IMG/VR virus record: IMGVR_UViG_3300008267_000048
Location: 1-60,444 of that record
Strand: one strand, 5' to 3'
DNA from: a virus
DNA: 60,444 nt
Numbering within the stretch: position 1 is the first letter of the stretch; every line of letters begins with the position of its first letter. Position numbers and translations under genes: made by a program. Positions 1 through 60,444 of this stretch are shown in pieces. Under the pieces are notes generated by a model that saw only the letters and a program-made list of their open reading frames with translations, made no database searches and was not told the origin of the DNA.

Positions 1-111
1 AATGGATACCGTGTAATGATGTCTCAAACAATGCCTGCTATTTGGGTTAAAGATCCAACTAAAGTATTGAAAATTGTTATGAGAAACCCAATCACTGGTG
101 GATCATTCTAA
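1..111 (+). CDS. C-terminal end of a virion structural protein (possible major capsid protein), partial
   Basis: The window starts inside this gene. The last 36 codons are open in frame 1 and end in NPITGGSF followed by TAA at 109-111. The tail is short and mildly basic and shows no motif I can assign. Position is the main clue: a strong intrinsic terminator follows within 13 bases, which is common after abundant structural genes. The next gene belongs to a family I associate with the head region next to the capsid gene. I therefore infer the end of the major capsid protein or another abundant head protein, but 36 residues cannot prove it. The 5' part lies outside the window. Confidence 0.5.
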   Translation, partial: NGYRVMMSQTMPAIWVKDPTKVLKIVMRNPITGGSF

Positions 112-123
112 AAAATACCTATG

Positions 124-160
124 ATAGGTAGAGGGCTAGTTTCCTCTACCTATTTTTTTG
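124..160 (+). terminator. Strong intrinsic terminator after the first structural gene
   Basis: A perfect 11-bp stem (124-134 paired with 143-153, ATAGGTAGAGG with CCTCTACCTAT) closes an 8-base loop and runs directly into a seven-T tract. It lies 13 bases after the stop codon of the partial gene and 34 bases before the next start. This is one of the clearest terminators in the window. It should set the expression of the upstream gene apart from the small-gene array downstream. Confidence 0.92.
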
Positions 161-193
161 CTTAATTTTACAAAAACCAAAACCAACAAAACA

Positions 194-1210
194 ATGGAAA
201 ATTTCACAATGGTAGAAACCGGAAAAGGTTCTATTAAAAAAACAGCTATTGCTGTAAGACCGTACTTTGACAGTTCTGCTTCTAACATGGGTTTAGAAGA
301 TTACGGAATGAGTTTATTTGATGGAGTAACACACAATGAGCAATTAGCTTGTTTAGACAACAATGGTGTTGTAAGATATGTTACTGGATTAAATGAGTTT
401 GCTCCGGAAATCAAACTACTTCCTACAGAAGAAAAAGAAGCTAGAGTAAGAGAGATAAGATTAGCAGTTGCAGAATTAGAGCAAGAGTTAGCTGCAAATG
501 TTATTGAGATTGATGATAAAGAATTCTGGAATAAAGTTGTGTTGTTAAAACCAAACAACTCAGAATTTTGGAATAAAATTTCTGTATCATGTGGGAATGA
601 ACCATTATTCTTGGATCCTAAAGACCCATATGATAGAATTAAACTTTATGCTATTGAAGCTGGTGGATTCTCATTGATTTCAAAAAGTTTAGAAGATGCA
701 AGAGCTAAAGCTGTTGCTCCTAAGTTTTACTTAGATAAAGAAGAAGAAACTGTAATGGTTAGAACTGAGTACAAAAAATTACGTAACAAGGCTCTATCTG
801 AATTACAAAAATTATTTGACAAAAACAGTACTAAGTTATTCTACATTGCAAAAGTTGTAGATATCAATAGTACACAATATAGAAAGTCTACACCAAATGA
901 TGTTATCTATGAAAACATGGATAATTACATTGCTGGTTTAGCTGGTGAGACAAACAAAGAAAGAGCTGCTAAAACCTTTATGGAGACAGCAAATATGGAT
1001 ATGGAAACACTAAAAATTAAATCAATTGTTAGAGATTCCGTATTTTTTAAGTATATTGTTAGTAAGGCAGATGGTTATATCTATCACACAAAAACTAACG
1101 CTTTGTTAGGAAGGAATGTGTCAGATGTAGTTGAGCACTTGAAGAATCCTTTAAATGAGGATATTTTAAAAGACTTGAATGCTGCTTGTGAAAAGTATTG
1201 GAACTCTTAA
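194..1210 (+). CDS. Conserved head-region protein of crAss-like phages, function unknown
   Basis: 338 residues from ATG 194. The frame stays open upstream to a TTG at 158, but that codon lies in the T-tract of the terminator, so ATG 194 is the plausible start. The protein is mostly alpha-helical and charged. A Glu/Arg-rich helix, possibly a short coiled coil, runs over about residues 78-102. Recognisable blocks include EFWNKV, DPYDRIKLYAIEAGGF and a C-terminal LKNPLNEDILKDL. I associate this pattern with a family encoded next to capsid genes in Bacteroidota phages, but I know of no established function. There is no signal peptide or membrane segment. It is the first gene after the terminator and the head of the small-gene array. 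A scaffold, head-completion or head-vertex role would be a guess. Confidence 0.75.
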   Translation: MENFTMVETGKGSIKKTAIAVRPYFDSSASNMGLEDYGMSLFDGVTHNEQLACLDNNGVVRYVTGLNEFAPEIKLLPTEEKEARVREIRLAVAELEQELAANVIEIDDKEFWNKVVLLKPNNSEFWNKISVSCGNEPLFLDPKDPYDRIKLYAIEAGGFSLISKSLEDARAKAVAPKFYLDKEEETVMVRTEYKKLRNKALSELQKLFDKNSTKLFYIAKVVDINSTQYRKSTPNDVIYENMDNYIAGLAGETNKERAAKTFMETANMDMETLKIKSIVRDSVFFKYIVSKADGYIYHTKTNALLGRNVSDVVEHLKNPLNEDILKDLNAACEKYWNS

Positions 1211-1224
1211 TTTAAAAAAATAAA

Positions 1225-1404
1225 ATGGCAAATTACACAACTGGGAAAATGAATAACCCAAATGCAAAAGTTACAGCTTCTAAAGTTGCTGGATCTAAAG
1301 GTGTTAAATCAGGAATTAATCCTAAAGCATCTGCACAAAAAGTAGCTAAAGGTAAAGTAGGTGGAATTAGTAAAGCACCAAAAACTGCATCTCCTTCTAA
1401 GTAA
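1225..1404 (+). CDS. Small Lys/Ala/Gly-rich basic protein (59 aa)
   Basis: A 59-residue reading frame opens with ATG at 1225, 14 bases after the previous stop, and ends at TAA 1402-1404. It begins MANYTTGKMNNPNAK. The composition is almost entirely Lys, Ala, Gly, Ser, Val and Asn, with no Cys, Trp or acidic residues, so the product is strongly basic and probably disordered until bound to DNA or capsid. It is the first member of an array of very small basic proteins with little spacing between genes. I do not recognise a family. The low-complexity composition makes homology calls unreliable, but the placement and the A-rich leader favour a real gene. Confidence 0.7.
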   Translation: MANYTTGKMNNPNAKVTASKVAGSKGVKSGINPKASAQKVAKGKVGGISKAPKTASPSK

Positions 1405-1432
1405 GGAGGTGTTTAATTTTATTTTTTACAGT

Positions 1433-1717
1433 ATGACAAAGAAAAAAGTAAACGTAGCTGTTGTTGAGAAAGTAAAAACTCCAAGAGCTCCAAGAAAAAA
1501 AGTTGTAAAAGAAATTGTAAAACAAGTTGAAGCAACTCTTGAAGAAGTATTACCAGTAGTTGAAAATGCTACATATGAAGCAACTAAAATTATTTCTGAA
1601 CATAAAGAATTAATTAAAGAAAAAATTGAGGATGAAGTTAAAGAAATAGTAGTTGAGTCAGTATCATTGTCTACTAAAATTAAATTATTTTTTAAAAAAT
1701 TATTTAAAAAGAAATAG
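1433..1717 (+). CDS. Lys-rich helical protein (94 aa), function unknown
   Basis: 94 residues from ATG 1433 (MTKKKVNVAVVEKVK). The frame is open further upstream, but those codons lie inside the preceding gene, so I start here. Residues 1-30 are Lys/Arg/Pro-rich. The middle is an acidic amphipathic helix, and the C-terminus is a dense Lys/Phe stretch (FFKKLFKKK). The alternation of basic ends and a helical core suggests DNA or membrane contact, but I see no known domain. Translation is likely coupled to the next gene, whose ATG follows the stop by only two bases. Confidence 0.7.
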   Translation: MTKKKVNVAVVEKVKTPRAPRKKVVKEIVKQVEATLEEVLPVVENATYEATKIISEHKELIKEKIEDEVKEIVVESVSLSTKIKLFFKKLFKKK

Positions 1718-1719
1718 TC

Positions 1720-1938
1720 ATGGCAAAAGTAACTAAAACAATAGCAGCTCCTGTAAGAAAAGAAATGGATAAGTGGGAAATTGAATCTGCTTTGTCTACT
1801 TTAAGAAGAGCTGATGAAATTAGAAAAAACCCTTCAATGATGACTAAAGTTAAGTCATTAGCACAAGAGCAAATTAAAGCTCTTGGTGGTGTTGTTGGAG
1901 GAACTGCTAAACCAGTTAGAACTTTGAAAAGAAAATAA
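1720..1938 (+). CDS. Small conserved phage protein (72 aa), function unknown
   Basis: 72 residues, beginning MAKVTKTIAAPVRKEMDKWE. The core DKWEIESALSTLRRADEI followed by a second helix reads as a well-formed two-helix unit, less repetitive than its neighbours. I associate this type of small protein with virion modules of Bacteroidota phages, but no function is known to me. The C-terminus is Gly/Lys-rich. Its stop overlaps the next start by one base (TAATG), a typical translational-coupling arrangement. Confidence 0.75.
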   Translation: MAKVTKTIAAPVRKEMDKWEIESALSTLRRADEIRKNPSMMTKVKSLAQEQIKALGGVVGGTAKPVRTLKRK

Positions 1939-2090
1939 TGGCAAAGCAAATGCTAAAAAGAAAAGACGGTAGTGTTTCCCAGAGAGGTCTCTGGGATAAC
2001 ATCCGTGATGCTAAAGGTTCTGGAAAGAAACCTACAGCAGCAATGTTGAAACAAGAGAAAAAGATTAAAGCAACAACAAAAAAGAAATAA
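1938..2090 (+). CDS. Small basic protein (50 aa) with an RGLWDNIR motif
   Basis: 50 residues from ATG 1938, which shares its A with the stop codon of the upstream gene. The central block RGLWDNIRDAKGSGKKPT is distinctive. A similar pattern (aromatic-WxNI, then a basic Gly/Ser/Lys-rich stretch, then Pro-Thr and a short helix) occurs in small proteins that I associate with many tailed-phage structural modules. The rest is Lys-rich. The tight coupling on both sides supports a genuine gene. The function is unknown. It may bind DNA or decorate a larger head protein, which is inference from charge and context only. Confidence 0.72.
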   Translation: MAKQMLKRKDGSVSQRGLWDNIRDAKGSGKKPTAAMLKQEKKIKATTKKK

Positions 2091-2091
2091 C

Positions 2092-2364
2092 ATGGCAAAG
2101 ACACCAGCTTGGACAAGATCAGAAGGTAAGAATAAGACAGGTGGCCTTAATGCTAAAGGAGTTGCTTCTTATAGAAAAGAAAATCCAGGAAGCAAACTTA
2201 AAATGGCTGTGACTACTAAGCCATCAAAGCTTGATCCAGATAGTAAAGATGCTAAGAGAAGGAAAAGCTTTTGCGCTAGAATGTCAGGGGTTGATGGACC
2301 AATGAAAGATGAAAAAGGAAAACCTACAAGAAAAGCATTAGCTTTAAGAAAATGGAATTGTTAA
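2092..2364 (+). CDS. DUF6321-like small phage protein (90 aa)
   Basis: 90 residues, beginning MAKTPAWTRSEGKNKTGGLN. The order TPAWTRxEGKN...GGLN...KGxxSYRxENPGSxLKxxVT, then KRRKSFCARMSG, then ALRKWNC at the C-terminus matches a small family widespread in marine and environmental tailed phages, which I recall as DUF6321. The two Cys residues (in SFCARM and at the C-terminal WNC) are typical positions. The molecular role is not established to my knowledge. It sits inside the basic small-protein array, with its start one base after the previous stop. Confidence 0.82.
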   Translation: MAKTPAWTRSEGKNKTGGLNAKGVASYRKENPGSKLKMAVTTKPSKLDPDSKDAKRRKSFCARMSGVDGPMKDEKGKPTRKALALRKWNC

Positions 2365-2376
2365 AACTTATATAAT

Positions 2377-2769
2377 ATGAAAAAGTGTGCTAAATGTGGA
2401 GGATCTATGTATAAAACTGGAGGTTCTACAATGAAAACAACTGTTGGTTCTGCTACACCAAAAGGACAGATATATGGTATTCCTCAAACAGGACCAACAG
2501 GACCTAACAAACAAGGAATTGACACAATGAAGAAAGGTGGTTCTAAACTAACTGCTGTTAAACATTCTTGCCCTCCAGGTACAGTTAGATCTGCTACAGG
2601 TGGATGTGTATCTGAAAGACCGAGCTTTAAAAAAGGTGGTTCAGCATTTGGTATGTTATCTGTTAAAGCTGGTGTAGATAAAAATCCTAAAGCTACTGCT
2701 GCTGATAGAATTGCTGGTGCAAAAATGAGCAAGAAAAAGATGGGTGGTGCTACTAAAAAGAAGTGCTAG
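2377..2769 (+). CDS. Gly/Lys-rich small virion-module protein (130 aa) with CxxCGG start
   Basis: 130 residues. It opens with MKKCAKCGG, half of a zinc-knuckle, followed by a low-complexity region with repeated KKGGS/KTGG motifs. A short Cys pair block follows (SCPPGTVRSATGGC, about residues 66-79), and the C-terminal block SVKAGVDKNPKATAADRIAG is the most conserved-looking part. The last residue is Cys before a TAG stop. I associate this architecture with small proteins of Bacteroidota phage structural modules, with no known function. The many GG turns resemble those of the large cargo proteins encoded after 22 kb. This may hint at a shared location in the particle, but that is inference. 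Confidence 0.72.
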   Translation: MKKCAKCGGSMYKTGGSTMKTTVGSATPKGQIYGIPQTGPTGPNKQGIDTMKKGGSKLTAVKHSCPPGTVRSATGGCVSERPSFKKGGSAFGMLSVKAGVDKNPKATAADRIAGAKMSKKKMGGATKKKC

Positions 2770-2771
2770 TA

Positions 2772-2918
2772 ATGGCTGAAAAGAAAGATAAGAATTGGAT
2801 ACAAAAAGCAGTTAACCCTAAACATAAGGGTTTTTGCACTCCAGTTACTAAAAAAACATGTACTCCTAAAAGGAAAGCCTTAGCTATGACTTTTAAGAAA
2901 ATAGCAAAAGGTAAATGA
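2772..2918 (+). CDS. Small basic Cys-pair protein (48 aa), 3' end abuts an HNH gene
   Basis: 48 residues from ATG 2772, two bases after the previous stop. The core HKGFCTPVTKKTCTPKRKALA is a pattern I associate with small phage proteins, with two Cys residues spaced to form a turn or metal site. The C-terminus is KKIAKGK and its TGA overlaps the HNH start as ATGA. A stub encoding KAMAKKK-stop lies just after the HNH gene at 3411-3428. This suggests that the original 3' end of this gene was displaced by the endonuclease insertion and replaced with an equivalent tail. Function unknown. Confidence 0.72.
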   Translation: MAEKKDKNWIQKAVNPKHKGFCTPVTKKTCTPKRKALAMTFKKIAKGK

Positions 2919-3406
2919 AAAAAGCTAGAACAAAAAATAAAACAGATATTTGTTTAGGTTGTCAAAAAGAATTTTTACATTATTCTTGGGATACACAAAA
3001 ATACTGTTCAAAAATTTGTTCAAACAATAAAGATAAAGTAGAAGTATTGTGTGTAGTATGTAATACTTCTACTTTTAAAAGTAAATCATTAGTAGAAAGA
3101 AATGATAATAATTACTGTAGCAGAGATTGTTATAATTTTAGAAATGGTTTACATAAAAAATTAAAAAGAAATACAGCTTATTACAAACATTTACTTCAAA
3201 CAACAAGTTGTAAATGTGGAGAAAAAACTTTTTATTTGTTACAAATTCATCACATAGATGGTAATAACAGTAATAATGAAAAAACAAATTTAGAAGTAGT
3301 TTGTGCAAATTGTCATATAAAAAGACATTTAAAACAAAACAAATCTGGTGAATGGATTTATCATCCAAAAAGTTTAACAGATAGAAACCTTTTAGATTTA
3401 ATTTAA
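2915..3406 (+). CDS. HNH homing endonuclease with zinc-binding Cys pairs (163 aa)
   Basis: A double-strand DNA endonuclease that probably promotes its own spread into related phages lacking the insertion. The C-terminal HNH/beta-beta-alpha-metal core is clear: IHHIDGNNSNN (H112, H113, D115), then NLEVVCANCH (N125, C130, C133, H134) and H138, with a further CxC pair at 99-101. Two zinc-knuckle-like units precede it: C13/C16/C31/C35 and C46/C49/C68/C72. The start overlaps the upstream stop by four bases (ATGA). The gene sits in an otherwise uniform array of small structural genes and is visibly more AT-rich than its neighbours. Cys density and domain type do not fit that array, so it reads as a mobile insertion. 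Confidence 0.9.
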   Translation: MKKARTKNKTDICLGCQKEFLHYSWDTQKYCSKICSNNKDKVEVLCVVCNTSTFKSKSLVERNDNNYCSRDCYNFRNGLHKKLKRNTAYYKHLLQTTSCKCGEKTFYLLQIHHIDGNNSNNEKTNLEVVCANCHIKRHLKQNKSGEWIYHPKSLTDRNLLDLI

Positions 3407-3410
3407 AGCA

Positions 3411-3428
3411 ATGGCTAAAAAGAAATAA
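3411..3428 (+). pseudogene. Stub of a displaced 3' gene end after the HNH gene (KAMAKKK-stop)
   Basis: Directly after the HNH stop, the reading frame AAA GCA ATG GCT AAA AAG AAA TAA encodes KAMAKKK-stop. The gene upstream of HNH ends KKIAKGK-stop. The two ends agree in 13 of 21 bases and in most codons. I read the stub as the original 3' end of the 48-residue gene, left behind when the endonuclease inserted with a substitute tail. The match is short, so chance in a Lys-rich region cannot be excluded. Confidence 0.4.
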
Positions 3429-3430
3429 TT

Positions 3431-3772
3431 ATGGCAAAAAAAAAAGAACTTCCAAAAGCAATGATGGGTAAAGTTATTAAACCTGTTGTAAGAGCAATGA
3501 TTACTGGTGCTAAAGCTGCTAAAAAAGGTTATCAGGAAACTGTAGCTGCATCAAAAGTAGCTAAAGCTGAAAAAGCTGCTAAAGCTACTAAAAAAACTAA
3601 ATCAAATTGGTTTGATTCAAATACAAACAAAAATACTACATCAAATAAATCTCAAGTAAAAGATACAACAGGTTTTCCATATGGTAAACTTGCTAAAGGT
3701 GTTGCTGTAGGTACTGCAATTATTGGTGCTACGGCATTAGCAAACAGAAAAAAAAGAACAGCCAAAGACTAA
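3431..3772 (+). CDS. Basic small protein with a C-terminal hydrophobic helix (113 aa)
   Basis: 113 residues, beginning MAKKKELPKAMMGKVIK. The N-terminal two thirds are Lys/Ala-rich helix, followed by a Ser/Thr/Asn linker. A Gly/Ala/Val segment (GVAVGTAIIGATALA, about residues 90-104) is long enough to be a short membrane-inserting helix, followed by a basic tail. The N-terminal ELPKAMMGK resembles the A-[Q/R]-x-G motif that recurs in the large cargo proteins after 22 kb. I do not recognise a family. It could be a small internal or membrane-active virion protein. It is the last of the basic array, seven bases before the connector candidate. Confidence 0.65.
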   Translation: MAKKKELPKAMMGKVIKPVVRAMITGAKAAKKGYQETVAASKVAKAEKAAKATKKTKSNWFDSNTNKNTTSNKSQVKDTTGFPYGKLAKGVAVGTAIIGATALANRKKRTAKD

Positions 3773-3778
3773 TTAATT

Positions 3779-4477
3779 ATGTTAAACAGTACTATTGAAA
3801 TAAAAGTAAAACAAAGGCTGAACAAATTAGATAGCCAAGACTATGACAACATTCAATGTTGGCAAATAGTTGAGGCATTTAATAAAGCTCAAGTTGAATG
3901 GGTAAGAAGACAGCTTCATGGATTGAACCTTGTTAAAGAAGGTGATGAACAATCTAATAGAAGAAAGGATGACTTACAAGTTTTGCTTACTACAGTTCAA
4001 TTGACTCCTGCTAACAAACAAATTTTTTATTCTGCTGCACTACCTACTGATTATTTAGCATGGAAGCGTGTAGATTTTACTGGAGAAAAAGGCTGTTGTG
4101 ATAACCGGAGAATGATGATTTATCTTACAGAAGAATCAAATGTATCTGAACTCCTGAGAGATAAAGCAAAACAACCAAGCTTTGAGTGGGGAGAAACATT
4201 TGCTACTCTAAGTAATAACAATGTTAATGTTTACACTAATGGTGATTTTACTATAGGAGCATTATCATTGATATATTATAGACAACCAAGAAGAGTAGAA
4301 TTTTTAGACTGCTCAGATCCATATACAAATGCTATCACAGCTGTTGATGTAACATGTGAGTTTAAAGATGATATAATTGAATTAATAATTGATGATGCTG
4401 TAGCAATTATTGCTGGAGATATTGAATCTACAAATCAATACAGTAGAGGTTCTCAGTCATCAGAAAAAAATAACTAA
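3779..4477 (+). CDS. Putative neck/connector-ring structural protein (232 aa)
   Basis: 232 residues. The N-terminal half is a helical bundle (CWQIVEAFNKAQVEWVRRQL). A beta-rich middle (LPTDYLAWKRVDFTGEKGCC, YRQPRRVEFLDC) and a C-terminal helix (IIELIIDDAVAIIAGDIES) follow. Helices at both ends around a beta domain are what I expect of head-to-tail connector or adaptor proteins in crAss-like phages. I infer a neck role from that architecture and from the module, without a diagnostic motif. The C-terminal DDAVAIIAGDIES helix is the most family-like segment. The gene follows the basic small-protein array and is followed after two bases by a Dps-like gene. Confidence 0.6.
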   Translation: MLNSTIEIKVKQRLNKLDSQDYDNIQCWQIVEAFNKAQVEWVRRQLHGLNLVKEGDEQSNRRKDDLQVLLTTVQLTPANKQIFYSAALPTDYLAWKRVDFTGEKGCCDNRRMMIYLTEESNVSELLRDKAKQPSFEWGETFATLSNNNVNVYTNGDFTIGALSLIYYRQPRRVEFLDCSDPYTNAITAVDVTCEFKDDIIELIIDDAVAIIAGDIESTNQYSRGSQSSEKNN

Positions 4478-4479
4478 TC

Positions 4480-4932
4480 ATGCAAAGAATGTTAAAAAGA
4501 CCAGAAGCTACAAAAGGAAGTAGCAATTATGCTACAGCTCCTGCTAATGGTAATGTAGAATCACTTACTGCAGCTTGTGTAAGTGAATTAATGAATGCTG
4601 CAACTAGTTTCCATAAGTTACATTTAAAAGTAACTGGTACTGGATCCTATGCTGCACACAAAGCTCTTAATGATTTGTATGATGCATTACCTGGACATGC
4701 GGATGATTTAGCAGAAGGATTCCAAGGTGCTCATGAAAAGTTGTTATCTTATGGAGATGCTCCTGCAAGAAAGTTGGATACAGTAGCTGATGCTATAGAT
4801 TATTTAAAAGATATGTGTGATATGGTATGTAAGTTGCAAGACAAAATGCCTTACTCAGAAATAGTAAATGATCTTGACACAATCAAATCTACTATGAATT
4901 CAGCAAAATATAAATTACTTTTCTTGAAATAA
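4480..4932 (+). CDS. Dps/ferritin-like helical phage protein (150 aa)
   Basis: 150 residues forming an apparent four-helix bundle. The segment FHKLHLKVTGTGSYAAHKAL (about residues 43-62), followed by NDLYDALPGHADDLAEGFQG, follows the Dps layout: His on the first helix, His and Asp/Glu on the second. It also matches a phage family I recall as DUF5856. In Dps these positions form the ferroxidase or metal site. Here H45, H48, H60, D66, D69, D75/D76 and E79 are candidate ligands. There is no Lys-rich DNA-binding tail. It follows the connector candidate by two bases, so it is co-expressed with virion genes. It may be a particle component or may manage iron or oxidative stress. That is inference from motif and context. 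Confidence 0.65.
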   Translation: MQRMLKRPEATKGSSNYATAPANGNVESLTAACVSELMNAATSFHKLHLKVTGTGSYAAHKALNDLYDALPGHADDLAEGFQGAHEKLLSYGDAPARKLDTVADAIDYLKDMCDMVCKLQDKMPYSEIVNDLDTIKSTMNSAKYKLLFLK

Positions 4933-4950
4933 TTTTGATATTATAAAATC

Positions 4951-4968
4951 TTTTACTATATTATTATA
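4951..4968 (+). promoter_or_regulatory. Promoter-like element, copy 1 of a 17-base intergenic repeat
   Basis: The 17 bases TTTTACTATATTATTAT occur here, 32 bases before the 526-residue gene, and again exactly at 14471-14487. Related forms stand at 9083-9099 and 24305-24321. All lie in the few intergenic gaps of an otherwise tightly packed strand. The core TATATTAT could be a phage or host promoter. No TTTG box at the Bacteroidota -33 spacing is evident, so which polymerase would use it is open. Confidence 0.5.
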
Positions 4969-4999
4969 GTATTTATTTATTAACTAAAACAAATAAACA

Positions 5000-6580
5000 A
5001 TGAGTTATTTTAATCATGCGTTTCAAAAATCCTTTGTAGGTGTGAATGCTGCAAACCCTGGTTCGCAAGGGTACACACAATTAAATCAAGGTGTGTTAGG
5101 TACAACAGGAAACATTTTAGCTGCTGGTCAGTATGCTTTTGTTAATCCTAAAGATTGGAAAGTTCAACCAACTACTTTTAGTGGTTCAGGATGTTGCCCA
5201 TTAATTTTGGCTTCAGGATCATTATTTGAAAAAGATAAAATTGGTCCTTTCCATGGTGGTTATTTAGAGTCTAACAAGTCTAAAGAAATTAACCCTAAGT
5301 ATGTAAGCAAATTTTATTTTGCTCCAGCTTGTCCAGCTTCTCAAAATGTTATCCATGTTGGATTTACTCCATATACTGATGATCAAGTTTTAACATTGAC
5401 TATTAGTAATGCTGGTGCAAACATTGTTGATGGTGTTTATAATGATGTTCTTTTTTCTGGTGGTTCAGGTTCTGGATTTACTGCTAAAGTAACTATTGTT
5501 GGTGGTGTTGCAACATCCGTAGAAATTGTTAATGGTGGTACAGGATATGCAGGTGGTGATAGTATTACATCTATAACTGGTCAATTCATAAATAATGGTG
5601 CAGGAGCAATCACAGAAGTTACATTACAAGTTTCTACAGCTGGTGCTAAAGCAGACTGTAAAAAAGATTTCTTATGTGGTGAAACTTATAACTTACGTTT
5701 GGATGTTAAAGGTTCTCCTGCATTAAGATTCTTAAATCACAATGCTTACTTAACAGTTTCTGCTTACACAGGATGTTGTCCAGCAGGAACTATTGTTCCA
5801 ACTGCTGTAGATGGTACTTTAGTATATATTGAGTGGGCTAAACAAATTGTTGATTCTCCATTGATTTCTCCATTTATTTACCCAGTAGTTTCTGATGAGA
5901 ATAACCAATTATGGTACAAACCAGGAACTGATACATCTGTATTAACTCCTCCAACTGGTTATACAATCGGTGGTACTTGGGATAAATATGTTTCTCCAGG
6001 ACATACAGTTGGTGCATTTGCTGGTATCACATTATTTGGTGCTTATGTAGATACTAAATTTGGTGATTGTACTTTCCAAGTTTCTGACTTCTATGAAAAA
6101 GAGCCAGTAAGATTATATGCATCTGAAGTTGATTTAAATGGTGATCCATGTGCATTCAACGGATTGTGTGTAGTTACTGAGTGTCAAGGAAGACAAGCAA
6201 ATGGTTTAGGTGAAACAGTTCTTAGAGATGTAATTCTTTCAGAAAGATACAGACAAAACTTCTTTCATTCTGATTTCCGTATCCGTGAGATTACTCAAGG
6301 AAACCAAATGTTGAATGTTATTGATAGATCTGCATCTTACAATAGATTCTATATCCAACATCATGTTCCACGTTTCAATAATGCATCTAGTACTTTTGAT
6401 AATGATCAATACTTATTAGAAATTATTGTTGATAGTACTGTTACTCCTGCTGCAGGTCAAGGTCAATTATTGACTAACTTTGTAACTAGCTGGTTAAATG
6501 CATGTGGTAACAACTGTGGTGGTTTAGAAGAGTTTGACTGTGGTACTAACTGTATACCAGTTATACAAATTCCATCTTAA
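5000..6580 (+). CDS. Abundant virion structural protein (526 aa), monocistronic
   Basis: 526 residues, beginning MSYFNHAFQKSFVG. The gene has a promoter-like element before it and a strong terminator after it, the layout expected for a protein made in large amounts. The N-terminus is followed by an AGQYAFVNPKDWK block. Residues about 132-214 are an inserted Gly-rich beta domain (GGSGSGFTAKV, NGGTGYAGGDSITSI), a repeat type common in phage fibres and decoration proteins. The C-terminal part (VILSERYRQNFFHSDFRIRE, then YIQHHVPRFNN) looks like a folded capsid, sheath or tube-type core. About 16 Cys residues, including CC pairs, are present. I cannot decide between a second major head protein, a head-fibre or auxiliary capsid protein, and a tail component. 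Confidence 0.7.
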   Translation: MSYFNHAFQKSFVGVNAANPGSQGYTQLNQGVLGTTGNILAAGQYAFVNPKDWKVQPTTFSGSGCCPLILASGSLFEKDKIGPFHGGYLESNKSKEINPKYVSKFYFAPACPASQNVIHVGFTPYTDDQVLTLTISNAGANIVDGVYNDVLFSGGSGSGFTAKVTIVGGVATSVEIVNGGTGYAGGDSITSITGQFINNGAGAITEVTLQVSTAGAKADCKKDFLCGETYNLRLDVKGSPALRFLNHNAYLTVSAYTGCCPAGTIVPTAVDGTLVYIEWAKQIVDSPLISPFIYPVVSDENNQLWYKPGTDTSVLTPPTGYTIGGTWDKYVSPGHTVGAFAGITLFGAYVDTKFGDCTFQVSDFYEKEPVRLYASEVDLNGDPCAFNGLCVVTECQGRQANGLGETVLRDVILSERYRQNFFHSDFRIREITQGNQMLNVIDRSASYNRFYIQHHVPRFNNASSTFDNDQYLLEIIVDSTVTPAAGQGQLLTNFVTSWLNACGNNCGGLEEFDCGTNCIPVIQIPS

Positions 6581-6604
6581 TTTTATAATAAAATTAATAA
6601 CTTT

Positions 6605-6650
6605 AAAGGAGAGTGAGAGTTTCAAACTCTTCTCTCCTTTTTTATTTTTA
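6605..6650 (+). terminator. Strong intrinsic terminator after the 526-aa structural gene
   Basis: The sequence GGAGAG (6608-6613), a small internal loop, AGAGTTT, then AAACTCT and CTCTCC (6632-6637) forms a two-part stem with a tiny loop. It is followed by TTTTTTATTTTT. It lies 25 bases after the stop codon and just before the next start at 6657. It closes the monocistronic unit. Confidence 0.88.
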
Positions 6651-6656
6651 TAACAT

Positions 6657-7226
6657 ATGGCAAATCATGTATTAAGTTTAGAAGTTCCAACTGTTATGAA
6701 TACTTGTGTGATGAAAATCTTTGATACAAGTGTATATCAAACAAGTAATCCAAGTATTCCAATACTATGTCCTAAATTGCAAATTGCGGCACCAGGATTT
6801 GCTCATGCAGTAGAAATTGATTCTACAAAAACACAAGACTTTGTAGAACTAGGTCATACCACTATTACAGGTTGTGATTTAGGTTTACAAAAAGAAAATT
6901 GTGGAACAAAATATTATGATATACCAGATGGTGTATATAATATTACTTATAGTGTTTCACCTAATGATCAAGTATTTGTACAGTACAATCATTTAAGAAT
7001 TTCAAAAGCATTAAACAAATATGAAAAAATTCTATGTGGTATAGAACTTGCTGCTTGTGATCCTCCTGCTAAGATTAAAGAAAAGTTAGAAAGACTTAGA
7101 TTAATTAAAATGTATCTTGAAGCTGCAAAGGCTAAAGTAGAATTTTGTCATGAATCTCAAAAAGGTATGACATTATATAACTATGCTTTAAAACTTTTGA
7201 ATAAATTTGAATGTAAAAATTGTTAA
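6657..7226 (+). CDS. Virion protein with N-terminal beta domain and helical tail (189 aa)
   Basis: 189 residues. The N-terminal part (VPTVMNTCVMKIFDTSVY, then LQIAAPGFAHAVEI) and DGVYNITYSVSPNDQVFVQYNHLR form a beta-sandwich-like unit of about 110 residues. From about residue 115 the protein is helical and basic (KIKEKLERLRLIKMYLEAAK), ending in a CKNC pair. I associate this two-part layout and the YSVSPND block with crAss-like virion modules, but I know no assigned function. Ten or more Cys residues fit the Cys-rich surface block that starts here. It may be an adaptor that carries fibres. That is inference from its place before three fibre-type genes. Confidence 0.65.
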   Translation: MANHVLSLEVPTVMNTCVMKIFDTSVYQTSNPSIPILCPKLQIAAPGFAHAVEIDSTKTQDFVELGHTTITGCDLGLQKENCGTKYYDIPDGVYNITYSVSPNDQVFVQYNHLRISKALNKYEKILCGIELAACDPPAKIKEKLERLRLIKMYLEAAKAKVEFCHESQKGMTLYNYALKLLNKFECKNC

Positions 7227-7248
7227 CTTAATTTAAAAACTAACTATT

Positions 7249-7479
7249 ATGACATGTTCAAATTGTGGTGCAAGATTATCTTGCGGATGCCAAAGAAAAA
7301 CTGCTAGAGATGGTAAAGCTTGTTGTTCAAGCTGTATTGCCTTTTATGAAAAAGATTTAGCTTCTAAACCTGCAACAACTACAACTACAAAAACAACTGT
7401 TACATCAGGTGCACCAACTTTAACTGTACAAAAAAATGTATGGGGTGCAAACAGATATGTGAACACAATTAAAAAATAA
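7249..7479 (+). CDS. Zinc-ribbon-like small protein (76 aa)
   Basis: 76 residues. The first 30 hold eight Cys: CSNCGARLSCGC, then CCSSC. This is the spacing of a compact zinc-binding or disulfide-knotted head. A Thr/Lys-rich linker follows (TTTTTKTTVTS), then a short C-terminal block, VWGANRYVNTIKK. The layout of head, flexible Thr linker and C-terminal anchor suggests a small particle component that tethers a metal-binding knob. It lies between the beta/helical protein and a Cys-rich repeat protein. I know the pattern only as a conserved phage hypothetical. Confidence 0.68.
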   Translation: MTCSNCGARLSCGCQRKTARDGKACCSSCIAFYEKDLASKPATTTTTKTTVTSGAPTLTVQKNVWGANRYVNTIKK

Positions 7480-7484
7480 AACTC

Positions 7485-9074
7485 ATGGTAGCACAACCTA
7501 AATGTTACATATTATATCCGGTAAGAGATAATGATGCTCAATTACAAGAACTTTTATATTGGAGTACATTAGATACTGTTGATACTAATAAATTTTACAA
7601 TATAGATGTTGTAGTAAATGGTACATTTGGTTCAGGTACTTATTATGTAGTATTGAATCCTGATCCTACTACTTGTCCAGATCCAATAGATGAAGGAACT
7701 ATTATTGGAGAACCAACAGCAGTTACATCATATTGTTATTATGTGACATCAGGGGCTATCACTTATGTTGATACAAATGATGAATTAGTTTCAGCAGCAG
7801 GTCCAGCAAATATCTGTACTAAGATTATACCACAAGTTTCTACAAGTGGTGGTACAACACCAGCTATAGTTTTTAATGGAGAATGTATTGAAGGACAACC
7901 TTGTATTAGTCAACCAAGTTGTTATTTATTAACAAGTTGTACTGATCCATTAAATGTTATTCAGTCTAAGTCTTCTGCATTAGAAACATTATGGGCTCAA
8001 AATAAAATTGTAAGTCTTGTTGGTCAAGAAGGTTGTTGGTCTATAGATAAAGCTGAATCAATAGAAGATTGTGATTGTGCTATTTCTGTTATTGTAGATA
8101 AGACATATAATGAGTGTATTGATTGTGTTCCTGTAATTGCTTATAGAGCTACTAACTGTGAGACCGGTGACGTAAAATTTTCTGAGCAAGACTTATCCCA
8201 GTATGTTGGAAAAACAATTACAGATTCAGAATGTGGCGGATGTTGGAGTATTGAACAAATAAACATCAAACCTCCTACATCAGAAACTATAAATGTTGTA
8301 GATACTTTTAGTACTTGTGAGATATGTTTAAGAGATTATTGGATTCTTACAGACTGTGAAGGTTCTGTTGCTCCAATCATCACATATACTAACATGACAG
8401 ACTATGTTGGTAAAATAATCAATCTTGTAAATAATTCAGTATGTTGGCAAGTTGAACCACATCAATTAATTACAGGACAAGAAAGTGTAGAAGTTAAAAT
8501 AAATGCTGAATTTGAAACATGCATTGCTTGTAAACCAAAAGCAGAAGTTCAATGTATTAGAGTAACAAATGATTCTGAAGTAGCAAAAACATACCAGTAT
8601 TATATTTATGATAATACAGGAGAAATTATTGAACCTGAGTTTACACTTGAACCAAATGAAACAAGTGATAAATTTTGTAGTGCAGGATGGGTTAGTCCAA
8701 TTAATCCTGCAACAGATATTGTTATACAATACGGACCATGTATTAACATTTATGAACAACCTGTTAGTTCTGGCCCAACTTTGTTTAATGATAATCCTTG
8801 GGTTTGTCCAGTACAAAGAATAGGTAGATTAGTAGAACCAGGTTATACTGTTCCTGCATGTACTCCAGATAAATATGAATCTATTTCTTGTAAGGCTGCT
8901 GAAATATTATACCATAGAGTTCTTAGTGAAAGATATGGTATTTCTAATTGCTGTCCGGAAGAAGATGAGATATATTTAATAAGAAAAGAGCTAATTGATT
9001 TAGCAGCATTAAGAGATAAGTCTATTGAATGTACTATTTCAACTGACTGTTGTAGTAACCCATATTGTAATTAA
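7485..9074 (+). CDS. Cys-rich repeat virion protein, probable fibre/adhesin (529 aa)
   Basis: 529 residues with 34 Cys (over 6 percent), very unusual for a protein made in the cytoplasm. Residues about 146-352 are three tandem repeats of about 70 residues, each with a YVGKxI-type strand, a GCW/VCW motif and a closing TFxTCxxC. Residues about 360-402 form another module (TYQYYIYDNTG, LEPNETS, FCSAGW) that reappears in the 547-residue protein at 12160. The C-terminus is helical and Cys-rich, ending CCSNPYC. Repeated small beta modules fit a tail or head fibre that reaches the outside, where disulfides or metal could stabilise them. No enzymatic motif was seen. The gene starts six bases after the zinc-ribbon gene. 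Confidence 0.7.
   Translation: MVAQPKCYILYPVRDNDAQLQELLYWSTLDTVDTNKFYNIDVVVNGTFGSGTYYVVLNPDPTTCPDPIDEGTIIGEPTAVTSYCYYVTSGAITYVDTNDELVSAAGPANICTKIIPQVSTSGGTTPAIVFNGECIEGQPCISQPSCYLLTSCTDPLNVIQSKSSALETLWAQNKIVSLVGQEGCWSIDKAESIEDCDCAISVIVDKTYNECIDCVPVIAYRATNCETGDVKFSEQDLSQYVGKTITDSECGGCWSIEQINIKPPTSETINVVDTFSTCEICLRDYWILTDCEGSVAPIITYTNMTDYVGKIINLVNNSVCWQVEPHQLITGQESVEVKINAEFETCIACKPKAEVQCIRVTNDSEVAKTYQYYIYDNTGEIIEPEFTLEPNETSDKFCSAGWVSPINPATDIVIQYGPCINIYEQPVSSGPTLFNDNPWVCPVQRIGRLVEPGYTVPACTPDKYESISCKAAEILYHRVLSERYGISNCCPEEDEIYLIRKELIDLAALRDKSIECTISTDCCSNPYCN
7920..8542 (+). repeat. Three tandem Cys-rich protein modules (about 70 codons each)
   Basis: Within the 529-residue gene, units at about 7920-8132, 8133-8333 and 8334-8542 share this order: an aromatic-rich start with a Cys, a LVGQ/YVGKxI strand, GCWSI/CWQV, and an end with two Cys three residues apart (NECIDC, STCEIC, ETCIAC). 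The DNA of the units has diverged, so the duplication is old and the protein pattern is conserved. Confidence 0.75.
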
Positions 9075-9082
9075 CAATATTA

Positions 9083-9099
9083 TTTTGTATATTATATTA
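9083..9099 (+). promoter_or_regulatory. Promoter-like TATATTAT element before the 620-aa fibre gene
   Basis: TTTTGTATATTATATTA lies in the 38-base gap before ATG 9113. It shares the TTTT-x-TATATTAT core with the elements at 4951, 14471 and 24305. The distance from its end to the start codon is 13 bases. Confidence 0.4.
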
Positions 9100-9112
9100 A
9101 CCAGTATTAATT

Positions 9113-10975
9113 ATGAAACCATTAAATTTAGATAATTCTCCATGTTCTCCAGTATCAAGTAACTGTGTTATCTGGCAAGGACCAAACATAGATTGTATTG
9201 ATTTATGTACAGGAGATAGTATATCCACAGTAGTATATAAGTTAGCTACTGAATTATGTACAATAATGAATCAGTTAGATCTAAGCAATTTAGATCTTAC
9301 ATGTTTAAAGGTTGGAACTAATCCTCCAGATACATTTAGTGAATTAATACAGTTATTAATTAACAAGATATGTAATGCTGGAACTGGTTCAACTGGACCT
9401 GCAGCAATAACTGACCCGTGTCCTACTAACTGTATTGTTCCTATAGCAGATTGTTTTAAATCAGGAACACAAACTACAATGCTATTGTTGGACTATGTTC
9501 AGATGATTGGGGAGAAGGTTTGTAGTTTAGTTGATCAGATTGATACTATAAACAACAACATTACTAATATAGATAAGAGAGTAACTATATTAGAAAATAA
9601 ACCAGATCCAGAACCATATGTATTACCATCTATTTTAGTAGATTGTACATTAGATGATGCTAATGTTATAGCAAGTAATTCATACAAGTTAGATGTTGTA
9701 CTTCAAGCTTTAGTAAATGATGATAATCATGGTTACTGTGCATTGTTGTCTTCTTTAGGGCAACCAGGTAATGTTACTTCAGCATATCAATTTCAAAGCA
9801 CAACTGTTGGTAATTATATTGGTACTACAGGAGCTTCACCATCACTTGCAAATTGTGGTACTCCATTACAAACAGAATATACTTCTTGGACGGCAACCCC
9901 TTTAAATTTAAGTGATAGTTTTAAAAACTTATGGATTGCAGTTTCTGATATTAGAAGAGCTCATAAGACATACGAAGTTGTTGCAGGTAATACAAGTGTA
10001 AATGTTGCAACAGCTACTACTGCTACAGCATGTGGTAATAAAGATACTGTAACTGTATCTGCTAATTTACCTATTGTAGCTGCTGGAGATAATATCACAG
10101 TAACTCCAACTACGGTTTCCAATGTTACAACTTATACTGTTGCTGGAAAAGAAACAATTGTAGCAGCAGGTGATAATGTTACTGTTACATCTGCAGCAGG
10201 CCCTAATCCAGGTGATACAACATATACTGTAAATGCAAAAGAAGCAATTGTAAATGCTTCATCAACAGAATTTAATACGGTTGTAGTAACACCTACTGTA
10301 GGTCCTGGAGCAGGAGATGTAACATATTCTGTATATAGCAGATACGGTGTTGAAATGTTTGCATGTCAATGGAGAGTTAATAGTGCTTCTGCTGGAAGTT
10401 GGATGACAATACCTAGTCAAAAAGCAACTGCAGGAACTCATTATAGTTTTCCAACATCTAATAAAACAATAATTAAACCAAATAGTATTACAACAACAAG
10501 TGCAATAGATGGTAAAACTTATAATATAACTAAAAGTGCTGTTGGTTGGTATGTACCACAAACCCAATTTGATACTTACGGTTGTTCATTTGGTACTTTT
10601 GATGTTTTAACTGGATACTTTACCTTTACTCAACCTGGTGCATATTTAGTTTCCGCACATATTCACTTAAAAGCTGATAGTGACGGTGATGGTATTTGGA
10701 CAAGTACTGAAGGATCTGTTGGTATTGGTTTATGTGCTAATGCTCAAGACATGTACATAGGACAAACACATACTCTTGTGCCAGGTGTTACAAGACAAGT
10801 TGACGTAGCATGTAGTAAAGTGTCATTTATAGGATCAGGTGGTGGTGATATATTTTTAAATACATTGAATTATTCTGATAGAAATTATGATGGTAGTGGT
10901 TATAATGGTGCAGATAATGTAGGATTTTCAATTATTAGACTTAAAAATGGTTGGAATCCAATAGCAGGTTTATAA
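9113..10975 (+). CDS. Probable tail/head fibre with C1q-like C-terminal domain (620 aa)
   Basis: 620 residues. The N-terminus (CVIWQGPNIDCIDLCTGDSI) looks like an anchoring unit and shares its Cys and 'GDSISTVVYKLATELC' layout with the start of the three following genes. Residues about 133-163 form a coiled coil (IDTINNNITNIDKRVTILE), as in trimeric fibres. Residues about 325-410 hold three beta repeats with a GDNxTVT...TTYTV pattern. From about residue 490, FDVLTGYFTFTQPGAYLV followed by further beta strands resembles a C1q/TNF-like jelly roll, a common receptor-binding tip. I infer a trimeric host-recognition or capsid fibre. The exact receptor cannot be predicted. Confidence 0.78.
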   Translation: MKPLNLDNSPCSPVSSNCVIWQGPNIDCIDLCTGDSISTVVYKLATELCTIMNQLDLSNLDLTCLKVGTNPPDTFSELIQLLINKICNAGTGSTGPAAITDPCPTNCIVPIADCFKSGTQTTMLLLDYVQMIGEKVCSLVDQIDTINNNITNIDKRVTILENKPDPEPYVLPSILVDCTLDDANVIASNSYKLDVVLQALVNDDNHGYCALLSSLGQPGNVTSAYQFQSTTVGNYIGTTGASPSLANCGTPLQTEYTSWTATPLNLSDSFKNLWIAVSDIRRAHKTYEVVAGNTSVNVATATTATACGNKDTVTVSANLPIVAAGDNITVTPTTVSNVTTYTVAGKETIVAAGDNVTVTSAAGPNPGDTTYTVNAKEAIVNASSTEFNTVVVTPTVGPGAGDVTYSVYSRYGVEMFACQWRVNSASAGSWMTIPSQKATAGTHYSFPTSNKTIIKPNSITTTSAIDGKTYNITKSAVGWYVPQTQFDTYGCSFGTFDVLTGYFTFTQPGAYLVSAHIHLKADSDGDGIWTSTEGSVGIGLCANAQDMYIGQTHTLVPGVTRQVDVACSKVSFIGSGGGDIFLNTLNYSDRNYDGSGYNGADNVGFSIIRLKNGWNPIAGL

Positions 10976-10986
10976 ATTATTACTTG

Positions 10987-11571
10987 ATGAAAAAAAATTG
11001 TAAAAATATTACACCAATTCCACCTACTCCTTGTGAGTATGGTGGAAACTGTCCGCCTGCGCCAGACTGTGAACAGATATTTGATCTTGATTGTGTTAAC
11101 TATACAGGAGATCCAATACTTTGTAATGGTCAGGTACTTGTGGAATCAGGAGAATCATTACCTACTGTGTTAACAACACTTGTAGATAAGATTTGTAATA
11201 AAACTAATTGTGAGTTAGATGTACAGTTTATTTTTAATGCTGGAACATCAGAATTAACTTTTACAATTACAGGAGGTACACAATCTTATACAATTAAACC
11301 ATCAATAGTTCAAGGACCTTTTACAGGTATTACACTTGAAAATTGTCAAACATATTCAGCGTATGGTCCTAATAATTGTTACGTTCCTGTATACAATAGT
11401 GCTTTAGGTTTTACTCTTCCTATATCTTGTGTACCTAATAAATTTTATGTTGGTTATTCAAATAAATATGCTGGTACTGTAAGAATAGAGTTAGTGGACC
11501 CGTTTGGTTGTAGTCATGATTTTTACTATACTGTGGTAATTGATGAAGCAGATTGTAATGGTCTACCATAA
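10987..11571 (+). CDS. Cys-rich adhesin-type protein with beta domain (194 aa)
   Basis: 194 residues from ATG 10987. An in-frame TTG upstream lies inside the fibre gene and is not used. The N-terminus is a Pro/Cys-rich anchor (PCEYGGNCPPAPDC), then FDLDCVNYTGDPILCNGQ and a helix ending CNKTNC. These match the starts of the next two genes. The rest is an immunoglobulin-like beta domain (FTITGGTQSYTI, then VRIELVDPFGCSHDFYYTV). The closing VxDxxGCxxxxYY pattern is the one seen in SprB/PKD-type repeats of Bacteroidota adhesins. First of a paralogous triplet, probably a particle-surface protein. Confidence 0.7.
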   Translation: MKKNCKNITPIPPTPCEYGGNCPPAPDCEQIFDLDCVNYTGDPILCNGQVLVESGESLPTVLTTLVDKICNKTNCELDVQFIFNAGTSELTFTITGGTQSYTIKPSIVQGPFTGITLENCQTYSAYGPNNCYVPVYNSALGFTLPISCVPNKFYVGYSNKYAGTVRIELVDPFGCSHDFYYTVVIDEADCNGLP

Positions 11572-11586
11572 TAATTAAATAAGAAA

Positions 11587-12153
11587 ATGGAAAGTAGTTG
11601 TAATAAGTGTAATAAATGTAGTGTGTGTAACTTTGAAAAGTGTAACTGTGAAACAGTTAGACCTTTTGATACAACATGTCCTACACCTAATAAATGTAGT
11701 GATAAAGAAATGTTCAATGCTGATTGCTTTGAATATACTACAGCTGATATTAAGTGTGGTACCAAGAGTGTTATATTTGCTAACAATCCCTTATCACAAA
11801 TACTATCTAACATAGTAGAATTTTTATGTAGTAAGAGATGTGATGTAAAAGCTGTTATTAATGTGTCTTCTACAAATGATTTGTTATTAGAATCTACAGT
11901 TACAGGTGGTACAGGTCCTTATACTTATTTATGGTCTGAAAGTCAAAATTCAGAGTACTTAGGTCATGAAGAAAATAATGGTGGTGTTCTTACAGATCCA
12001 ACATTACTTTTAGCACTTAAAACAGATAACTATTTTCAAGGTATATCTGCAAATGCTATTTATAAAACATTAATTAAACTTAAAGTTACAGATGCTAATG
12101 GATGTACAGCAGATGCTTATTATACAATTGCTAATTCTGTAACCTTAACATAA
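11587..12153 (+). CDS. Cys-rich adhesin paralog with SprB/PKD-like domain (188 aa)
   Basis: 188 residues. The N-terminal 30 residues carry nine Cys (CNKCNKCSVC, then CNC), possibly a metal-binding tip. The family anchor follows (FNADCFEYTTADIKCGTK, then a helix ending CSKRC). The C-terminal domain begins VTGGTGPYTYLWS (about residues 106-118) and ends LKVTDANGCTADAYY, the classic SprB/PKD-like signature of Bacteroidota surface proteins. Phages may use such folds to present glycan-binding surfaces. It is the second member of the triplet and is spaced by 15 and 6 bases from its neighbours. Confidence 0.75.
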   Translation: MESSCNKCNKCSVCNFEKCNCETVRPFDTTCPTPNKCSDKEMFNADCFEYTTADIKCGTKSVIFANNPLSQILSNIVEFLCSKRCDVKAVINVSSTNDLLLESTVTGGTGPYTYLWSESQNSEYLGHEENNGGVLTDPTLLLALKTDNYFQGISANAIYKTLIKLKVTDANGCTADAYYTIANSVTLT

Positions 12154-12159
12154 TATATT

Positions 12160-13803
12160 ATGAGCAACATTCAAAAATGTAAAAGTTGTAGAGGGAATTT
12201 ATTTACACCATCACAACCATGTGTTACACAGCAATGTATTCAGAATACAAAATGTTCTGAAATAATTGATGCTGCATGTATTGCATACTCTGGCCAAGAT
12301 TTGTTATTGTGCCAGGAGTATAAACTTATATCACAAAATGATAATGTAGAAGTAGCTCTTCAGAACCTTTTTGCATCAGCTTGTGAGAATTGTGCTATGT
12401 CAGTTGAAATTACACCAGTTGAGGGTAGCTATCCTTCTCTTACAGCAGCAGTAACAAATGGAACAGGACCTTATACTTATAATTGGTCAATAGCACAAGG
12501 ACCTTTTGTAGGACATGATGTATTAGGTGCAACTAATCTTAATACTTTAGACTTAGAAGGTATTGGAGCTAATTCTATTTTAGCAAATTATCCAACTACT
12601 TGTGATTATGTAGTTTTAACAAATTATAATTTAACTGTAACAACTTATCAGTATAGAAATTGTGATAATGAATTAATAACACTTACATTAGATCCTAATG
12701 AAACAATTCCTTCACCTATTTGTGTAAAGCAATGGATTACACCTTTAGGACCAAATGATGCAATAGATAAATTTTTAAATCTAAAAAACAACAGAGCTCT
12801 TGGAACACCAAATGTTACATATACTTATACAGCATGTGATGGTGGAACTTATCCTTTTACATTACCAGCTCAAGCTTCTGTAGATCTATGTGTAAGAAAA
12901 TGGGTATCTACTTTAACAGCACAAGATGTAATTACTTACGCTCCAACAATATGTGATCAAAGAGAAGTAATAAAATCTACTGTTGTTAGGTTAGATGTAA
13001 CAGATTCCAAAGGATGTAAAAAATCTGTTTATTATGATTTCTCTTGTGATTGTTATGTTCAAACACAAGAACCAGAAGGTGTGTACACAGAATATTTAGG
13101 AGGTAATTTACAATTCACGGATTTTCCTATCCCTGATATAAATTTTCTTGATAGAGATGATACAACAATTACTTGTTCTGAGTTAAAAAGTTTTGGATGT
13201 CTTGTAACTGAAGATTTTGTTAATGATTATAGAGATTTAAGAGTTGATTTCTATATAGGTACAACTTGTATAGTTGTAGCAGAACAAGACTCAAGTGATC
13301 CTGAACAAGTATGTGCATCTAATTTACCTTTAGACTACACTACATGGGATCCTAATGGTTATGCTGATCGAACAATAGTTAATAAAGGAAGATTAACTAC
13401 AGTTAATATTGATTTTGGTTGTCCAGAATATACTTTTTGGACTTGGAGTAACGTACAGTTTCTTTCTTTAAATGGTGATAGAATAGTAGATAGATTACCA
13501 ACTGTAAAAGATCATATGGTAAAATTACCTGATGTAACTTTAATTTCTCAAATACCAACTACTGGTAAACCAGGTGAATATCTTGAATGTGATCAAGATG
13601 GTAATTTTTATGCTTGGGATCCTACATTGAATCAATTTAGTTCTGTTTTAGGGCAGGCAATAGAGACCACTATTCTAATCTTTAAAAGAGCAAGAAGAGA
13701 TGCTCAGTTAAAAGCTTTTAATGAACTAGTCATAGCGCAACAAGCATTTTTATTAGCTGCTGATACGTTACCTTTACATAGATATAAATATGAATTAATT
13801 TAA
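12160..13803 (+). CDS. Long member of the Cys-rich adhesin family (547 aa)
   Basis: 547 residues. The N-terminus repeats the family pattern: Cys-pair tip, IIDAACIAYSGQDLLLC, a helix ending CENC, then GTGPYTYNWS near residue 100. Two extra modules are inserted at about 148-192 and 219-248 (YQYRNCDNE, LDPNETIPSPIC; YTYTACDGG, SVDLCVRKW). These are homologous to the YQYYIYDNTG/PNETS module of the 529-residue protein at 7485. Further beta domains follow, and the C-terminal 60 residues are helical and Cys-free (FKRARRDAQLKAFNELVIAQ). I read it as a modular fibre or adhesin that has gained domains by shuffling within this block. Confidence 0.72.
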   Translation: MSNIQKCKSCRGNLFTPSQPCVTQQCIQNTKCSEIIDAACIAYSGQDLLLCQEYKLISQNDNVEVALQNLFASACENCAMSVEITPVEGSYPSLTAAVTNGTGPYTYNWSIAQGPFVGHDVLGATNLNTLDLEGIGANSILANYPTTCDYVVLTNYNLTVTTYQYRNCDNELITLTLDPNETIPSPICVKQWITPLGPNDAIDKFLNLKNNRALGTPNVTYTYTACDGGTYPFTLPAQASVDLCVRKWVSTLTAQDVITYAPTICDQREVIKSTVVRLDVTDSKGCKKSVYYDFSCDCYVQTQEPEGVYTEYLGGNLQFTDFPIPDINFLDRDDTTITCSELKSFGCLVTEDFVNDYRDLRVDFYIGTTCIVVAEQDSSDPEQVCASNLPLDYTTWDPNGYADRTIVNKGRLTTVNIDFGCPEYTFWTWSNVQFLSLNGDRIVDRLPTVKDHMVKLPDVTLISQIPTTGKPGEYLECDQDGNFYAWDPTLNQFSSVLGQAIETTILIFKRARRDAQLKAFNELVIAQQAFLLAADTLPLHRYKYELI

Positions 13804-13808
13804 TTAGT

Positions 13809-14378
13809 ATGGATCCATTTGAGTATAAAAATGATTTAAAAACTATTGGTAATACATGTGTAGGTTACTCACCTGATGTTAATAATCTTGGTGTAGATGA
13901 TATGTATTCAACATACAGAGCATCAAGAGATTCTTATAAAAAAGCTTTAGAAGAATATTTATTAACTATGTTTAAAAGTAAATATTTTGATCAAAATAAT
14001 AATTTTTGTACTGATTGTATTAGTCAATTAAATTATGGAAAACTTATTGACAAAGTACAAGGACCAAATGGTGTTATAACATATTTTGATGAAGTATTTG
14101 GTGATGTTGCATTAAGATTTTGGAATTCATTGTATGCTCCTGGTGATCCTAATAAATTATCTGGTACAGTAACTTATAATGAAATAAGAAAACTGTATTA
14201 TCCATCTGGTCAAGTCATACCTTATACATTAGTTGTAGATTATACAAATGCTCAAGTACCATCAAAAGCATTGTATAAAGAATATAGAACAAAACTTGGA
14301 GTATTTTTACAAAAACTAAAAGAGTTTCATTACATGAGTATGAAGATGTCTTTTCCTGTATTTACTCCGCCCGTCTAA
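13809..14378 (+). CDS. Structural-module protein of unknown function (189 aa)
   Basis: 189 residues, beginning MDPFEYKNDLKTIGNTC. It has mixed helical composition, with an aromatic-rich middle (FGDVALRFWNSLYAPGD) and a C-terminal helix (YKEYRTKLGVFLQKLKEFHY). Only about three Cys occur, so it breaks with the Cys-rich genes before it. I do not recognise a family. It is the last gene before a terminator and therefore closes the surface-protein operon. It may be a fibre attachment or assembly factor. Confidence 0.6.
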   Translation: MDPFEYKNDLKTIGNTCVGYSPDVNNLGVDDMYSTYRASRDSYKKALEEYLLTMFKSKYFDQNNNFCTDCISQLNYGKLIDKVQGPNGVITYFDEVFGDVALRFWNSLYAPGDPNKLSGTVTYNEIRKLYYPSGQVIPYTLVVDYTNAQVPSKALYKEYRTKLGVFLQKLKEFHYMSMKMSFPVFTPPV

Positions 14379-14416
14379 TTAGTTGCAGTTTGTTGGTTTA
14401 TCTTCAACTAGACATA

Positions 14417-14443
14417 CCCCTGCACTTGTAGGGGTTTTGTTTT
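14417..14443 (+). terminator. Intrinsic terminator closing the surface-protein block
   Basis: CCCCTGC (14417-14423) pairs with GTAGGGG (14428-14434, one G-T pair) around a four-base loop, followed by TTTTGTTTT. It lies 38 bases after the stop of the 189-residue gene and before the promoter-like element at 14471. Confidence 0.85.
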
Positions 14444-14470
14444 ATATCTATATTTGTTAAACTAACTAAT

Positions 14471-14487
14471 TTTTACTATATTATTAT
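14471..14487 (+). promoter_or_regulatory. Promoter-like element, copy 2 of the 17-base intergenic repeat
   Basis: TTTTACTATATTATTAT is identical to 4951-4967. Here it runs into the start codon of the next gene (ATG 14486), so a transcript starting a few bases downstream would lack this start. Either the message begins upstream of the element, or the true start of the gene is internal. It follows the terminator at 14417, as expected for a new transcription unit. Confidence 0.5.
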
Positions 14488-15067
14488 GAGAGAGTTTAAG
14501 AAACCTGATTTATCAGCACCAAGGTATAGACCTGAAGTACTTACACTTTTGAATAAAGAGTTCTTTGATAGCTTTAAAAAGAAATATCCTAAGTATAATG
14601 CTTATGATAATAAAGCTTTAAAAGACATTGCTAAAGCATTTAACAAAGCACTATATACCATGGTAATTGAAAATAGAGATGGTGTACAATTACCAGAACA
14701 AATAGGTTGGCTTTTTATTGGAACATGTCAAAACAGTAAGAAGAAAAATGTTGACTTTGCCAAATCAAAACAATATGGTGTAGAAGTATCCAATAACAAT
14801 TTTGCAACAGATGGAAAGCTTGCTAAAATATTTTTTACAAACTATGCACCAAAACACAAAATAAAAAATAGAGAGTTTTGGAGTTTCACAGCATGTAGAG
14901 ATTTTAAAAGAGCTGTCTCTAAATCATATCCTGAAAATTGGAATATGTATTTAGTAGTACAAAATACAAAAGCAATTAAAGAAGTATATCTGAAGTTGCA
15001 GTATGAAAAAATAAATAAAAGAGAGACTCTAAAAAAACTAGAGACTTATAATGAATTTGACTTATGA
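14486..15067 (+). CDS. Conserved neck-module protein, possibly DNA-binding (193 aa)
   Basis: 193 residues. The recognisable block runs from IAKAFNKALYTMVIENRDG through VQLPEQIGWLFIGTC, then VDFAKSKQYGVEV, NNNFATDGKLAKIFF and FWSFTACRDFKRAVSK. This resembles a conserved family in phages of Bacteroidota with an alpha/beta core. It is encoded at the position where crAss-like phages carry small IHF-like structural genes, but I cannot confirm that fold from sequence. The gene begins inside the promoter-like repeat. Its stop overlaps the next start (ATGA), so it is coupled to the neck genes. Confidence 0.62.
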   Translation: MREFKKPDLSAPRYRPEVLTLLNKEFFDSFKKKYPKYNAYDNKALKDIAKAFNKALYTMVIENRDGVQLPEQIGWLFIGTCQNSKKKNVDFAKSKQYGVEVSNNNFATDGKLAKIFFTNYAPKHKIKNREFWSFTACRDFKRAVSKSYPENWNMYLVVQNTKAIKEVYLKLQYEKINKRETLKKLETYNEFDL

Positions 15068-15735
15068 CTACAGTAGGAGAAGCAATATCAAGAGTTAGGA
15101 ATACACTAAAGGCCGTTAAAGAAGATGCCTTCTTGACTGACCGTGTGATTTACTACTCTATTGTAAAATATGGACAAGCTCTTCTCAAGAGAGAAGACAA
15201 TCAATATAGATTGATGCAGATAAGTAATATATTTTCTGTATTACCTTATGTGGAATTAATTGATGTTGATAAGATAGAAGCTGGATGTACTGGTGTATAT
15301 TCAGGTTGCTATTTTAAAAGAACTAAAGAAAAAATTCCAGATATACTTTCTGGAATGTTTGGACCTGTTATACGCACTGTATCTTCAATAGATGGTTCAG
15401 AAATTATCTTTAGAACAAATCCTGGTACTTGGGTTTCTATAACTAAATCTACTACTTTTAAATACAATAAAAGAAAATATTTTTGGTTCTTAAATGGCTA
15501 TTTATATTTTCCTAATTTGATTTGGGATGCAGTAAGAGTAGAGGCTTTATTCCAAGGAGACAAAGGAGATTTCTTATGTGATCCAGAAGATCAGTGTAAA
15601 CTTAAACAAGATCTTGGATTACCATTCCCAGAGTATTTATTTTCTGAGATTGAACAGTTTGTTGTTAAAGAATTATCAATGTCATTACAAATTTCTACTG
15701 ACGGACCAGATGATGGTCAAAATATTTTAAGATAA
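15064..15735 (+). CDS. Putative tail/neck ring protein (223 aa)
   Basis: 223 residues. It begins with a helix (TTVGEAISRVRNTLKAVKED), then has a beta-rich core (YFKRTKEKIPDILSGMFGPV, FRTNPGTWVSITKST, KRKYFWFLNGYLYFPNLIW) and ends with a helix (LFSEIEQFVVKELSMSL). Helix, beta core, helix and the gene order with the 351-residue neighbour fit the head-to-tail ring or tail-tubular proteins of crAss-like phages. I assign by context and architecture, without a diagnostic residue. It starts inside the previous stop and ends overlapping the next start by one base. Confidence 0.68.
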   Translation: MTTVGEAISRVRNTLKAVKEDAFLTDRVIYYSIVKYGQALLKREDNQYRLMQISNIFSVLPYVELIDVDKIEAGCTGVYSGCYFKRTKEKIPDILSGMFGPVIRTVSSIDGSEIIFRTNPGTWVSITKSTTFKYNKRKYFWFLNGYLYFPNLIWDAVRVEALFQGDKGDFLCDPEDQCKLKQDLGLPFPEYLFSEIEQFVVKELSMSLQISTDGPDDGQNILR

Positions 15736-16790
15736 TGGACTTCAATTACACAATAAAATATAGAACCTTTGATCAGTTGATGGAAGATGTTCTTATTGAT
15801 CTACCAACTTTTGCATTGGAGAACATGATAGATCCACAGCAGTTAATTAAACTTGCTAGAAAAATTAACTATGACTTAGGTTTGAGACTTAATCAAACTA
15901 AGGAAGTTATATTAGATGTTTGTCACGGTAAAGTAAAACTACCGGATGATTTCTATGTATGGAACTATGGTCTTATATGCTATGATAGAGTAGAGCATGT
16001 TGGTTATGATGGTATGGTTGGTGGAACTAATATACAAGAAGTTCCTTGGAATCCTGTAAAATACCAAGAAGCCCCGTCAACAATAGACACCTGCGCTGTT
16101 CCTACAGTAAATTGTAGAACATGTAACTCTAATCCATGTAATCAAACAGCAGGATGTTTAGGACACACAGAACCTACTAATGTTATACCAACAGAGTATG
16201 ATCCAAATAATCCTTATGGTGATACTTGTATTGCTCCAAGAGTATTCATGAATTGTAAAGGTGAGCAGTATGAACTTATCCAGGTTGTAAAATCTGGAGC
16301 AACAAGAACATACAAATCACTTGTGCAACTTAGAATGAAAGCAAGTCAGAACATAGATTGTGAATGTCCTAACTTGTATTATAATGGACCTGATCAAGGT
16401 TGGCTTAAAGATGGTTTCTTATTTACTACATTCCAAGATGGACATGTGTATGTAAACTATCAAGGAGAGCTTATTGATAATGATGGAAACATTATGGTTC
16501 CTGATCATCCAAGACTTAATGATTACTATGAGTATGCATTTAAGAAAAGAATAATTGAAAACTTAGCACTTAATGGTGAAAATGTAGCACAGAGATTACA
16601 AATTATTTTACCAGAATTAAAAGATGCTAGAGTAAATGCATTGAACTTTATAAATACTCCAAACTTCAAAGAGATGGAGCAACTATGGTGGACTAACAGA
16701 AGAGCACAGTATTCTAAATACTATGATATGTTCAAAGCTCCAACCTATGGAAATTACGCAAGATTAAACTATAATACTAAAGTGATATAA
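15735..16790 (+). CDS. Putative ring/adaptor protein of the neck (351 aa)
   Basis: 351 residues. The N-terminal helices are followed by VKLPDDFYVWNYGLICY, a block I associate with neck proteins of this phage group. Residues about 110-170 are a Cys-rich loop (NCRTCNSNPCNQTAGC), an insertion that probably faces outwards. The C-terminal part (FQDGHVYVNYQGELIDNDGN, then YYEYAFKKRIIENLALNGEN) fits the P22 gp4 / ring-protein type of adaptor. It lies between the 223-residue ring candidate and the 1,811-residue tail protein, with one-base spacing on each side. It is likely part of the dodecameric neck. Confidence 0.7.
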   Translation: MDFNYTIKYRTFDQLMEDVLIDLPTFALENMIDPQQLIKLARKINYDLGLRLNQTKEVILDVCHGKVKLPDDFYVWNYGLICYDRVEHVGYDGMVGGTNIQEVPWNPVKYQEAPSTIDTCAVPTVNCRTCNSNPCNQTAGCLGHTEPTNVIPTEYDPNNPYGDTCIAPRVFMNCKGEQYELIQVVKSGATRTYKSLVQLRMKASQNIDCECPNLYYNGPDQGWLKDGFLFTTFQDGHVYVNYQGELIDNDGNIMVPDHPRLNDYYEYAFKKRIIENLALNGENVAQRLQIILPELKDARVNALNFINTPNFKEMEQLWWTNRRAQYSKYYDMFKAPTYGNYARLNYNTKVI

Positions 16791-16791
16791 T

Positions 16792-19700
16792 ATGTCAAAC
16801 ATGCAAGATACTTCTCAGAATATTACTGACAGTTTCATAAAGGGTCTGAACAAAGATTCTGATCCTTCTTATGTAACTGAAGGAATGTGGACGCATGCAG
16901 TAAACATGGTCAACAATTCTAAGACAGGTAGAGTGGGTTCATTATCTAATGAATCTTCTAATTATATTTGTTTTGAATCAGGTAAATTCTTTCCTCCAAA
17001 TGTTACAGAAAAATATGTAATAGGGGCAATATACTTATACTCAGATAAATGGGTAATACTTACAGCAGGGCATAATTCATTAGGTCAACCAATCAATTCT
17101 GAAATAGGATTATTTGAAGAAGAGAACTGTGTTTACAGACCAATTGTAATTGATCCATGTTTAAAGTTTGACAAGAGATATTTGATATCAGGTACTTCTA
17201 GAGAAAGAGAAGATTGTACTTGGCAAATATATTGGGCTGATGGTTTAAATCCTGATAGATTTTTAAATATTGGAAACTCTAAAACTTGGCCATCATTAGA
17301 TGATTATATTTTTGGTGGTGCAACAGGAGTTAATGCTAATTACTATTTATTACTAAATAGTAGTACAAGAATTCTTTGGCCAGGTGTACAGTGGAATGAA
17401 ACTTGCAAGATTATAAATGACTGTAACATATGTGAAAACGTTAATACTCTTGACTGTGAAAAAATAAGATTAGCAAGATTAATGACTACACCTTGTCTTA
17501 GATTAAAGTTAGGACAAACAGGTGGTACATTGGCTAATGGTACTTACTTTGTAGTAATTGCTTATTTAATAAATGGTCAAAAAGTTACAGATTACTTTTC
17601 ACAAAGTAACTACCAGTTTATATATTCTCCTGATGATCTTGAAGGTTCTTTAGATTTAGAGATTGAAGCAGACAGAATAAACTTTGATGAGTTTGAGTTA
17701 GTAATAGTAAGTTGTACTAATCAACAAACTGTTGCTAAAAGAATGGGTGTTTATTCAACAAATACTTCAGCAATATCATTTGATCAAATTGACCCTTCTA
17801 ACATTTCAATTCCATTAGAGCAATTACCATTAAAAACTCCGGTATTTGAAACTAGTGATCAGATTGCAGAGTTAAATACTTACTTATTAAGAGTAGGTCC
17901 TAAATCTAAATTTGATTTTAATTACCAGCCTTTGGCTAATATGATTACAACTAAGTGGGCTTCTGTAGAATATCCTGCTGAGTATTATATGAAAGGTGGT
18001 AACAAAACAAATTACATGAGAGATGAAGTATATTCATTCTTTATTAGATGGGTTTATAACACAGGAGACAAAACATCCTCATACCATATTCCGGGAAGAG
18101 CACCAAGACAATTTACTGTTCCTACAACAGGTACATCATTCTTAGAAACATCTACATTAAATGGAGATACAAATACTTTAACCACAAATGAAAAAGTATT
18201 TGAGATATATAACACAGCTTCAGCTGATAATAACAATAGTTATATTGGTACTAAGACTGATGATGGGGGGACTGTTATAGCAACAGGTGACATGGGATAC
18301 TGGGAATCAACAGAGAGTTATCCAGATAATAGACCTGATTTATGGAATCCAAGTAGTTTGTGTTGGACAGGAGCTGCAGATGCTTCTTTTGATTTATGTG
18401 GTAAGCGTATCAGACATCATAAATTTCCTGAAGACTTTATTAATAATAGCCCAACTACAGATGTAATTAGATTTAGAAGTAATCCTACACCGCAAACTGC
18501 TGTGGGTAATGATTATTTTATAAGATTGATGGGTGTATTTTTTACAAATATACAGCTACCAAAAGATAATGATGGTAATGATATACCAGGAATAGTAGGT
18601 TATGAAATACTTAGAGGATCTAGAGAGGGTAACAAAACTATTGTTGCTAAAGGGATGGTTAATAATTATAGAACTTATGCTATTGCCGGTAATAACAATT
18701 ACACAGGTCTTTATGCTAATTACCCGTTTAATACAATCACTCCTTTAAGTTCTACTTTAGGGGGTAATGTTCAAGGAGAGTCCGATCCATTTATTAAAGC
18801 TGGGCTTAAAGCTAGTGTACCTTCAGATGTAATAAGCTTTCACTCACCGGATACTATGTTTAGAACTCCGTTCTTATCTACTCCTGAGTTTAAACTGTAT
18901 GGTCATATACAAGGTTTATCAAATCAACAATTTGTTACACCATCTGATCATCCTAAATTTAAATTGCTATCTGATGCTACAGTTTTTGTAATGATAATAT
19001 TTGGTCTTGCTGAAGCAATTATATCAGGTGTAGGTAAAAGAACTACTGTACAGACAGGTGCTGCATTTCAAAGTTTAGTAGGTCCTGATATAACAGGAAA
19101 AGAAATTGGTGGTGGTGATATAAAGGGTGGCTCAAGTGGACAAGAAAGTATAAATGGTACAGGTACTGCTACTATTTCTAATGTTAATGTTACTCATACT
19201 AATATTGTAGGTTCACCTTTAAAAGGAGGTGATATAAGTACAAAAGAAGATGAATATACAGATGTAAGTAAAAATTCAGTAATTGCTAATATTAATTCTA
19301 CACAAGCATTAATCACTGGTTATAATGCAGCAACAGGTGCCTTAGCTGATTTAGCTACTGCTGGTTTAGTTGATGTATTAGGTGGTATATATCAGGCATC
19401 AGCTACTACTAACTTATCACAAAAAGGAGCAGTGTATACAGCTCCTGAATTACAAACAGAAATTGCTAAAACAAATTATTTACCAGGACCTCTTAGAGTA
19501 CTAGCATTGGGTCAAAATATTGCAACATACTTTTCTCAAGGTGTAGACATAGCACTTAAAATAATGTATGCTGTTACATCTTACAAACCATTTGCTCTTC
19601 AGATGAAAGCTTATGGTTTTTATTCACAGATGCAACCTGTAGGTAATAATGATATTAAAAGATTTACTATTGAAGATGCTTTTTATTTAAGAGATAATAT

Positions 19701-22227
19701 TCAACAAATGAGTAAGTATCTTGATAATAATGGTATTTATAGATCTTACAGTATTAATAATTTAAAAAGACCTGCTACAGTTACATTAAGAGTTAAAAAT
19801 GGTGCTAATCAAAATGTAGGTCCTAAACTTTTAAATATTGATGAATCATTAGTTACATTAGGTACATTAATACAAACAAAAGGTGTATCTTCTCCAAGTT
19901 TTGACACAAATCATATAAGTGATCCTTTTAATTTACCAATAGCAAGTCACTATGGAGCTCTTAAAGGTAGAGTAAGAAACCAATATGGACAGTTAGATTC
20001 AATTAAACAAATTACAATTTCTAATTGTGAACAAAAACTTACTGGATCTAACATACAATCAATAACTCCTGTTATATGTAATTCTGTTAGTAAAACTAGA
20101 TTTGTAATTCCTAGAACACCAATATTTTTTGGAGGAGATACTTATATAAATAGATACACAGAAAAAAATAACATGTGTTTCTTTTTTGATTGGTTATATA
20201 ATGAACCAGATGGTTTTGAATATAATTACTATTTAAAGAGTATGATACCTCATCCAAGATTTAGATTAAATAGTCAGTTATATGATGCTAGTAATTTAGC
20301 AGAGTTATTTACAGATTTTGCAACTTTTGCAACTAATGCACAAACTCCTGGTACAGGTCCTTTACCTTCAAATTTTTATAATCTTGATTATTTAGAAGGT
20401 GGTCAACAATATAATTACAATACTGATACTGCTTCTAATTATCCTGGGTTCTTTATTTGTAGAGATTCTTACTTTTACTTAGCAGCATCTTCAATAAGAG
20501 ATTTCTTTGTTGAATCTGAAGTACTACTAGATTTTAGAAAGCAAGCAGACAATATTGGTAATAAGTTTTATGACCCTTACAGATATACTAACTACCAAGA
20601 GATGTTTGATATGAATCCGGAAATTATGGGTAAGAATTCTTTTTACCAGTATGACTATTCATTAAGTGTTTCTAAATTATACAACCAGTATTTTTCATTA
20701 GGTTCTATACAAAGTAGATACTATGATCCAAATGTATCTGAGTTATGTTATACTTATTATCCTAATAGAATCATCTACTCATTACCACAACAGGATGAGG
20801 CAATTAAAGATAGTTGGATGGTTTATTTAGTAAACAACTATAAAACATTTAAGTCTCAAATCAGTGGAGTAAAACCTATAAACAAATCAGGTATCATTAT
20901 TACTTTTAGAAATGATAGCCCTTTAATGTTCCAAGGTGTAGATACACTTAATACTGATTTAGGAACTAAAGTTACTATTGGAGATGGAGGATTATTTAGT
21001 CAACCTGCCCAAGCTGTAGCAAATTCTGATAAGGCATATGAATACGGAGCTTCTCAAAACAGATTGTCTGTGATATCAACTCCAGTGGGTATATTCTATA
21101 TATCTCAAGCAGCTGGTAAAATATTCTCATATGGCTCAGGACTTCAGGAATTATCTCAGCAGGGAATGAAATGGTGGTTCACACTTTTCTTACCGTACAA
21201 ATTAACAGTAGACTTTCCTTTATATCCATATCAAGATAACCCGGTAGCTGGAATTGGATGTCAATCAGTATTTGATAATACTAACACTATCTTGTACTTC
21301 TGTAAGAAAGATTACCAATTAATTGATAAGTACAAAGGTAGAACTACATATGTTCCTTTAAGAGGAGATGGTACAGGTGATTATTTCATTGTAGATAAAA
21401 ATGATGCTTTCCAATATAGATTAGGTGATCCAACTATATTCAGAGATGCATCATGGACTGTAAGTTATGACCCTAAGAGTCAATTCTGGATTAGTTTCCA
21501 TGACTGGCATCCAGACTTATTATTACCTACTAAAGATGTATTTATATCTACAAAAGATACTGGAGGTTGGAGACATAACTGGTTGTGTGATTCTTACTGT
21601 AATTACTATGGTCAAGACTATGCCTGTGAAATAGATATTCCAATTGTTTCAGGTCAAACTATTACTACTACAAGATCTATTGAATACATAATGGAGGCTT
21701 ATAGAAAATCTAGTAACTGTGTAGACTCACACCATGTACTAGATTATAACTTTGATACAGCTGTTGTTTATAACTCTGAACAAGTTTCTGGATATTTAAA
21801 TTTAAATTTATATCCTAAAAATGATTTAGTGTTAGCAAGACAGTATCCAAAAGTAAATCTAAATAATAACTCTTTTGATATATTATTCTCAAAAGAAGAA
21901 AACAAATATAGATTTAATCAGTTTTGGGATATTACTAAAAACAGAGGTGAATTCCCAATAGGTGGAACATATCCTCCAATAGGACCTGTAGTACCTAATA
22001 CTACATTGTTAATAGGTAACTATACAAATGAAACAACATGGATTACTGAACCAGATGGTTTTAGAAGAGAGCTTAATGTAAATAATCTTGATTATACAAA
22101 ACCAGAATTACAAAGAAAAAAGTTCAGACATTACATGAGTTTTGTTAACTTAAAGAAAAATAAATCTGGTAACACCAATATTATTTTGAAGATCAGCAAT
22201 AGTAAAAATGAAATTTCTCTAAGATAA
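16792..22227 (+). CDS. Large tail protein: muzzle / stabilisation candidate (1,811 aa)
   Basis: 1,811 residues. The N-terminus (SFIKGLNKDSDPSYVTEGMW, then HAVNMVNN) matches the start of tail or 'stabilisation' proteins of crAss-like phages. The next 250 residues look like a beta-propeller (YVIGAIYLYSDKWVIL, WQIYWADGLNPDRFLNIG). A Gly/Ala-rich region around residues 740-900 is followed by further beta domains rich in Tyr and Asn. The C-terminal 600 residues repeat blade-like motifs (LYFCKKDYQLIDKYKG, FWISFHDWHPDLLLPTKD). In crAss001 the corresponding large protein, the muzzle, closes the tail. I infer the same here from size and position. No enzyme motif seen. The stop overlaps the next start by one base. 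Confidence 0.72.
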   Translation: MSNMQDTSQNITDSFIKGLNKDSDPSYVTEGMWTHAVNMVNNSKTGRVGSLSNESSNYICFESGKFFPPNVTEKYVIGAIYLYSDKWVILTAGHNSLGQPINSEIGLFEEENCVYRPIVIDPCLKFDKRYLISGTSREREDCTWQIYWADGLNPDRFLNIGNSKTWPSLDDYIFGGATGVNANYYLLLNSSTRILWPGVQWNETCKIINDCNICENVNTLDCEKIRLARLMTTPCLRLKLGQTGGTLANGTYFVVIAYLINGQKVTDYFSQSNYQFIYSPDDLEGSLDLEIEADRINFDEFELVIVSCTNQQTVAKRMGVYSTNTSAISFDQIDPSNISIPLEQLPLKTPVFETSDQIAELNTYLLRVGPKSKFDFNYQPLANMITTKWASVEYPAEYYMKGGNKTNYMRDEVYSFFIRWVYNTGDKTSSYHIPGRAPRQFTVPTTGTSFLETSTLNGDTNTLTTNEKVFEIYNTASADNNNSYIGTKTDDGGTVIATGDMGYWESTESYPDNRPDLWNPSSLCWTGAADASFDLCGKRIRHHKFPEDFINNSPTTDVIRFRSNPTPQTAVGNDYFIRLMGVFFTNIQLPKDNDGNDIPGIVGYEILRGSREGNKTIVAKGMVNNYRTYAIAGNNNYTGLYANYPFNTITPLSSTLGGNVQGESDPFIKAGLKASVPSDVISFHSPDTMFRTPFLSTPEFKLYGHIQGLSNQQFVTPSDHPKFKLLSDATVFVMIIFGLAEAIISGVGKRTTVQTGAAFQSLVGPDITGKEIGGGDIKGGSSGQESINGTGTATISNVNVTHTNIVGSPLKGGDISTKEDEYTDVSKNSVIANINSTQALITGYNAATGALADLATAGLVDVLGGIYQASATTNLSQKGAVYTAPELQTEIAKTNYLPGPLRVLALGQNIATYFSQGVDIALKIMYAVTSYKPFALQMKAYGFYSQMQPVGNNDIKRFTIEDAFYLRDNIQQMSKYLDNNGIYRSYSINNLKRPATVTLRVKNGANQNVGPKLLNIDESLVTLGTLIQTKGVSSPSFDTNHISDPFNLPIASHYGALKGRVRNQYGQLDSIKQITISNCEQKLTGSNIQSITPVICNSVSKTRFVIPRTPIFFGGDTYINRYTEKNNMCFFFDWLYNEPDGFEYNYYLKSMIPHPRFRLNSQLYDASNLAELFTDFATFATNAQTPGTGPLPSNFYNLDYLEGGQQYNYNTDTASNYPGFFICRDSYFYLAASSIRDFFVESEVLLDFRKQADNIGNKFYDPYRYTNYQEMFDMNPEIMGKNSFYQYDYSLSVSKLYNQYFSLGSIQSRYYDPNVSELCYTYYPNRIIYSLPQQDEAIKDSWMVYLVNNYKTFKSQISGVKPINKSGIIITFRNDSPLMFQGVDTLNTDLGTKVTIGDGGLFSQPAQAVANSDKAYEYGASQNRLSVISTPVGIFYISQAAGKIFSYGSGLQELSQQGMKWWFTLFLPYKLTVDFPLYPYQDNPVAGIGCQSVFDNTNTILYFCKKDYQLIDKYKGRTTYVPLRGDGTGDYFIVDKNDAFQYRLGDPTIFRDASWTVSYDPKSQFWISFHDWHPDLLLPTKDVFISTKDTGGWRHNWLCDSYCNYYGQDYACEIDIPIVSGQTITTTRSIEYIMEAYRKSSNCVDSHHVLDYNFDTAVVYNSEQVSGYLNLNLYPKNDLVLARQYPKVNLNNNSFDILFSKEENKYRFNQFWDITKNRGEFPIGGTYPPIGPVVPNTTLLIGNYTNETTWITEPDGFRRELNVNNLDYTKPELQRKKFRHYMSFVNLKKNKSGNTNIILKISNSKNEISLR

Positions 22228-24275
22228 TGTATAATAAAAAGACTCTATCTAAAGCTTCAGCTGAGTTGGACAAAGCTAAAGCTCCTAAGAAACCTAAAGA
22301 TATAATCACTGATCCAATGGGTCAGTGGAAGTATCCTGGTTTACCAACTAGAATTCCAAGTAATGATATTACTATGAAAGGAGTAGGTTATCCTGTGTTG
22401 GGTGTAGCTAATAATGGTCAAAGAAAGATAATGCTTCCCGGAGCAGACTACACTTTTCCTGGAGCAGATTATGTAGATGAATACCCACAGATGAGAAAAG
22501 GTGGTGCTAAAAAGAAAAAGACAAAAAGTCTTTCTGGTACTAATAAGCTAATGCTTACACATCCTTTACTTAGAAATTACAAGAATAAGGTATATGATCC
22601 AAATGTAGATTACTTTCAAGATGGAGGTGAATATATAGAAGCAGAACTTACAGATGATGAAATAGAAGAATACAGAAAAGGTGGATACATAGTAGAAGAT
22701 ATATCTGTACCAGAACTTAATCAAGCTCAGAAAGGAATTATATCTACTAAAGAACATACAGATAAAAAAGGAAATAAAACTATCAAGGTTCAAAAAGAAG
22801 ATGGAACTGTTTATACTAAAGTTATAGGTAAGGATGGTAAAGTTTACAATAGAACCTTTGATCCTAAGAAAGATTCATGGGTAACAGACCAAACAAAAAA
22901 TCTATATTCTAAACCACAAGGTGCTGGTAATTATGCAGATGAATTTTTTACAGAAGCTGCTTTACTACCAGGTACTGTAAAAGGTGTAAAAGCTGCTGCT
23001 CCATTAGTAAAACAAGGTTTAAAAACATTGATGACAGCTGCACCAGCATGGGCTCCAGGAGCTAATCTTGGAAACTTCCTTACTGCAGCAGGAGGTGTTA
23101 TGGGAGTTAATGAATATGTTGATCCAAATAGTGATGTTAGGAAAGCATCTAAAAAAGCTTATAAAAATCCAACTGTTAATAATATTACAGATGCCATATA
23201 TGAAAACACACTAAATGCACTTAACTTTTCAGGTTTTGGAGCAGGTTCTAAAGTTAAGAATTTAAAAAATTATTTAAATCCTAAATATTCAAAGGCAAGT
23301 CAGATTGAAAATACCTTTATGCCTAATACTTTAATTCAACATCCTGATAATAGTTATGTTTTACAAAACAATTCTGTAAAAGATTTTGGTATAACTCCTG
23401 AAATAAAAAACTTACCTACAAAAGATAGTCATAAATTTGAAGTTACTAAAGATGAAGTAAAACAATTAATTGATCAAAATTTAGAATATCTTACACATCC
23501 TAATTACATTAAAAGAAGACAAGCTACCACAGGTGAATCTACTAAAAAAATAGAAAAAGAAATAAACAAATATGTAGAGAACTTAAAAAAAACAAGTATT
23601 GATTTAAATAATGCAAGGTATGGTAAAAAAGGTTATGGTGCTTATTTGCGTAGTTTAAAGTTACTAGGCATTCCATTAACAAAACCAAAAATTTTAATAA
23701 ACAGTTCAGATAAATTTTTTAAAACTAAATCAGATCTCTTACATGTACTGGATCATGAAATAAAGCATGCACTATCTCCGGTAGTTAAATCGGATTTTAA
23801 AGCCTTACCAAAATATAAAAATTATCCACACTTAAATCTTGTTGATAAAAAAACTGCAAACTCAAAATATTATTCTGCAGATGATGAGCAACAAGTAAGG
23901 TTTTTAAGAATGAAAGATTATTTACATAATAAATATGGTATTTCAAAACATGAACCTATAAGTCCTGAAGATTGGGATTTATTTAAAAATGACTGGAATA
24001 ATTGGTTAAAAGAAAACCATATTGTTGCAGGTGATAAGAAAGTTCCTAGAGGTATGTCAGATATAAAAGGTATGATGGAATTAAAAGATCCAAAAGTAAC
24101 ATCTGATGCTTTAAGAAATCTAGTTAATAAAGCTTGGGTAGCAGCACCAGCAACAGGTATGTTAATGATGCAAAATTCACAAAATAAAAAACAAAAAGGA
24201 GGTGTAGTTGCAGAATTATCAGATGATGAAATACAAGATTACATTAACCAAGGTTATGTAGTTGAAGAAGTATAA
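22227..24275 (+). CDS. Cargo-type virion protein with HExxH metallopeptidase motif (682 aa)
   Basis: 682 residues. The start has a block typical of Bacteroidota phage cargo proteins: DPMGQWKYPGLPTRIPSNDI, then a PGADYTFPGADYV repeat. Residues 139-160 carry the motif TDDEIEEYRKGGYIVED, which reappears at the C-terminus as SDDEIQDYINQGYVVEEV. A167-Q-K-G170 is one of the recurrent A-Q-x-G sites. The main enzymatic feature is H510-E-I-K-H514 in LLHVLDHEIKHALSP, followed by DDEQQVRFLRMKDYL with a candidate third ligand Glu. This is a zincin-type zinc protease signature. It probably acts on virion proteins or during entry. The substrate is unknown. Confidence 0.78.
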   Translation: MYNKKTLSKASAELDKAKAPKKPKDIITDPMGQWKYPGLPTRIPSNDITMKGVGYPVLGVANNGQRKIMLPGADYTFPGADYVDEYPQMRKGGAKKKKTKSLSGTNKLMLTHPLLRNYKNKVYDPNVDYFQDGGEYIEAELTDDEIEEYRKGGYIVEDISVPELNQAQKGIISTKEHTDKKGNKTIKVQKEDGTVYTKVIGKDGKVYNRTFDPKKDSWVTDQTKNLYSKPQGAGNYADEFFTEAALLPGTVKGVKAAAPLVKQGLKTLMTAAPAWAPGANLGNFLTAAGGVMGVNEYVDPNSDVRKASKKAYKNPTVNNITDAIYENTLNALNFSGFGAGSKVKNLKNYLNPKYSKASQIENTFMPNTLIQHPDNSYVLQNNSVKDFGITPEIKNLPTKDSHKFEVTKDEVKQLIDQNLEYLTHPNYIKRRQATTGESTKKIEKEINKYVENLKKTSIDLNNARYGKKGYGAYLRSLKLLGIPLTKPKILINSSDKFFKTKSDLLHVLDHEIKHALSPVVKSDFKALPKYKNYPHLNLVDKKTANSKYYSADDEQQVRFLRMKDYLHNKYGISKHEPISPEDWDLFKNDWNNWLKENHIVAGDKKVPRGMSDIKGMMELKDPKVTSDALRNLVNKAWVAAPATGMLMMQNSQNKKQKGGVVAELSDDEIQDYINQGYVVEEV

Positions 24276-24304
24276 ACATAAGAAGTTTATTTAGTAAATT
24301 AAAA

Positions 24305-24321
24305 TTTAGTATATTATTTAT
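24305..24321 (+). promoter_or_regulatory. Promoter-like element before the 840-aa cargo gene
   Basis: TTTAGTATATTATTTAT lies in the 57-base gap between the 682- and 840-residue genes. It shares TATATTAT with the elements at 4951, 9083 and 14471. Its first 11 bases (TTTAGTATATT) also occur on the minus strand at 57812-57822, just before the GIY-YIG gene. It ends 11 bases before ATG 24333. Confidence 0.42.
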
Positions 24322-24332
24322 ATACCCAAGTT

Positions 24333-26855
24333 ATGGAAAAAAGAAAAGTACGTATTTATAAAGCTCATGATGGAGAAGGTAAATACATTAATAAAACTAA
24401 ACAGTTTTTAGAAAAAGCTCAAATGGGTATGCAAACTCAAAATGAGTCAGCTGATGTTGAACAGCAACTACAAAGTGTAAAGTATTACATTAAGGGATTA
24501 AAAAATGAATCAGTAGATGATAATCAAATTCTTAAAGTATTAGTTTCAAAAGGATTAAGAAAAGATATTGCTACAGCTTTAATACTTCAAGTTTCAGAAG
24601 AACTAGAAGAGCAAGAAAGAAAGCTTGAGGAAGAGGATGAAGCTAATGCAGAAAATCAACCAAATGCTGAAGAAACAGAAATGGGTCAAGAAGAACAAGC
24701 TGATGTTGAAGAGCAACCAGAAGAAGAGGAAGATGAATCTGCTGGTTATAATGAGGCTATAGCTGAAGATGATGATTACATGAATCCTAACATGGAATAT
24801 GGATACGGTGGTAGAGTAGGAAAGAAAAAGTTTACCAACAATGTATTGAAATTACTAAAGAAACAAGAGGGTGGTGAAGAAAAAGCATTAGGTCAAGGTT
24901 ATAGATTTGATAACATGAATAATGATGCTTCTACTAAAAAATCATCTTTCCTTGAAAAGATAAAAGAAACATCTAATAAAGCTGCTGTTGATGAGCTTTA
25001 TGAAAAAATGATGCAATCTAATAATCCTGAGTTAATTGAATCTGCAAATAAAATGGCAGAAGAAAGAAACAAACCTGCAGAAGGTACATTTGAAGAAGCT
25101 CAGTCAGGAGGTTTTATTGGAGGTGATGATCAACCGGATATTTTTATGTATGGTGGAACAGAGATGCCTTTCTATGAAGCAGATTTCCTACCGGAGGCAC
25201 AAAAAGGTATTATATCAGGTAAAGCATATAACGCAAAAACAAGAGAAGAATACAAAGATTCTTTTGAAGGATTAGATCCTTATGCTAAAACAGTTCACAA
25301 AAGAGGATTATTTGGAAGACCTAAGCAATGGACTGAATACTATACAAAAGGTAAAGGTTCTGCTAAATCATTGACACCAGGTCAAGAAATTCAAGCAGCT
25401 TATGAAAAACAATTAGCAGAAAAGTCTCAAAATTTAAAACACGGTGTTGAAAAAGAAGTTTGGGATGATTTATCTGGTAAAGCAAAAAGAGCAATTAGAA
25501 GAGGAGAAAGACAATTAGGTAGAGAAGCTAGAAGAGGTGAAGATTCATTAGCAGAAGATGCTGCATTCAACAAAGGTGTTCATGCTAGATATAAATATGA
25601 TACTGAAGAAGATTTAGCAAGAGATCTAAAAAGAAGTGATGATGCTTGGGATAAAGATGAATCTTTTGTTTCTGATATTGATAATTCTATTAAATCTCCG
25701 TATAAAGGTTTTGTGTATAATACTCATGATCCAAGAGGTAATAAATATGAAGAACCTAGACTTGTGGCTATGCCTGAATTATTACCATATGGTTTAAAAG
25801 AAGCTGATTTTGCTATATCAGAGATACCTCTTGATGATAATGTACCTATAGAAGAATTAAATGATATAGCAAATGATTTTAAAGAACAAAAGCAAGCATA
25901 TGATATTAGTAAACTAAATAATGAACACTATGTTACAAATCCTAAATTATTAGAGTTACAAAAATCTAGTAGTAGGAAAGAGTATAGTAACTTTAAAGCA
26001 GATCAACTTGAAAACATGTATAATACAAAAAAAGAATTTGCACCTCGTATGGTTGATCCTAAATTAAGTACATTACATCAATTTATGCCAGGTAAATCTA
26101 GAGCTACAAAAGAAGAAGAATCTATGAATAAAATTTTTGATCAGAGAGAAGCTGCTGAAGATGATGATCTTAAAAATGAAAAATATGGATTTAGATATGG
26201 TGGTTTACCAAAAGCACAGACTGGACCTCCTGTAAAAAAACCTTCTGATCCAAGTACTAATACTGGTGATTTGTCAGGTATGTTAAAACCTGCTCAAAAT
26301 CCTAACACTCTTTTAGGTGCTTCACAATCTTTTCCAGGAATGCCTTCAAATACTCCTGTCAATCCTGATGCTGGTAAAGTAAAAACTGTTACCATGGATC
26401 CTAATCAAACTAAAGGTCAAACAATTACTTCTGAAGATTTTGGAGATCCAAGTAATGATGATATAATAGCTGTTGATAAACAAAAAGCTCCAAGTAACTT
26501 TGATGGTGAAGATGCTGTTAATAAATTTAATGCTGGGGCAACTGCTGTAACAGGATTCTTAAATAATCTTGATACTGCTAAACAGCAAAAAGAAATGTAT
26601 GATAACAATTTTACTTCTGATAACATGTATGCTTCTACTAACACAAAAGACAGAGGTGATTATGTAGACTATGGTCAACAATTAGGTCAGTTTAGATATG
26701 ATCAAATGGGTAGTGATACTAGCGGAAGATTTGCTTATGGTCAAACAGGTGGTTACATGCAAGAGGGAGGATATGCTGAAGGAGATGAAGTATTCATGAC
26801 TGATGAAGAATTAGAAGAATTCCTTGCTAATGGAGGAGATGTAGAATATTTATAA
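24333..26855 (+). CDS. Cargo-type virion protein with acidic linker and A-Q-x-G motifs (840 aa)
   Basis: 840 residues, no Cys. It opens KVRIYKAHDGEG and reaches A29-Q-M-G32, similar to the start of the next protein. Residues about 90-150 are a very acidic linker (EEDEANAENQ, EEQPEEEEDES). Two more A-Q-x-G sites lie at A289-Q-K-G292 (FLPEAQKGIISG) and A628-Q-T-G631 (GGLPKAQTGPP). Residues about 340-430 are a basic helical stretch (RAIRRGERQLGREARRGED). The C-terminus ends with TDEELEEFLANGGDVEYL, matching the end motif of the 682-residue protein. No enzyme is recognised. Probably a packaged internal protein. Confidence 0.7.
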   Translation: MEKRKVRIYKAHDGEGKYINKTKQFLEKAQMGMQTQNESADVEQQLQSVKYYIKGLKNESVDDNQILKVLVSKGLRKDIATALILQVSEELEEQERKLEEEDEANAENQPNAEETEMGQEEQADVEEQPEEEEDESAGYNEAIAEDDDYMNPNMEYGYGGRVGKKKFTNNVLKLLKKQEGGEEKALGQGYRFDNMNNDASTKKSSFLEKIKETSNKAAVDELYEKMMQSNNPELIESANKMAEERNKPAEGTFEEAQSGGFIGGDDQPDIFMYGGTEMPFYEADFLPEAQKGIISGKAYNAKTREEYKDSFEGLDPYAKTVHKRGLFGRPKQWTEYYTKGKGSAKSLTPGQEIQAAYEKQLAEKSQNLKHGVEKEVWDDLSGKAKRAIRRGERQLGREARRGEDSLAEDAAFNKGVHARYKYDTEEDLARDLKRSDDAWDKDESFVSDIDNSIKSPYKGFVYNTHDPRGNKYEEPRLVAMPELLPYGLKEADFAISEIPLDDNVPIEELNDIANDFKEQKQAYDISKLNNEHYVTNPKLLELQKSSSRKEYSNFKADQLENMYNTKKEFAPRMVDPKLSTLHQFMPGKSRATKEEESMNKIFDQREAAEDDDLKNEKYGFRYGGLPKAQTGPPVKKPSDPSTNTGDLSGMLKPAQNPNTLLGASQSFPGMPSNTPVNPDAGKVKTVTMDPNQTKGQTITSEDFGDPSNDDIIAVDKQKAPSNFDGEDAVNKFNAGATAVTGFLNNLDTAKQQKEMYDNNFTSDNMYASTNTKDRGDYVDYGQQLGQFRYDQMGSDTSGRFAYGQTGGYMQEGGYAEGDEVFMTDEELEEFLANGGDVEYL

Positions 26856-26864
26856 CTTTGAATT

Positions 26865-29699
26865 ATGATAAAGGTTAGAATTAAAAAAGTACCAAAAGCT
26901 AGAACAGGTTACCAAGTACAAGGTTCTTTAGCTAATGATGTACCAGCAATGGGTGGTGCAGATTACAATACTTACATTGGTATGCCAAAGCCACAGCTAA
27001 GTAAATATATCACGGCTGTTCCTAGAGAAGAAGCTAATCTAGAAGCTGAAGGAGGTGAAACTGTATACGGTGACATCAATGGTGATGGACTACCAGAACA
27101 CAAAATCATCAAAGGCCCAAGACATGCTCAAGGAGGTGTACCATTAAACTTACCGGATGATACTTTTATATACAGTGACTTTAGAGGAATGAGTATTAAA
27201 GATCCTGAAATATTAGCAAATTTTGGTAAGAATTCTAAAGGTAAAAAAAGTTATACTCCAGCTACATTAGCAAAGCAGTATGATATTGATAAGTACAGAA
27301 AGATCTTACAAGATCCAAATTCTGATAGTATTGATGTTAAGACAGCTGAATTAATGATTGCTAATTTTAATAAAAAATTAGCTGCTTTAGCATTAGCACA
27401 AGAGTCTAAAAAAGGTTTCCCTCAAGGTATTCCAGCAGTTGCTAAACCATATATGACTGAAAATAAATTAGAGGAAACATCATTTATTGATCCATCTATA
27501 AAACAGTTTAGAAATCAAGTTGAACAAAAACTTAGTCAATCAGAGCAACAGAATGCAAATGAAACAGATAATTCAAATACTGAATTAGAAGATGAAGAAC
27601 AAGCTCAAGAAATGAATCAAGGTCAACCAGTAGCAATGCCAGAACAACAATTTGGTGGTATGTTTATGGGTGGTTTTGATTTTCCTTATACTGGTTTACC
27701 TGAAGCAGAATACGGAATGGCTATGGGTGCTAATCCAAGAAATTATATGGGTAGACCTAAATCTCCTATGTATGCTAGAGGAGGTGCTTTAAGAACATAT
27801 CAAGGTGATACAGGTGCTAGTACAACTGGTGCTACTGGTGGTGCTAATCCATCTGGTGATGTATTAGATATTTCAGGAATGGATCCTGAACAAGCTAGAA
27901 AAGCTCATTACATGTGGAAAAGAAAAAATCCAGATAAAGAACCATCAGTAACTAAAGATGGTAAAAAGATGAAATACAAAGCACCAGATCCTCAAAAAGA
28001 GGTATCTATGGATAATTTAAAAGCAGTAAATGCAGCTGGTCAAAAGTTTTTAGAAACAGAATTAAAAAATCCTAAGTCTAAAATTAGAGCTGAATTAGTT
28101 AAACAAGCACAAGAGGCATACAAAAATGCTGATACAGCTGGTAAAACGGGTTTAAGTAAATTTAGAAAAGGTAAAAAATCTTTAAATGAAGATGAAATTA
28201 TAAATGGTATTTTAACTGGTAAAAAAAGAAATGATGCTATAAAAGAAGCTGGTGTTGACACGCAATATCTTAATAATCAAGGTTCTGCTTTTGCAAAATT
28301 TGATGAATTAAAAAGTAGAGGTCTTGTTAAAGATCAAGCTGAATATGATGAAAAATTTAATGAGTATAAATCTAAAGGTTGGGATAGTAAAGATAATATA
28401 GCAAAAACTTTGGGTATAAAAATGCCAACACCACAAGAAACTTTAGCTGAACAAGCTGGAGCGCATGGTATTGCCAGAATGAATTTAGAAAAAGCTAAAG
28501 GTACTTATAGTACTTTTAATGATGATGACACATATAACCTTGATACTTTTTTAGGTAGAGAAAAAAGTAGAGAAACTAATACAGGTGCTGCAGATGAAAC
28601 TGCCATGGCTAAATTGTATGGTGATGACTATGCTACATTATCACCAATTGATGGTTATGCTGGAAATTCACATTTAGGACAAGGTGTGAATCCAAATATG
28701 GATGGTGGTACTTTTGAAGAAGAAGCTGAAAAAGTTCAAGAAAAAGTTGAAGAAGGTAAAGATCCTCAAGAACCATCGGAAGAAGAAGTAGTTGAAGGAG
28801 AAAAACCTGCTGAAAAACCTGCTGAAGAACCTGCTGAAGAACCTGCTGAAGAACCTGCTGAAGAACCTGCTGAAGAACAACCTAAAGCTGAACAACCTGA
28901 AGCTGAACCTGAGATGTGGTTACAAGACAAATTAAAAATTGCTGGAGCTGCTGTAGATTTATTTTCTGCTAAAAAGTATATGCCTATGGGAGCTGCAAAA
29001 GTAGACTTACAAGCACCAAAACCTACTTTCATGGACCCAACCAGAGAACTTGCTGCTAACGCAGAACAAGCAAATATTCAAACAGCAGGTATGGCTCAGT
29101 TTGCAGGACCACAAGCATTGTCAGCTAGATCATCATCTATTCAAGGACAAGGTGCAAAAAATGCTGCAGATGTATTAGCTAAATATAACAATCAAAATGT
29201 TGGTATTGCTAATCAATTTGAACAAGCAAATGCTTCTGTTAACAATCAAGAGGCTGCAATGAATCAAGCTAACCAACTTAAATTATATGATCAAAATACA
29301 ATAGCTAATCAACAATTTGATAATAGTAAAAGAGCATTAAGAGGTAACTTGTTAAATCAATACACTAATGGTATTACTAATAAGTATAAGACAGATGCAT
29401 TAAATCAAATCTATCCTCAGTTTAATGTTGATGCTGGTAGTGGTGGTAAAGTTACATATGATGAATCTAAAGCAAAACAAATCAAACCTACTACTTCTAA
29501 AACTATAAGTCAATATATTGCTGAATGTAAACAAGAGGGTGTAGTTGAAGATAAAGTTATAGAGTGTGCAAAACTTAAACAACAAGCAGCTGGTTCTTCA
29601 GCTGGTAGTAATGATGCAGAAGCATATCAAGCACAATTTGGTAACATGAAAAATGGAGGTTTTGTTTACAGTGATATTGTTTTCCCATTCATATTATAA
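26865..29699 (+). CDS. Cargo-type virion protein with GGETV / HAQGGVPL domain (944 aa)
   Basis: 944 residues. The N-terminus KVRIKKVPKARTGYQ resembles that of the 840-residue protein, with A12-R-T-G15. Residues about 50-130 contain EANLEAEGGETVYGD, IIKGPRHAQGGVPLNLPDD and FIYSDFRG, a block I associate with phage structural proteins of Bacteroidota. A281-E-Y-G284 is a further site of the A-x-x-G type. Around residue 650 is a PAEE tandem repeat, a flexible linker. The last 250 residues are Gln/Asn/Ala-rich helix, probably coiled coil, with a CKQ...CAK pair near the C-terminus. No enzyme motif. I infer an internal assembly or cargo role. Confidence 0.7.
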   Translation: MIKVRIKKVPKARTGYQVQGSLANDVPAMGGADYNTYIGMPKPQLSKYITAVPREEANLEAEGGETVYGDINGDGLPEHKIIKGPRHAQGGVPLNLPDDTFIYSDFRGMSIKDPEILANFGKNSKGKKSYTPATLAKQYDIDKYRKILQDPNSDSIDVKTAELMIANFNKKLAALALAQESKKGFPQGIPAVAKPYMTENKLEETSFIDPSIKQFRNQVEQKLSQSEQQNANETDNSNTELEDEEQAQEMNQGQPVAMPEQQFGGMFMGGFDFPYTGLPEAEYGMAMGANPRNYMGRPKSPMYARGGALRTYQGDTGASTTGATGGANPSGDVLDISGMDPEQARKAHYMWKRKNPDKEPSVTKDGKKMKYKAPDPQKEVSMDNLKAVNAAGQKFLETELKNPKSKIRAELVKQAQEAYKNADTAGKTGLSKFRKGKKSLNEDEIINGILTGKKRNDAIKEAGVDTQYLNNQGSAFAKFDELKSRGLVKDQAEYDEKFNEYKSKGWDSKDNIAKTLGIKMPTPQETLAEQAGAHGIARMNLEKAKGTYSTFNDDDTYNLDTFLGREKSRETNTGAADETAMAKLYGDDYATLSPIDGYAGNSHLGQGVNPNMDGGTFEEEAEKVQEKVEEGKDPQEPSEEEVVEGEKPAEKPAEEPAEEPAEEPAEEPAEEQPKAEQPEAEPEMWLQDKLKIAGAAVDLFSAKKYMPMGAAKVDLQAPKPTFMDPTRELAANAEQANIQTAGMAQFAGPQALSARSSSIQGQGAKNAADVLAKYNNQNVGIANQFEQANASVNNQEAAMNQANQLKLYDQNTIANQQFDNSKRALRGNLLNQYTNGITNKYKTDALNQIYPQFNVDAGSGGKVTYDESKAKQIKPTTSKTISQYIAECKQEGVVEDKVIECAKLKQQAAGSSAGSNDAEAYQAQFGNMKNGGFVYSDIVFPFIL
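28806..28877 (+). repeat. Six 12-base tandem units coding PAEE/PAEK linker
   Basis: CCTGCTGAAGAA occurs five times in a row after one variant (CCTGCTGAAAAA), giving six units in frame in the 944-residue gene. It codes an acidic Pro-rich linker. Exact DNA identity of the units suggests recent slippage, so the number may differ between related phages. Confidence 0.92.
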
Positions 29700-29706
29700 A
29701 CTTATC

Positions 29707-29723
29707 ATGTTTATAGTAAACAT
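29707..29723 (+). other. Short perfect inverted repeat in the gap before the 1,019-aa gene
   Basis: ATGTTTA-TAG-TAAACAT forms a 7-bp palindrome with a three-base centre in the 60-base gap between the 944- and 1,019-residue genes. It is followed by A-rich sequence rather than a T-tract, so it is not a plus-strand terminator. It could be an operator or an RNA hairpin, or chance in AT-rich DNA. Confidence 0.35.
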
Positions 29724-29759
29724 AAAAAATTTATAGATTTACAATAGAAAAAAAATATT

Positions 29760-32700
29760 ATGGCTACATATTTACAAGGTGTAACTGATTACATACCAGA
29801 TTTTCAACCTTTCCAACCGGATTATAATTTCTACATGAATGTTTTGCAAACAAAGCAAAACCAATATGATAGCAATTATAAAGCCTTGAATAATTTATAT
29901 GGTGAGCTATATCATCAAAGAGTTACTAGAGATGATAGTAACAAAATGAAAGATGACTATCTTAAAAAAGTAGACTTTGAACTTAAAAGAGTTTCTGCTT
30001 TAGACTTATCATTAGAGCAAAATGTTGAACAAGCACAGCAAGTTTTCAAACCTTTATATGAAAACAAGCACTTGATGAAAGATATGGCTCTTACAAAAAA
30101 TTATGATCTTGAAAAAGGTAAAGCAATGGCTTTGCAAAATAGTAAAGATGTTAAGCAAAGGGAGATGTACTGGGATGTGGGTATTAAAGATATGGATTAT
30201 AGAATAGAAGAGTTTAAAAATATATCTAAAGATGATGTATTAACTTTTTCAAATATTGCCTATACACCTAATGTTAATGTGTATGAAAAATATAAAACAC
30301 TTTCTAAAGATTTAAATATTGATATTACTTTACCTGATAAATCAGGTATGTATTTAGTTAGACAGAAAAATGGTGATTTAATAATACCATCATTACAAAA
30401 ACTATTTTTATCTACATACGCTAGTGATCCAGCAATACAAAAAAAATATGCTACAGAAGCTTATGTAAGAAGAAAAGATGATATAAAACAAAGAGCTTCT
30501 AAGTATAACAATAATGAATTGCTTGCTGAACAAGAGTTTTTGAAAGAAAAATACATAATGCTAAAAGATTATGTAAATCAAAAAACAAAAGATTCAGAAG
30601 ATGCTGAAGAATCATCAACAACAAAAAAAGCAATTGTAGAAAATGATGTTCAAACAGGTAATGTAAATCCAAGACAACCTGCATTTTTAGAAAAAATAAA
30701 TCAAGCAGTTGAAGTTGATAAAATTGTATATGCTCATAATGCAAAATTAAATGATGAGATTAACTCAACTGGTTCTTCATTATATGAAGCAAAACCTGTA
30801 GGAAATGTTGATGGTTTAGACTTAAATAATATTGAATTAGCAAGACAGATTGTAGATTCAAATTATGCAAGTTATTTAGCTGAATCAGACATAATATCTT
30901 ATGCAAGTATATTATCCGAAAGAGATAAAATTGTAGATTACAAAGTTAATCAAGTAGGTCTTGAAGAAAGAAGACATATGCATAATCTTCAAAGAGATGC
31001 AAACAATAATAATTTTGCATTAAGAAGAGATCAAATGAAATTCAATAATGATCTTTTGCTTGCTCAAGCTAAACAACAAAGTGAGAGAGATAATATGATT
31101 CTTGAATGGAACTTAGATAATGGATTAGCTGAAGTTAAGGATGGTCAAATTGTTCCTGTTCAACCAGAAGGTCAAGAAATAGAAGAATTAGAAGCAGGAG
31201 ATACTGGTTTTAGTACTATAGTTGTACCAAAAGATAATAGAAAATTATTTATAAGTGGCAATGAAAAACAATCAACACAATATTTTGATGTTTGGTTAAA
31301 CACTATTAAAAATGGTATTAATACTGGTGAAATTAAGAAATCAGATTTAGCATATTTAATGGGTCAACCAACATCAGCAGCTGATAAAATTTGGAATAAA
31401 TATGTAAATCAAGCTGATGATAAAGCTAGTAAAAATGCATTAATTGAAAAGTTATTACTTTCTGCTAAAATATTTGATTTAAAAAAGAGAATGGATATAT
31501 GGAGTGATAAACATAGTGCATTGAGTACTGCAACTACATATTTATCAGATGGTGCTAAAGCAAGATACAGTCTTGATAAAACAAAAGCATCATATAGATT
31601 GCATATAGATATTAAAAAACAAAATGATAACAAAATTAAAAATGCTCTTTATACAGCATTAAGTCAAGCAGATTTATCAGAAAAAAGTAAATACTCAATT
31701 GTTGATGCTTATATAAAAAACTACCGTACTCGTAAGTTATATTATGATGAAGACTTTGATGATTTTGTTAATGATTGGTTAGATAAAAATGAAAAAAAAT
31801 CTGGTGCTACTAAAGTAGATTGGAAATCAGTTGATCCACGCACTGCTCAATATGCAACACCTACTAAACTTAAAGGTCAAACTTCTTTTGCAAAATTATT
31901 AAATGAGGCATATGATAAAATTACAAGTAACCCTAATCATAAAGTAGGTTTATTATCCTATAGAAATACAGAAGTTACATCACAGGATGGTCAGGCAACA
32001 ATTGGAGCTAGACCAACTTCAGTAGCCGTTACTTTTGGTAGAAAAGATGATAATTTAACTATGTTTAATCAGTTTGTTAGTGATTTAAAAAGTTTAAATT
32101 TTACAAGTGACACTGATAATTATAGAATTTCTACTAAAGGAAATGTTTTAGAAAAAGATTTTGAAGTAAGTGATCCTGATAAAATTAGAAAAATGAAAAG
32201 CTTAATGTTTGACTTACAACAGTTAAGCAAACAAAAAGGTCAGAAAGATAAACCGGATGTAATAAAATTAGTTCAGCATCCTGTTGCAATGGAGAATCCT
32301 GATTTAGGAGCAATGAGTGTTAAAAACATTCCGCTCAATATGATTGAAAAATATTTTAAAGGTGATGATAAGACTATAGCAGAAATCCAAGCTAATGGTA
32401 TTACATTTATGGCACCAGAAAAAAGTTGGAACAATAGTTTATTTCAGTCAAATAAAATTACTCCTTTTGAAATGAGTTTAAATACTGGTAAAAGTATTCA
32501 ATATGTAGATCCATTATATGGTCATAAGTTGATTGTAACAAGAGATAAAGTAACAGGTACTTATTCATTAACAAAACAACTTAATAGTGTTGATGAAAGT
32601 GGTAATACTGTTGTAGAATCATCTTCTCAAATCATCCGTCCTTTTGGAAATAACATTGATGCTCAAATTGAAAAAACTGTAGATGAGTTTGCTAATTGGT

Positions 32701-32819
32701 CAAAAACAATGGAAGGTAACTTTAAATATTTTCAACAATCAAACAATACAGAAGCAGTACAAAAAATGCAATCTGCTTTTGGTAAAACAATAAAAAATTC
32801 AGGATTTAAAATATTGTAA
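29760..32819 (+). CDS. Large helical cargo/ejection-type protein (1,019 aa)
   Basis: 1,019 residues with no Cys. It is mainly helical and charged, starting MATYLQGVTDYIPDFQPFQP and then a predicted coiled-coil region (YDSNYKALNNLYGELYHQRV through LKRVSALDLSLEQNVEQAQQ). The middle is Asn/Lys-rich with amphipathic helices, and the C-terminal third is beta-mixed. I find no catalytic motif. Its place after the 944-residue protein and before the membrane/nuclease and polymerase proteins suggests an internal virion protein, comparable to the cargo proteins seen in the capsid of crAss001. The next gene starts two bases after its stop. Confidence 0.65.
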   Translation: MATYLQGVTDYIPDFQPFQPDYNFYMNVLQTKQNQYDSNYKALNNLYGELYHQRVTRDDSNKMKDDYLKKVDFELKRVSALDLSLEQNVEQAQQVFKPLYENKHLMKDMALTKNYDLEKGKAMALQNSKDVKQREMYWDVGIKDMDYRIEEFKNISKDDVLTFSNIAYTPNVNVYEKYKTLSKDLNIDITLPDKSGMYLVRQKNGDLIIPSLQKLFLSTYASDPAIQKKYATEAYVRRKDDIKQRASKYNNNELLAEQEFLKEKYIMLKDYVNQKTKDSEDAEESSTTKKAIVENDVQTGNVNPRQPAFLEKINQAVEVDKIVYAHNAKLNDEINSTGSSLYEAKPVGNVDGLDLNNIELARQIVDSNYASYLAESDIISYASILSERDKIVDYKVNQVGLEERRHMHNLQRDANNNNFALRRDQMKFNNDLLLAQAKQQSERDNMILEWNLDNGLAEVKDGQIVPVQPEGQEIEELEAGDTGFSTIVVPKDNRKLFISGNEKQSTQYFDVWLNTIKNGINTGEIKKSDLAYLMGQPTSAADKIWNKYVNQADDKASKNALIEKLLLSAKIFDLKKRMDIWSDKHSALSTATTYLSDGAKARYSLDKTKASYRLHIDIKKQNDNKIKNALYTALSQADLSEKSKYSIVDAYIKNYRTRKLYYDEDFDDFVNDWLDKNEKKSGATKVDWKSVDPRTAQYATPTKLKGQTSFAKLLNEAYDKITSNPNHKVGLLSYRNTEVTSQDGQATIGARPTSVAVTFGRKDDNLTMFNQFVSDLKSLNFTSDTDNYRISTKGNVLEKDFEVSDPDKIRKMKSLMFDLQQLSKQKGQKDKPDVIKLVQHPVAMENPDLGAMSVKNIPLNMIEKYFKGDDKTIAEIQANGITFMAPEKSWNNSLFQSNKITPFEMSLNTGKSIQYVDPLYGHKLIVTRDKVTGTYSLTKQLNSVDESGNTVVESSSQIIRPFGNNIDAQIEKTVDEFANWSKTMEGNFKYFQQSNNTEAVQKMQSAFGKTIKNSGFKIL

Positions 32820-32821
32820 TA

Positions 32822-35800
32822 ATGGCTAAAAATAGATTCACTTCTTTTACACAATTTGAGGGTAACAATCTTTCAAATACTAGTAAGGTACCAGATATAA
32901 ATGAACAAAAATATGGTGTAACTCCTAATGCACCTAAAGTTATTACTAAACCAACTTTTGTTGGGCCAGACCAAGCTAAAAATTTATTAGCTGAATCAAA
33001 ACTAAGAAGTAATGCTTTGCTTGATGCAAATGAATATGGTAAAACTTTTACTTTTGATAATAGTCCTACAAGTGCATCTTTTAAAGCAAGATATAAAGGT
33101 TATGGTCAAGATACATATAACAGAATAGGTTTTGACCCTGATATCAATAATGAAGATATTTATAATAAAAATACTTCAACCTTTGATGATATGAAAAGAT
33201 GGTTTAAACATTCAGCTGCACCAATGGTGGGGCTGGGGTTTATGGCACCAATTCATTCCTACGGCAAGCTCTTAGGTTCTGGAGATGTAGGAGCAGACAG
33301 ACAAGAAGCAGAAGATTATGAATATTACAACTCTATAGGTTATTCATCTAGAGGAGGTATTGGTGGATTTGCTACTAACTTATTAAACTCTGTATCTTAT
33401 TCAGCAGGTATCTTATTAGAGGGTGCTGTAGAAGGAGCTATGGTTAGTGGTGCTGTAGGAGCAGCAACTGGAGGTGAGTTAAATTTATTAGGTGGGGCAC
33501 TTGGTGGTGTTAAAGCTTTAACAAAATTACCATCTGCATTAATTCAATCTACTAAAAATATTGGTAAAATTGCCAAGTCATTAAAGAATCTTAAAAACAT
33601 TAGCAATGCAAAAAACTTTTGGCAAAGTGCTGGTGAGTTAGGAGTAAAAACTTTAGAAAAAGTTAACCCATTAGAAAATACATTTGATGCTGTTAAGAGT
33701 TTAAGTCAAGTTCAAGACATGTCAAAACTTGCAAAAACAGCTAGAACAGCTGGTGCTTTTTGGCATGATGTTATGAGTATGAATATGGCATTGTCTGAAG
33801 GTAGACTTGAAGGTGGTTTTTCAGAACAAAATGTGTATAATAAATTATATAATGATTATTATGCTAAAAATGGTAAAGCTCCATCTGGAGAGTTACAAAC
33901 TAACATGATGCTTCAAGCTAAAGAAGCTGGTTTTAAGAATACTCTTTATAACACAGGTTTAGTATTTTATTCAAATAAAATTGCATTCCCTTCAATCACA
34001 AGAGCAAAATTTTTAAAAGGGGCACCTAAATTTAATTTTGGTAAAGTAGTTGGTGAAGTAGGTAAGGAATTTCAAATTATATTTAATCCTGCAGATGACA
34101 TTGCAAAGGCTACATATACCAAAGAAGCAATAACTTTTAAGAATTCACTTAAAGCTTTAAAAAGCCCTAAACAATGGGGTAAATTAGGTTTGAATTATTT
34201 TACAGCAAACTTAGTAGAAGGTGTTCAAGAAATTGGTCAGGAAGCTTTAGCTGCTGCAACTGAGAAATATTATACTGATACTTTTAACAATCCTTCTGTA
34301 AGGGGTTATAAGTATGGTATGGGAGCTTTAATGGATGGTTTAGGTAAACAATTAAATACCCAAGGTGCTGAAACATTTGCTTCAGGTTTTTTAATGGGTG
34401 GTTTATTAGAAGGACCAAGTAAAATGTTTAAGTTTGGTACTAAAAATTTTAGTAGAATTTTTAAAGATAAAGCTGTTTATGATGAGTATGTAAAACAAAG
34501 AGAAGTTCAAGCTGATGCTATTGTAAACTCTTTGAACAACATGCATAAAAATGCAAAATACTTTTTTGATCCAAGAATAAATAATTATTCAAATCAGATG
34601 TTGACTGCTAAAATGGTAGACAATCCTGATGATGTTGAGACAAAACAATTAAAAGATGCTGAGTTTGCAACCTTTCAAAGTTCAGTAATTACTGCTTTAA
34701 GAACAGGTACTTTTGATACATTCATTGATAATCTAGCGGAATATAAAAATACTACACCTGAAGAGTTAGAACAAGCTTGGTCATTAGAACCAGGACAAGG
34801 ACAGAAAGCATTACAAAATATTGATAAGGCTATCAATTCTGCAAAAATAACAGCAGAAAGATATAAAATTGGACAAAATAAATTTAAAGATTTTGTTGAC
34901 CCAAAAAAATTTAAAGAAGATTCTCCAGAATACAATGCTGCTATAATCTATAACAAAGCTTATGAAGAATCTATTAGTAGTTTAGTTTTTTTACAAAGTG
35001 CATTTGATAATAATCTTGATAGATTAGGTAAATTATATGGAGAATTAGATAAGTTAAAATCTATTTCTGGTAATGCTTTTTCAAATTTCAGTGTAATAAC
35101 AGATCCTGTTAAGTTAAATTCTCAAATAAATTATTTAAAACAAGAGATTGAATCTGGTGCTACATCAACTATGCCAGAAGCTATAGCTGAAGTAAGACAG
35201 AAAAGAGAAGTATTAGCTGCTTTAAATAAATTTCAACAAGCTCAAGATAATAATACAGGTGAAAATCTACAAAAAATAAAAGATGTAGTAGCTGGAAAAG
35301 CTGAAGTAACACCTGAAATAAATGAATATTTTCAAGCTTTTGGAGAATTACTTGAAGCAATAGCTGGTTCTGAAGAGAAAAAAGTTGATTTAAGACAAGA
35401 GATTGATAAAATGGGTGGTCCTGATGCTTTATTTGCATCATTACTTGACATTCATTTATTAAAAAATGATAGAATAAATACTGCAAAATATATAAACATT
35501 CTTGCTGACCCTGCAGGTTTTTATGAAAGTGTGAATAAAAACTTTGAGTGGATGAAAAGAATGTATGATAATAGAAAAGAATATTACAAAGATATTGTAA
35601 ATCAAGAGATTGCAAATGTTGAGAGAAATGAAATCTTAAACACATTAGCATCTGATGGTATTTTTGTTGACTTAGAAGAATTTGCAAAATTTATAGAAGA
35701 TCCTGAAAACTATTTACCAGAGTATTTTATTGATACTACTAAAGAAATGGTTATTAATAAGGATAGTGTTCTTTATGAAGATTATGCTAAAATATTTTTG

Positions 35801-38800
35801 ACAGCGGCTGTTTTAGCTCAAAGAAAACCTGCAGGTAATCCTGCTACTGAAAAACAAAAACTTGATGATGAGTTAACTGATCTAGCAAAAGATAAAAATA
35901 ATGAGTTAGTTTCTGCTTTAGCAGACTATGATCAAGCTTTTACTAATGAAGTAGGTATGTCTGTACAAGATGCTACCACACAAAATCAAGAGGCTTTAGA
36001 AAATAATACTGACTTAGAAGAACAACAAAAGACAGCTACTGAAAAAATTACAAAGCTTCAGGACTTACTTGAAGTAATTGCTAAAGATCCGGTAGACACT
36101 AATGCTATAGTAGAACTTGCTGAAGAATTATTAACTCAGGAAGAACTTCTATTAACAGAAGATGATATAGATGTTGATACTATAAATGCTATTGCCAGCC
36201 GTAAATTTAAAAGACCTAAAGCTGGCTCTAAAGAAACTATTATTGATGATGCAGTTTCTGTAATATATGTTTTAACTGAAAAATCTCCTTTATTAGTAGC
36301 TCAAAAAATTGATGAACAAAAAGAAATACTTAACAAACAACAAAAATCTGTAATTGATATTGAGAATACTAAAAGTTACAAAGTATATCAAGAAAGAGTA
36401 TCTCAAATAAATGAAAGATATGATGCATTAGAAGCTCAGATACTTGACAAGTATAAAGAAAAAGGTGTAGATAAAAATACTGTAGATGCTTTTACTTCAG
36501 AAATGGGGTATGATAAGTTTCCACCAGACTTACAAGCACAACTTGATAAAGCATTTGATGATTACTTGATTAATGAAGAAATTGAGGCTGATCCAAAAAG
36601 TTTAATGGATACTAATTTTGATAAGTATCAAAACATGAGACGGAACTGGCTTGAAAATAAAAGTGGAGAAGGACAGGTAATAATTAATAAATACAATGAG
36701 CAAGTAAAAGCAGAAGGTGCTGCAAGAGCTGAGGCATTAACTAAACCTCCTGTATTGACTTCTAGAATTTTTAAAAACCTAAAAATTGATGCTAATATTC
36801 CTATTGGAACTTTAAATGCTATCATAGATAAACTTGAGTCTACTGTAAATACTAAAATTTTTAATAGTGGTACTAATGAAGTAAAACTATCAGAACAAGA
36901 CATTAAAGAAATCACGGAGGATATTGAGAAACTTAAAACTTTCCTACAGTACAAACAAGGGAACTTACAACCTGTTACACTACAAGAAAAAGTATTCAAA
37001 AGCTTTAAACAAAATGTAGCAGCTAAACAAGATGAGTTAGTAGATGTATTTGATGAAGATGGTAATAAGATAGGTAGAAGATTTGCAGATGATCCTGATT
37101 CTAAACTTACTACAAGAGTTACTTCAATTTCTGATAAGATTGCTACTGAAATTACTGGAGAAACGGCCTATGTATACTCTGATGAATACATAGATCAATT
37201 AAGTAATGCTTTCTTTTCTGAGTATAATACTGCTCTTAAAAAAGGTGATACTGATGCATTCAATAAAGCTTGGTCTGTATTTACAAATTTGGCTAGAACA
37301 AATAACAAACAGTTTAACAATCCTGAGAAGCAAGCTAAAATTAGAGAGTCTTTAGAGTTAAATACAACTGAAGAAAACTTTAAAAAGTTACTAAAAGCTG
37401 AAGCACATTCAAACAATGCTAAAGCTGGAACAAGACTGGATGCTACTGTAAGAAGATTCTTCACGGTTGATTTTGATAAATCTACAGAGGATACAACTGC
37501 TTGGATGGACTTAAAATATAGTGACACTATAGATGTTGATGGTGTTGAAATGAAAATTTCAGACATCATGAGTGAGTCAGCTTTTGAAAATTTATTTGGT
37601 CTTAGAGGTATTGTTACTAGATTTAGATCTGATTTAGATGCTAAAGGCTTTTTCCCATTAACAAACAATGTAAAGCTATTTGATAAAACTTTATTGGAGA
37701 ATGGTGTATCTGGTGAAACTGATATAGTCTTAATCAATACTAAAGGTGAAATTACTATTGTAGATATTAAAACTGCTACCTCATGGAATGGTTTTAATAA
37801 TCCTAATAGTTGGAAAAATGTAGCATATAGAGCACAGCTTTCTATTTATAGAAACTTGTATCATAATATGACAGGTCAAATACCTAAGATTGCTTTATTT
37901 CCAATATTAGTAGCCCTTGGTAAAAATGGTTCTTCTTATATTGACGGTGTATCTGTAGGTGGAGAAAAAACTACAACTGCACCATTGGTTCCACTTGTTC
38001 CAAATAATGCTAAATTATTCAATACACTAGAGCTTGAATACCTACCTGAAGTAGAAACTCAAGGAGGTATTACTTTAACTAAACCTGAAGAACCTGCTCA
38101 AACTGAAACTACTACAGAAACAGAACCAGAAGCAGTAGAAAAACCATTTACACAACTAACTCCTTCTGACACAACTAAAGTATCACTTACAGACAATGTA
38201 GGTAAACAAGTAGTTTACAATGGTAAAGTGGGAACTTTAGTTTTACAAGATGATGGTTCTTATGCTGTAGAAATTGATTTAAGTGCTGAAGCAGAATTTA
38301 ATAATGAACTATTATCCGGATTAAAAGCTGATTTGGCTTTTGAAAATGGGGAATTTGGTAATCCTGAAAGAGCTGCTGAAATCACAAAACAAATTGAGGC
38401 TATAGAAAAAAGTCAAACAGGAAAAGAAATATATCCTGTTACAGCTGACGGTAAAAATGTTACTGATAGTAATATTGAATTGACAAGTGCTGGTATATCT
38501 TTAATAACACCTATAGAAAATATAGGTCAAGTGTCTATGGTTAGCAATCAAATAATTGATGCTAGATTTGAAAATGAAGATGAATCTATTGCTATTGTAA
38601 ATGGTATTAGATACAATGTTGAAAGAAATGCTTTAGGTGAAATAACTAAACTTACTTATTATAAGAATGAAAAAAGAAGAAATGAAATTGATGACTTTAT
38701 TTTAGAGCTTAATAAAATTATTAAGTCTGAAAGAAGCATAATGAGATCTTCTAAATCTCCAAATAAAAGTTTAAATAAAATTGCAAAAGCTAAAGATAAA

Positions 38801-40018
38801 ATAAAGGATCTTGAACTTGAAAGATCTAAATTATCTACAGAAGATGTGGTTATTGTATATGGTGATAATAATAATGATGTAATATTTGCATTAAACAGAT
38901 TACCTAACAAATTCCAAAAAAATAAAACAAGCAAGACTGGAGCTGATACTCAAAAAGAGTTAAAACAAATAGCTGCTTTATCAGAGGCTTCTCCTAAAGT
39001 AGAAGAAGAAATAGCTCTAATAATGAGTCAGAACTTTCCAGAAGAATTAAATACTTTATTTGCAAAAGGTATTTCTGAATTTAAAGGAAAAAGTAAAGAA
39101 CTTGCAAAAATTAAAAATTGGATAAATGATACAATACAAAAATTAAGAGACTATAAACTTGGTGATGATACATTAGGTAAAGAATCAGTAAATAGAAAAA
39201 TAAATGTATTGTCAGAATTACTAAATAATTTAAATTTAATTAATTTAACTGCTACAAATAGAGTAGCTAAACAACAACCATATGAACAAGAACTCAACAA
39301 ACTCTTTGGATCAGAAGCAGAAGTACAATCCGGGACTGGTATACCTAATGTTCAAATCCCTACCGGAGAACAAACAGAGGGTGTTTCTGGACAAACAAGC
39401 GGAGGACAAACGCAAGAAATCTCAATTGATGAACTCAAAAAAATAGTTACATCATCAGTAGAAGAACTTGAAGGTTTAGAGTCTGAAGCAACTGTAGTTG
39501 ATAAGGCAGTAGAAGCTTTTGCAAAAATTAAAGATTTAGAATCTTTATATGCTAAAAAGCTTGAGTTAATTAAAAATATTAACAGCAATAAACTTAGTCA
39601 AGGTCAAATAAATACTGCTTATGACACTAGATTAGCAGAGTTAGAAAAAAATGTTGACATTGCATCATTAAAACCAAATGATATTTTGCAAGATGTTACT
39701 AACTTTACAAATCAAGATTCTCCTGTACAAGTAGCAAAAGTTAACAAAAATTCTGTTATATTAAAGTATGGAGATGTTACTCAAGAAGTAACTGAAGAAG
39801 AGCTTGTAAATAACTTTGTTAAACCTACTAATAATCCTACTATGGAAGAAGTTGAAAAACCTTCAGAAGAAACAGTTATTGCATCAGAGCAAACTAAAAC
39901 TGATGCTTCTCAGAATCTTAGTGATAAAAATTTCCTAAATAAAAATGAGGAAGAAGCAGACAGCTCATCTGAAGATGATTTATTTAAAAACTTAGAAGAT
40001 AATTCAAAAACTTGTTAA
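32822..40018 (+). CDS. Giant virion protein with glycine-rich hydrophobic segment and PD-(D/E)XK nuclease motif (2,398 aa)
   Basis: 2,398 residues. Residues about 178-235 are a long Gly/Ala/Leu stretch (SAGILLEGAVEGAMVSGAVG, then LLGGALGGV), and a second lies near 515-540 (FASGFLMGGLLEG). Both could insert into a membrane during ejection. The next 1,000 residues are helical and charged. Around residues 1,634-1,650, GETDIVLINTKGEITIVDIK gives D1634 and D1648-x-K1650, the PD-(D/E)XK nuclease core. A nearby upstream helix (GTRLDATVRRFF) supports the fold. crAss-like phages are known to carry a PD-(D/E)XK domain in this block. Only one Cys, at the C-terminus. Probably a packaged, ejected protein. 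Two bases separate it from the next gene. Confidence 0.75.
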   Translation: MAKNRFTSFTQFEGNNLSNTSKVPDINEQKYGVTPNAPKVITKPTFVGPDQAKNLLAESKLRSNALLDANEYGKTFTFDNSPTSASFKARYKGYGQDTYNRIGFDPDINNEDIYNKNTSTFDDMKRWFKHSAAPMVGLGFMAPIHSYGKLLGSGDVGADRQEAEDYEYYNSIGYSSRGGIGGFATNLLNSVSYSAGILLEGAVEGAMVSGAVGAATGGELNLLGGALGGVKALTKLPSALIQSTKNIGKIAKSLKNLKNISNAKNFWQSAGELGVKTLEKVNPLENTFDAVKSLSQVQDMSKLAKTARTAGAFWHDVMSMNMALSEGRLEGGFSEQNVYNKLYNDYYAKNGKAPSGELQTNMMLQAKEAGFKNTLYNTGLVFYSNKIAFPSITRAKFLKGAPKFNFGKVVGEVGKEFQIIFNPADDIAKATYTKEAITFKNSLKALKSPKQWGKLGLNYFTANLVEGVQEIGQEALAAATEKYYTDTFNNPSVRGYKYGMGALMDGLGKQLNTQGAETFASGFLMGGLLEGPSKMFKFGTKNFSRIFKDKAVYDEYVKQREVQADAIVNSLNNMHKNAKYFFDPRINNYSNQMLTAKMVDNPDDVETKQLKDAEFATFQSSVITALRTGTFDTFIDNLAEYKNTTPEELEQAWSLEPGQGQKALQNIDKAINSAKITAERYKIGQNKFKDFVDPKKFKEDSPEYNAAIIYNKAYEESISSLVFLQSAFDNNLDRLGKLYGELDKLKSISGNAFSNFSVITDPVKLNSQINYLKQEIESGATSTMPEAIAEVRQKREVLAALNKFQQAQDNNTGENLQKIKDVVAGKAEVTPEINEYFQAFGELLEAIAGSEEKKVDLRQEIDKMGGPDALFASLLDIHLLKNDRINTAKYINILADPAGFYESVNKNFEWMKRMYDNRKEYYKDIVNQEIANVERNEILNTLASDGIFVDLEEFAKFIEDPENYLPEYFIDTTKEMVINKDSVLYEDYAKIFLTAAVLAQRKPAGNPATEKQKLDDELTDLAKDKNNELVSALADYDQAFTNEVGMSVQDATTQNQEALENNTDLEEQQKTATEKITKLQDLLEVIAKDPVDTNAIVELAEELLTQEELLLTEDDIDVDTINAIASRKFKRPKAGSKETIIDDAVSVIYVLTEKSPLLVAQKIDEQKEILNKQQKSVIDIENTKSYKVYQERVSQINERYDALEAQILDKYKEKGVDKNTVDAFTSEMGYDKFPPDLQAQLDKAFDDYLINEEIEADPKSLMDTNFDKYQNMRRNWLENKSGEGQVIINKYNEQVKAEGAARAEALTKPPVLTSRIFKNLKIDANIPIGTLNAIIDKLESTVNTKIFNSGTNEVKLSEQDIKEITEDIEKLKTFLQYKQGNLQPVTLQEKVFKSFKQNVAAKQDELVDVFDEDGNKIGRRFADDPDSKLTTRVTSISDKIATEITGETAYVYSDEYIDQLSNAFFSEYNTALKKGDTDAFNKAWSVFTNLARTNNKQFNNPEKQAKIRESLELNTTEENFKKLLKAEAHSNNAKAGTRLDATVRRFFTVDFDKSTEDTTAWMDLKYSDTIDVDGVEMKISDIMSESAFENLFGLRGIVTRFRSDLDAKGFFPLTNNVKLFDKTLLENGVSGETDIVLINTKGEITIVDIKTATSWNGFNNPNSWKNVAYRAQLSIYRNLYHNMTGQIPKIALFPILVALGKNGSSYIDGVSVGGEKTTTAPLVPLVPNNAKLFNTLELEYLPEVETQGGITLTKPEEPAQTETTTETEPEAVEKPFTQLTPSDTTKVSLTDNVGKQVVYNGKVGTLVLQDDGSYAVEIDLSAEAEFNNELLSGLKADLAFENGEFGNPERAAEITKQIEAIEKSQTGKEIYPVTADGKNVTDSNIELTSAGISLITPIENIGQVSMVSNQIIDARFENEDESIAIVNGIRYNVERNALGEITKLTYYKNEKRRNEIDDFILELNKIIKSERSIMRSSKSPNKSLNKIAKAKDKIKDLELERSKLSTEDVVIVYGDNNNDVIFALNRLPNKFQKNKTSKTGADTQKELKQIAALSEASPKVEEEIALIMSQNFPEELNTLFAKGISEFKGKSKELAKIKNWINDTIQKLRDYKLGDDTLGKESVNRKINVLSELLNNLNLINLTATNRVAKQQPYEQELNKLFGSEAEVQSGTGIPNVQIPTGEQTEGVSGQTSGGQTQEISIDELKKIVTSSVEELEGLESEATVVDKAVEAFAKIKDLESLYAKKLELIKNINSNKLSQGQINTAYDTRLAELEKNVDIASLKPNDILQDVTNFTNQDSPVQVAKVNKNSVILKYGDVTQEVTEEELVNNFVKPTNNPTMEEVEKPSEETVIASEQTKTDASQNLSDKNFLNKNEEEADSSSEDDLFKNLEDNSKTC

Positions 40019-40019
40019 C

Positions 40020-43000
40020 ATGATTTGTTCACTTAATGAAACTCAGATTTCAGATTTATATAAGATAACTTACAAGAAACTTTCCGGTCTTAAACCATCG
40101 GAAAGTTTTGATCTTGAGGGGTTTATAAAAGACATTTACAACAGAATTGAAAAAGCTGCAGGTGAAGAAAAAGCATTGCAGTATGCTCAAATTATACCAA
40201 CTATTGTTGATGTATGTAAAAGTAATAGAGATGATATCAATGATAAACTGGTAGACTCTGAATTTAATTTTACAAGTCTTTCTAAAACCAGACGTGACTT
40301 TAAAGATCTTGATAATGTAAAAAAATTTTTTACTAATGCTGTAAGAAAGAAATCTAAGAAAGAATTACAAGGTGAACTAGAGCATGAAAATTTTCAATTA
40401 GATAACATAGATGTTGTAGATCCAGAACCTTCTGAATTAGAAAAATTAAGAAAGGCAAAGATTGAGTTTCCTAATGTTACAACATTTCAATATGGTGCTA
40501 AGAATGATCCTTCTAAACCAGAAACACAAAAAGAAGAAGATGTTGTAACAGAAGATAAAAAAGTTTTTGAAAAGGTTATCAAAAAAATAATAAAAAGCTT
40601 TAATGAAAAAACTGCTGATCAAAACAATCCTATAATTGATGGCACAGAAGTTTTTTTAAAAATGATGCCTGCAGATCAGTTAGAAGATAAACATAAATTA
40701 GCAGATGATAAAACTGAACAAGCTAAATCTTTTAAAGGTGTTGTATCAGTTGTCACAGATGCTGAGGGTAATTACTTATACTTTGATGAAGCAGGTAACA
40801 TAACAGATGAATCTAGAGGTACTGTTGTTTATCAATATATTAGAAGACCATATTTATTAGAAGATGATTTAAACCAAAAGAAACCTGCTTTTTTTACAAT
40901 TACAAAAAGTAGATCTAGTCTAGGTGTTAGAATATTTAAAAACACATTAGTTGCTGCTGCTAAAGTTGCTGAAAGACTTGGTTTACCTTCTAATATTGTT
41001 TTACAACAACAAAAAGAAACAATGAATGGTGTTTATAATATGCGCAAGGATATTATAGATAATGGTAATTCATATGTTACACAAATTACTGGTGGTAGTT
41101 TTGGTATTGTAAGTTCAACAAGATCAAAAAGAATTAATAAAGACTTACAAGATACTGTAAAACTTACAAGAGAAAATATTATAGAAAGTAAGATTGTATC
41201 AAGTAAAGGTAAAAACACAGGATTTTTTCAATTTTTTACTAAGATTAATACTGAAATTTTTGGTGAACTTGAAATACCTATCAATATTCAGAGAGGTAAC
41301 TTTGACCAAACACTTGCTAATAAAGTAGCTGATGTTATTACTACCAAAGCTACAAACATGGGAGACACACTTTCTGATTCAGAAAGGATTGCTTATTTTG
41401 AGTTGTTCTTAAACAATGATAAAAAGAAAAGCAAGAACAACATTTTCCTAAAGCAAACACCAGGTGGACCACTTACATTAACAATAAATAATGAAGTGAT
41501 TCAAGATGAAGCAATTTTCACTACTGAAACAAGAGATAAAATTGCAGAACACCTACTTAAAGCTATTAAGTATGGTACTGAAAAAACTGGACCAGCTAAT
41601 GTAACTATAAATAATACTGCTAAAACTAAACAAACATACACTGATTATGAAATTTCAGGTAATACAATAAAACCTTTTGAAGCAGATTATATTGACTTTC
41701 AATTAAAATATGTAAAACCTCAATTCACAGAAGAAATAGCTGGAGCAGTAGCAGGATTTAATCCTTATTTGGGTTATAGTATTCCTGATAAATTTACAGA
41801 AGATCCAATTAACTTTTTTGATGTTGCAACAGATTCTGAAACATTACCAGCTGTTAGAAAAAAACCTACAGTTGAGCAAAATGAAGTTGCTAAAGAAGCT
41901 GAAAAAGAAAAAGCTGAAGTTGTTCAGAAAAAAAGAAATAGTGAAAAGAAAGAAACAGTAGATGAAATACAACAAACATTTACTCATAATTGGCTTAATG
42001 ATTTAAATGTTACTGTTAAAGGTGAACAAAAAACAATCATATCTAAAGATGAAGCTGATGGTTTTAACAGAAGTAAACAACTAGATAACTTTATAGATAA
42101 GTTATTTACTACTAAAGAAGATAAAGCAAATGCTGAAGCTTGGTGGGCTAATTCTCCATTAAGTAAACATATTAGTTTGAATAGAATATCTGAGATTGTA
42201 AACTCAGATGCTTTTGCAACATTTACTGGAACTGGTATTACTCTTTATGAAGCTGATGGAGGTACAGCTGTAGATTTGTATCATGAAGCATGGCACGGAT
42301 TTTCACAATTATTCCTTACTGAAGAAGAAAAAATTAAACTTTATAATGATGTTAAGTCATATCCTAAATGGGCTAATAAATCTTTCTTTGATATTGAAGA
42401 AGACATAGCTGAAGACTTTAGAGATTATGCAAGAAGCAAAGGTAAAAAAGCTGCACCTAAAGGCTTCTTAGGTAATGTGTTTCAAAGAATTTATAAGTTT
42501 TTGGAAAACATGTTTGGTAAAGTAAGTAAGAAAGACCTTGCTACTAGACCAAGGGACATTGCATCTGTAAAAGAATTGTTTGATAACTTATATCAAGCAT
42601 CTGAAAAACCTGAGTTGTTACAAAACATGCAACCATCTACAGATAACATGATGTTTACTCAATTGAATAGATCAAAAGCAATTGTTTCTGTAAAAGATGT
42701 TGTAGCTAAATATGAACCTTTTGATTCTGCTGAGTCATTAAAAGTTGTAAGCTATTTAGATAGTATGATTCCAGAAATTTTTAATGCTGTAAATGAACAA
42801 AAGAATACTTCTTCTTCACCAGTAAGAGTATTACAAACTAATGGAAATAGAAAACATTTATACAAAGTTTTAGAAAATAAAATAGCTGAAAGAATTGAAG
42901 CTTTAAAAACAGATTTTGCAAAAAAAGCTTCTGAAGGTTTAGAAATTAATACTCAAGATTTAAATCAATTACCATTCTTAGCTAAATTATTAGATAATTT

Positions 43001-46000
43001 TGGAGATATAACAAGCAGTGTTGAAGGTAAAGACCAAAAAGGTGCTATTGCTTTCCATATGCAAAACTCTAGATTTAAAATTTTAGCTAATACATTTGTT
43101 GAATTAGAAGAAGATCCAACTGACATAGAACAATCTAGAATTGTAAGACTTGATGGAGGTAATATTTTTTCTTCAAGAGAAGCAGCAAGTCAAGAGACTA
43201 AAACTATTTTGTCTAGTATCTATAAAATAGATAGAAACAAAACAAAAGTTGGTGTAGATGATAATGGAAAACCAACTCTTTCTGTACAATATGAAATAGA
43301 TCCTGAAACAGGATTATATGTTTTATTGGATGAGAAAGAAATGTGGAGTAAGGTTGCTAAAGTATTAGCAGGTTCTTTTGATAAAACTGAAATGTACAAA
43401 AGACTTTCAGAAGGTGTGATGGATAACCCAGAGTTTTTACAGTTGTTATCTTATTTACCAAACCCTGAAGATGCTGACTACAAAGATAAAGCTGAGTTTG
43501 ACATTGAAACTAAATTTTGGCAAGATCTTAAAAAACCTAGATTATCATATGTACAATTAAACTTGAACATTACAAAAAGTGCAACAGATGTTATATCAGA
43601 AGCAAGAGTACAAAGAACTGATTTTGATAGAAGTAAGGTTTTAAAAGATTGGGAGATAAACTTTCTTACTGTTGCTCAATCAGAGTTTATTGTTGAAAAT
43701 GAAGCTGGTCAAAGAGTGCTTGATTTAGATAAGCTTGTTAAATATTATAAGAATAATTTAAAACCAAGTAATGTTCTTGAATTCCTAAATGCATTAGGTA
43801 TTGTAATGGACACATCTAATCCTACTATTGCAAGTGTTGTAGAAGATCCAAACTTCATGAATAAATTTGCTATAGGGCAAATATATGATTCTTTAGAGCA
43901 AATCAGTAAAACATATGACAAAGAGAAATTTAAGTTTTTACGGAACCCTCTTTCTTATTTAAAATCTAGTTTACCTAAAACTTTAGATCCAGGAAGTAAA
44001 TTTGACTCTTCATCAAGAATTAAAGAGCTTGCTAATATTCAAGTAAGATTTTCTGATAAGTATTCTAACTTTAGTGCTATAAGCCCTGAAGGAAACAGAG
44101 TGTGGGAACATTTTTTAGATAATACTTTTACAAGAATCATGACTTCTTTAAATCATGCAAAGTCTTGGCAAGAACTTACAAATCCTGATGCTGATCCTAA
44201 TGGTTTATTTAGACACATGAGATACTTAGCATATGATAATAATACCTATACAAGACATTCTGTATTATTAAAATCATTGTTTAATAGCTTGTTGGATGTA
44301 AACAATCCTGGTGGTAAAAAAGATAACAGATTAGTTATTCAAAATGTAGCTGGTACACAGTTAATTGATAAAAAAAGTAACAAATCAACAGGTGTTTCTA
44401 CAGCATCAATGGATGCTACAAGTAAATACTTACAAGAGATCCACACTATGTTGATGAATGGTGTAGAAGAGTTCATGAGACATGCTTCTAAACAAATGTC
44501 ACAAGGTATTGTATTGCAAAAAGGTATCCGTACTTATGATGGTAAAAAGTCTACAAACTTATATGTGGATCTAGAAAAGTTTTTACCAACTAGTACTGAT
44601 GGTGAGAGATATGCATTTAATATTTTAGCAGGTTACTTATCAGGAGAAGTAAATAGAATTTTCAAATTTAGTTCTGACTTAAAAAAATATGAACAGTTTA
44701 CTGGTTATACAAGATCTGTTGAAAGAAAGACTGGTAAAGTTGTAATGGCTGGACAAGCTCTTGCTGCTTTTGAAGATGTACTATCTAAAGAAACACAAGA
44801 AAAGATTTATAAAATAGTAGACAGTGCTGTTAAAAACAAAGAAACTGACTTTGATTTTTCAGACATCTATGAAAATAATCCTACTCTTACAGTAGAGATA
44901 AAAAAAGATGTAGCTAAATATTTTGGTCATATAACTGATGAGTTAAAAAATAGACTTGATCAAACTAAATTTATTGATCCTACTTTAAGAGCAAGAGTTG
45001 ATAACAAGGGTGTAGAACTTACTCCTGATGAGTCTGATAGAACATTGCTTAAAGCATATGCTTATAACTCTTGGATTCATAAGTTTGAGACTGCTATTCT
45101 TGGTTATGGAGATTTTGCACAGTATAACCACTCTAAAGAAGAGTTCCATAAAAGAAATGCTGGTTTTGGTTCTGGTGGATTAGGCTTTGCTTCTGATTTA
45201 AAAACAAGAAGTTTTGTAAATAAAATGACAAAACTATTTGATAAAAAAGCACCAAGAAAACCATATGACGGTACTTTAACTACAGCAATCATAAAAGAAA
45301 GAGAAATAGAAAAATCTGTATACTATGATGAGTACTATGATGCTCTTGTGAAAGAATATACTAAAAGATTTGGTGATAAAGCTAAAGCTGAGGAATTAGC
45401 TGAAACAGCATTAAAAGAATACAAAGGTATGAAGATTGGTGATGGTCAAGGTCATATCAGTTTTGAATCTTACAGAATGCTTAAAAATCTTGAAGGTAAT
45501 TGGTTACCAGAACAAGAAGAGTTATATAAAAAGTTAGCTAACGGAGAAGATGTATCTACAGAAGATATAGTACATTATTTTCCTCCATATAAACTACAGT
45601 ATTGTGGTCCTATGGAAACTACAGGTTTACCACTTACTTCTTTTCATAAATTTTCTCTTGCTCCAATTGTACCAGGTGTAGCTAAAAAGGGTACACCACT
45701 TTATAATTTACATCAAAAAATGATGCTGAATGATATAGACTATGTATTATTTGAATCAGGGTCTAAAGTAGGTCATTTAGGTAAAGGTGATGAGGTGTAT
45801 GATAAGGATGGTAATATTCTGATGAATGCACCATTTACAAAAAATATAGTTTTTACTGACTTCTTAAAAAATCAAACAGAAGTTAACTCTGAATATAAAG
45901 GTAAATCTATCTTCTCAACTCAGATGAGAAAGTTAATTTTAGATAACTTATATGAAAATGGTGCTATTAATTCTCCAAATGAAGAAGATGTAGTTTCTCC

Positions 46001-49000
46001 TTTAGTAAAAAGATATCTTAATAATGTTTCTGATTATACTGAGTTAGTTAAATTAGAGTTACTAGAAGAAATTGGATTTGATGAAACTAGTACTGGTGAG
46101 TATGTTCCAAGAGATAAAGAAAGCATTGGTAAATTATTGTCTCTTGTAAGAAACAACTTAGATAGAGAAGAATCTTACAGTGATGAGATGCTTAACTTTA
46201 TTGATGCCTTAGATAGTGGTCAGTTATTACATGACTTATCATTACATCCAGAAGCATTAAAAATTGAGAAACTTTTATTGTCTCTGATTAACAAAAGAGT
46301 TATCAAACAAAAAGTAAAAGGAGAACCACTTGTACAAGTATCTTCTGCTTTTTATGAAAATAACTTAACAGAATCTCCTAAATTCAGAAATGCAACAGAG
46401 GCTGATAAGAAAAAATGGGTTGGTAGCAATTTACTTCCTACATACCATAAGATGACAGATGGTAAAACTGCAGCAATGAAGGTTATGATTGCATTACAGG
46501 GGGACTATGCTAACTTGTTAAATCTTGATTATAATGGACAAACTATTGAGACTCTAGATAGATTAAACCAAGCTATCAAAGATGATGAATGGTTAGATGC
46601 AAATAATGGTGCTAACAGAAAAGCAATAACTCTTGTAGGGGTTAGGATTCCAGTTCAAGGTCTAAACTCTATGGAGTTTATGGAAGTTTATGAATTCTTA
46701 CCAGCACAAGCAGGTAATATAATTATTCCTCCAGCAGAGATAGTTGCTAAGTCAGGGGGTGACTTTGATATTGATAAACTTACAATCTTCATGACTAACA
46801 TAGATCAGGAAGGTAAGCTTAAATCAAGACTGTTTAACAACACTACAGAGTTAAAGTCTCAGTTAGCTACTATAAAAGGTGATAAAGAGCAATCAATTAC
46901 TAAGGTATTTAAACAACAAAAAGCGGGAGTTGAGAATGACTTAATGAATGATATCAAAGAAATACTTGAACTTCCTCAAAATTTTGGATCCCTTGTTACA
47001 CCAAATGGAACTTTCCTACTGAAGGATATAGCAGATGATTTAGCAACAGATGTAATGGAATACAATCCATTTAAGAATTACATGACTGCTGAAACTAGAG
47101 AGCCTAAGAAAAATAAAAAAATAATTAGTGCTACCAGAGTATTAGAACCTTTATATAACTTATATAAACATGAGTCTAATATTGTTGGTAAGAAAACATT
47201 AGGTCTTGGTGCAGTAGAAAATACAATGAATGTATTATTAAACTCAATTGGAGCTTTAATGCCTAAAACATATACTAACTATAAAGGTATTTCAAGAGAT
47301 ACTAGTTTAGGTTTGAGACACAATACAAGAGAATTTAATAATGAAAAAAGAATTTCTTTATCAAACTTATATGATGTTGACAACACTAATAAAATAGCGG
47401 ATGTATTTTCACAAGCTATGAATGGTTGGGTAGATGTTGAAAAAGATGCATGGATTTTCTTTATCCAGGGTAACTATGAAGTAGCTCCAACATTATTATA
47501 TCTTATTAAAGCAGGTGTACCTGTTAAAGAAGCTATTTACTTTGTGTCACAACCATTAGTGAGAGAATATGTAGATGAACAACGCTTGGCTAAATCAACA
47601 TTTGGTGATGTATTAGGAAAAACTCCTGAAAACAAAGCCTTAGTTAAATATCAAGCTGCTTCTACAATTATTAATAAGTATTTTGATGCTAATGTTGTAC
47701 CAGCAAAAGGTACATCTGAAGAAAGATTCAGGGCTGCTACTAATTTGTTTAACAAATTTATGGCTGATAGAAAAGATAAAGTTTTTACAGAAAAAGAAAT
47801 GCGTGATTTAATTAGAGATTCTAAAAGAACACCTTCTGAAAAAATGTCTGACTTATCTTTAACTATGTTTATGCACTATTTAGATATTGAAGACCAGATT
47901 AAAGGTATCACACAGATTAAAATGAATGCTAATCCTGATACAAATATTAAATCTGTAATATCTGATATTGAAACTTCAGAAGGAAGATTAGAAAACTTAG
48001 AAAACAATCCTGAGTTACAGCCTATAATTTCTGCATTAATGAGTGATTCAGTTATCAGCTCATTCTTTAATAATAAACTAGCATTATCTTTAGCTGCACC
48101 ATTATTTAAGTTAAGATATAACAGTGCAATCCGTAAATTTATTAAAGGAAAAGATGACGCGGGTGATTTATTACAAGCTGTTATATCAACATTTGGTGAA
48201 GCAGGTAGAGATAATTATCTAAACACATTTAGAAATGATTTAGTAACCTATATTTTTCAAAACACACTTGTTAAGACAGATATTAAAAAAGGTTACATGT
48301 CATATGATACAAAAGAATTACCAGCAAAACAAATGGTATCTGATAACTTTGGAGCTTTTGTAAAAACTAATACTGATGGTTCTAAAACTTTGTTTTACAA
48401 TCTTGAAAATTTAGAAAAAGAATATCTATCTGAAAAGTGGAAAAACACATCTCAAAAACCTAATTACTATTCTAGCTTAGGTTTACATCCTCTTCCAGCA
48501 AATACTTTTACAATTGCAAAAGGTCAAAATAGTAAAGCATATGCAAGATTTGTAATGGAAAGAGAATATTTAAGATCAGTGTACCCTATTGCTGAAACAG
48601 GTTTAGACAAAGCAAACTATGAAGAATTTTTAGCAAACAGAGCATTGGATAATACTTTTAATGTTAACCATTTATTCTCTGATCCTAAAAATGCTTTTGC
48701 TATAAGACTGTATGATATAATCTTAACTAATCCTAAGCTTGTAAATAAATTTGATATTTTGTCTAAACTACAACTTGACAACAACACAGAAAACACTATG
48801 TTTAATCTTGAGTTAGTTGACCGTGACATTGATAATATCAAAGCAAATATCTATACTAAAAACTTATCTGACTTAGCTAATCCAGTTTTGTTAAAATCAT
48901 TAGCAACTGAATTAAGTTTAAGTGATCAAGAAATAGAAAATATAACAGACATATTCTCAAGACTTCCTTTATTTGCATACTTGCAATCAGGTATTAATAA

Positions 49001-50240
49001 GACTAAAGCTAACTTGGTTCCTTATGTAAGTACAAAACCTTTCTTGGATATTATGGATGATGCTGTAAAAGATTTCACAGGACTATTAGCAGACTCTGGT
49101 AAAGCTGAAAGAGTATTACAAGATTTCTATGATAAATTTAATACTCAAAACAGTTATGATAACAAAGACAAAAATAGATTCAAAAACTATTTTACAGATA
49201 TTAACTTTGACAAAATAGAATCTAAAGCAGTTACTCCTAAAGTACAAACTCCAACTGAAGGTAAAAAGAAAGAACTTTTTACATTTGAAAAAGGAATGGA
49301 AAAAAAATCATTTAGAGGTAAACCATTAAGCTTTGTAGATAAAATCCCTACTGCTAAAGATACTGTTGTTGCAATGCGTAATAATAGAACTACAGGCTTG
49401 ATTACTATTGATGCAAAAGCAATGGCTCAAAAATTTATTGATAAAGCTTGGACTAAACCTGCTAAACAATTAGATGATAGTTATGCAAAACCTTTATCAG
49501 AAAATGAATTTAAATCTGCTAATGAATTTTTTACATTTGCATTAATACATGAAGTTAAACATGATACTATTTTTAAACAAGAAGGTGAAAATACTGGTGC
49601 TTATGAAGATAGAATTAATCAAGCTGCTCTTGAAGATTTAAGAAAAAACTATAATACTCAACCACAAGCTGAGGCTGAAGTAGAAACTCAATACTTGATA
49701 ACTACTAATGAATCTAATGTATTTATATTTGATGATAGTAAAACTAAAACTGCAGATTACTACAGACAATTAACTAGTGCTAATTCTACAGTAGGTTTTG
49801 TATATAATGCAAGTAAACAAGAAATAGAAAAAAATCTTACACTACCAGAGCAGTCACTTTTAAGATTTGTTTCACCTGATACAGCACTACCATTTATCAC
49901 AAGTTTGGACACTAATTCTGATAACTTTAGTACTTTAGCATCTGAAAATTATCAAAGTATAAAAAACTATTTTGATAGAAAAATTCAAGAGCTTAAAAAT
50001 GCTAAGGACTCAGGATTCAAAATTGCACTTCCTATAGAAGGAATAGGTAATGTTAACAAAATGCCTGAAGAATTATTTGTATATTTAAGTAAGAGGTTAT
50101 TTGAAGAATTAGGTTATTTAAATCCTGGTTCTACAATGTATCAAGACATTAAAGAAATATTAAGTAATAAACAAGGTATATCAGATGATGAAATTCTAGC
50201 ATCATTAGGTTTTGAATCTGATCCTTTTAACTGTGTATAA
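40020..50240 (+). CDS. Virion RNA polymerase in a giant multidomain protein with two HExxH motifs (3,406 aa)
   Basis: DNA-dependent RNA polymerase of the single-chain crAss type, packaged and injected to transcribe early genes. The catalytic D2248-F-D-I-D2252-K lies in KSGGDFDIDKLTIF, preceded by GVRIPVQGLNSMEFMEVYEF and LPAQAGNIIIPPAEI. These blocks match the double-psi beta-barrel region described for phi14:2 gp66 (about 2,200 residues). A zincin motif H755-E-A-W-H759, with EEDIAEDF downstream, lies N-terminal to the polymerase. A second motif, H3177-E-V-K-H3181, lies near the C-terminus and is followed by an alpha/beta region (FKIALPIEGIGN) that I cannot name. The protein is therefore far longer than phi14:2 gp66. 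Proteolytic release of domains is an attractive but untested idea. Confidence 0.9.
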   Translation: MICSLNETQISDLYKITYKKLSGLKPSESFDLEGFIKDIYNRIEKAAGEEKALQYAQIIPTIVDVCKSNRDDINDKLVDSEFNFTSLSKTRRDFKDLDNVKKFFTNAVRKKSKKELQGELEHENFQLDNIDVVDPEPSELEKLRKAKIEFPNVTTFQYGAKNDPSKPETQKEEDVVTEDKKVFEKVIKKIIKSFNEKTADQNNPIIDGTEVFLKMMPADQLEDKHKLADDKTEQAKSFKGVVSVVTDAEGNYLYFDEAGNITDESRGTVVYQYIRRPYLLEDDLNQKKPAFFTITKSRSSLGVRIFKNTLVAAAKVAERLGLPSNIVLQQQKETMNGVYNMRKDIIDNGNSYVTQITGGSFGIVSSTRSKRINKDLQDTVKLTRENIIESKIVSSKGKNTGFFQFFTKINTEIFGELEIPINIQRGNFDQTLANKVADVITTKATNMGDTLSDSERIAYFELFLNNDKKKSKNNIFLKQTPGGPLTLTINNEVIQDEAIFTTETRDKIAEHLLKAIKYGTEKTGPANVTINNTAKTKQTYTDYEISGNTIKPFEADYIDFQLKYVKPQFTEEIAGAVAGFNPYLGYSIPDKFTEDPINFFDVATDSETLPAVRKKPTVEQNEVAKEAEKEKAEVVQKKRNSEKKETVDEIQQTFTHNWLNDLNVTVKGEQKTIISKDEADGFNRSKQLDNFIDKLFTTKEDKANAEAWWANSPLSKHISLNRISEIVNSDAFATFTGTGITLYEADGGTAVDLYHEAWHGFSQLFLTEEEKIKLYNDVKSYPKWANKSFFDIEEDIAEDFRDYARSKGKKAAPKGFLGNVFQRIYKFLENMFGKVSKKDLATRPRDIASVKELFDNLYQASEKPELLQNMQPSTDNMMFTQLNRSKAIVSVKDVVAKYEPFDSAESLKVVSYLDSMIPEIFNAVNEQKNTSSSPVRVLQTNGNRKHLYKVLENKIAERIEALKTDFAKKASEGLEINTQDLNQLPFLAKLLDNFGDITSSVEGKDQKGAIAFHMQNSRFKILANTFVELEEDPTDIEQSRIVRLDGGNIFSSREAASQETKTILSSIYKIDRNKTKVGVDDNGKPTLSVQYEIDPETGLYVLLDEKEMWSKVAKVLAGSFDKTEMYKRLSEGVMDNPEFLQLLSYLPNPEDADYKDKAEFDIETKFWQDLKKPRLSYVQLNLNITKSATDVISEARVQRTDFDRSKVLKDWEINFLTVAQSEFIVENEAGQRVLDLDKLVKYYKNNLKPSNVLEFLNALGIVMDTSNPTIASVVEDPNFMNKFAIGQIYDSLEQISKTYDKEKFKFLRNPLSYLKSSLPKTLDPGSKFDSSSRIKELANIQVRFSDKYSNFSAISPEGNRVWEHFLDNTFTRIMTSLNHAKSWQELTNPDADPNGLFRHMRYLAYDNNTYTRHSVLLKSLFNSLLDVNNPGGKKDNRLVIQNVAGTQLIDKKSNKSTGVSTASMDATSKYLQEIHTMLMNGVEEFMRHASKQMSQGIVLQKGIRTYDGKKSTNLYVDLEKFLPTSTDGERYAFNILAGYLSGEVNRIFKFSSDLKKYEQFTGYTRSVERKTGKVVMAGQALAAFEDVLSKETQEKIYKIVDSAVKNKETDFDFSDIYENNPTLTVEIKKDVAKYFGHITDELKNRLDQTKFIDPTLRARVDNKGVELTPDESDRTLLKAYAYNSWIHKFETAILGYGDFAQYNHSKEEFHKRNAGFGSGGLGFASDLKTRSFVNKMTKLFDKKAPRKPYDGTLTTAIIKEREIEKSVYYDEYYDALVKEYTKRFGDKAKAEELAETALKEYKGMKIGDGQGHISFESYRMLKNLEGNWLPEQEELYKKLANGEDVSTEDIVHYFPPYKLQYCGPMETTGLPLTSFHKFSLAPIVPGVAKKGTPLYNLHQKMMLNDIDYVLFESGSKVGHLGKGDEVYDKDGNILMNAPFTKNIVFTDFLKNQTEVNSEYKGKSIFSTQMRKLILDNLYENGAINSPNEEDVVSPLVKRYLNNVSDYTELVKLELLEEIGFDETSTGEYVPRDKESIGKLLSLVRNNLDREESYSDEMLNFIDALDSGQLLHDLSLHPEALKIEKLLLSLINKRVIKQKVKGEPLVQVSSAFYENNLTESPKFRNATEADKKKWVGSNLLPTYHKMTDGKTAAMKVMIALQGDYANLLNLDYNGQTIETLDRLNQAIKDDEWLDANNGANRKAITLVGVRIPVQGLNSMEFMEVYEFLPAQAGNIIIPPAEIVAKSGGDFDIDKLTIFMTNIDQEGKLKSRLFNNTTELKSQLATIKGDKEQSITKVFKQQKAGVENDLMNDIKEILELPQNFGSLVTPNGTFLLKDIADDLATDVMEYNPFKNYMTAETREPKKNKKIISATRVLEPLYNLYKHESNIVGKKTLGLGAVENTMNVLLNSIGALMPKTYTNYKGISRDTSLGLRHNTREFNNEKRISLSNLYDVDNTNKIADVFSQAMNGWVDVEKDAWIFFIQGNYEVAPTLLYLIKAGVPVKEAIYFVSQPLVREYVDEQRLAKSTFGDVLGKTPENKALVKYQAASTIINKYFDANVVPAKGTSEERFRAATNLFNKFMADRKDKVFTEKEMRDLIRDSKRTPSEKMSDLSLTMFMHYLDIEDQIKGITQIKMNANPDTNIKSVISDIETSEGRLENLENNPELQPIISALMSDSVISSFFNNKLALSLAAPLFKLRYNSAIRKFIKGKDDAGDLLQAVISTFGEAGRDNYLNTFRNDLVTYIFQNTLVKTDIKKGYMSYDTKELPAKQMVSDNFGAFVKTNTDGSKTLFYNLENLEKEYLSEKWKNTSQKPNYYSSLGLHPLPANTFTIAKGQNSKAYARFVMEREYLRSVYPIAETGLDKANYEEFLANRALDNTFNVNHLFSDPKNAFAIRLYDIILTNPKLVNKFDILSKLQLDNNTENTMFNLELVDRDIDNIKANIYTKNLSDLANPVLLKSLATELSLSDQEIENITDIFSRLPLFAYLQSGINKTKANLVPYVSTKPFLDIMDDAVKDFTGLLADSGKAERVLQDFYDKFNTQNSYDNKDKNRFKNYFTDINFDKIESKAVTPKVQTPTEGKKKELFTFEKGMEKKSFRGKPLSFVDKIPTAKDTVVAMRNNRTTGLITIDAKAMAQKFIDKAWTKPAKQLDDSYAKPLSENEFKSANEFFTFALIHEVKHDTIFKQEGENTGAYEDRINQAALEDLRKNYNTQPQAEAEVETQYLITTNESNVFIFDDSKTKTADYYRQLTSANSTVGFVYNASKQEIEKNLTLPEQSLLRFVSPDTALPFITSLDTNSDNFSTLASENYQSIKNYFDRKIQELKNAKDSGFKIALPIEGIGNVNKMPEELFVYLSKRLFEELGYLNPGSTMYQDIKEILSNKQGISDDEILASLGFESDPFNCV

Positions 50241-50242
50241 AA

Positions 50243-53200
50243 ATGGTTTGTGAAGTTAAATTAAAGTCAATCAAGTTTTTAGAAGATGAAAAAGCTACTA
50301 ATGATGTAAGAAAGATAATTGATATAGCAAAGTTTGATAAGCTCAACAGGAGTCTTACCAAACTTGCTGTTGATAAGTATGGTCTTGAGACTAATGGTGA
50401 AAATCTTTTTGAGAATAGAGAAATTAAAATCAAAGATGTAAGAACCTCTACATACAGAAGAGATACTTTTGTTACTATAAATAGAGCAGAGCCAAATGAT
50501 CCTTTATTTGAGAAACTTCAAGAACTAAAAGAAAGGTATGATCAAAGAAATGAAATAGCTAAAAATGCTATTTTGCCAGAAACTACTACACAAACACAAC
50601 CAAAATTCATTAGAGAAAAACAGGCTAATCCAGATTTTCCAGTTATTCCAATGGATTTAAATACTATTAATCAGCAACAATCAAAAGTAGTTGCTGAAGC
50701 TATAGCATCTAAATTAGCTGCTAAGATAGGAGTAAACTATCATACTGTTACTCCTGAACAAGCTACACAAATGCTTAAAAACAATCCTGTACCATATAGA
50801 GGTGAGCCAGCTTTCTTTTATAATGGTGCAGTATTTATTGTTGGGGATAATGTTAAACCAGGAATTCTCCTACATGAGTTTTCTCATCCATTACTTCAAG
50901 GTTTAAGAAAGACTAATGCAAAGTTGTTTAATAGCTTATTTGAACAATTAGCAAAGACAGAGGAAGGTTTAGGTATAATTGATTATGTGTCTAGAGCATA
51001 TCCAGAACTAGATGTTACTTCTGATTTATTCAAAGAAGAAGCATTAGCTTTTGCTTTACAATTAAAATCTTTAAATAAACTTGAGAAACAAATTGAGACA
51101 GAAGGTTTCCAGTCCTTTATAAGTAAGTTATTAGCTTCATTAAAACAGTTTTTACGTGATATATTTGGAAATGGTGTAAACTTGAAAAACCTAAATGAAT
51201 CCACATCTCTTGATGAGTTATCAGAAATGCTACTTGATGATACTATGTTTGATTTTAGTGAAGTAAAGTTAACAGAGGATGATCTTGTCATGTATGTTAG
51301 AGACATTTTTGATGAAGCAGACAAACTTTCACAAAGTGTTAATGCTTCTACACTACAAAACATAGTTAATGAGGTTTATGCTAGTCATGTTGGTATTGTT
51401 AATCAGATTAAAGACTTTAAGGCTGATAAGGTAACCAAAGAAATGTTACAAAGAACTTTGGATAAACAGGGAACAACAGAGTTTTTACCTGCTGTAAGAA
51501 AGATTCTTTCTGGATACCAAAACATAAACAATCTACAAGACTTGGTTAATGAAGACTTAGAAGACTTAGACAGAAGTAAACAAATGGCCGGGGCTTTAAT
51601 CAATAGTATTGATAGAATTAACTCATCCAGTGAGAATATTATCAAAGAACTAAATAACATCTCCAAACAACCTAATTTAATCAATAATAGAAACACTATA
51701 GCTTTATTAGGTATATATAAAAATACATCTCAAGCTTGGTTAAATATTGTTGATGAAATCAATACAGCTTTAGATGAGTTAGACATTGACAAAAATAGTG
51801 AGTTCTATACATTAGTTACAGGTATTGTTAATAATGCAACAGTTATAAACTCTAAGATTGCAGACATTTATAAAAGAGGTAATGTACAATTCTTTGTAGA
51901 AATTACAGGTTACATGAATGAGTTTGTAAACAAAGAATTAAAAGGTAACCTTGGTATTGCATTAAAAAAAGCTTATCCTGAAGACCAGTTAGAAGCTGCG
52001 GTAGATGATTTGTATAATAAGATTGTTCAACAAAGATTGAGTAATGAGGACTTACAAAAAATGTATAGTAAAGGTGTACCAGCAAATATTCTTCAAGAAT
52101 TTATTGACAAGTACAATAAATATATAGTTAGTAAAGACGATATAAAAGATGCACTTACAGGACATGCAAAAGATGTAAGTTGGTTCAACAGATGGTTGGA
52201 ATCTTATTCATCCAGTAATGATATTATAGTAGGACCATTAGCAATGTTTATTCAAAATCAAAGAACTGAGGTAGAGACTAAAGTTTGGAGAGCTTCTCAA
52301 GATTTTAGAAGTAAACTTGCTGATTTATTACCTAAAGTAAATTTTAATAAACTTAATCAGAATCAGATTTTAAATATGGTTTCTGGTAAAGACAAAATAT
52401 TTTACTTTAACAAAAAAACTAAAGCTTATGAGGCCAAAGAAGTTTACACATTTTTAAATGAGTTTGGAAATGGTTGGAGATTTGAGCTTGATAGACTAGA
52501 GTATGAGTATGAAGAAGCTAAAAAAACTGGTGATAAAGAAGCAATTGCTAAAGCTCTTGATGAATTAAGACAGTTTAATAAAGATTATATGTGGCAAGAA
52601 TACACATTAGATTTTTATGAAAAAGATGATGTATTTAAAAATTCTGAAATAGGGTCTTTAGCATATGCTGCAAGAAGATCCGCTCTTGATAATTACTTGA
52701 ACTTGCAAAACAGTTTGCAAAAAGAGTATGAAAGATTTGAAAAATACAGTGAATTACAGGAAGCCTTTAGAAGTTACCAAAGATTATATTCTTTACAAAA
52801 TGAAGATGGAACTGAGAAAGTTGATGATCCTGCAAAAGGTATTTATGATAAATCTATTGCTGAATTATTAATCAAACACAGACAAGAAACTAGTAAGTTC
52901 TATGAATGGGTTCCAATTACTAATTCATTAGATACTGCTTATAATGAGTTTATCACAGAGCTTCAATCAAAAAATATTAAAAAAGGTACTAAAGAATATG
53001 ACACTAAATTAAGAGAGTGGCAAAAACAAAACATTAGAGTTGTTTATTCTGAGAAATACTATGAGACAAGAACTAATTTATTTGAAAGACTTAAAGCAGT
53101 TCAAGATCAAATAAATTCACAATTAGGTACAACATACAATGTTTCTGATGAGTATAAAAAAATACTTGACATGTTGTATATGTACAAAGATGATTTTGGT

Positions 53201-56176
53201 CAGCCTGATGCTACTCAATTAGGAGAAGATAAGCTTAGAAAAATCAAAGATATTCAACAAAATATTATTGATTTAAGACAAAAGTTTGATAAATACACAG
53301 GTTTAACAAGAGAAGATTCTCAAACTCTTTCTGAATTAATTTTAAAATCTAGAGATGAGGAGTTAACTACAGAAGAAGCGGAAGAATTGGATAGGTTAAT
53401 TTCTTCTAAGAAAAATGTAGATATTAATCTGATTGAAACTATGTCAGAGATATTAGAAGAATTATCAAGTATTTCTAGCAAGTATCCTACTGATTACTAC
53501 ATGGAAGCATTAGAAACACATATGAGTAAGTATGAAAACATACCAGCTTTTTCAGATGTAACTGTAGATGATTTTATTAATAAAGAGTTGTTTCAACAAT
53601 TAATTGATCCAACAAGTAGCTTGTATGATGAAGAGTTAGCTAAATGGTTTGAATTAAACCATGTTGAAGTTATGGTTTTTGAGAATAAGGCATTGGTGAA
53701 AAAATACCAGAGAACCGCTGCTAATTCCTACAGCAAACCAACAAACCCTGAGCATTTCATTACTACTAAAATAAAAGACAATCAAACTGATGAAGTAATC
53801 TCTATTATAGGTGTACCTAATATAAGACATTCAAGAAGAGTTGTTAAAAATGAGTACAGAACAATACCAAGAGGAACAAACAAGAAAGATTACATTGGTA
53901 AGTATATAGATAATAAAGGACACTTTTTACCTAGAAGCTTTCAACCAGGTAGTAAGAACAGTGCTCTTAATGATAGATTTATTGATAAGAGATACCAAGC
54001 TTTAAAAGCTGACCCTAATTCAGCTGAGTTTCAGTTGATAGAAGCAATGAAAAAGTTCCATTTGAGCAATCAGGAAGGTGCTTCTAATTATGGTAAATTA
54101 TACTTAGATGTTCCAAGATATGGTATTGGAACTAGTGATAAATACCAATTGCTTGCTAAAGGTGAATATGGTGAAAGATTTAAAGATATTAGAGGTAATG
54201 TCAATGAATGGTTAAAACAAAAATTTGGTAAGTCTGTACAAGATAACTTGAATGGATATAACTATGATCCTGAAAATAACCTTGTAAATACAGACCTTAA
54301 AGGAAATGAGATTTCTTATATTCCTGTGACAGGTATTTATAATCTTGATGCAGAAAAAATAGATGCTGATGTATTTAACTCTTTGTTTAAATACACTATG
54401 TCTATTCAAACTCAAAGTGCTTTATTAAAATCATTACCATTAGTAGAATCTATTTTAGATACTCTAGATGATCCAGCAAATCAACCAAAAAATTTAGATG
54501 CATTTTCTAAAGGTATTTTTGCTTTAAGAAAACAACAACAACATCCTACAAGAAAAGAAGCTACTAATAACAGATCTGCTCAAGTAAGATCACTTGTTGA
54601 AAGAGAATACTATGGTAGACAAGTAACAGGTATAGAAGAAAATCATCCTGTTTTAAGTAAGTGGTTGAGTAATATAACCAGTATGTCTAGTAGAGCAGCT
54701 TTAGCTTTAAATATACCTTCAGATTTAAAAAACCAGTTATCAGGTTATGTTCAAACTATTATTGAAGCTTCTGGAAACAGATATATTTCTGGTAGAGATT
54801 TGGCATTATCTGCATCATGGTCAACTAAAGCTATGTTAGAGTGGACTACTAAAGGTATTTATGAAATAGGTCCTGGAGCAGTTTCTACTCAATTGATTCA
54901 AGTGTTTGATCCAACATTTAAAGCTAATGATGAAAATGGTAGACCTGTGTACAGATCTTTATACAAAGACTTGGTAAATGGAGAATGGATGTATATGCAC
55001 AGAAAGTTTGGTGAGATGGATGTAGCAATGAGATTGTTTGGTGCATTTTTACATGCTGAAAAAATTGAACAAACTTTTTCTGATGGTAAAAAAACTTTAA
55101 TTAGATATAATGATGCTTGGGAAAAAGATGCTGATGGTATACTTAAACTTAAAGAAGGTATTCATCCAGGCTGGAGTTATGAAGCAGTTTATCATACATA
55201 TACAAAAGGTGAATCTTTAGAAAGTATTGCTAAACAGTATGGTGTATCTGTTGAAGAGCTTAAAGCAAAAAATAGAATTAAGGATGTAATTCAGCTTGAA
55301 GATGGTCAAGAAATTATTATTGCTAAATCAGAATATTTCAAACAATTCAAGAATAAACTACAAGGTACATCAAGAGCACTGTTTGGGGTTTATGATGAAT
55401 TTGGTCAACCAGAAGGTAATAAATTAATTTTATACCGTATGTTCTTTTTCATGAGAAAATGGTTCACACCAATGTTTGTGAATAGATTTGGAATGGATCT
55501 TTCTAAAGAAAATTTTGGAGGTTCAAGATATGATTGGGCATTAGGTAGAACTACAAAAGGTTACTATGTTGAAGCATTTCAAGCTCTTTATAAAATTATA
55601 AAATCTAAAGGTGCTGATTATCAGTTTATGACTGATGACCAAAAAGGTTCCTTAAAGAAAGTATCTTCTGAAGGTTTGGTAATGATTACTTCAGCTTTAC
55701 TTGCTTCAATGTTATTTGGTTTTGATGATGATGATCCAGAAAAATGGAAAAAAATAAAAGCTAAATCAGGTGCTTTGTTTACAGATGAATTTAACACTTA
55801 TGGTTTCTTATCCAATCATGCTTTATTATTGTTGTTAGGTGTACAAGCTGAGACAGGTGCTTTTATTCCACTTCCTTCAGTAGGAGGTATGAATCTTGGT
55901 GCTGATGATTATGCTAAATTACTAACTTCAACAACAACAGCTTTTGGAAATACCTTGTTAACTTACATTGAAATCTTAGGTGATGTATTAAACTTGATTA
56001 CATTTAATGATGAAGCTGTAAGATATAAGAAAGATGTTGGTCCTTATTGGTGGCAACAAAAAGGTGAGTTAAAAACTTACAAAAGAATATTCAATATGTT
56101 TGGTTTAACTGGTGGTATTGGAGATCCTGAAACACCATTGAAAAACTTAGAAAAAGGTGCATCAAGAATTAGGTAA
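50243..56176 (+). CDS. Giant virion protein with HExxH and LysM domains (1,977 aa)
   Basis: 1,977 residues. The third large zincin candidate is H211-E-F-S-H215 (GILLHEFSHPLLQGL), with FKEEALAFALQLK downstream offering the third ligand Glu. Long helical, coiled-coil-prone stretches fill the middle. Residues about 1,650-1,695 are a LysM domain (YHTYTKGESLESIAKQYGVS, then VIQLEDGQEIIIAK), which binds N-acetylglucosamine in peptidoglycan. After about 1,805, hydrophobic helices occur (LVMITSALLASMLFGF, HALLLLLGVQ), possibly for membrane passage. Wall-binding and membrane segments in one protein suggest it guides DNA and polymerase through the host envelope. This is inference. It is the last large plus-strand gene. 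Confidence 0.8.
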   Translation: MVCEVKLKSIKFLEDEKATNDVRKIIDIAKFDKLNRSLTKLAVDKYGLETNGENLFENREIKIKDVRTSTYRRDTFVTINRAEPNDPLFEKLQELKERYDQRNEIAKNAILPETTTQTQPKFIREKQANPDFPVIPMDLNTINQQQSKVVAEAIASKLAAKIGVNYHTVTPEQATQMLKNNPVPYRGEPAFFYNGAVFIVGDNVKPGILLHEFSHPLLQGLRKTNAKLFNSLFEQLAKTEEGLGIIDYVSRAYPELDVTSDLFKEEALAFALQLKSLNKLEKQIETEGFQSFISKLLASLKQFLRDIFGNGVNLKNLNESTSLDELSEMLLDDTMFDFSEVKLTEDDLVMYVRDIFDEADKLSQSVNASTLQNIVNEVYASHVGIVNQIKDFKADKVTKEMLQRTLDKQGTTEFLPAVRKILSGYQNINNLQDLVNEDLEDLDRSKQMAGALINSIDRINSSSENIIKELNNISKQPNLINNRNTIALLGIYKNTSQAWLNIVDEINTALDELDIDKNSEFYTLVTGIVNNATVINSKIADIYKRGNVQFFVEITGYMNEFVNKELKGNLGIALKKAYPEDQLEAAVDDLYNKIVQQRLSNEDLQKMYSKGVPANILQEFIDKYNKYIVSKDDIKDALTGHAKDVSWFNRWLESYSSSNDIIVGPLAMFIQNQRTEVETKVWRASQDFRSKLADLLPKVNFNKLNQNQILNMVSGKDKIFYFNKKTKAYEAKEVYTFLNEFGNGWRFELDRLEYEYEEAKKTGDKEAIAKALDELRQFNKDYMWQEYTLDFYEKDDVFKNSEIGSLAYAARRSALDNYLNLQNSLQKEYERFEKYSELQEAFRSYQRLYSLQNEDGTEKVDDPAKGIYDKSIAELLIKHRQETSKFYEWVPITNSLDTAYNEFITELQSKNIKKGTKEYDTKLREWQKQNIRVVYSEKYYETRTNLFERLKAVQDQINSQLGTTYNVSDEYKKILDMLYMYKDDFGQPDATQLGEDKLRKIKDIQQNIIDLRQKFDKYTGLTREDSQTLSELILKSRDEELTTEEAEELDRLISSKKNVDINLIETMSEILEELSSISSKYPTDYYMEALETHMSKYENIPAFSDVTVDDFINKELFQQLIDPTSSLYDEELAKWFELNHVEVMVFENKALVKKYQRTAANSYSKPTNPEHFITTKIKDNQTDEVISIIGVPNIRHSRRVVKNEYRTIPRGTNKKDYIGKYIDNKGHFLPRSFQPGSKNSALNDRFIDKRYQALKADPNSAEFQLIEAMKKFHLSNQEGASNYGKLYLDVPRYGIGTSDKYQLLAKGEYGERFKDIRGNVNEWLKQKFGKSVQDNLNGYNYDPENNLVNTDLKGNEISYIPVTGIYNLDAEKIDADVFNSLFKYTMSIQTQSALLKSLPLVESILDTLDDPANQPKNLDAFSKGIFALRKQQQHPTRKEATNNRSAQVRSLVEREYYGRQVTGIEENHPVLSKWLSNITSMSSRAALALNIPSDLKNQLSGYVQTIIEASGNRYISGRDLALSASWSTKAMLEWTTKGIYEIGPGAVSTQLIQVFDPTFKANDENGRPVYRSLYKDLVNGEWMYMHRKFGEMDVAMRLFGAFLHAEKIEQTFSDGKKTLIRYNDAWEKDADGILKLKEGIHPGWSYEAVYHTYTKGESLESIAKQYGVSVEELKAKNRIKDVIQLEDGQEIIIAKSEYFKQFKNKLQGTSRALFGVYDEFGQPEGNKLILYRMFFFMRKWFTPMFVNRFGMDLSKENFGGSRYDWALGRTTKGYYVEAFQALYKIIKSKGADYQFMTDDQKGSLKKVSSEGLVMITSALLASMLFGFDDDDPEKWKKIKAKSGALFTDEFNTYGFLSNHALLLLLGVQAETGAFIPLPSVGGMNLGADDYAKLLTSTTTAFGNTLLTYIEILGDVLNLITFNDEAVRYKKDVGPYWWQQKGELKTYKRIFNMFGLTGGIGDPETPLKNLEKGASRIR

Positions 56177-56194
56177 TAATTAAAAACAAATACA

Positions 56195-56314
56195 ATGGCT
56201 GTAAAAACTACAACAACAAAAGTATCTAGACCCGGAGTTCACTCTAAGACTAAAACTTCAAAAAGTAAAAAGTCCAAGAACTACAAAAAAATGTACAAAG
56301 GACAGGGGAGATAG
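56195..56314 (+). CDS. Very small basic protein at the end of the virion block (39 aa)
   Basis: ATG 56195 to TAG 56312-56314 encodes 39 residues, with 18 bases between the previous stop and this start. The sequence is almost entirely Lys, Thr and Ser, with the ordered-looking parts VSRPGVHSKTKTSKSKKSKN and YKKMYKGQGR. I recall similar RPGVHxKTK...YKKxYxGQGR proteins in other Bacteroidota phages, which supports a real gene. The composition suggests nucleic-acid binding. It is followed by the bidirectional terminator. Function unknown. Confidence 0.72.
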   Translation: MAVKTTTTKVSRPGVHSKTKTSKSKKSKNYKKMYKGQGR

Positions 56315-56322
56315 AAAAAAAA

Positions 56323-56344
56323 GGGAGAGCCCGAAAGCTCTCCC
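56323..56344. terminator. Bidirectional terminator between converging gene blocks
   Basis: GGGAGAGC (56323-56330) pairs with GCTCTCCC (56337-56344) around CCGAAA. On the minus strand the stem is followed by eight Ts (plus-strand A-tract 56315-56322), an ideal terminator. On the plus strand it is followed by a weaker TAATTTATTTATT. It separates the virion block from the leftward operon. Confidence 0.9.
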
Positions 56345-56352
56345 TAATTTAT

Positions 56353-56529
56353 TTATTCATCCTTATCTTCACAACAGTCACATTCTTCTGACTCTTGAAT
56401 ACCAAATTCTGTATCAAACCATTCTCTGGCATCTTGCAAAGTCTGTCTGTCATAACAACCACAATACATACTATTAGCTCCTGCTAAATATGCTTTGACC
56501 ATTGCTTTTTTAAAAACATTAGGATGCAT
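56353..56529 (-). CDS. Small acidic Cys-rich protein (58 aa)
   Basis: 58 residues from ATG at 56529 (MHPNVFKKAMVKAYLAGANS), ending eight bases before the terminator stem. The N-terminal half is helical, with MYCGCYDRQTLQDAREWF in the middle. The C-terminus is acidic with three more Cys (CDCCEDKDE). The helical head, short middle and Cys/Asp-rich end resemble small conserved phage proteins of unknown role. A metal-binding C-terminus is possible. It is the last gene of the leftward operon. An A/T-rich leader precedes it and no Shine-Dalgarno is seen. Confidence 0.68.
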   Translation of the reverse strand: MHPNVFKKAMVKAYLAGANSMYCGCYDRQTLQDAREWFDTEFGIQESEECDCCEDKDE

Positions 56530-56534
56530 AATTA

Positions 56535-56699
56535 TTAATTTAAATCATCATTTAAACTATTTAATGATCTTCTTACTGTTCTAGAAGAGTTAAATACATT
56601 TTTCCTATTTTCCCTAAATTTTAATCTTGGGTAATCACTCATTGGACTCAGATTGCAAATCATAACCCATCTGTTTCTGTTTTTGTTATTTCTGTTCAT
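56535..56699 (-). CDS. Small Asn/Arg-rich protein (54 aa) overlapping the MazG-like gene
   Basis: 54 residues from ATG at 56699, overlapping the last 14 bases of the MazG-like gene in another frame and ending five bases before the next start. It begins MNRNNKNRNRWVMICNLSPM and ends SRTVRRSLNSLNDDLN. The overlap and tight spacing fit the compact operon. I do not recognise a family. The basic start and helical end would suit nucleic-acid binding, but that is only composition. Confidence 0.55.
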   Translation of the reverse strand: MNRNNKNRNRWVMICNLSPMSDYPRLKFRENRKNVFNSSRTVRRSLNSLNDDLN

Positions 56700-57081
56700 A
56701 TTCTTCTACAAATTGTTTTAAGTTTGGTTTGAAATAATTTGGACCTTTTAAGATTTTACCATCTTCTCTCATGATAGCTTTACCGTCATCACCAACTTTA
56801 CTCATGTTGCTTCTGTGGATTTCATCAAATACTTTTTCTATTACATCTTGCATACCATGTTTAAGTATAGTACCACATAGAATATAAAGTTTATCACCTA
56901 AGGCATCTGCTATTTCTGTAAGATCTTGGTTCTCACAGCCCATGAAATATTCTTTGTTCTCTTCATCCATTAAGTTGTATCTTAATGTGTATTCTTCTTC
57001 TGTAAGAAGTCTTGGTTGTTTACCATTTTCCTGGTTAAAAGTTTCATGGAACTCTCTTACTTTATTTAATTGCTTTAACAT
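56686..57081 (-). CDS. MazG-like NTP pyrophosphohydrolase (131 aa)
   Basis: All-alpha NTP pyrophosphohydrolase of the MazG/PRA-PH superfamily, which cleaves NTPs or dNTPs to the monophosphate and pyrophosphate. The metal-binding pattern is visible: LLTEEEYTLR (E28-E30) on one helix and DLTEIADALGDKLYILCGT (E56, D59, D63) on the next. The C-terminal block HRSNMSKVGDDGKAIMREDG is typical of the phage subfamily. With ThyX upstream it would tune nucleotide pools during replication. The current start, ATG 57081, lies inside the end of the GIY-YIG gene. The first 11 residues MLKQLNKVREF replace an older start, MKKQIEAVREL, preserved as a stub at 57862. Confidence 0.85.
   Translation of the reverse strand: MLKQLNKVREFHETFNQENGKQPRLLTEEEYTLRYNLMDEENKEYFMGCENQDLTEIADALGDKLYILCGTILKHGMQDVIEKVFDEIHRSNMSKVGDDGKAIMREDGKILKGPNYFKPNLKQFVEEYEQK
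57050..57061. repeat. 12-base direct repeat, copy at the MazG-side edge of the GIY-YIG gene
   Basis: AACTCTCTTACT (plus strand). It is identical to 57831-57842. The two copies bracket the GIY-YIG gene, whose stop codon begins at the very next base (57062). In minus-strand sense the repeat codes the V-R-E part of the MazG-like protein. Confidence 0.85.
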
Positions 57082-57805
57082 AATTTAATTTATATTTATT
57101 TTTCATTTTTCCTTTATTGTTTATATTTCTATAAAAAGCACTTGTAGAAATATTTAAACTTTCTAGACATTCACTTACACTGTTATATATAACACCACTT
57201 AATTCATCAATAATTTTTTTATTTTTTACTCCTGTAGATAACCATTTTTGATAACCTTTTTTTATAGAAGCTTCATGTTCTTTTGAAAAAACTATTTTTT
57301 TATTTTTTTTAGCTAATGACATTTTTTCTTTACTTTCTTTAGTATGTACTTTACCAGTAGCTGAAATTTTTATTTTTTCTATTGTAGCTTTAGATTTAAC
57401 ATGACCTTTCATTCTTAATGAACAATTTTTTTTAAAATTTTCAGAGTGCTTATAACCTTTAAGTTTTTGAGATATTTTGTTTTTTGTTTCTTCGGAATGT
57501 CTATAATTACCATTTGGATCTGTAGGTTTAATATTATAACCAAAATTAGGATTATGTGTGTTTAATAAATTACACCAATAATTTTCTTCAGAAAATAAAT
57601 ATTCTTCAGAGCATAGTATTAAAACAGAAAATGTAAAGTTTTGATAACCATATTTATTATAAGCTGCTTGTAAGTGCTTATTATCATGTTTATTATTCTT
57701 TAAATGAAATTTATGTTGTGAAAATCTTCTTAAAATATTCAAACTTTGACCAACTAAAATTTTATTATTTTTTAAACATTTAATTATATAAATACCAGAT
57801 TGCAT
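57062..57805 (-). CDS. GIY-YIG homing endonuclease with NUMOD3 and NUMOD1-type modules (247 aa)
   Basis: A site-specific endonuclease, probably a selfish gene. The catalytic domain has G4-I-Y6, a degenerate second half L17-V-G19, the catalytic Arg region (R26/R27) and Glu at about 73-74 (FSEENYWCNLL). Residues 103-170 are three NUMOD3-like DNA-binding units (RHSEETKNKISQKLKG; HTKESKEKMSLAKK). Residues about 203-230 (GVIYNSVSECLESLNISTSA) resemble a NUMOD1 helix-turn-helix. The gene lies between thyX and the MazG-like gene and is flanked by 12-base direct repeats. Its 3' end supplies the start codon and first codons of the MazG-like gene (20-base overlap). It is more AT-rich than its neighbours. 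Confidence 0.92.
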   Translation of the reverse strand: MQSGIYIIKCLKNNKILVGQSLNILRRFSQHKFHLKNNKHDNKHLQAAYNKYGYQNFTFSVLILCSEEYLFSEENYWCNLLNTHNPNFGYNIKPTDPNGNYRHSEETKNKISQKLKGYKHSENFKKNCSLRMKGHVKSKATIEKIKISATGKVHTKESKEKMSLAKKNKKIVFSKEHEASIKKGYQKWLSTGVKNKKIIDELSGVIYNSVSECLESLNISTSAFYRNINNKGKMKNKYKLNYVKAIK

Positions 57806-57807
57806 GT

Positions 57808-57822
57808 TGTAAATATACTAAA
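57808..57822 (-). promoter_or_regulatory. Promoter-like element of the GIY-YIG gene
   Basis: On the minus strand TTTAGTATATTTACA lies two bases before the GIY-YIG ATG. TATATTTAC resembles the Bacteroidota -7 consensus TAnnTTTGC with one change. The first 11 bases equal those of 24305-24315. A start this close to the ATG would give a nearly leaderless message. Confidence 0.38.
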
Positions 57823-57862
57823 TATTTTTTAACTCTCTTACTGCTTCAATTTGTTTTTTCAT
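57818..57862 (-). pseudogene. Stub of the original MazG-like start (14 codons)
   Basis: ATG at 57862 overlaps the thyX stop as ATGA and encodes MKKQIEAVRELKNI-stop. Its first 11 codons align position by position with the present MazG-like start MLKQLNKVREF. The shared V-R-E codons are the 12-base repeat, after which the stub runs into the insertion. The four-base coupling with thyX is the layout expected of the ancestral gene start, so I read this as the 5' end separated from its gene by the endonuclease insertion. Confidence 0.8.
57831..57842. repeat. 12-base direct repeat, copy at the thyX-side edge of the GIY-YIG gene
   Basis: AACTCTCTTACT (plus strand), an exact copy of 57050-57061 at a distance of 781 bases. 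It lies in the stub of the original MazG-like start. Confidence 0.85.
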
Positions 57863-58509
57863 AATAATTCTGAATCTATAACTTCTAATACATTTTTAAA
57901 TGGGTTTCCCGGAATCTCTCCTATAGCAGTAAGCATAGCATTAACAACTTCTCTAGTCTCAACTTGTGCATCTGGTTTAAGTCTTAAAGAACACATATGC
58001 ATAAAAGCAAGTAAACTACCCGTCCAAATAAAACTTGTGTTTAAGTTTAATGGTAAGATAGTTCTAGCTTGTTCTTTAGATACACCTAAGTCTAATAGTA
58101 GTGAGTAAGCTTGTTTACAAGTATCAATCACTTTAGCTTCAATCTTTTTACAAGCTATTTGGTTATCTACTTTTCCTTCACTACCTTGTTTACTGTTTTT
58201 GCTTTGTTTTCTCCACTCAGATATAGTATCATAACTATCTGAAAAATCAACATATCTACCAGAAATACTATTAATAGATATTCCAACCTGGTGCTTAAAC
58301 AGCTGACGCTCAACATATATAGGACACTCAATTCTAAATTGAAATTGAGGATGCCTAAAAGGACTTGAATGCTTATGATTCCACAAGTACCTAATAAGTT
58401 TAGTATTTTGCTCATCTGTATAGTTATCCGCTTTTTTATCATAGCTCACGCGGGCTACATTTACAATCATGTGATCATTTCCAAAGTGATCAATTAACTC
58501 TACCTTCAT
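57859..58509 (-). CDS. thyX: Flavin-dependent thymidylate synthase ThyX (216 aa)
   Basis: Makes dTMP from dUMP with methylene-tetrahydrofolate, FAD and NADPH. 216 residues fit the family. The signature region is VERQLFKHQVGISINSISGR (about residues 66-85). It is a variant of RHRx7S that reads KHQ, as in many viral ThyX. Upstream HSSPFRHPQFQF (47-58) and downstream LPLNLNTSFIWTGSLLAFM and CSLRLKPDAQVETREVV are the usual substrate and FAD blocks. The Glu usually found after SIN is Ser here. The start overlaps the upstream gene by 20 bases and the stop overlapped the original MazG start by four, marking a nucleotide-pool operon. Confidence 0.95.
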   Translation of the reverse strand: MKVELIDHFGNDHMIVNVARVSYDKKADNYTDEQNTKLIRYLWNHKHSSPFRHPQFQFRIECPIYVERQLFKHQVGISINSISGRYVDFSDSYDTISEWRKQSKNSKQGSEGKVDNQIACKKIEAKVIDTCKQAYSLLLDLGVSKEQARTILPLNLNTSFIWTGSLLAFMHMCSLRLKPDAQVETREVVNAMLTAIGEIPGNPFKNVLEVIDSELL

Positions 58510-59035
58510 CTTCTTTATTAATATACATTATTTTTTTACCTAGGTTATTTAATGCATCAATCACTTCATGAACATAACCACCTTCAATTCCATCAGGATC
58601 TAACATTGTATTGTTTTTCTTCAATGATTCTTCTAAGAAATCTTCACATATCTCTTTTAACCCAGACAACATAGCATCTGTGTATTCCATTTCTTTTAAA
58701 TCATCTACAATAGAATGTATTTTTGCATACAGTAAAATAAATGCTGTTCTCTCATTACTTTTAAAAGAAATTTTAGCACTAAACTCTGTAAACATTTTTT
58801 GTAATTCCATTTGTGATTCTTCATTATTTTCAACAAAAGGAACTAAGAAACAAGAACTAAATTTATCAATATATTCTCCAAGGCTGAAGAATATTTTTTT
58901 ATGGTCATGTTTGATATATCTAGTTTTTTTTGCCTTTATGTAATCTTCAAGTGTGTCAAAATCATATAGTAAATCAGAACATTTTATAACAATTCTTACT
59001 ATTCTAATAGTATCAGCATGCTTAATTTCCGCCAT
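58490..59035 (-). CDS. Helical phage protein of unknown function upstream of thyX (181 aa)
   Basis: 181 residues from ATG 59035. An earlier TTG in the same frame lies within the end of the upstream gene and gives eight extra residues, so I prefer ATG. The protein is helical and charged: MAEIKHADTIRIVRIVIKCS at the start, then LLYDFDTLEDYIKAKKTRYI and repeated Glu/Lys helices. No metal or nucleotide motif is recognised. It overlaps thyX by 20 bases and follows the 61-residue gene after 11 bases, so it is co-transcribed with nucleotide genes. A regulatory or scaffold role is possible but unsupported. Confidence 0.65.
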   Translation of the reverse strand: MAEIKHADTIRIVRIVIKCSDLLYDFDTLEDYIKAKKTRYIKHDHKKIFFSLGEYIDKFSSCFLVPFVENNEESQMELQKMFTEFSAKISFKSNERTAFILLYAKIHSIVDDLKEMEYTDAMLSGLKEICEDFLEESLKKNNTMLDPDGIEGGYVHEVIDALNNLGKKIMYINKEDEGRVN

Positions 59036-59046
59036 AGCTTTTTTAA

Positions 59047-59232
59047 TTAACTTCCACAATTTAAACAGCCATCATCAGTATCTTCTTCTGGGTGTTCTTC
59101 AATGCGTGGATTAAGTTGTTTTTTTAATTCATAAATTTTTTGTTGAATTTCTCCATCCTGGAAAAGGTCACCTGTTAATTGAGTTCTTAAAATCTCAATG
59201 TCTCTTTCAATTTCTGCTTCTGTTCTTGGCAT
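59047..59232 (-). CDS. Small coiled-coil protein with C-terminal CxxC (61 aa)
   Basis: 61 residues, starting MPRTEAEIERDIEILRTQLT. A single long heptad-like helix (residues about 4-42) is followed by a Glu/Asp-rich tail and CLNCGS at the end. This pattern of helix, acidic linker and CxxC terminus occurs in small phage proteins that act as adaptors, but I know no specific function. It lies 19 bases after the lipoprotein gene in the leftward operon. Confidence 0.68.
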   Translation of the reverse strand: MPRTEAEIERDIEILRTQLTGDLFQDGEIQQKIYELKKQLNPRIEEHPEEDTDDGCLNCGS

Positions 59233-59251
59233 AGCTATTTATTTTAGGTTA

Positions 59252-59392
59252 TTATTTAGCAAATCTTCTGGTAATCCAAACTTTTCTTCTCATTTTTTTA
59301 TCTTGTTTGTACATTTTTTTCTGTCTGTAATGATAGACATCTGTAGTAGCACAAGCAGATAAAATGAAAATTAAAAATATAAAAGTTCTCAT
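59252..59392 (-). CDS. Tiny predicted lipoprotein (46 aa)
   Basis: 46 residues from ATG 59392. The N-terminus MRTFIFLIFILSACATT is a lipoprotein signal with lipobox LSAC and lipidation at C14. The mature part is only 33 residues and strongly basic (YRQKKMYKQDKKMRRKV). It would be anchored in the outer or inner membrane of a Gram-negative host. Small phage lipoproteins include outer spanins and superinfection-exclusion proteins. An o-spanin usually has a partner, which I do not see here. The gene has its own promoter-like element (TATCTTTGC) directly after a terminator, so it may be expressed apart from the acidic gene upstream. Confidence 0.75.
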   Translation of the reverse strand: MRTFIFLIFILSACATTDVYHYRQKKMYKQDKKMRRKVWITRRFAK

Positions 59393-59395
59393 TTT

Positions 59396-59404
59396 GCAAA
59401 GATA
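59396..59404 (-). promoter_or_regulatory. Bacteroidota-type -7 element before the lipoprotein gene
   Basis: On the minus strand TATCTTTGC matches the Bacteroidota -7 consensus TAnnTTTGC exactly and ends three bases before ATG 59392. No TTTG is seen at the usual -33 distance, because the terminator hairpin lies there. The message would be leaderless or nearly so. Confidence 0.45.
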
Positions 59405-59409
59405 AAAAA

Positions 59410-59429
59410 AGAGGTAGTTTCCTACCTCT
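59410..59429 (-). terminator. Intrinsic terminator after the acidic-protein gene
   Basis: On the minus strand AGAGGTAG, loop GAAA, CTACCTCT form an 8-bp stem followed by seven Ts. It lies 28 bases after the acidic gene stop and just before the lipoprotein promoter-like element. On the plus strand the stem is followed by A-rich sequence, so it acts leftward only. Confidence 0.88.
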
Positions 59430-59457
59430 CAAAAAAAATAAAAAATTAACAATTAAA

Positions 59458-59664
59458 TCAGAACAAATCAACAGTGAAATCAGAATCTTCTTCATCATCT
59501 GAAGAGCTAAAGTCTAATGAAAAATCTGGTTCTTCTTCTTTAGCTTTTTCTTCATTTGGTATTCTTATTAAAATATCATCAAGTGATAATTTTTCAGGCT
59601 CAGTTACTTCTACATTTTGCAATTGGTCTATCTTATCCTGGATTTTATCTAAGACAGCAGGCAT
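59458..59664 (-). CDS. Small acidic protein (68 aa)
   Basis: 68 residues, starting MPAVLDKIQDKIDQLQNVEV. A short amphipathic helix is followed by LSLDDILIRIPNEEK and then a very acidic tail (SSSDDEEDSDF) ending VDLF. The terminal hydrophobic residues after an acidic tract resemble the C-terminus of single-stranded DNA-binding proteins and other partner-binding tails. This could make it a mimic or docking protein, but it is only a compositional hint. It follows the DUF932-like gene by 23 bases and ends before a terminator. Confidence 0.65.
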   Translation of the reverse strand: MPAVLDKIQDKIDQLQNVEVTEPEKLSLDDILIRIPNEEKAKEEEPDFSLDFSSSDDEEDSDFTVDLF

Positions 59665-59687
59665 TTCATCTAAAGTATATGTTCCAA

Positions 59688-60443
59688 CTAAATCAGATGC
59701 ATCTCTGTATAAACAACAACTTCATCAATATTATCTTCAGCAGCAAACTCATCTTCAGCTTCAGGTTCTTCTACAGGAGGAGGACACACAGCCATTTCTT
59801 CTTCCTCAATAACATCAAAGATGGTTATTTGATTAGGATTCGGAATGTCTTCTGATGCTTCTGGACCCTTTTCTGGCCCTTGTTCTACTGCTTCTACTAC
59901 TACTTCATCTTCTACAGGTGTAACAGGAGCTATTGCAGCTGTGGTAGTATGTTTAGGAAACTTGTAAATGCTATCAATAAAATAGTGTAACACTCTTTGA
60001 TCTTCCATCCAAGTTCTAGGATGTGATTGTTGTAAAGCAATAGTGACACTGTTATAGAAAGTCCACAAACTATCAGGATTACTGAAGGATTTCATAGGTC
60101 TCTCAATATAGTTCCTTACAATACTAGCTTGTTCTGTAGTTAGGATACCATACTCAGCAAATAAAATTCCCAAGATTTGAGCCTTCTTTCTTTTGTCCAG
60201 AGTTTTATCAATCATCTCATTCTTATCGGACACCATTTGATTGTAATACTGGTGAGCATTTTGAATCTGCTCATCAATATTTTGTTTTGTCTCAACATCT
60301 GCAGTACCCATGTGTTTTCTAATCCACACTCCCATTTCTCCGGATACCATCACAGTACTTGTAGGTTCAATATAGGCACCAACAAGACACTTAAACTTGA
60401 TTTGCTTATTGTAACTATTTGTCCAAGCAAACATCATGGACAA
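59688..60443 (-). CDS. DUF932-like phage protein, 5' end outside the window (at least 251 aa)
   Basis: The frame is open to the right edge, so the start probably lies outside. The visible part begins FAWTNSYNKQIKFKCLVGAY and continues VSGEMGVWIRKHMGTADVET, NAHQYYNQMVSDKNEMID, ILTTEQASIVRNYI, SLWTFYNSVTIALQQSHPRT and WMEDQRVLHYF. This order matches DUF932-type proteins of large phages and plasmids, whose function is not firmly known. The C-terminal 75 residues are acidic and Pro-rich (PPPVEEPEAEDEFAAEDN), a likely disordered tail. It is the first gene seen of the leftward operon. Confidence 0.8.
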   Translation of the reverse strand: MSMMFAWTNSYNKQIKFKCLVGAYIEPTSTVMVSGEMGVWIRKHMGTADVETKQNIDEQIQNAHQYYNQMVSDKNEMIDKTLDKRKKAQILGILFAEYGILTTEQASIVRNYIERPMKSFSNPDSLWTFYNSVTIALQQSHPRTWMEDQRVLHYFIDSIYKFPKHTTTAAIAPVTPVEDEVVVEAVEQGPEKGPEASEDIPNPNQITIFDVIEEEEMAVCPPPVEEPEAEDEFAAEDNIDEVVVYTEMHLI

Positions 60444-60444
60444 T

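Follow-up and report, generated by a model that had tools for sequence, protein, structure and literature searches.

The mobile ORFs (mORFs) of fungal mitochondria replace gene C-termini, as described for atp6 of Allomyces macrogynus and for atp6, atp9 (GIY-YIG), cox2, and nad3 of Glomus, and hybrid transcripts have been observed (PMC3630166). In phage T4, the seg genes are free-standing GIY-YIG homing endonuclease genes (HEGs) that are intergenic and leave the neighbouring ORFs whole (PMC2988022). Free-standing HEGs of T4 lie between genes; in a few phages, HEGs split genes (PMC2988022). Our search of the open-access literature found the fungal C-terminal cases and no phage or N-terminal case.

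Here, we analyzed a 60,444-nt stretch of viral DNA (IMG/VR record IMGVR_UViG_3300008267_000048; hereafter, the window) with a free-standing GIY-YIG HEG lying early in a MazG-like phage gene. Very likely, this HEG brings with it a substitute for the stretch of the gene that it severed. The architecture of the locus, the empty allele and the maintained MazG frame are observed directly; cleavage, homing and MazG function are inferred.

An initial annotation, made without database searches, had proposed that the HEG was inserted at the start of the MazG-like gene and brought a replacement N-terminus with it. This architecture held on re-examination of the window (Table 1). The gene upstream of the insertion is thyX, whose ATGA stop overlaps the native MazG start. 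The ATG at 57862, within this final ATGA, opens a stub of 14 codons, the last of which extend into the inserted element. The annotation had read the stub as MKKQIEAVREL followed by a stop, which held only in part, as the stop lies three codons beyond residue 11. It had also placed the insertion within the V-R-E codons; the point was corrected to codon 11 of MazG (Phe-11), after TT (TT^C), just past V-R-E. Its claim that a new ATG within the last 20 bases of the HEG opens MLKQLNKVREF was confirmed, with the start at 57081. The replacement N-terminus ATGTTAAAGCAATTAAATAAAGTA and the 3' end of the HEG share 20 bp, read in different frames, and the MazG-like gene is a chimera of this N-terminus and the native body. 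The substitute start comprises about 8–11 codons in frame with the remaining MazG, and what remains of the old start upstream is a dead stub. Solved structures related to the MazG-like protein include the DR2231 MazG-like protein. Elsewhere in the window, an HNH endonuclease ORF was detected at 2915-3406 (+) (phrog_1271, 4e-16), the sole HNH_3 match in the window.

Table 1. Features of the window locus and location of the related polymerase-start elements.
Feature	Location	Strand	Evidence
thyX (FAD-dependent thymidylate synthase)	57859..58509	(-)	Pfam Thy1 3.5e-46; NCBIfam thyX equivalog
Displaced native MazG 5' end (stub MKKQIEAVRELKNI, then stop)	57818..57862	(-)	32 nt identical to L001 and L003
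Left 12-bp repeat copy AGTAAGAGAGTT, native MazG coding sequence at insertion edge	57831..57842	(-)	
Whole inserted element, 781 bp	57050..57830	(-)	Exact comparison with L001 empty allele
TATATTTA box immediately 5' of HEG start	57810..57817	(-)	Sequence comparison
GIY-YIG HEG with NUMOD3 repeats, 247 aa	57062..57805	(-)	
Replacement N-terminus ATGTTAAAGCAATTAAATAAAGTA (MLKQLNKV), element-borne	57058..57081	(-)	83-96% identical to lineages B, D, E, and F
Right 12-bp repeat copy AGTAAGAGAGTT, joining replacement to native MazG body	57050..57061	(-)	
MazG-like NTP pyrophosphohydrolase gene, intact, 131 aa	56686..57081	(-)	Pfam PRA-PH 7.7e-15
Polymerase-start elements, inserted at DIET exonuclease motif, with replacement N-terminus	L082-L085, L197-L211, L231-L249		

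The empty allele was sought by scanning IMG/VR with the MazG protein and ThyX of the window. A sister phage, L001 (= L068), whose ThyX is 98.6% identical to that of the window, possesses an uninterrupted MazG gene with the start MKKQIEAVREFHETF and the ATGA overlap with thyX. Deleting exactly 781 bp (57830-57050) from the window yields the L001 arrangement. The stub matches L001 at 32 of 32 nt, and the 679 nt on its left contain four mismatches; the sequence blocks flanking the insert are ~99.4% identical on either side, and the MazG body of the window is 98% identical to that of L001 at the nucleotide level. L003 and L069 likewise lack the element. An uninterrupted gene starting MKKQIEAVRE, continuing into the HETF body and overlapping thyX by four bases, as had been predicted, was found in L001, L003, and L069. 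The precise empty allele in L001 settles the insertion. In the relatives L002, L004, L006, and L007, a partly hydrophobic ORF of ~65 codons is located between thyX and MazG, directly upstream of MazG. The MazG of Tenacibaculum phage Larrie (L099, 2492-3127, 211 aa) was matched in two pieces, suggesting an in-frame internal insertion.

The 12-base direct repeat that the annotation had reported at both edges is present at those positions. It constitutes weak evidence when taken alone, because first-order shuffling of the region also produced a 12-mer direct repeat with copies 600-900 bp apart in 59 of 300 cases. Its interpretation as a target-site duplication was rejected: the repeat alone is not significant, and its copies differ in the other lineages, e.g., AGTGGAGAAGTT vs AGTAGCAGAATT in L076. 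The start-to-start match, unlike the repeat, is strong evidence: the stub and the MazG start share 23 identities over 32 nt, and none of ~2300 further ATG-initiated 32-mers from the window scored as high. Comparing the stub and the substitute by frame-free local alignment proved to be a test without power. The possibility of an assembly artefact was rejected, the same structure being present in contigs of several metagenome studies.

Further carriers were sought using the HEG sequence, an HEG profile and the substitute start. Homologous HEGs (49-69% amino acid identity) were found at the identical MazG codon in five more lineages, which we designate B (L076-L080), C (L081), D (L100), E (L101), and F (L102), with the window as lineage A. 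The original claim is thus widened from a single event to a recurrent mobile arrangement. In each of lineages B–F, the immediate upstream DNA is unlike that of the window, and a host-type stub is followed by a 247-aa HEG whose 3' end overlaps a new in-frame MazG start. When compared to the best-matching start among 73 HEG-less MazG genes, the stub was 97-100% identical in lineages A, D, and E, 91-94% in B and F, and 75% in C. Over its first 24 nt, the substitute start shows 83-96% identity among lineages A, B, D, E, and F, the MazG bodies of which are 67-78% identical (67-70% for A against B, D, E, and F). Lineage C has a divergent substitute start (58-67% over 24 nt), and its homology therefore rests on position and HEG identity.

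The motif MLxQLNKV was detected in all HEG-bearing MazG genes outside lineage C, but in only one of the 73 HEG-less genes (L119 = L005). In L005/L096/L119, which have no thyX, the HEG-less MazG gene has the substitute as its only start, and ~13 bases resembling the HEG end precede the ATG. L005 is likely a scar left after HEG loss, with a source allele of the substitute start not excluded. The annotation had stated that the host gene stays functional. The MazG frame is intact in all six occupied lineages, L076 being truncated only by the contig end; the invariant residues M1, V8, F11, and H12 are kept with the substitute start, and pN is far below pS in the MazG bodies. MazG activity itself is inferred.

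We estimated the mobility of the element based on synonymous divergence. Among lineages D, E, and F, it was 0.21-0.28 for the HEG vs 0.51-0.71 for the MazG body, with bootstrap intervals that did not overlap. HEG pS was also below that of the MazG body for most other pairs among A, B, D, E, and F; the difference for A and D was not significant (P 0.07). As the synonymous divergence of the HEG is far below that of MazG, the HEG and the substitute start move together, and they have been transferred jointly between phage lineages. On the best tree of MazG bodies (83 genes), the HEG state changed five times, with two of the changes forced by well-supported branches. Lineage B comprises five near-identical contigs of two types, which differ at 10-12 sites in MazG to the right of the element; we interpret these differences just beyond the element as a local recombination tract.

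The window HEG matches Pfam GIY-YIG (PF01541, 4.6e-9) and NUMOD3 (1.8e-6), the intron-endonuclease family TIGR01453 (3.1e-29 over 3-240) and the catalytic domain of I-TevI (3.7e-12). R27 and E74 are invariant in the HEGs of three lineages. In the HEGs, Leu or Met takes the place of the tyrosine in the second GIY-YIG motif (LVG/MVG, against YVG in I-TevI), and their activity should therefore not be assumed. HEG dN/dS between lineages ranged from 0.16 to 0.63, indicating purifying selection. Within the element, a short leader with a promoter-like box precedes the HEG. Among the six 5' elements, this box reads TATATTTG in four and TATATTTA in two, and a TATATTT box just before the HEG start is conserved in both element families, i.e., the 5' elements described above and the 3' elements described below. 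The Bacteroidetes -7 promoter element is TAnnTTTG. The box is similar to it, and the element may possibly bring its own promoter, although promoter function is inferred. No host-genome copies were detected in a search of GTDB genomes with the HEG profile. Among named phages, only distant matches were obtained, and no cultured phage with the element was found.

In 28 of 53 polymerase loci, a family-B-type DNA polymerase gene was scored as having an HEG related to that of the window (46-54% identity in the matched GIY-YIG part) at its start, a count obtained with a scan pattern that favoured HEG-bearing polymerases. The native polymerase stub is kept in three loci (L084/L197, L085/L209, and L211). 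These stubs, MKEEVIIYDIC and MNVLIYDIC, each followed by a stop, and MNILVYDI..., break off within the DIET exonuclease motif, and a substitute start, e.g., MNVIIT-DIET, opens the rest of the polymerase. The residue before DIET is Y, F or W in HEG-less polymerases and T, S, A or V in HEG-bearing ones. Across loci, the stub has mostly been lost and the polymerase ORF is unaffected, which fits the stub being debris. On the polymerase tree, HEG-bearing polymerases are all on one side of one branch. Because they form one clade and the scan favoured them, the polymerase case counts as one further event or clade, not as independent repeats. Mid-gene GIY-YIG ORFs were also observed in or beside the polymerase gene in L235-L238 and L240, and in L242 (3900-5300) such an ORF adjoins a group I intron core (47.8 bits). 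Within the polymerase family, an intron thus accounts for the mid-gene insertion but not for the one at the gene start.

The 3' end of MazG is occupied by elements with an HEG of a different, SegE-type GIY-YIG family on the opposite strand (L013, L027, L108, L109, L111, L113, and L081; in L111, the HEG match is only partial). In these genes, MazG ends in substitute codons antisense to the HEG end, e.g., KSYHPPRLEPIIYNNHNL and a stop, and the native MazG end (KILKGPxYFKPNLxQF...) is displaced ~650-720 nt downstream. L123, with which L108 was compared, is an empty relative that has the native MazG end. L107 and L108 share a 3' element, with a pS of 0.037 for the HEG vs 0.70 for MazG, and the step from different to identical sequence coincides with the element edge. 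Both 5' and 3' elements are present in the single MazG gene of L081.

Two alternatives would restore the host gene by splicing. According to one, the insert is an intron, of group I or another type, that contains an endonuclease ORF; splicing restores MKKQIEAVREF, and the second ATG is incidental. In support, excision of 781 nt would recreate exactly the native L001 gene, the HEG belongs to an intron-endonuclease family, and group I introns exist in related phages, in thyX (L004) and in the polymerase gene (L242). However, all but 37 nt of the insert belong to the HEG frame, and the earlier statement that too little room is left for a group I intron core outside the coding frame held. A permissive Rfam scan of 56600-58600 gave no match at E<=1, i.e., no ribozyme core, whereas at permissive settings the positive controls were detected (L004 thyX intron, RF00028, 89.9 bits; L242, at the score given above); a run at gathering thresholds missed the L004 intron, and only permissive runs were used. 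The substitute start is moreover open, in frame, and MazG-like in six lineages, and serves as the only MazG start in the HEG-free L005. We rejected the intron reading, which is all but excluded. The L004 intron itself (2995-3337) has no evident endonuclease ORF. An intein was also rejected: the stub ends in a stop, the HEG and MazG frames differ, and no intein family was matched.

The remaining alternatives dispense with splicing. The arrangement could be an ordinary intergenic HEG insertion in which a crossover from a donor phage brought the HEG together with the donor MazG start as a one-off accident. The structure of a single genome fits this account, which may well describe how the arrangement first arose; the native start MLKQLQAV of L017/L018/L179 resembles the substitute, and MazG is mosaic within lineage B. 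Against it, the HEG and a near-identical substitute recur where MazG bodies differ by 22-33% and the lineages' own starts persist as stubs; they move as a pair, and for the 3' type identity steps at the element edge. We consider a one-off accident very unlikely. A gene-inactivating or gene-splitting insertion, with MazG lost or made in two pieces as in T4-type split genes, has precedents in mobE in nrdA of Aeh1 and mobA in gene 60 of T4 (PMC2988022). In the window, however, the left piece amounts to 10 native codons before the stop within the insert, and the right piece is one full-length 131-aa MazG ORF retaining all four invariant residues. The low pN relative to pS of the MazG bodies and the loss of most polymerase stubs without effect on the ORF also speak against such an insertion, leaving hardly any room for it.

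Under the preferred reading, that of an HEG bringing a replacement gene start, the proposed mechanism is as follows. In a mixed infection, the endonuclease would cut the uninterrupted MazG gene near codon 11, and the break would be repaired from the occupied copy, with homology to the right provided by the MazG body and homology to the left by the stub or upstream DNA. The annotation had suggested that the insertion removes the endonuclease target. The site is indeed split and the substitute start recoded, and for these reasons the occupied copy would no longer be cut; both cutting and target loss are inferred. Translation of MazG would begin at the new start, perhaps coupled through the overlap to the termination of HEG translation, and the insertion would leave the host gene unaffected with neither RNA nor protein splicing.

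A bolder reading is that terminus-swapping elements with a recoded gene end are the third general way, beside introns and inteins, in which phages make HEG insertions harmless. At least two GIY-YIG subfamilies would have given rise to such elements, one to the 5' elements of MazG and DNA polymerase and another to the opposite-strand 3' elements of MazG. As they spread, these elements would recode the ends of phage replication and nucleotide genes. We consider this generalization more likely than not. If it is true, a selfish endonuclease that itself supplies the lost gene end can, without splicing, enter the best-conserved region of a phage gene, which would account for abrupt N- or C-terminal divergence and for tiny orphan ORFs beside HEGs in phage annotations. 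The succession of stub, HEG and overlapping substitute start provides a sequence signature for surveys. A substitute end recoded to evade the endonuclease, with enzyme function kept, is also a testable parallel to synthetic gene drives with recoded rescue sequences.

Among the known systems, group I introns with I-TevI-type endonucleases share with the window element the I-TevI-homologous catalytic domain, membership of TIGR01453 and an insertion harmless to the host gene. The window element differs in lacking a ribozyme core, being harmless by substituted coding sequence, not by splicing. Like mobE in Aeh1 nrdA and mobA in T4 gene 60, its HEG is inside conserved coding sequence without an intron or intein (PMC2988022); those split genes consist of two ORFs with assembling products, whereas the window MazG is one full-length ORF. 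With the T4 seg genes, the element shares the GIY-YIG type, the free-standing organization, presence or absence at a fixed place and short overlaps with neighbouring ORFs (PMC2988022), but no seg gene is described with a substitute gene terminus in the relevant sections of PMC2988022. At the sequence level, it has three hallmarks of a free-standing GIY-YIG HEG, namely a nuclease domain with key residues kept, presence or absence at a fixed site in close relatives and an element less diverged than MazG; site-specific cleavage of the empty allele and super-Mendelian inheritance are inferred. In fungal mORFs, too, an endonuclease ORF lies within a gene and a divergent substitute terminus is fused in frame, and, as in both the 5' and the 3' elements of phages, the native terminus, matching HEG-free relatives, is displaced past the insert. 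The mORFs are mitochondrial and affect the C-terminus, whereas the window element belongs to a phage and affects the N-terminus; it has to bring a start codon of its own, and its 3' end also serves as the host gene start. The phage 3' elements (L027, L108, L081, and L113) are the nearer counterpart of mORFs, yet their HEG is on the opposite strand and the substitute C-terminus is antisense to its last codons. The window element works like an mORF but is not classed as one.
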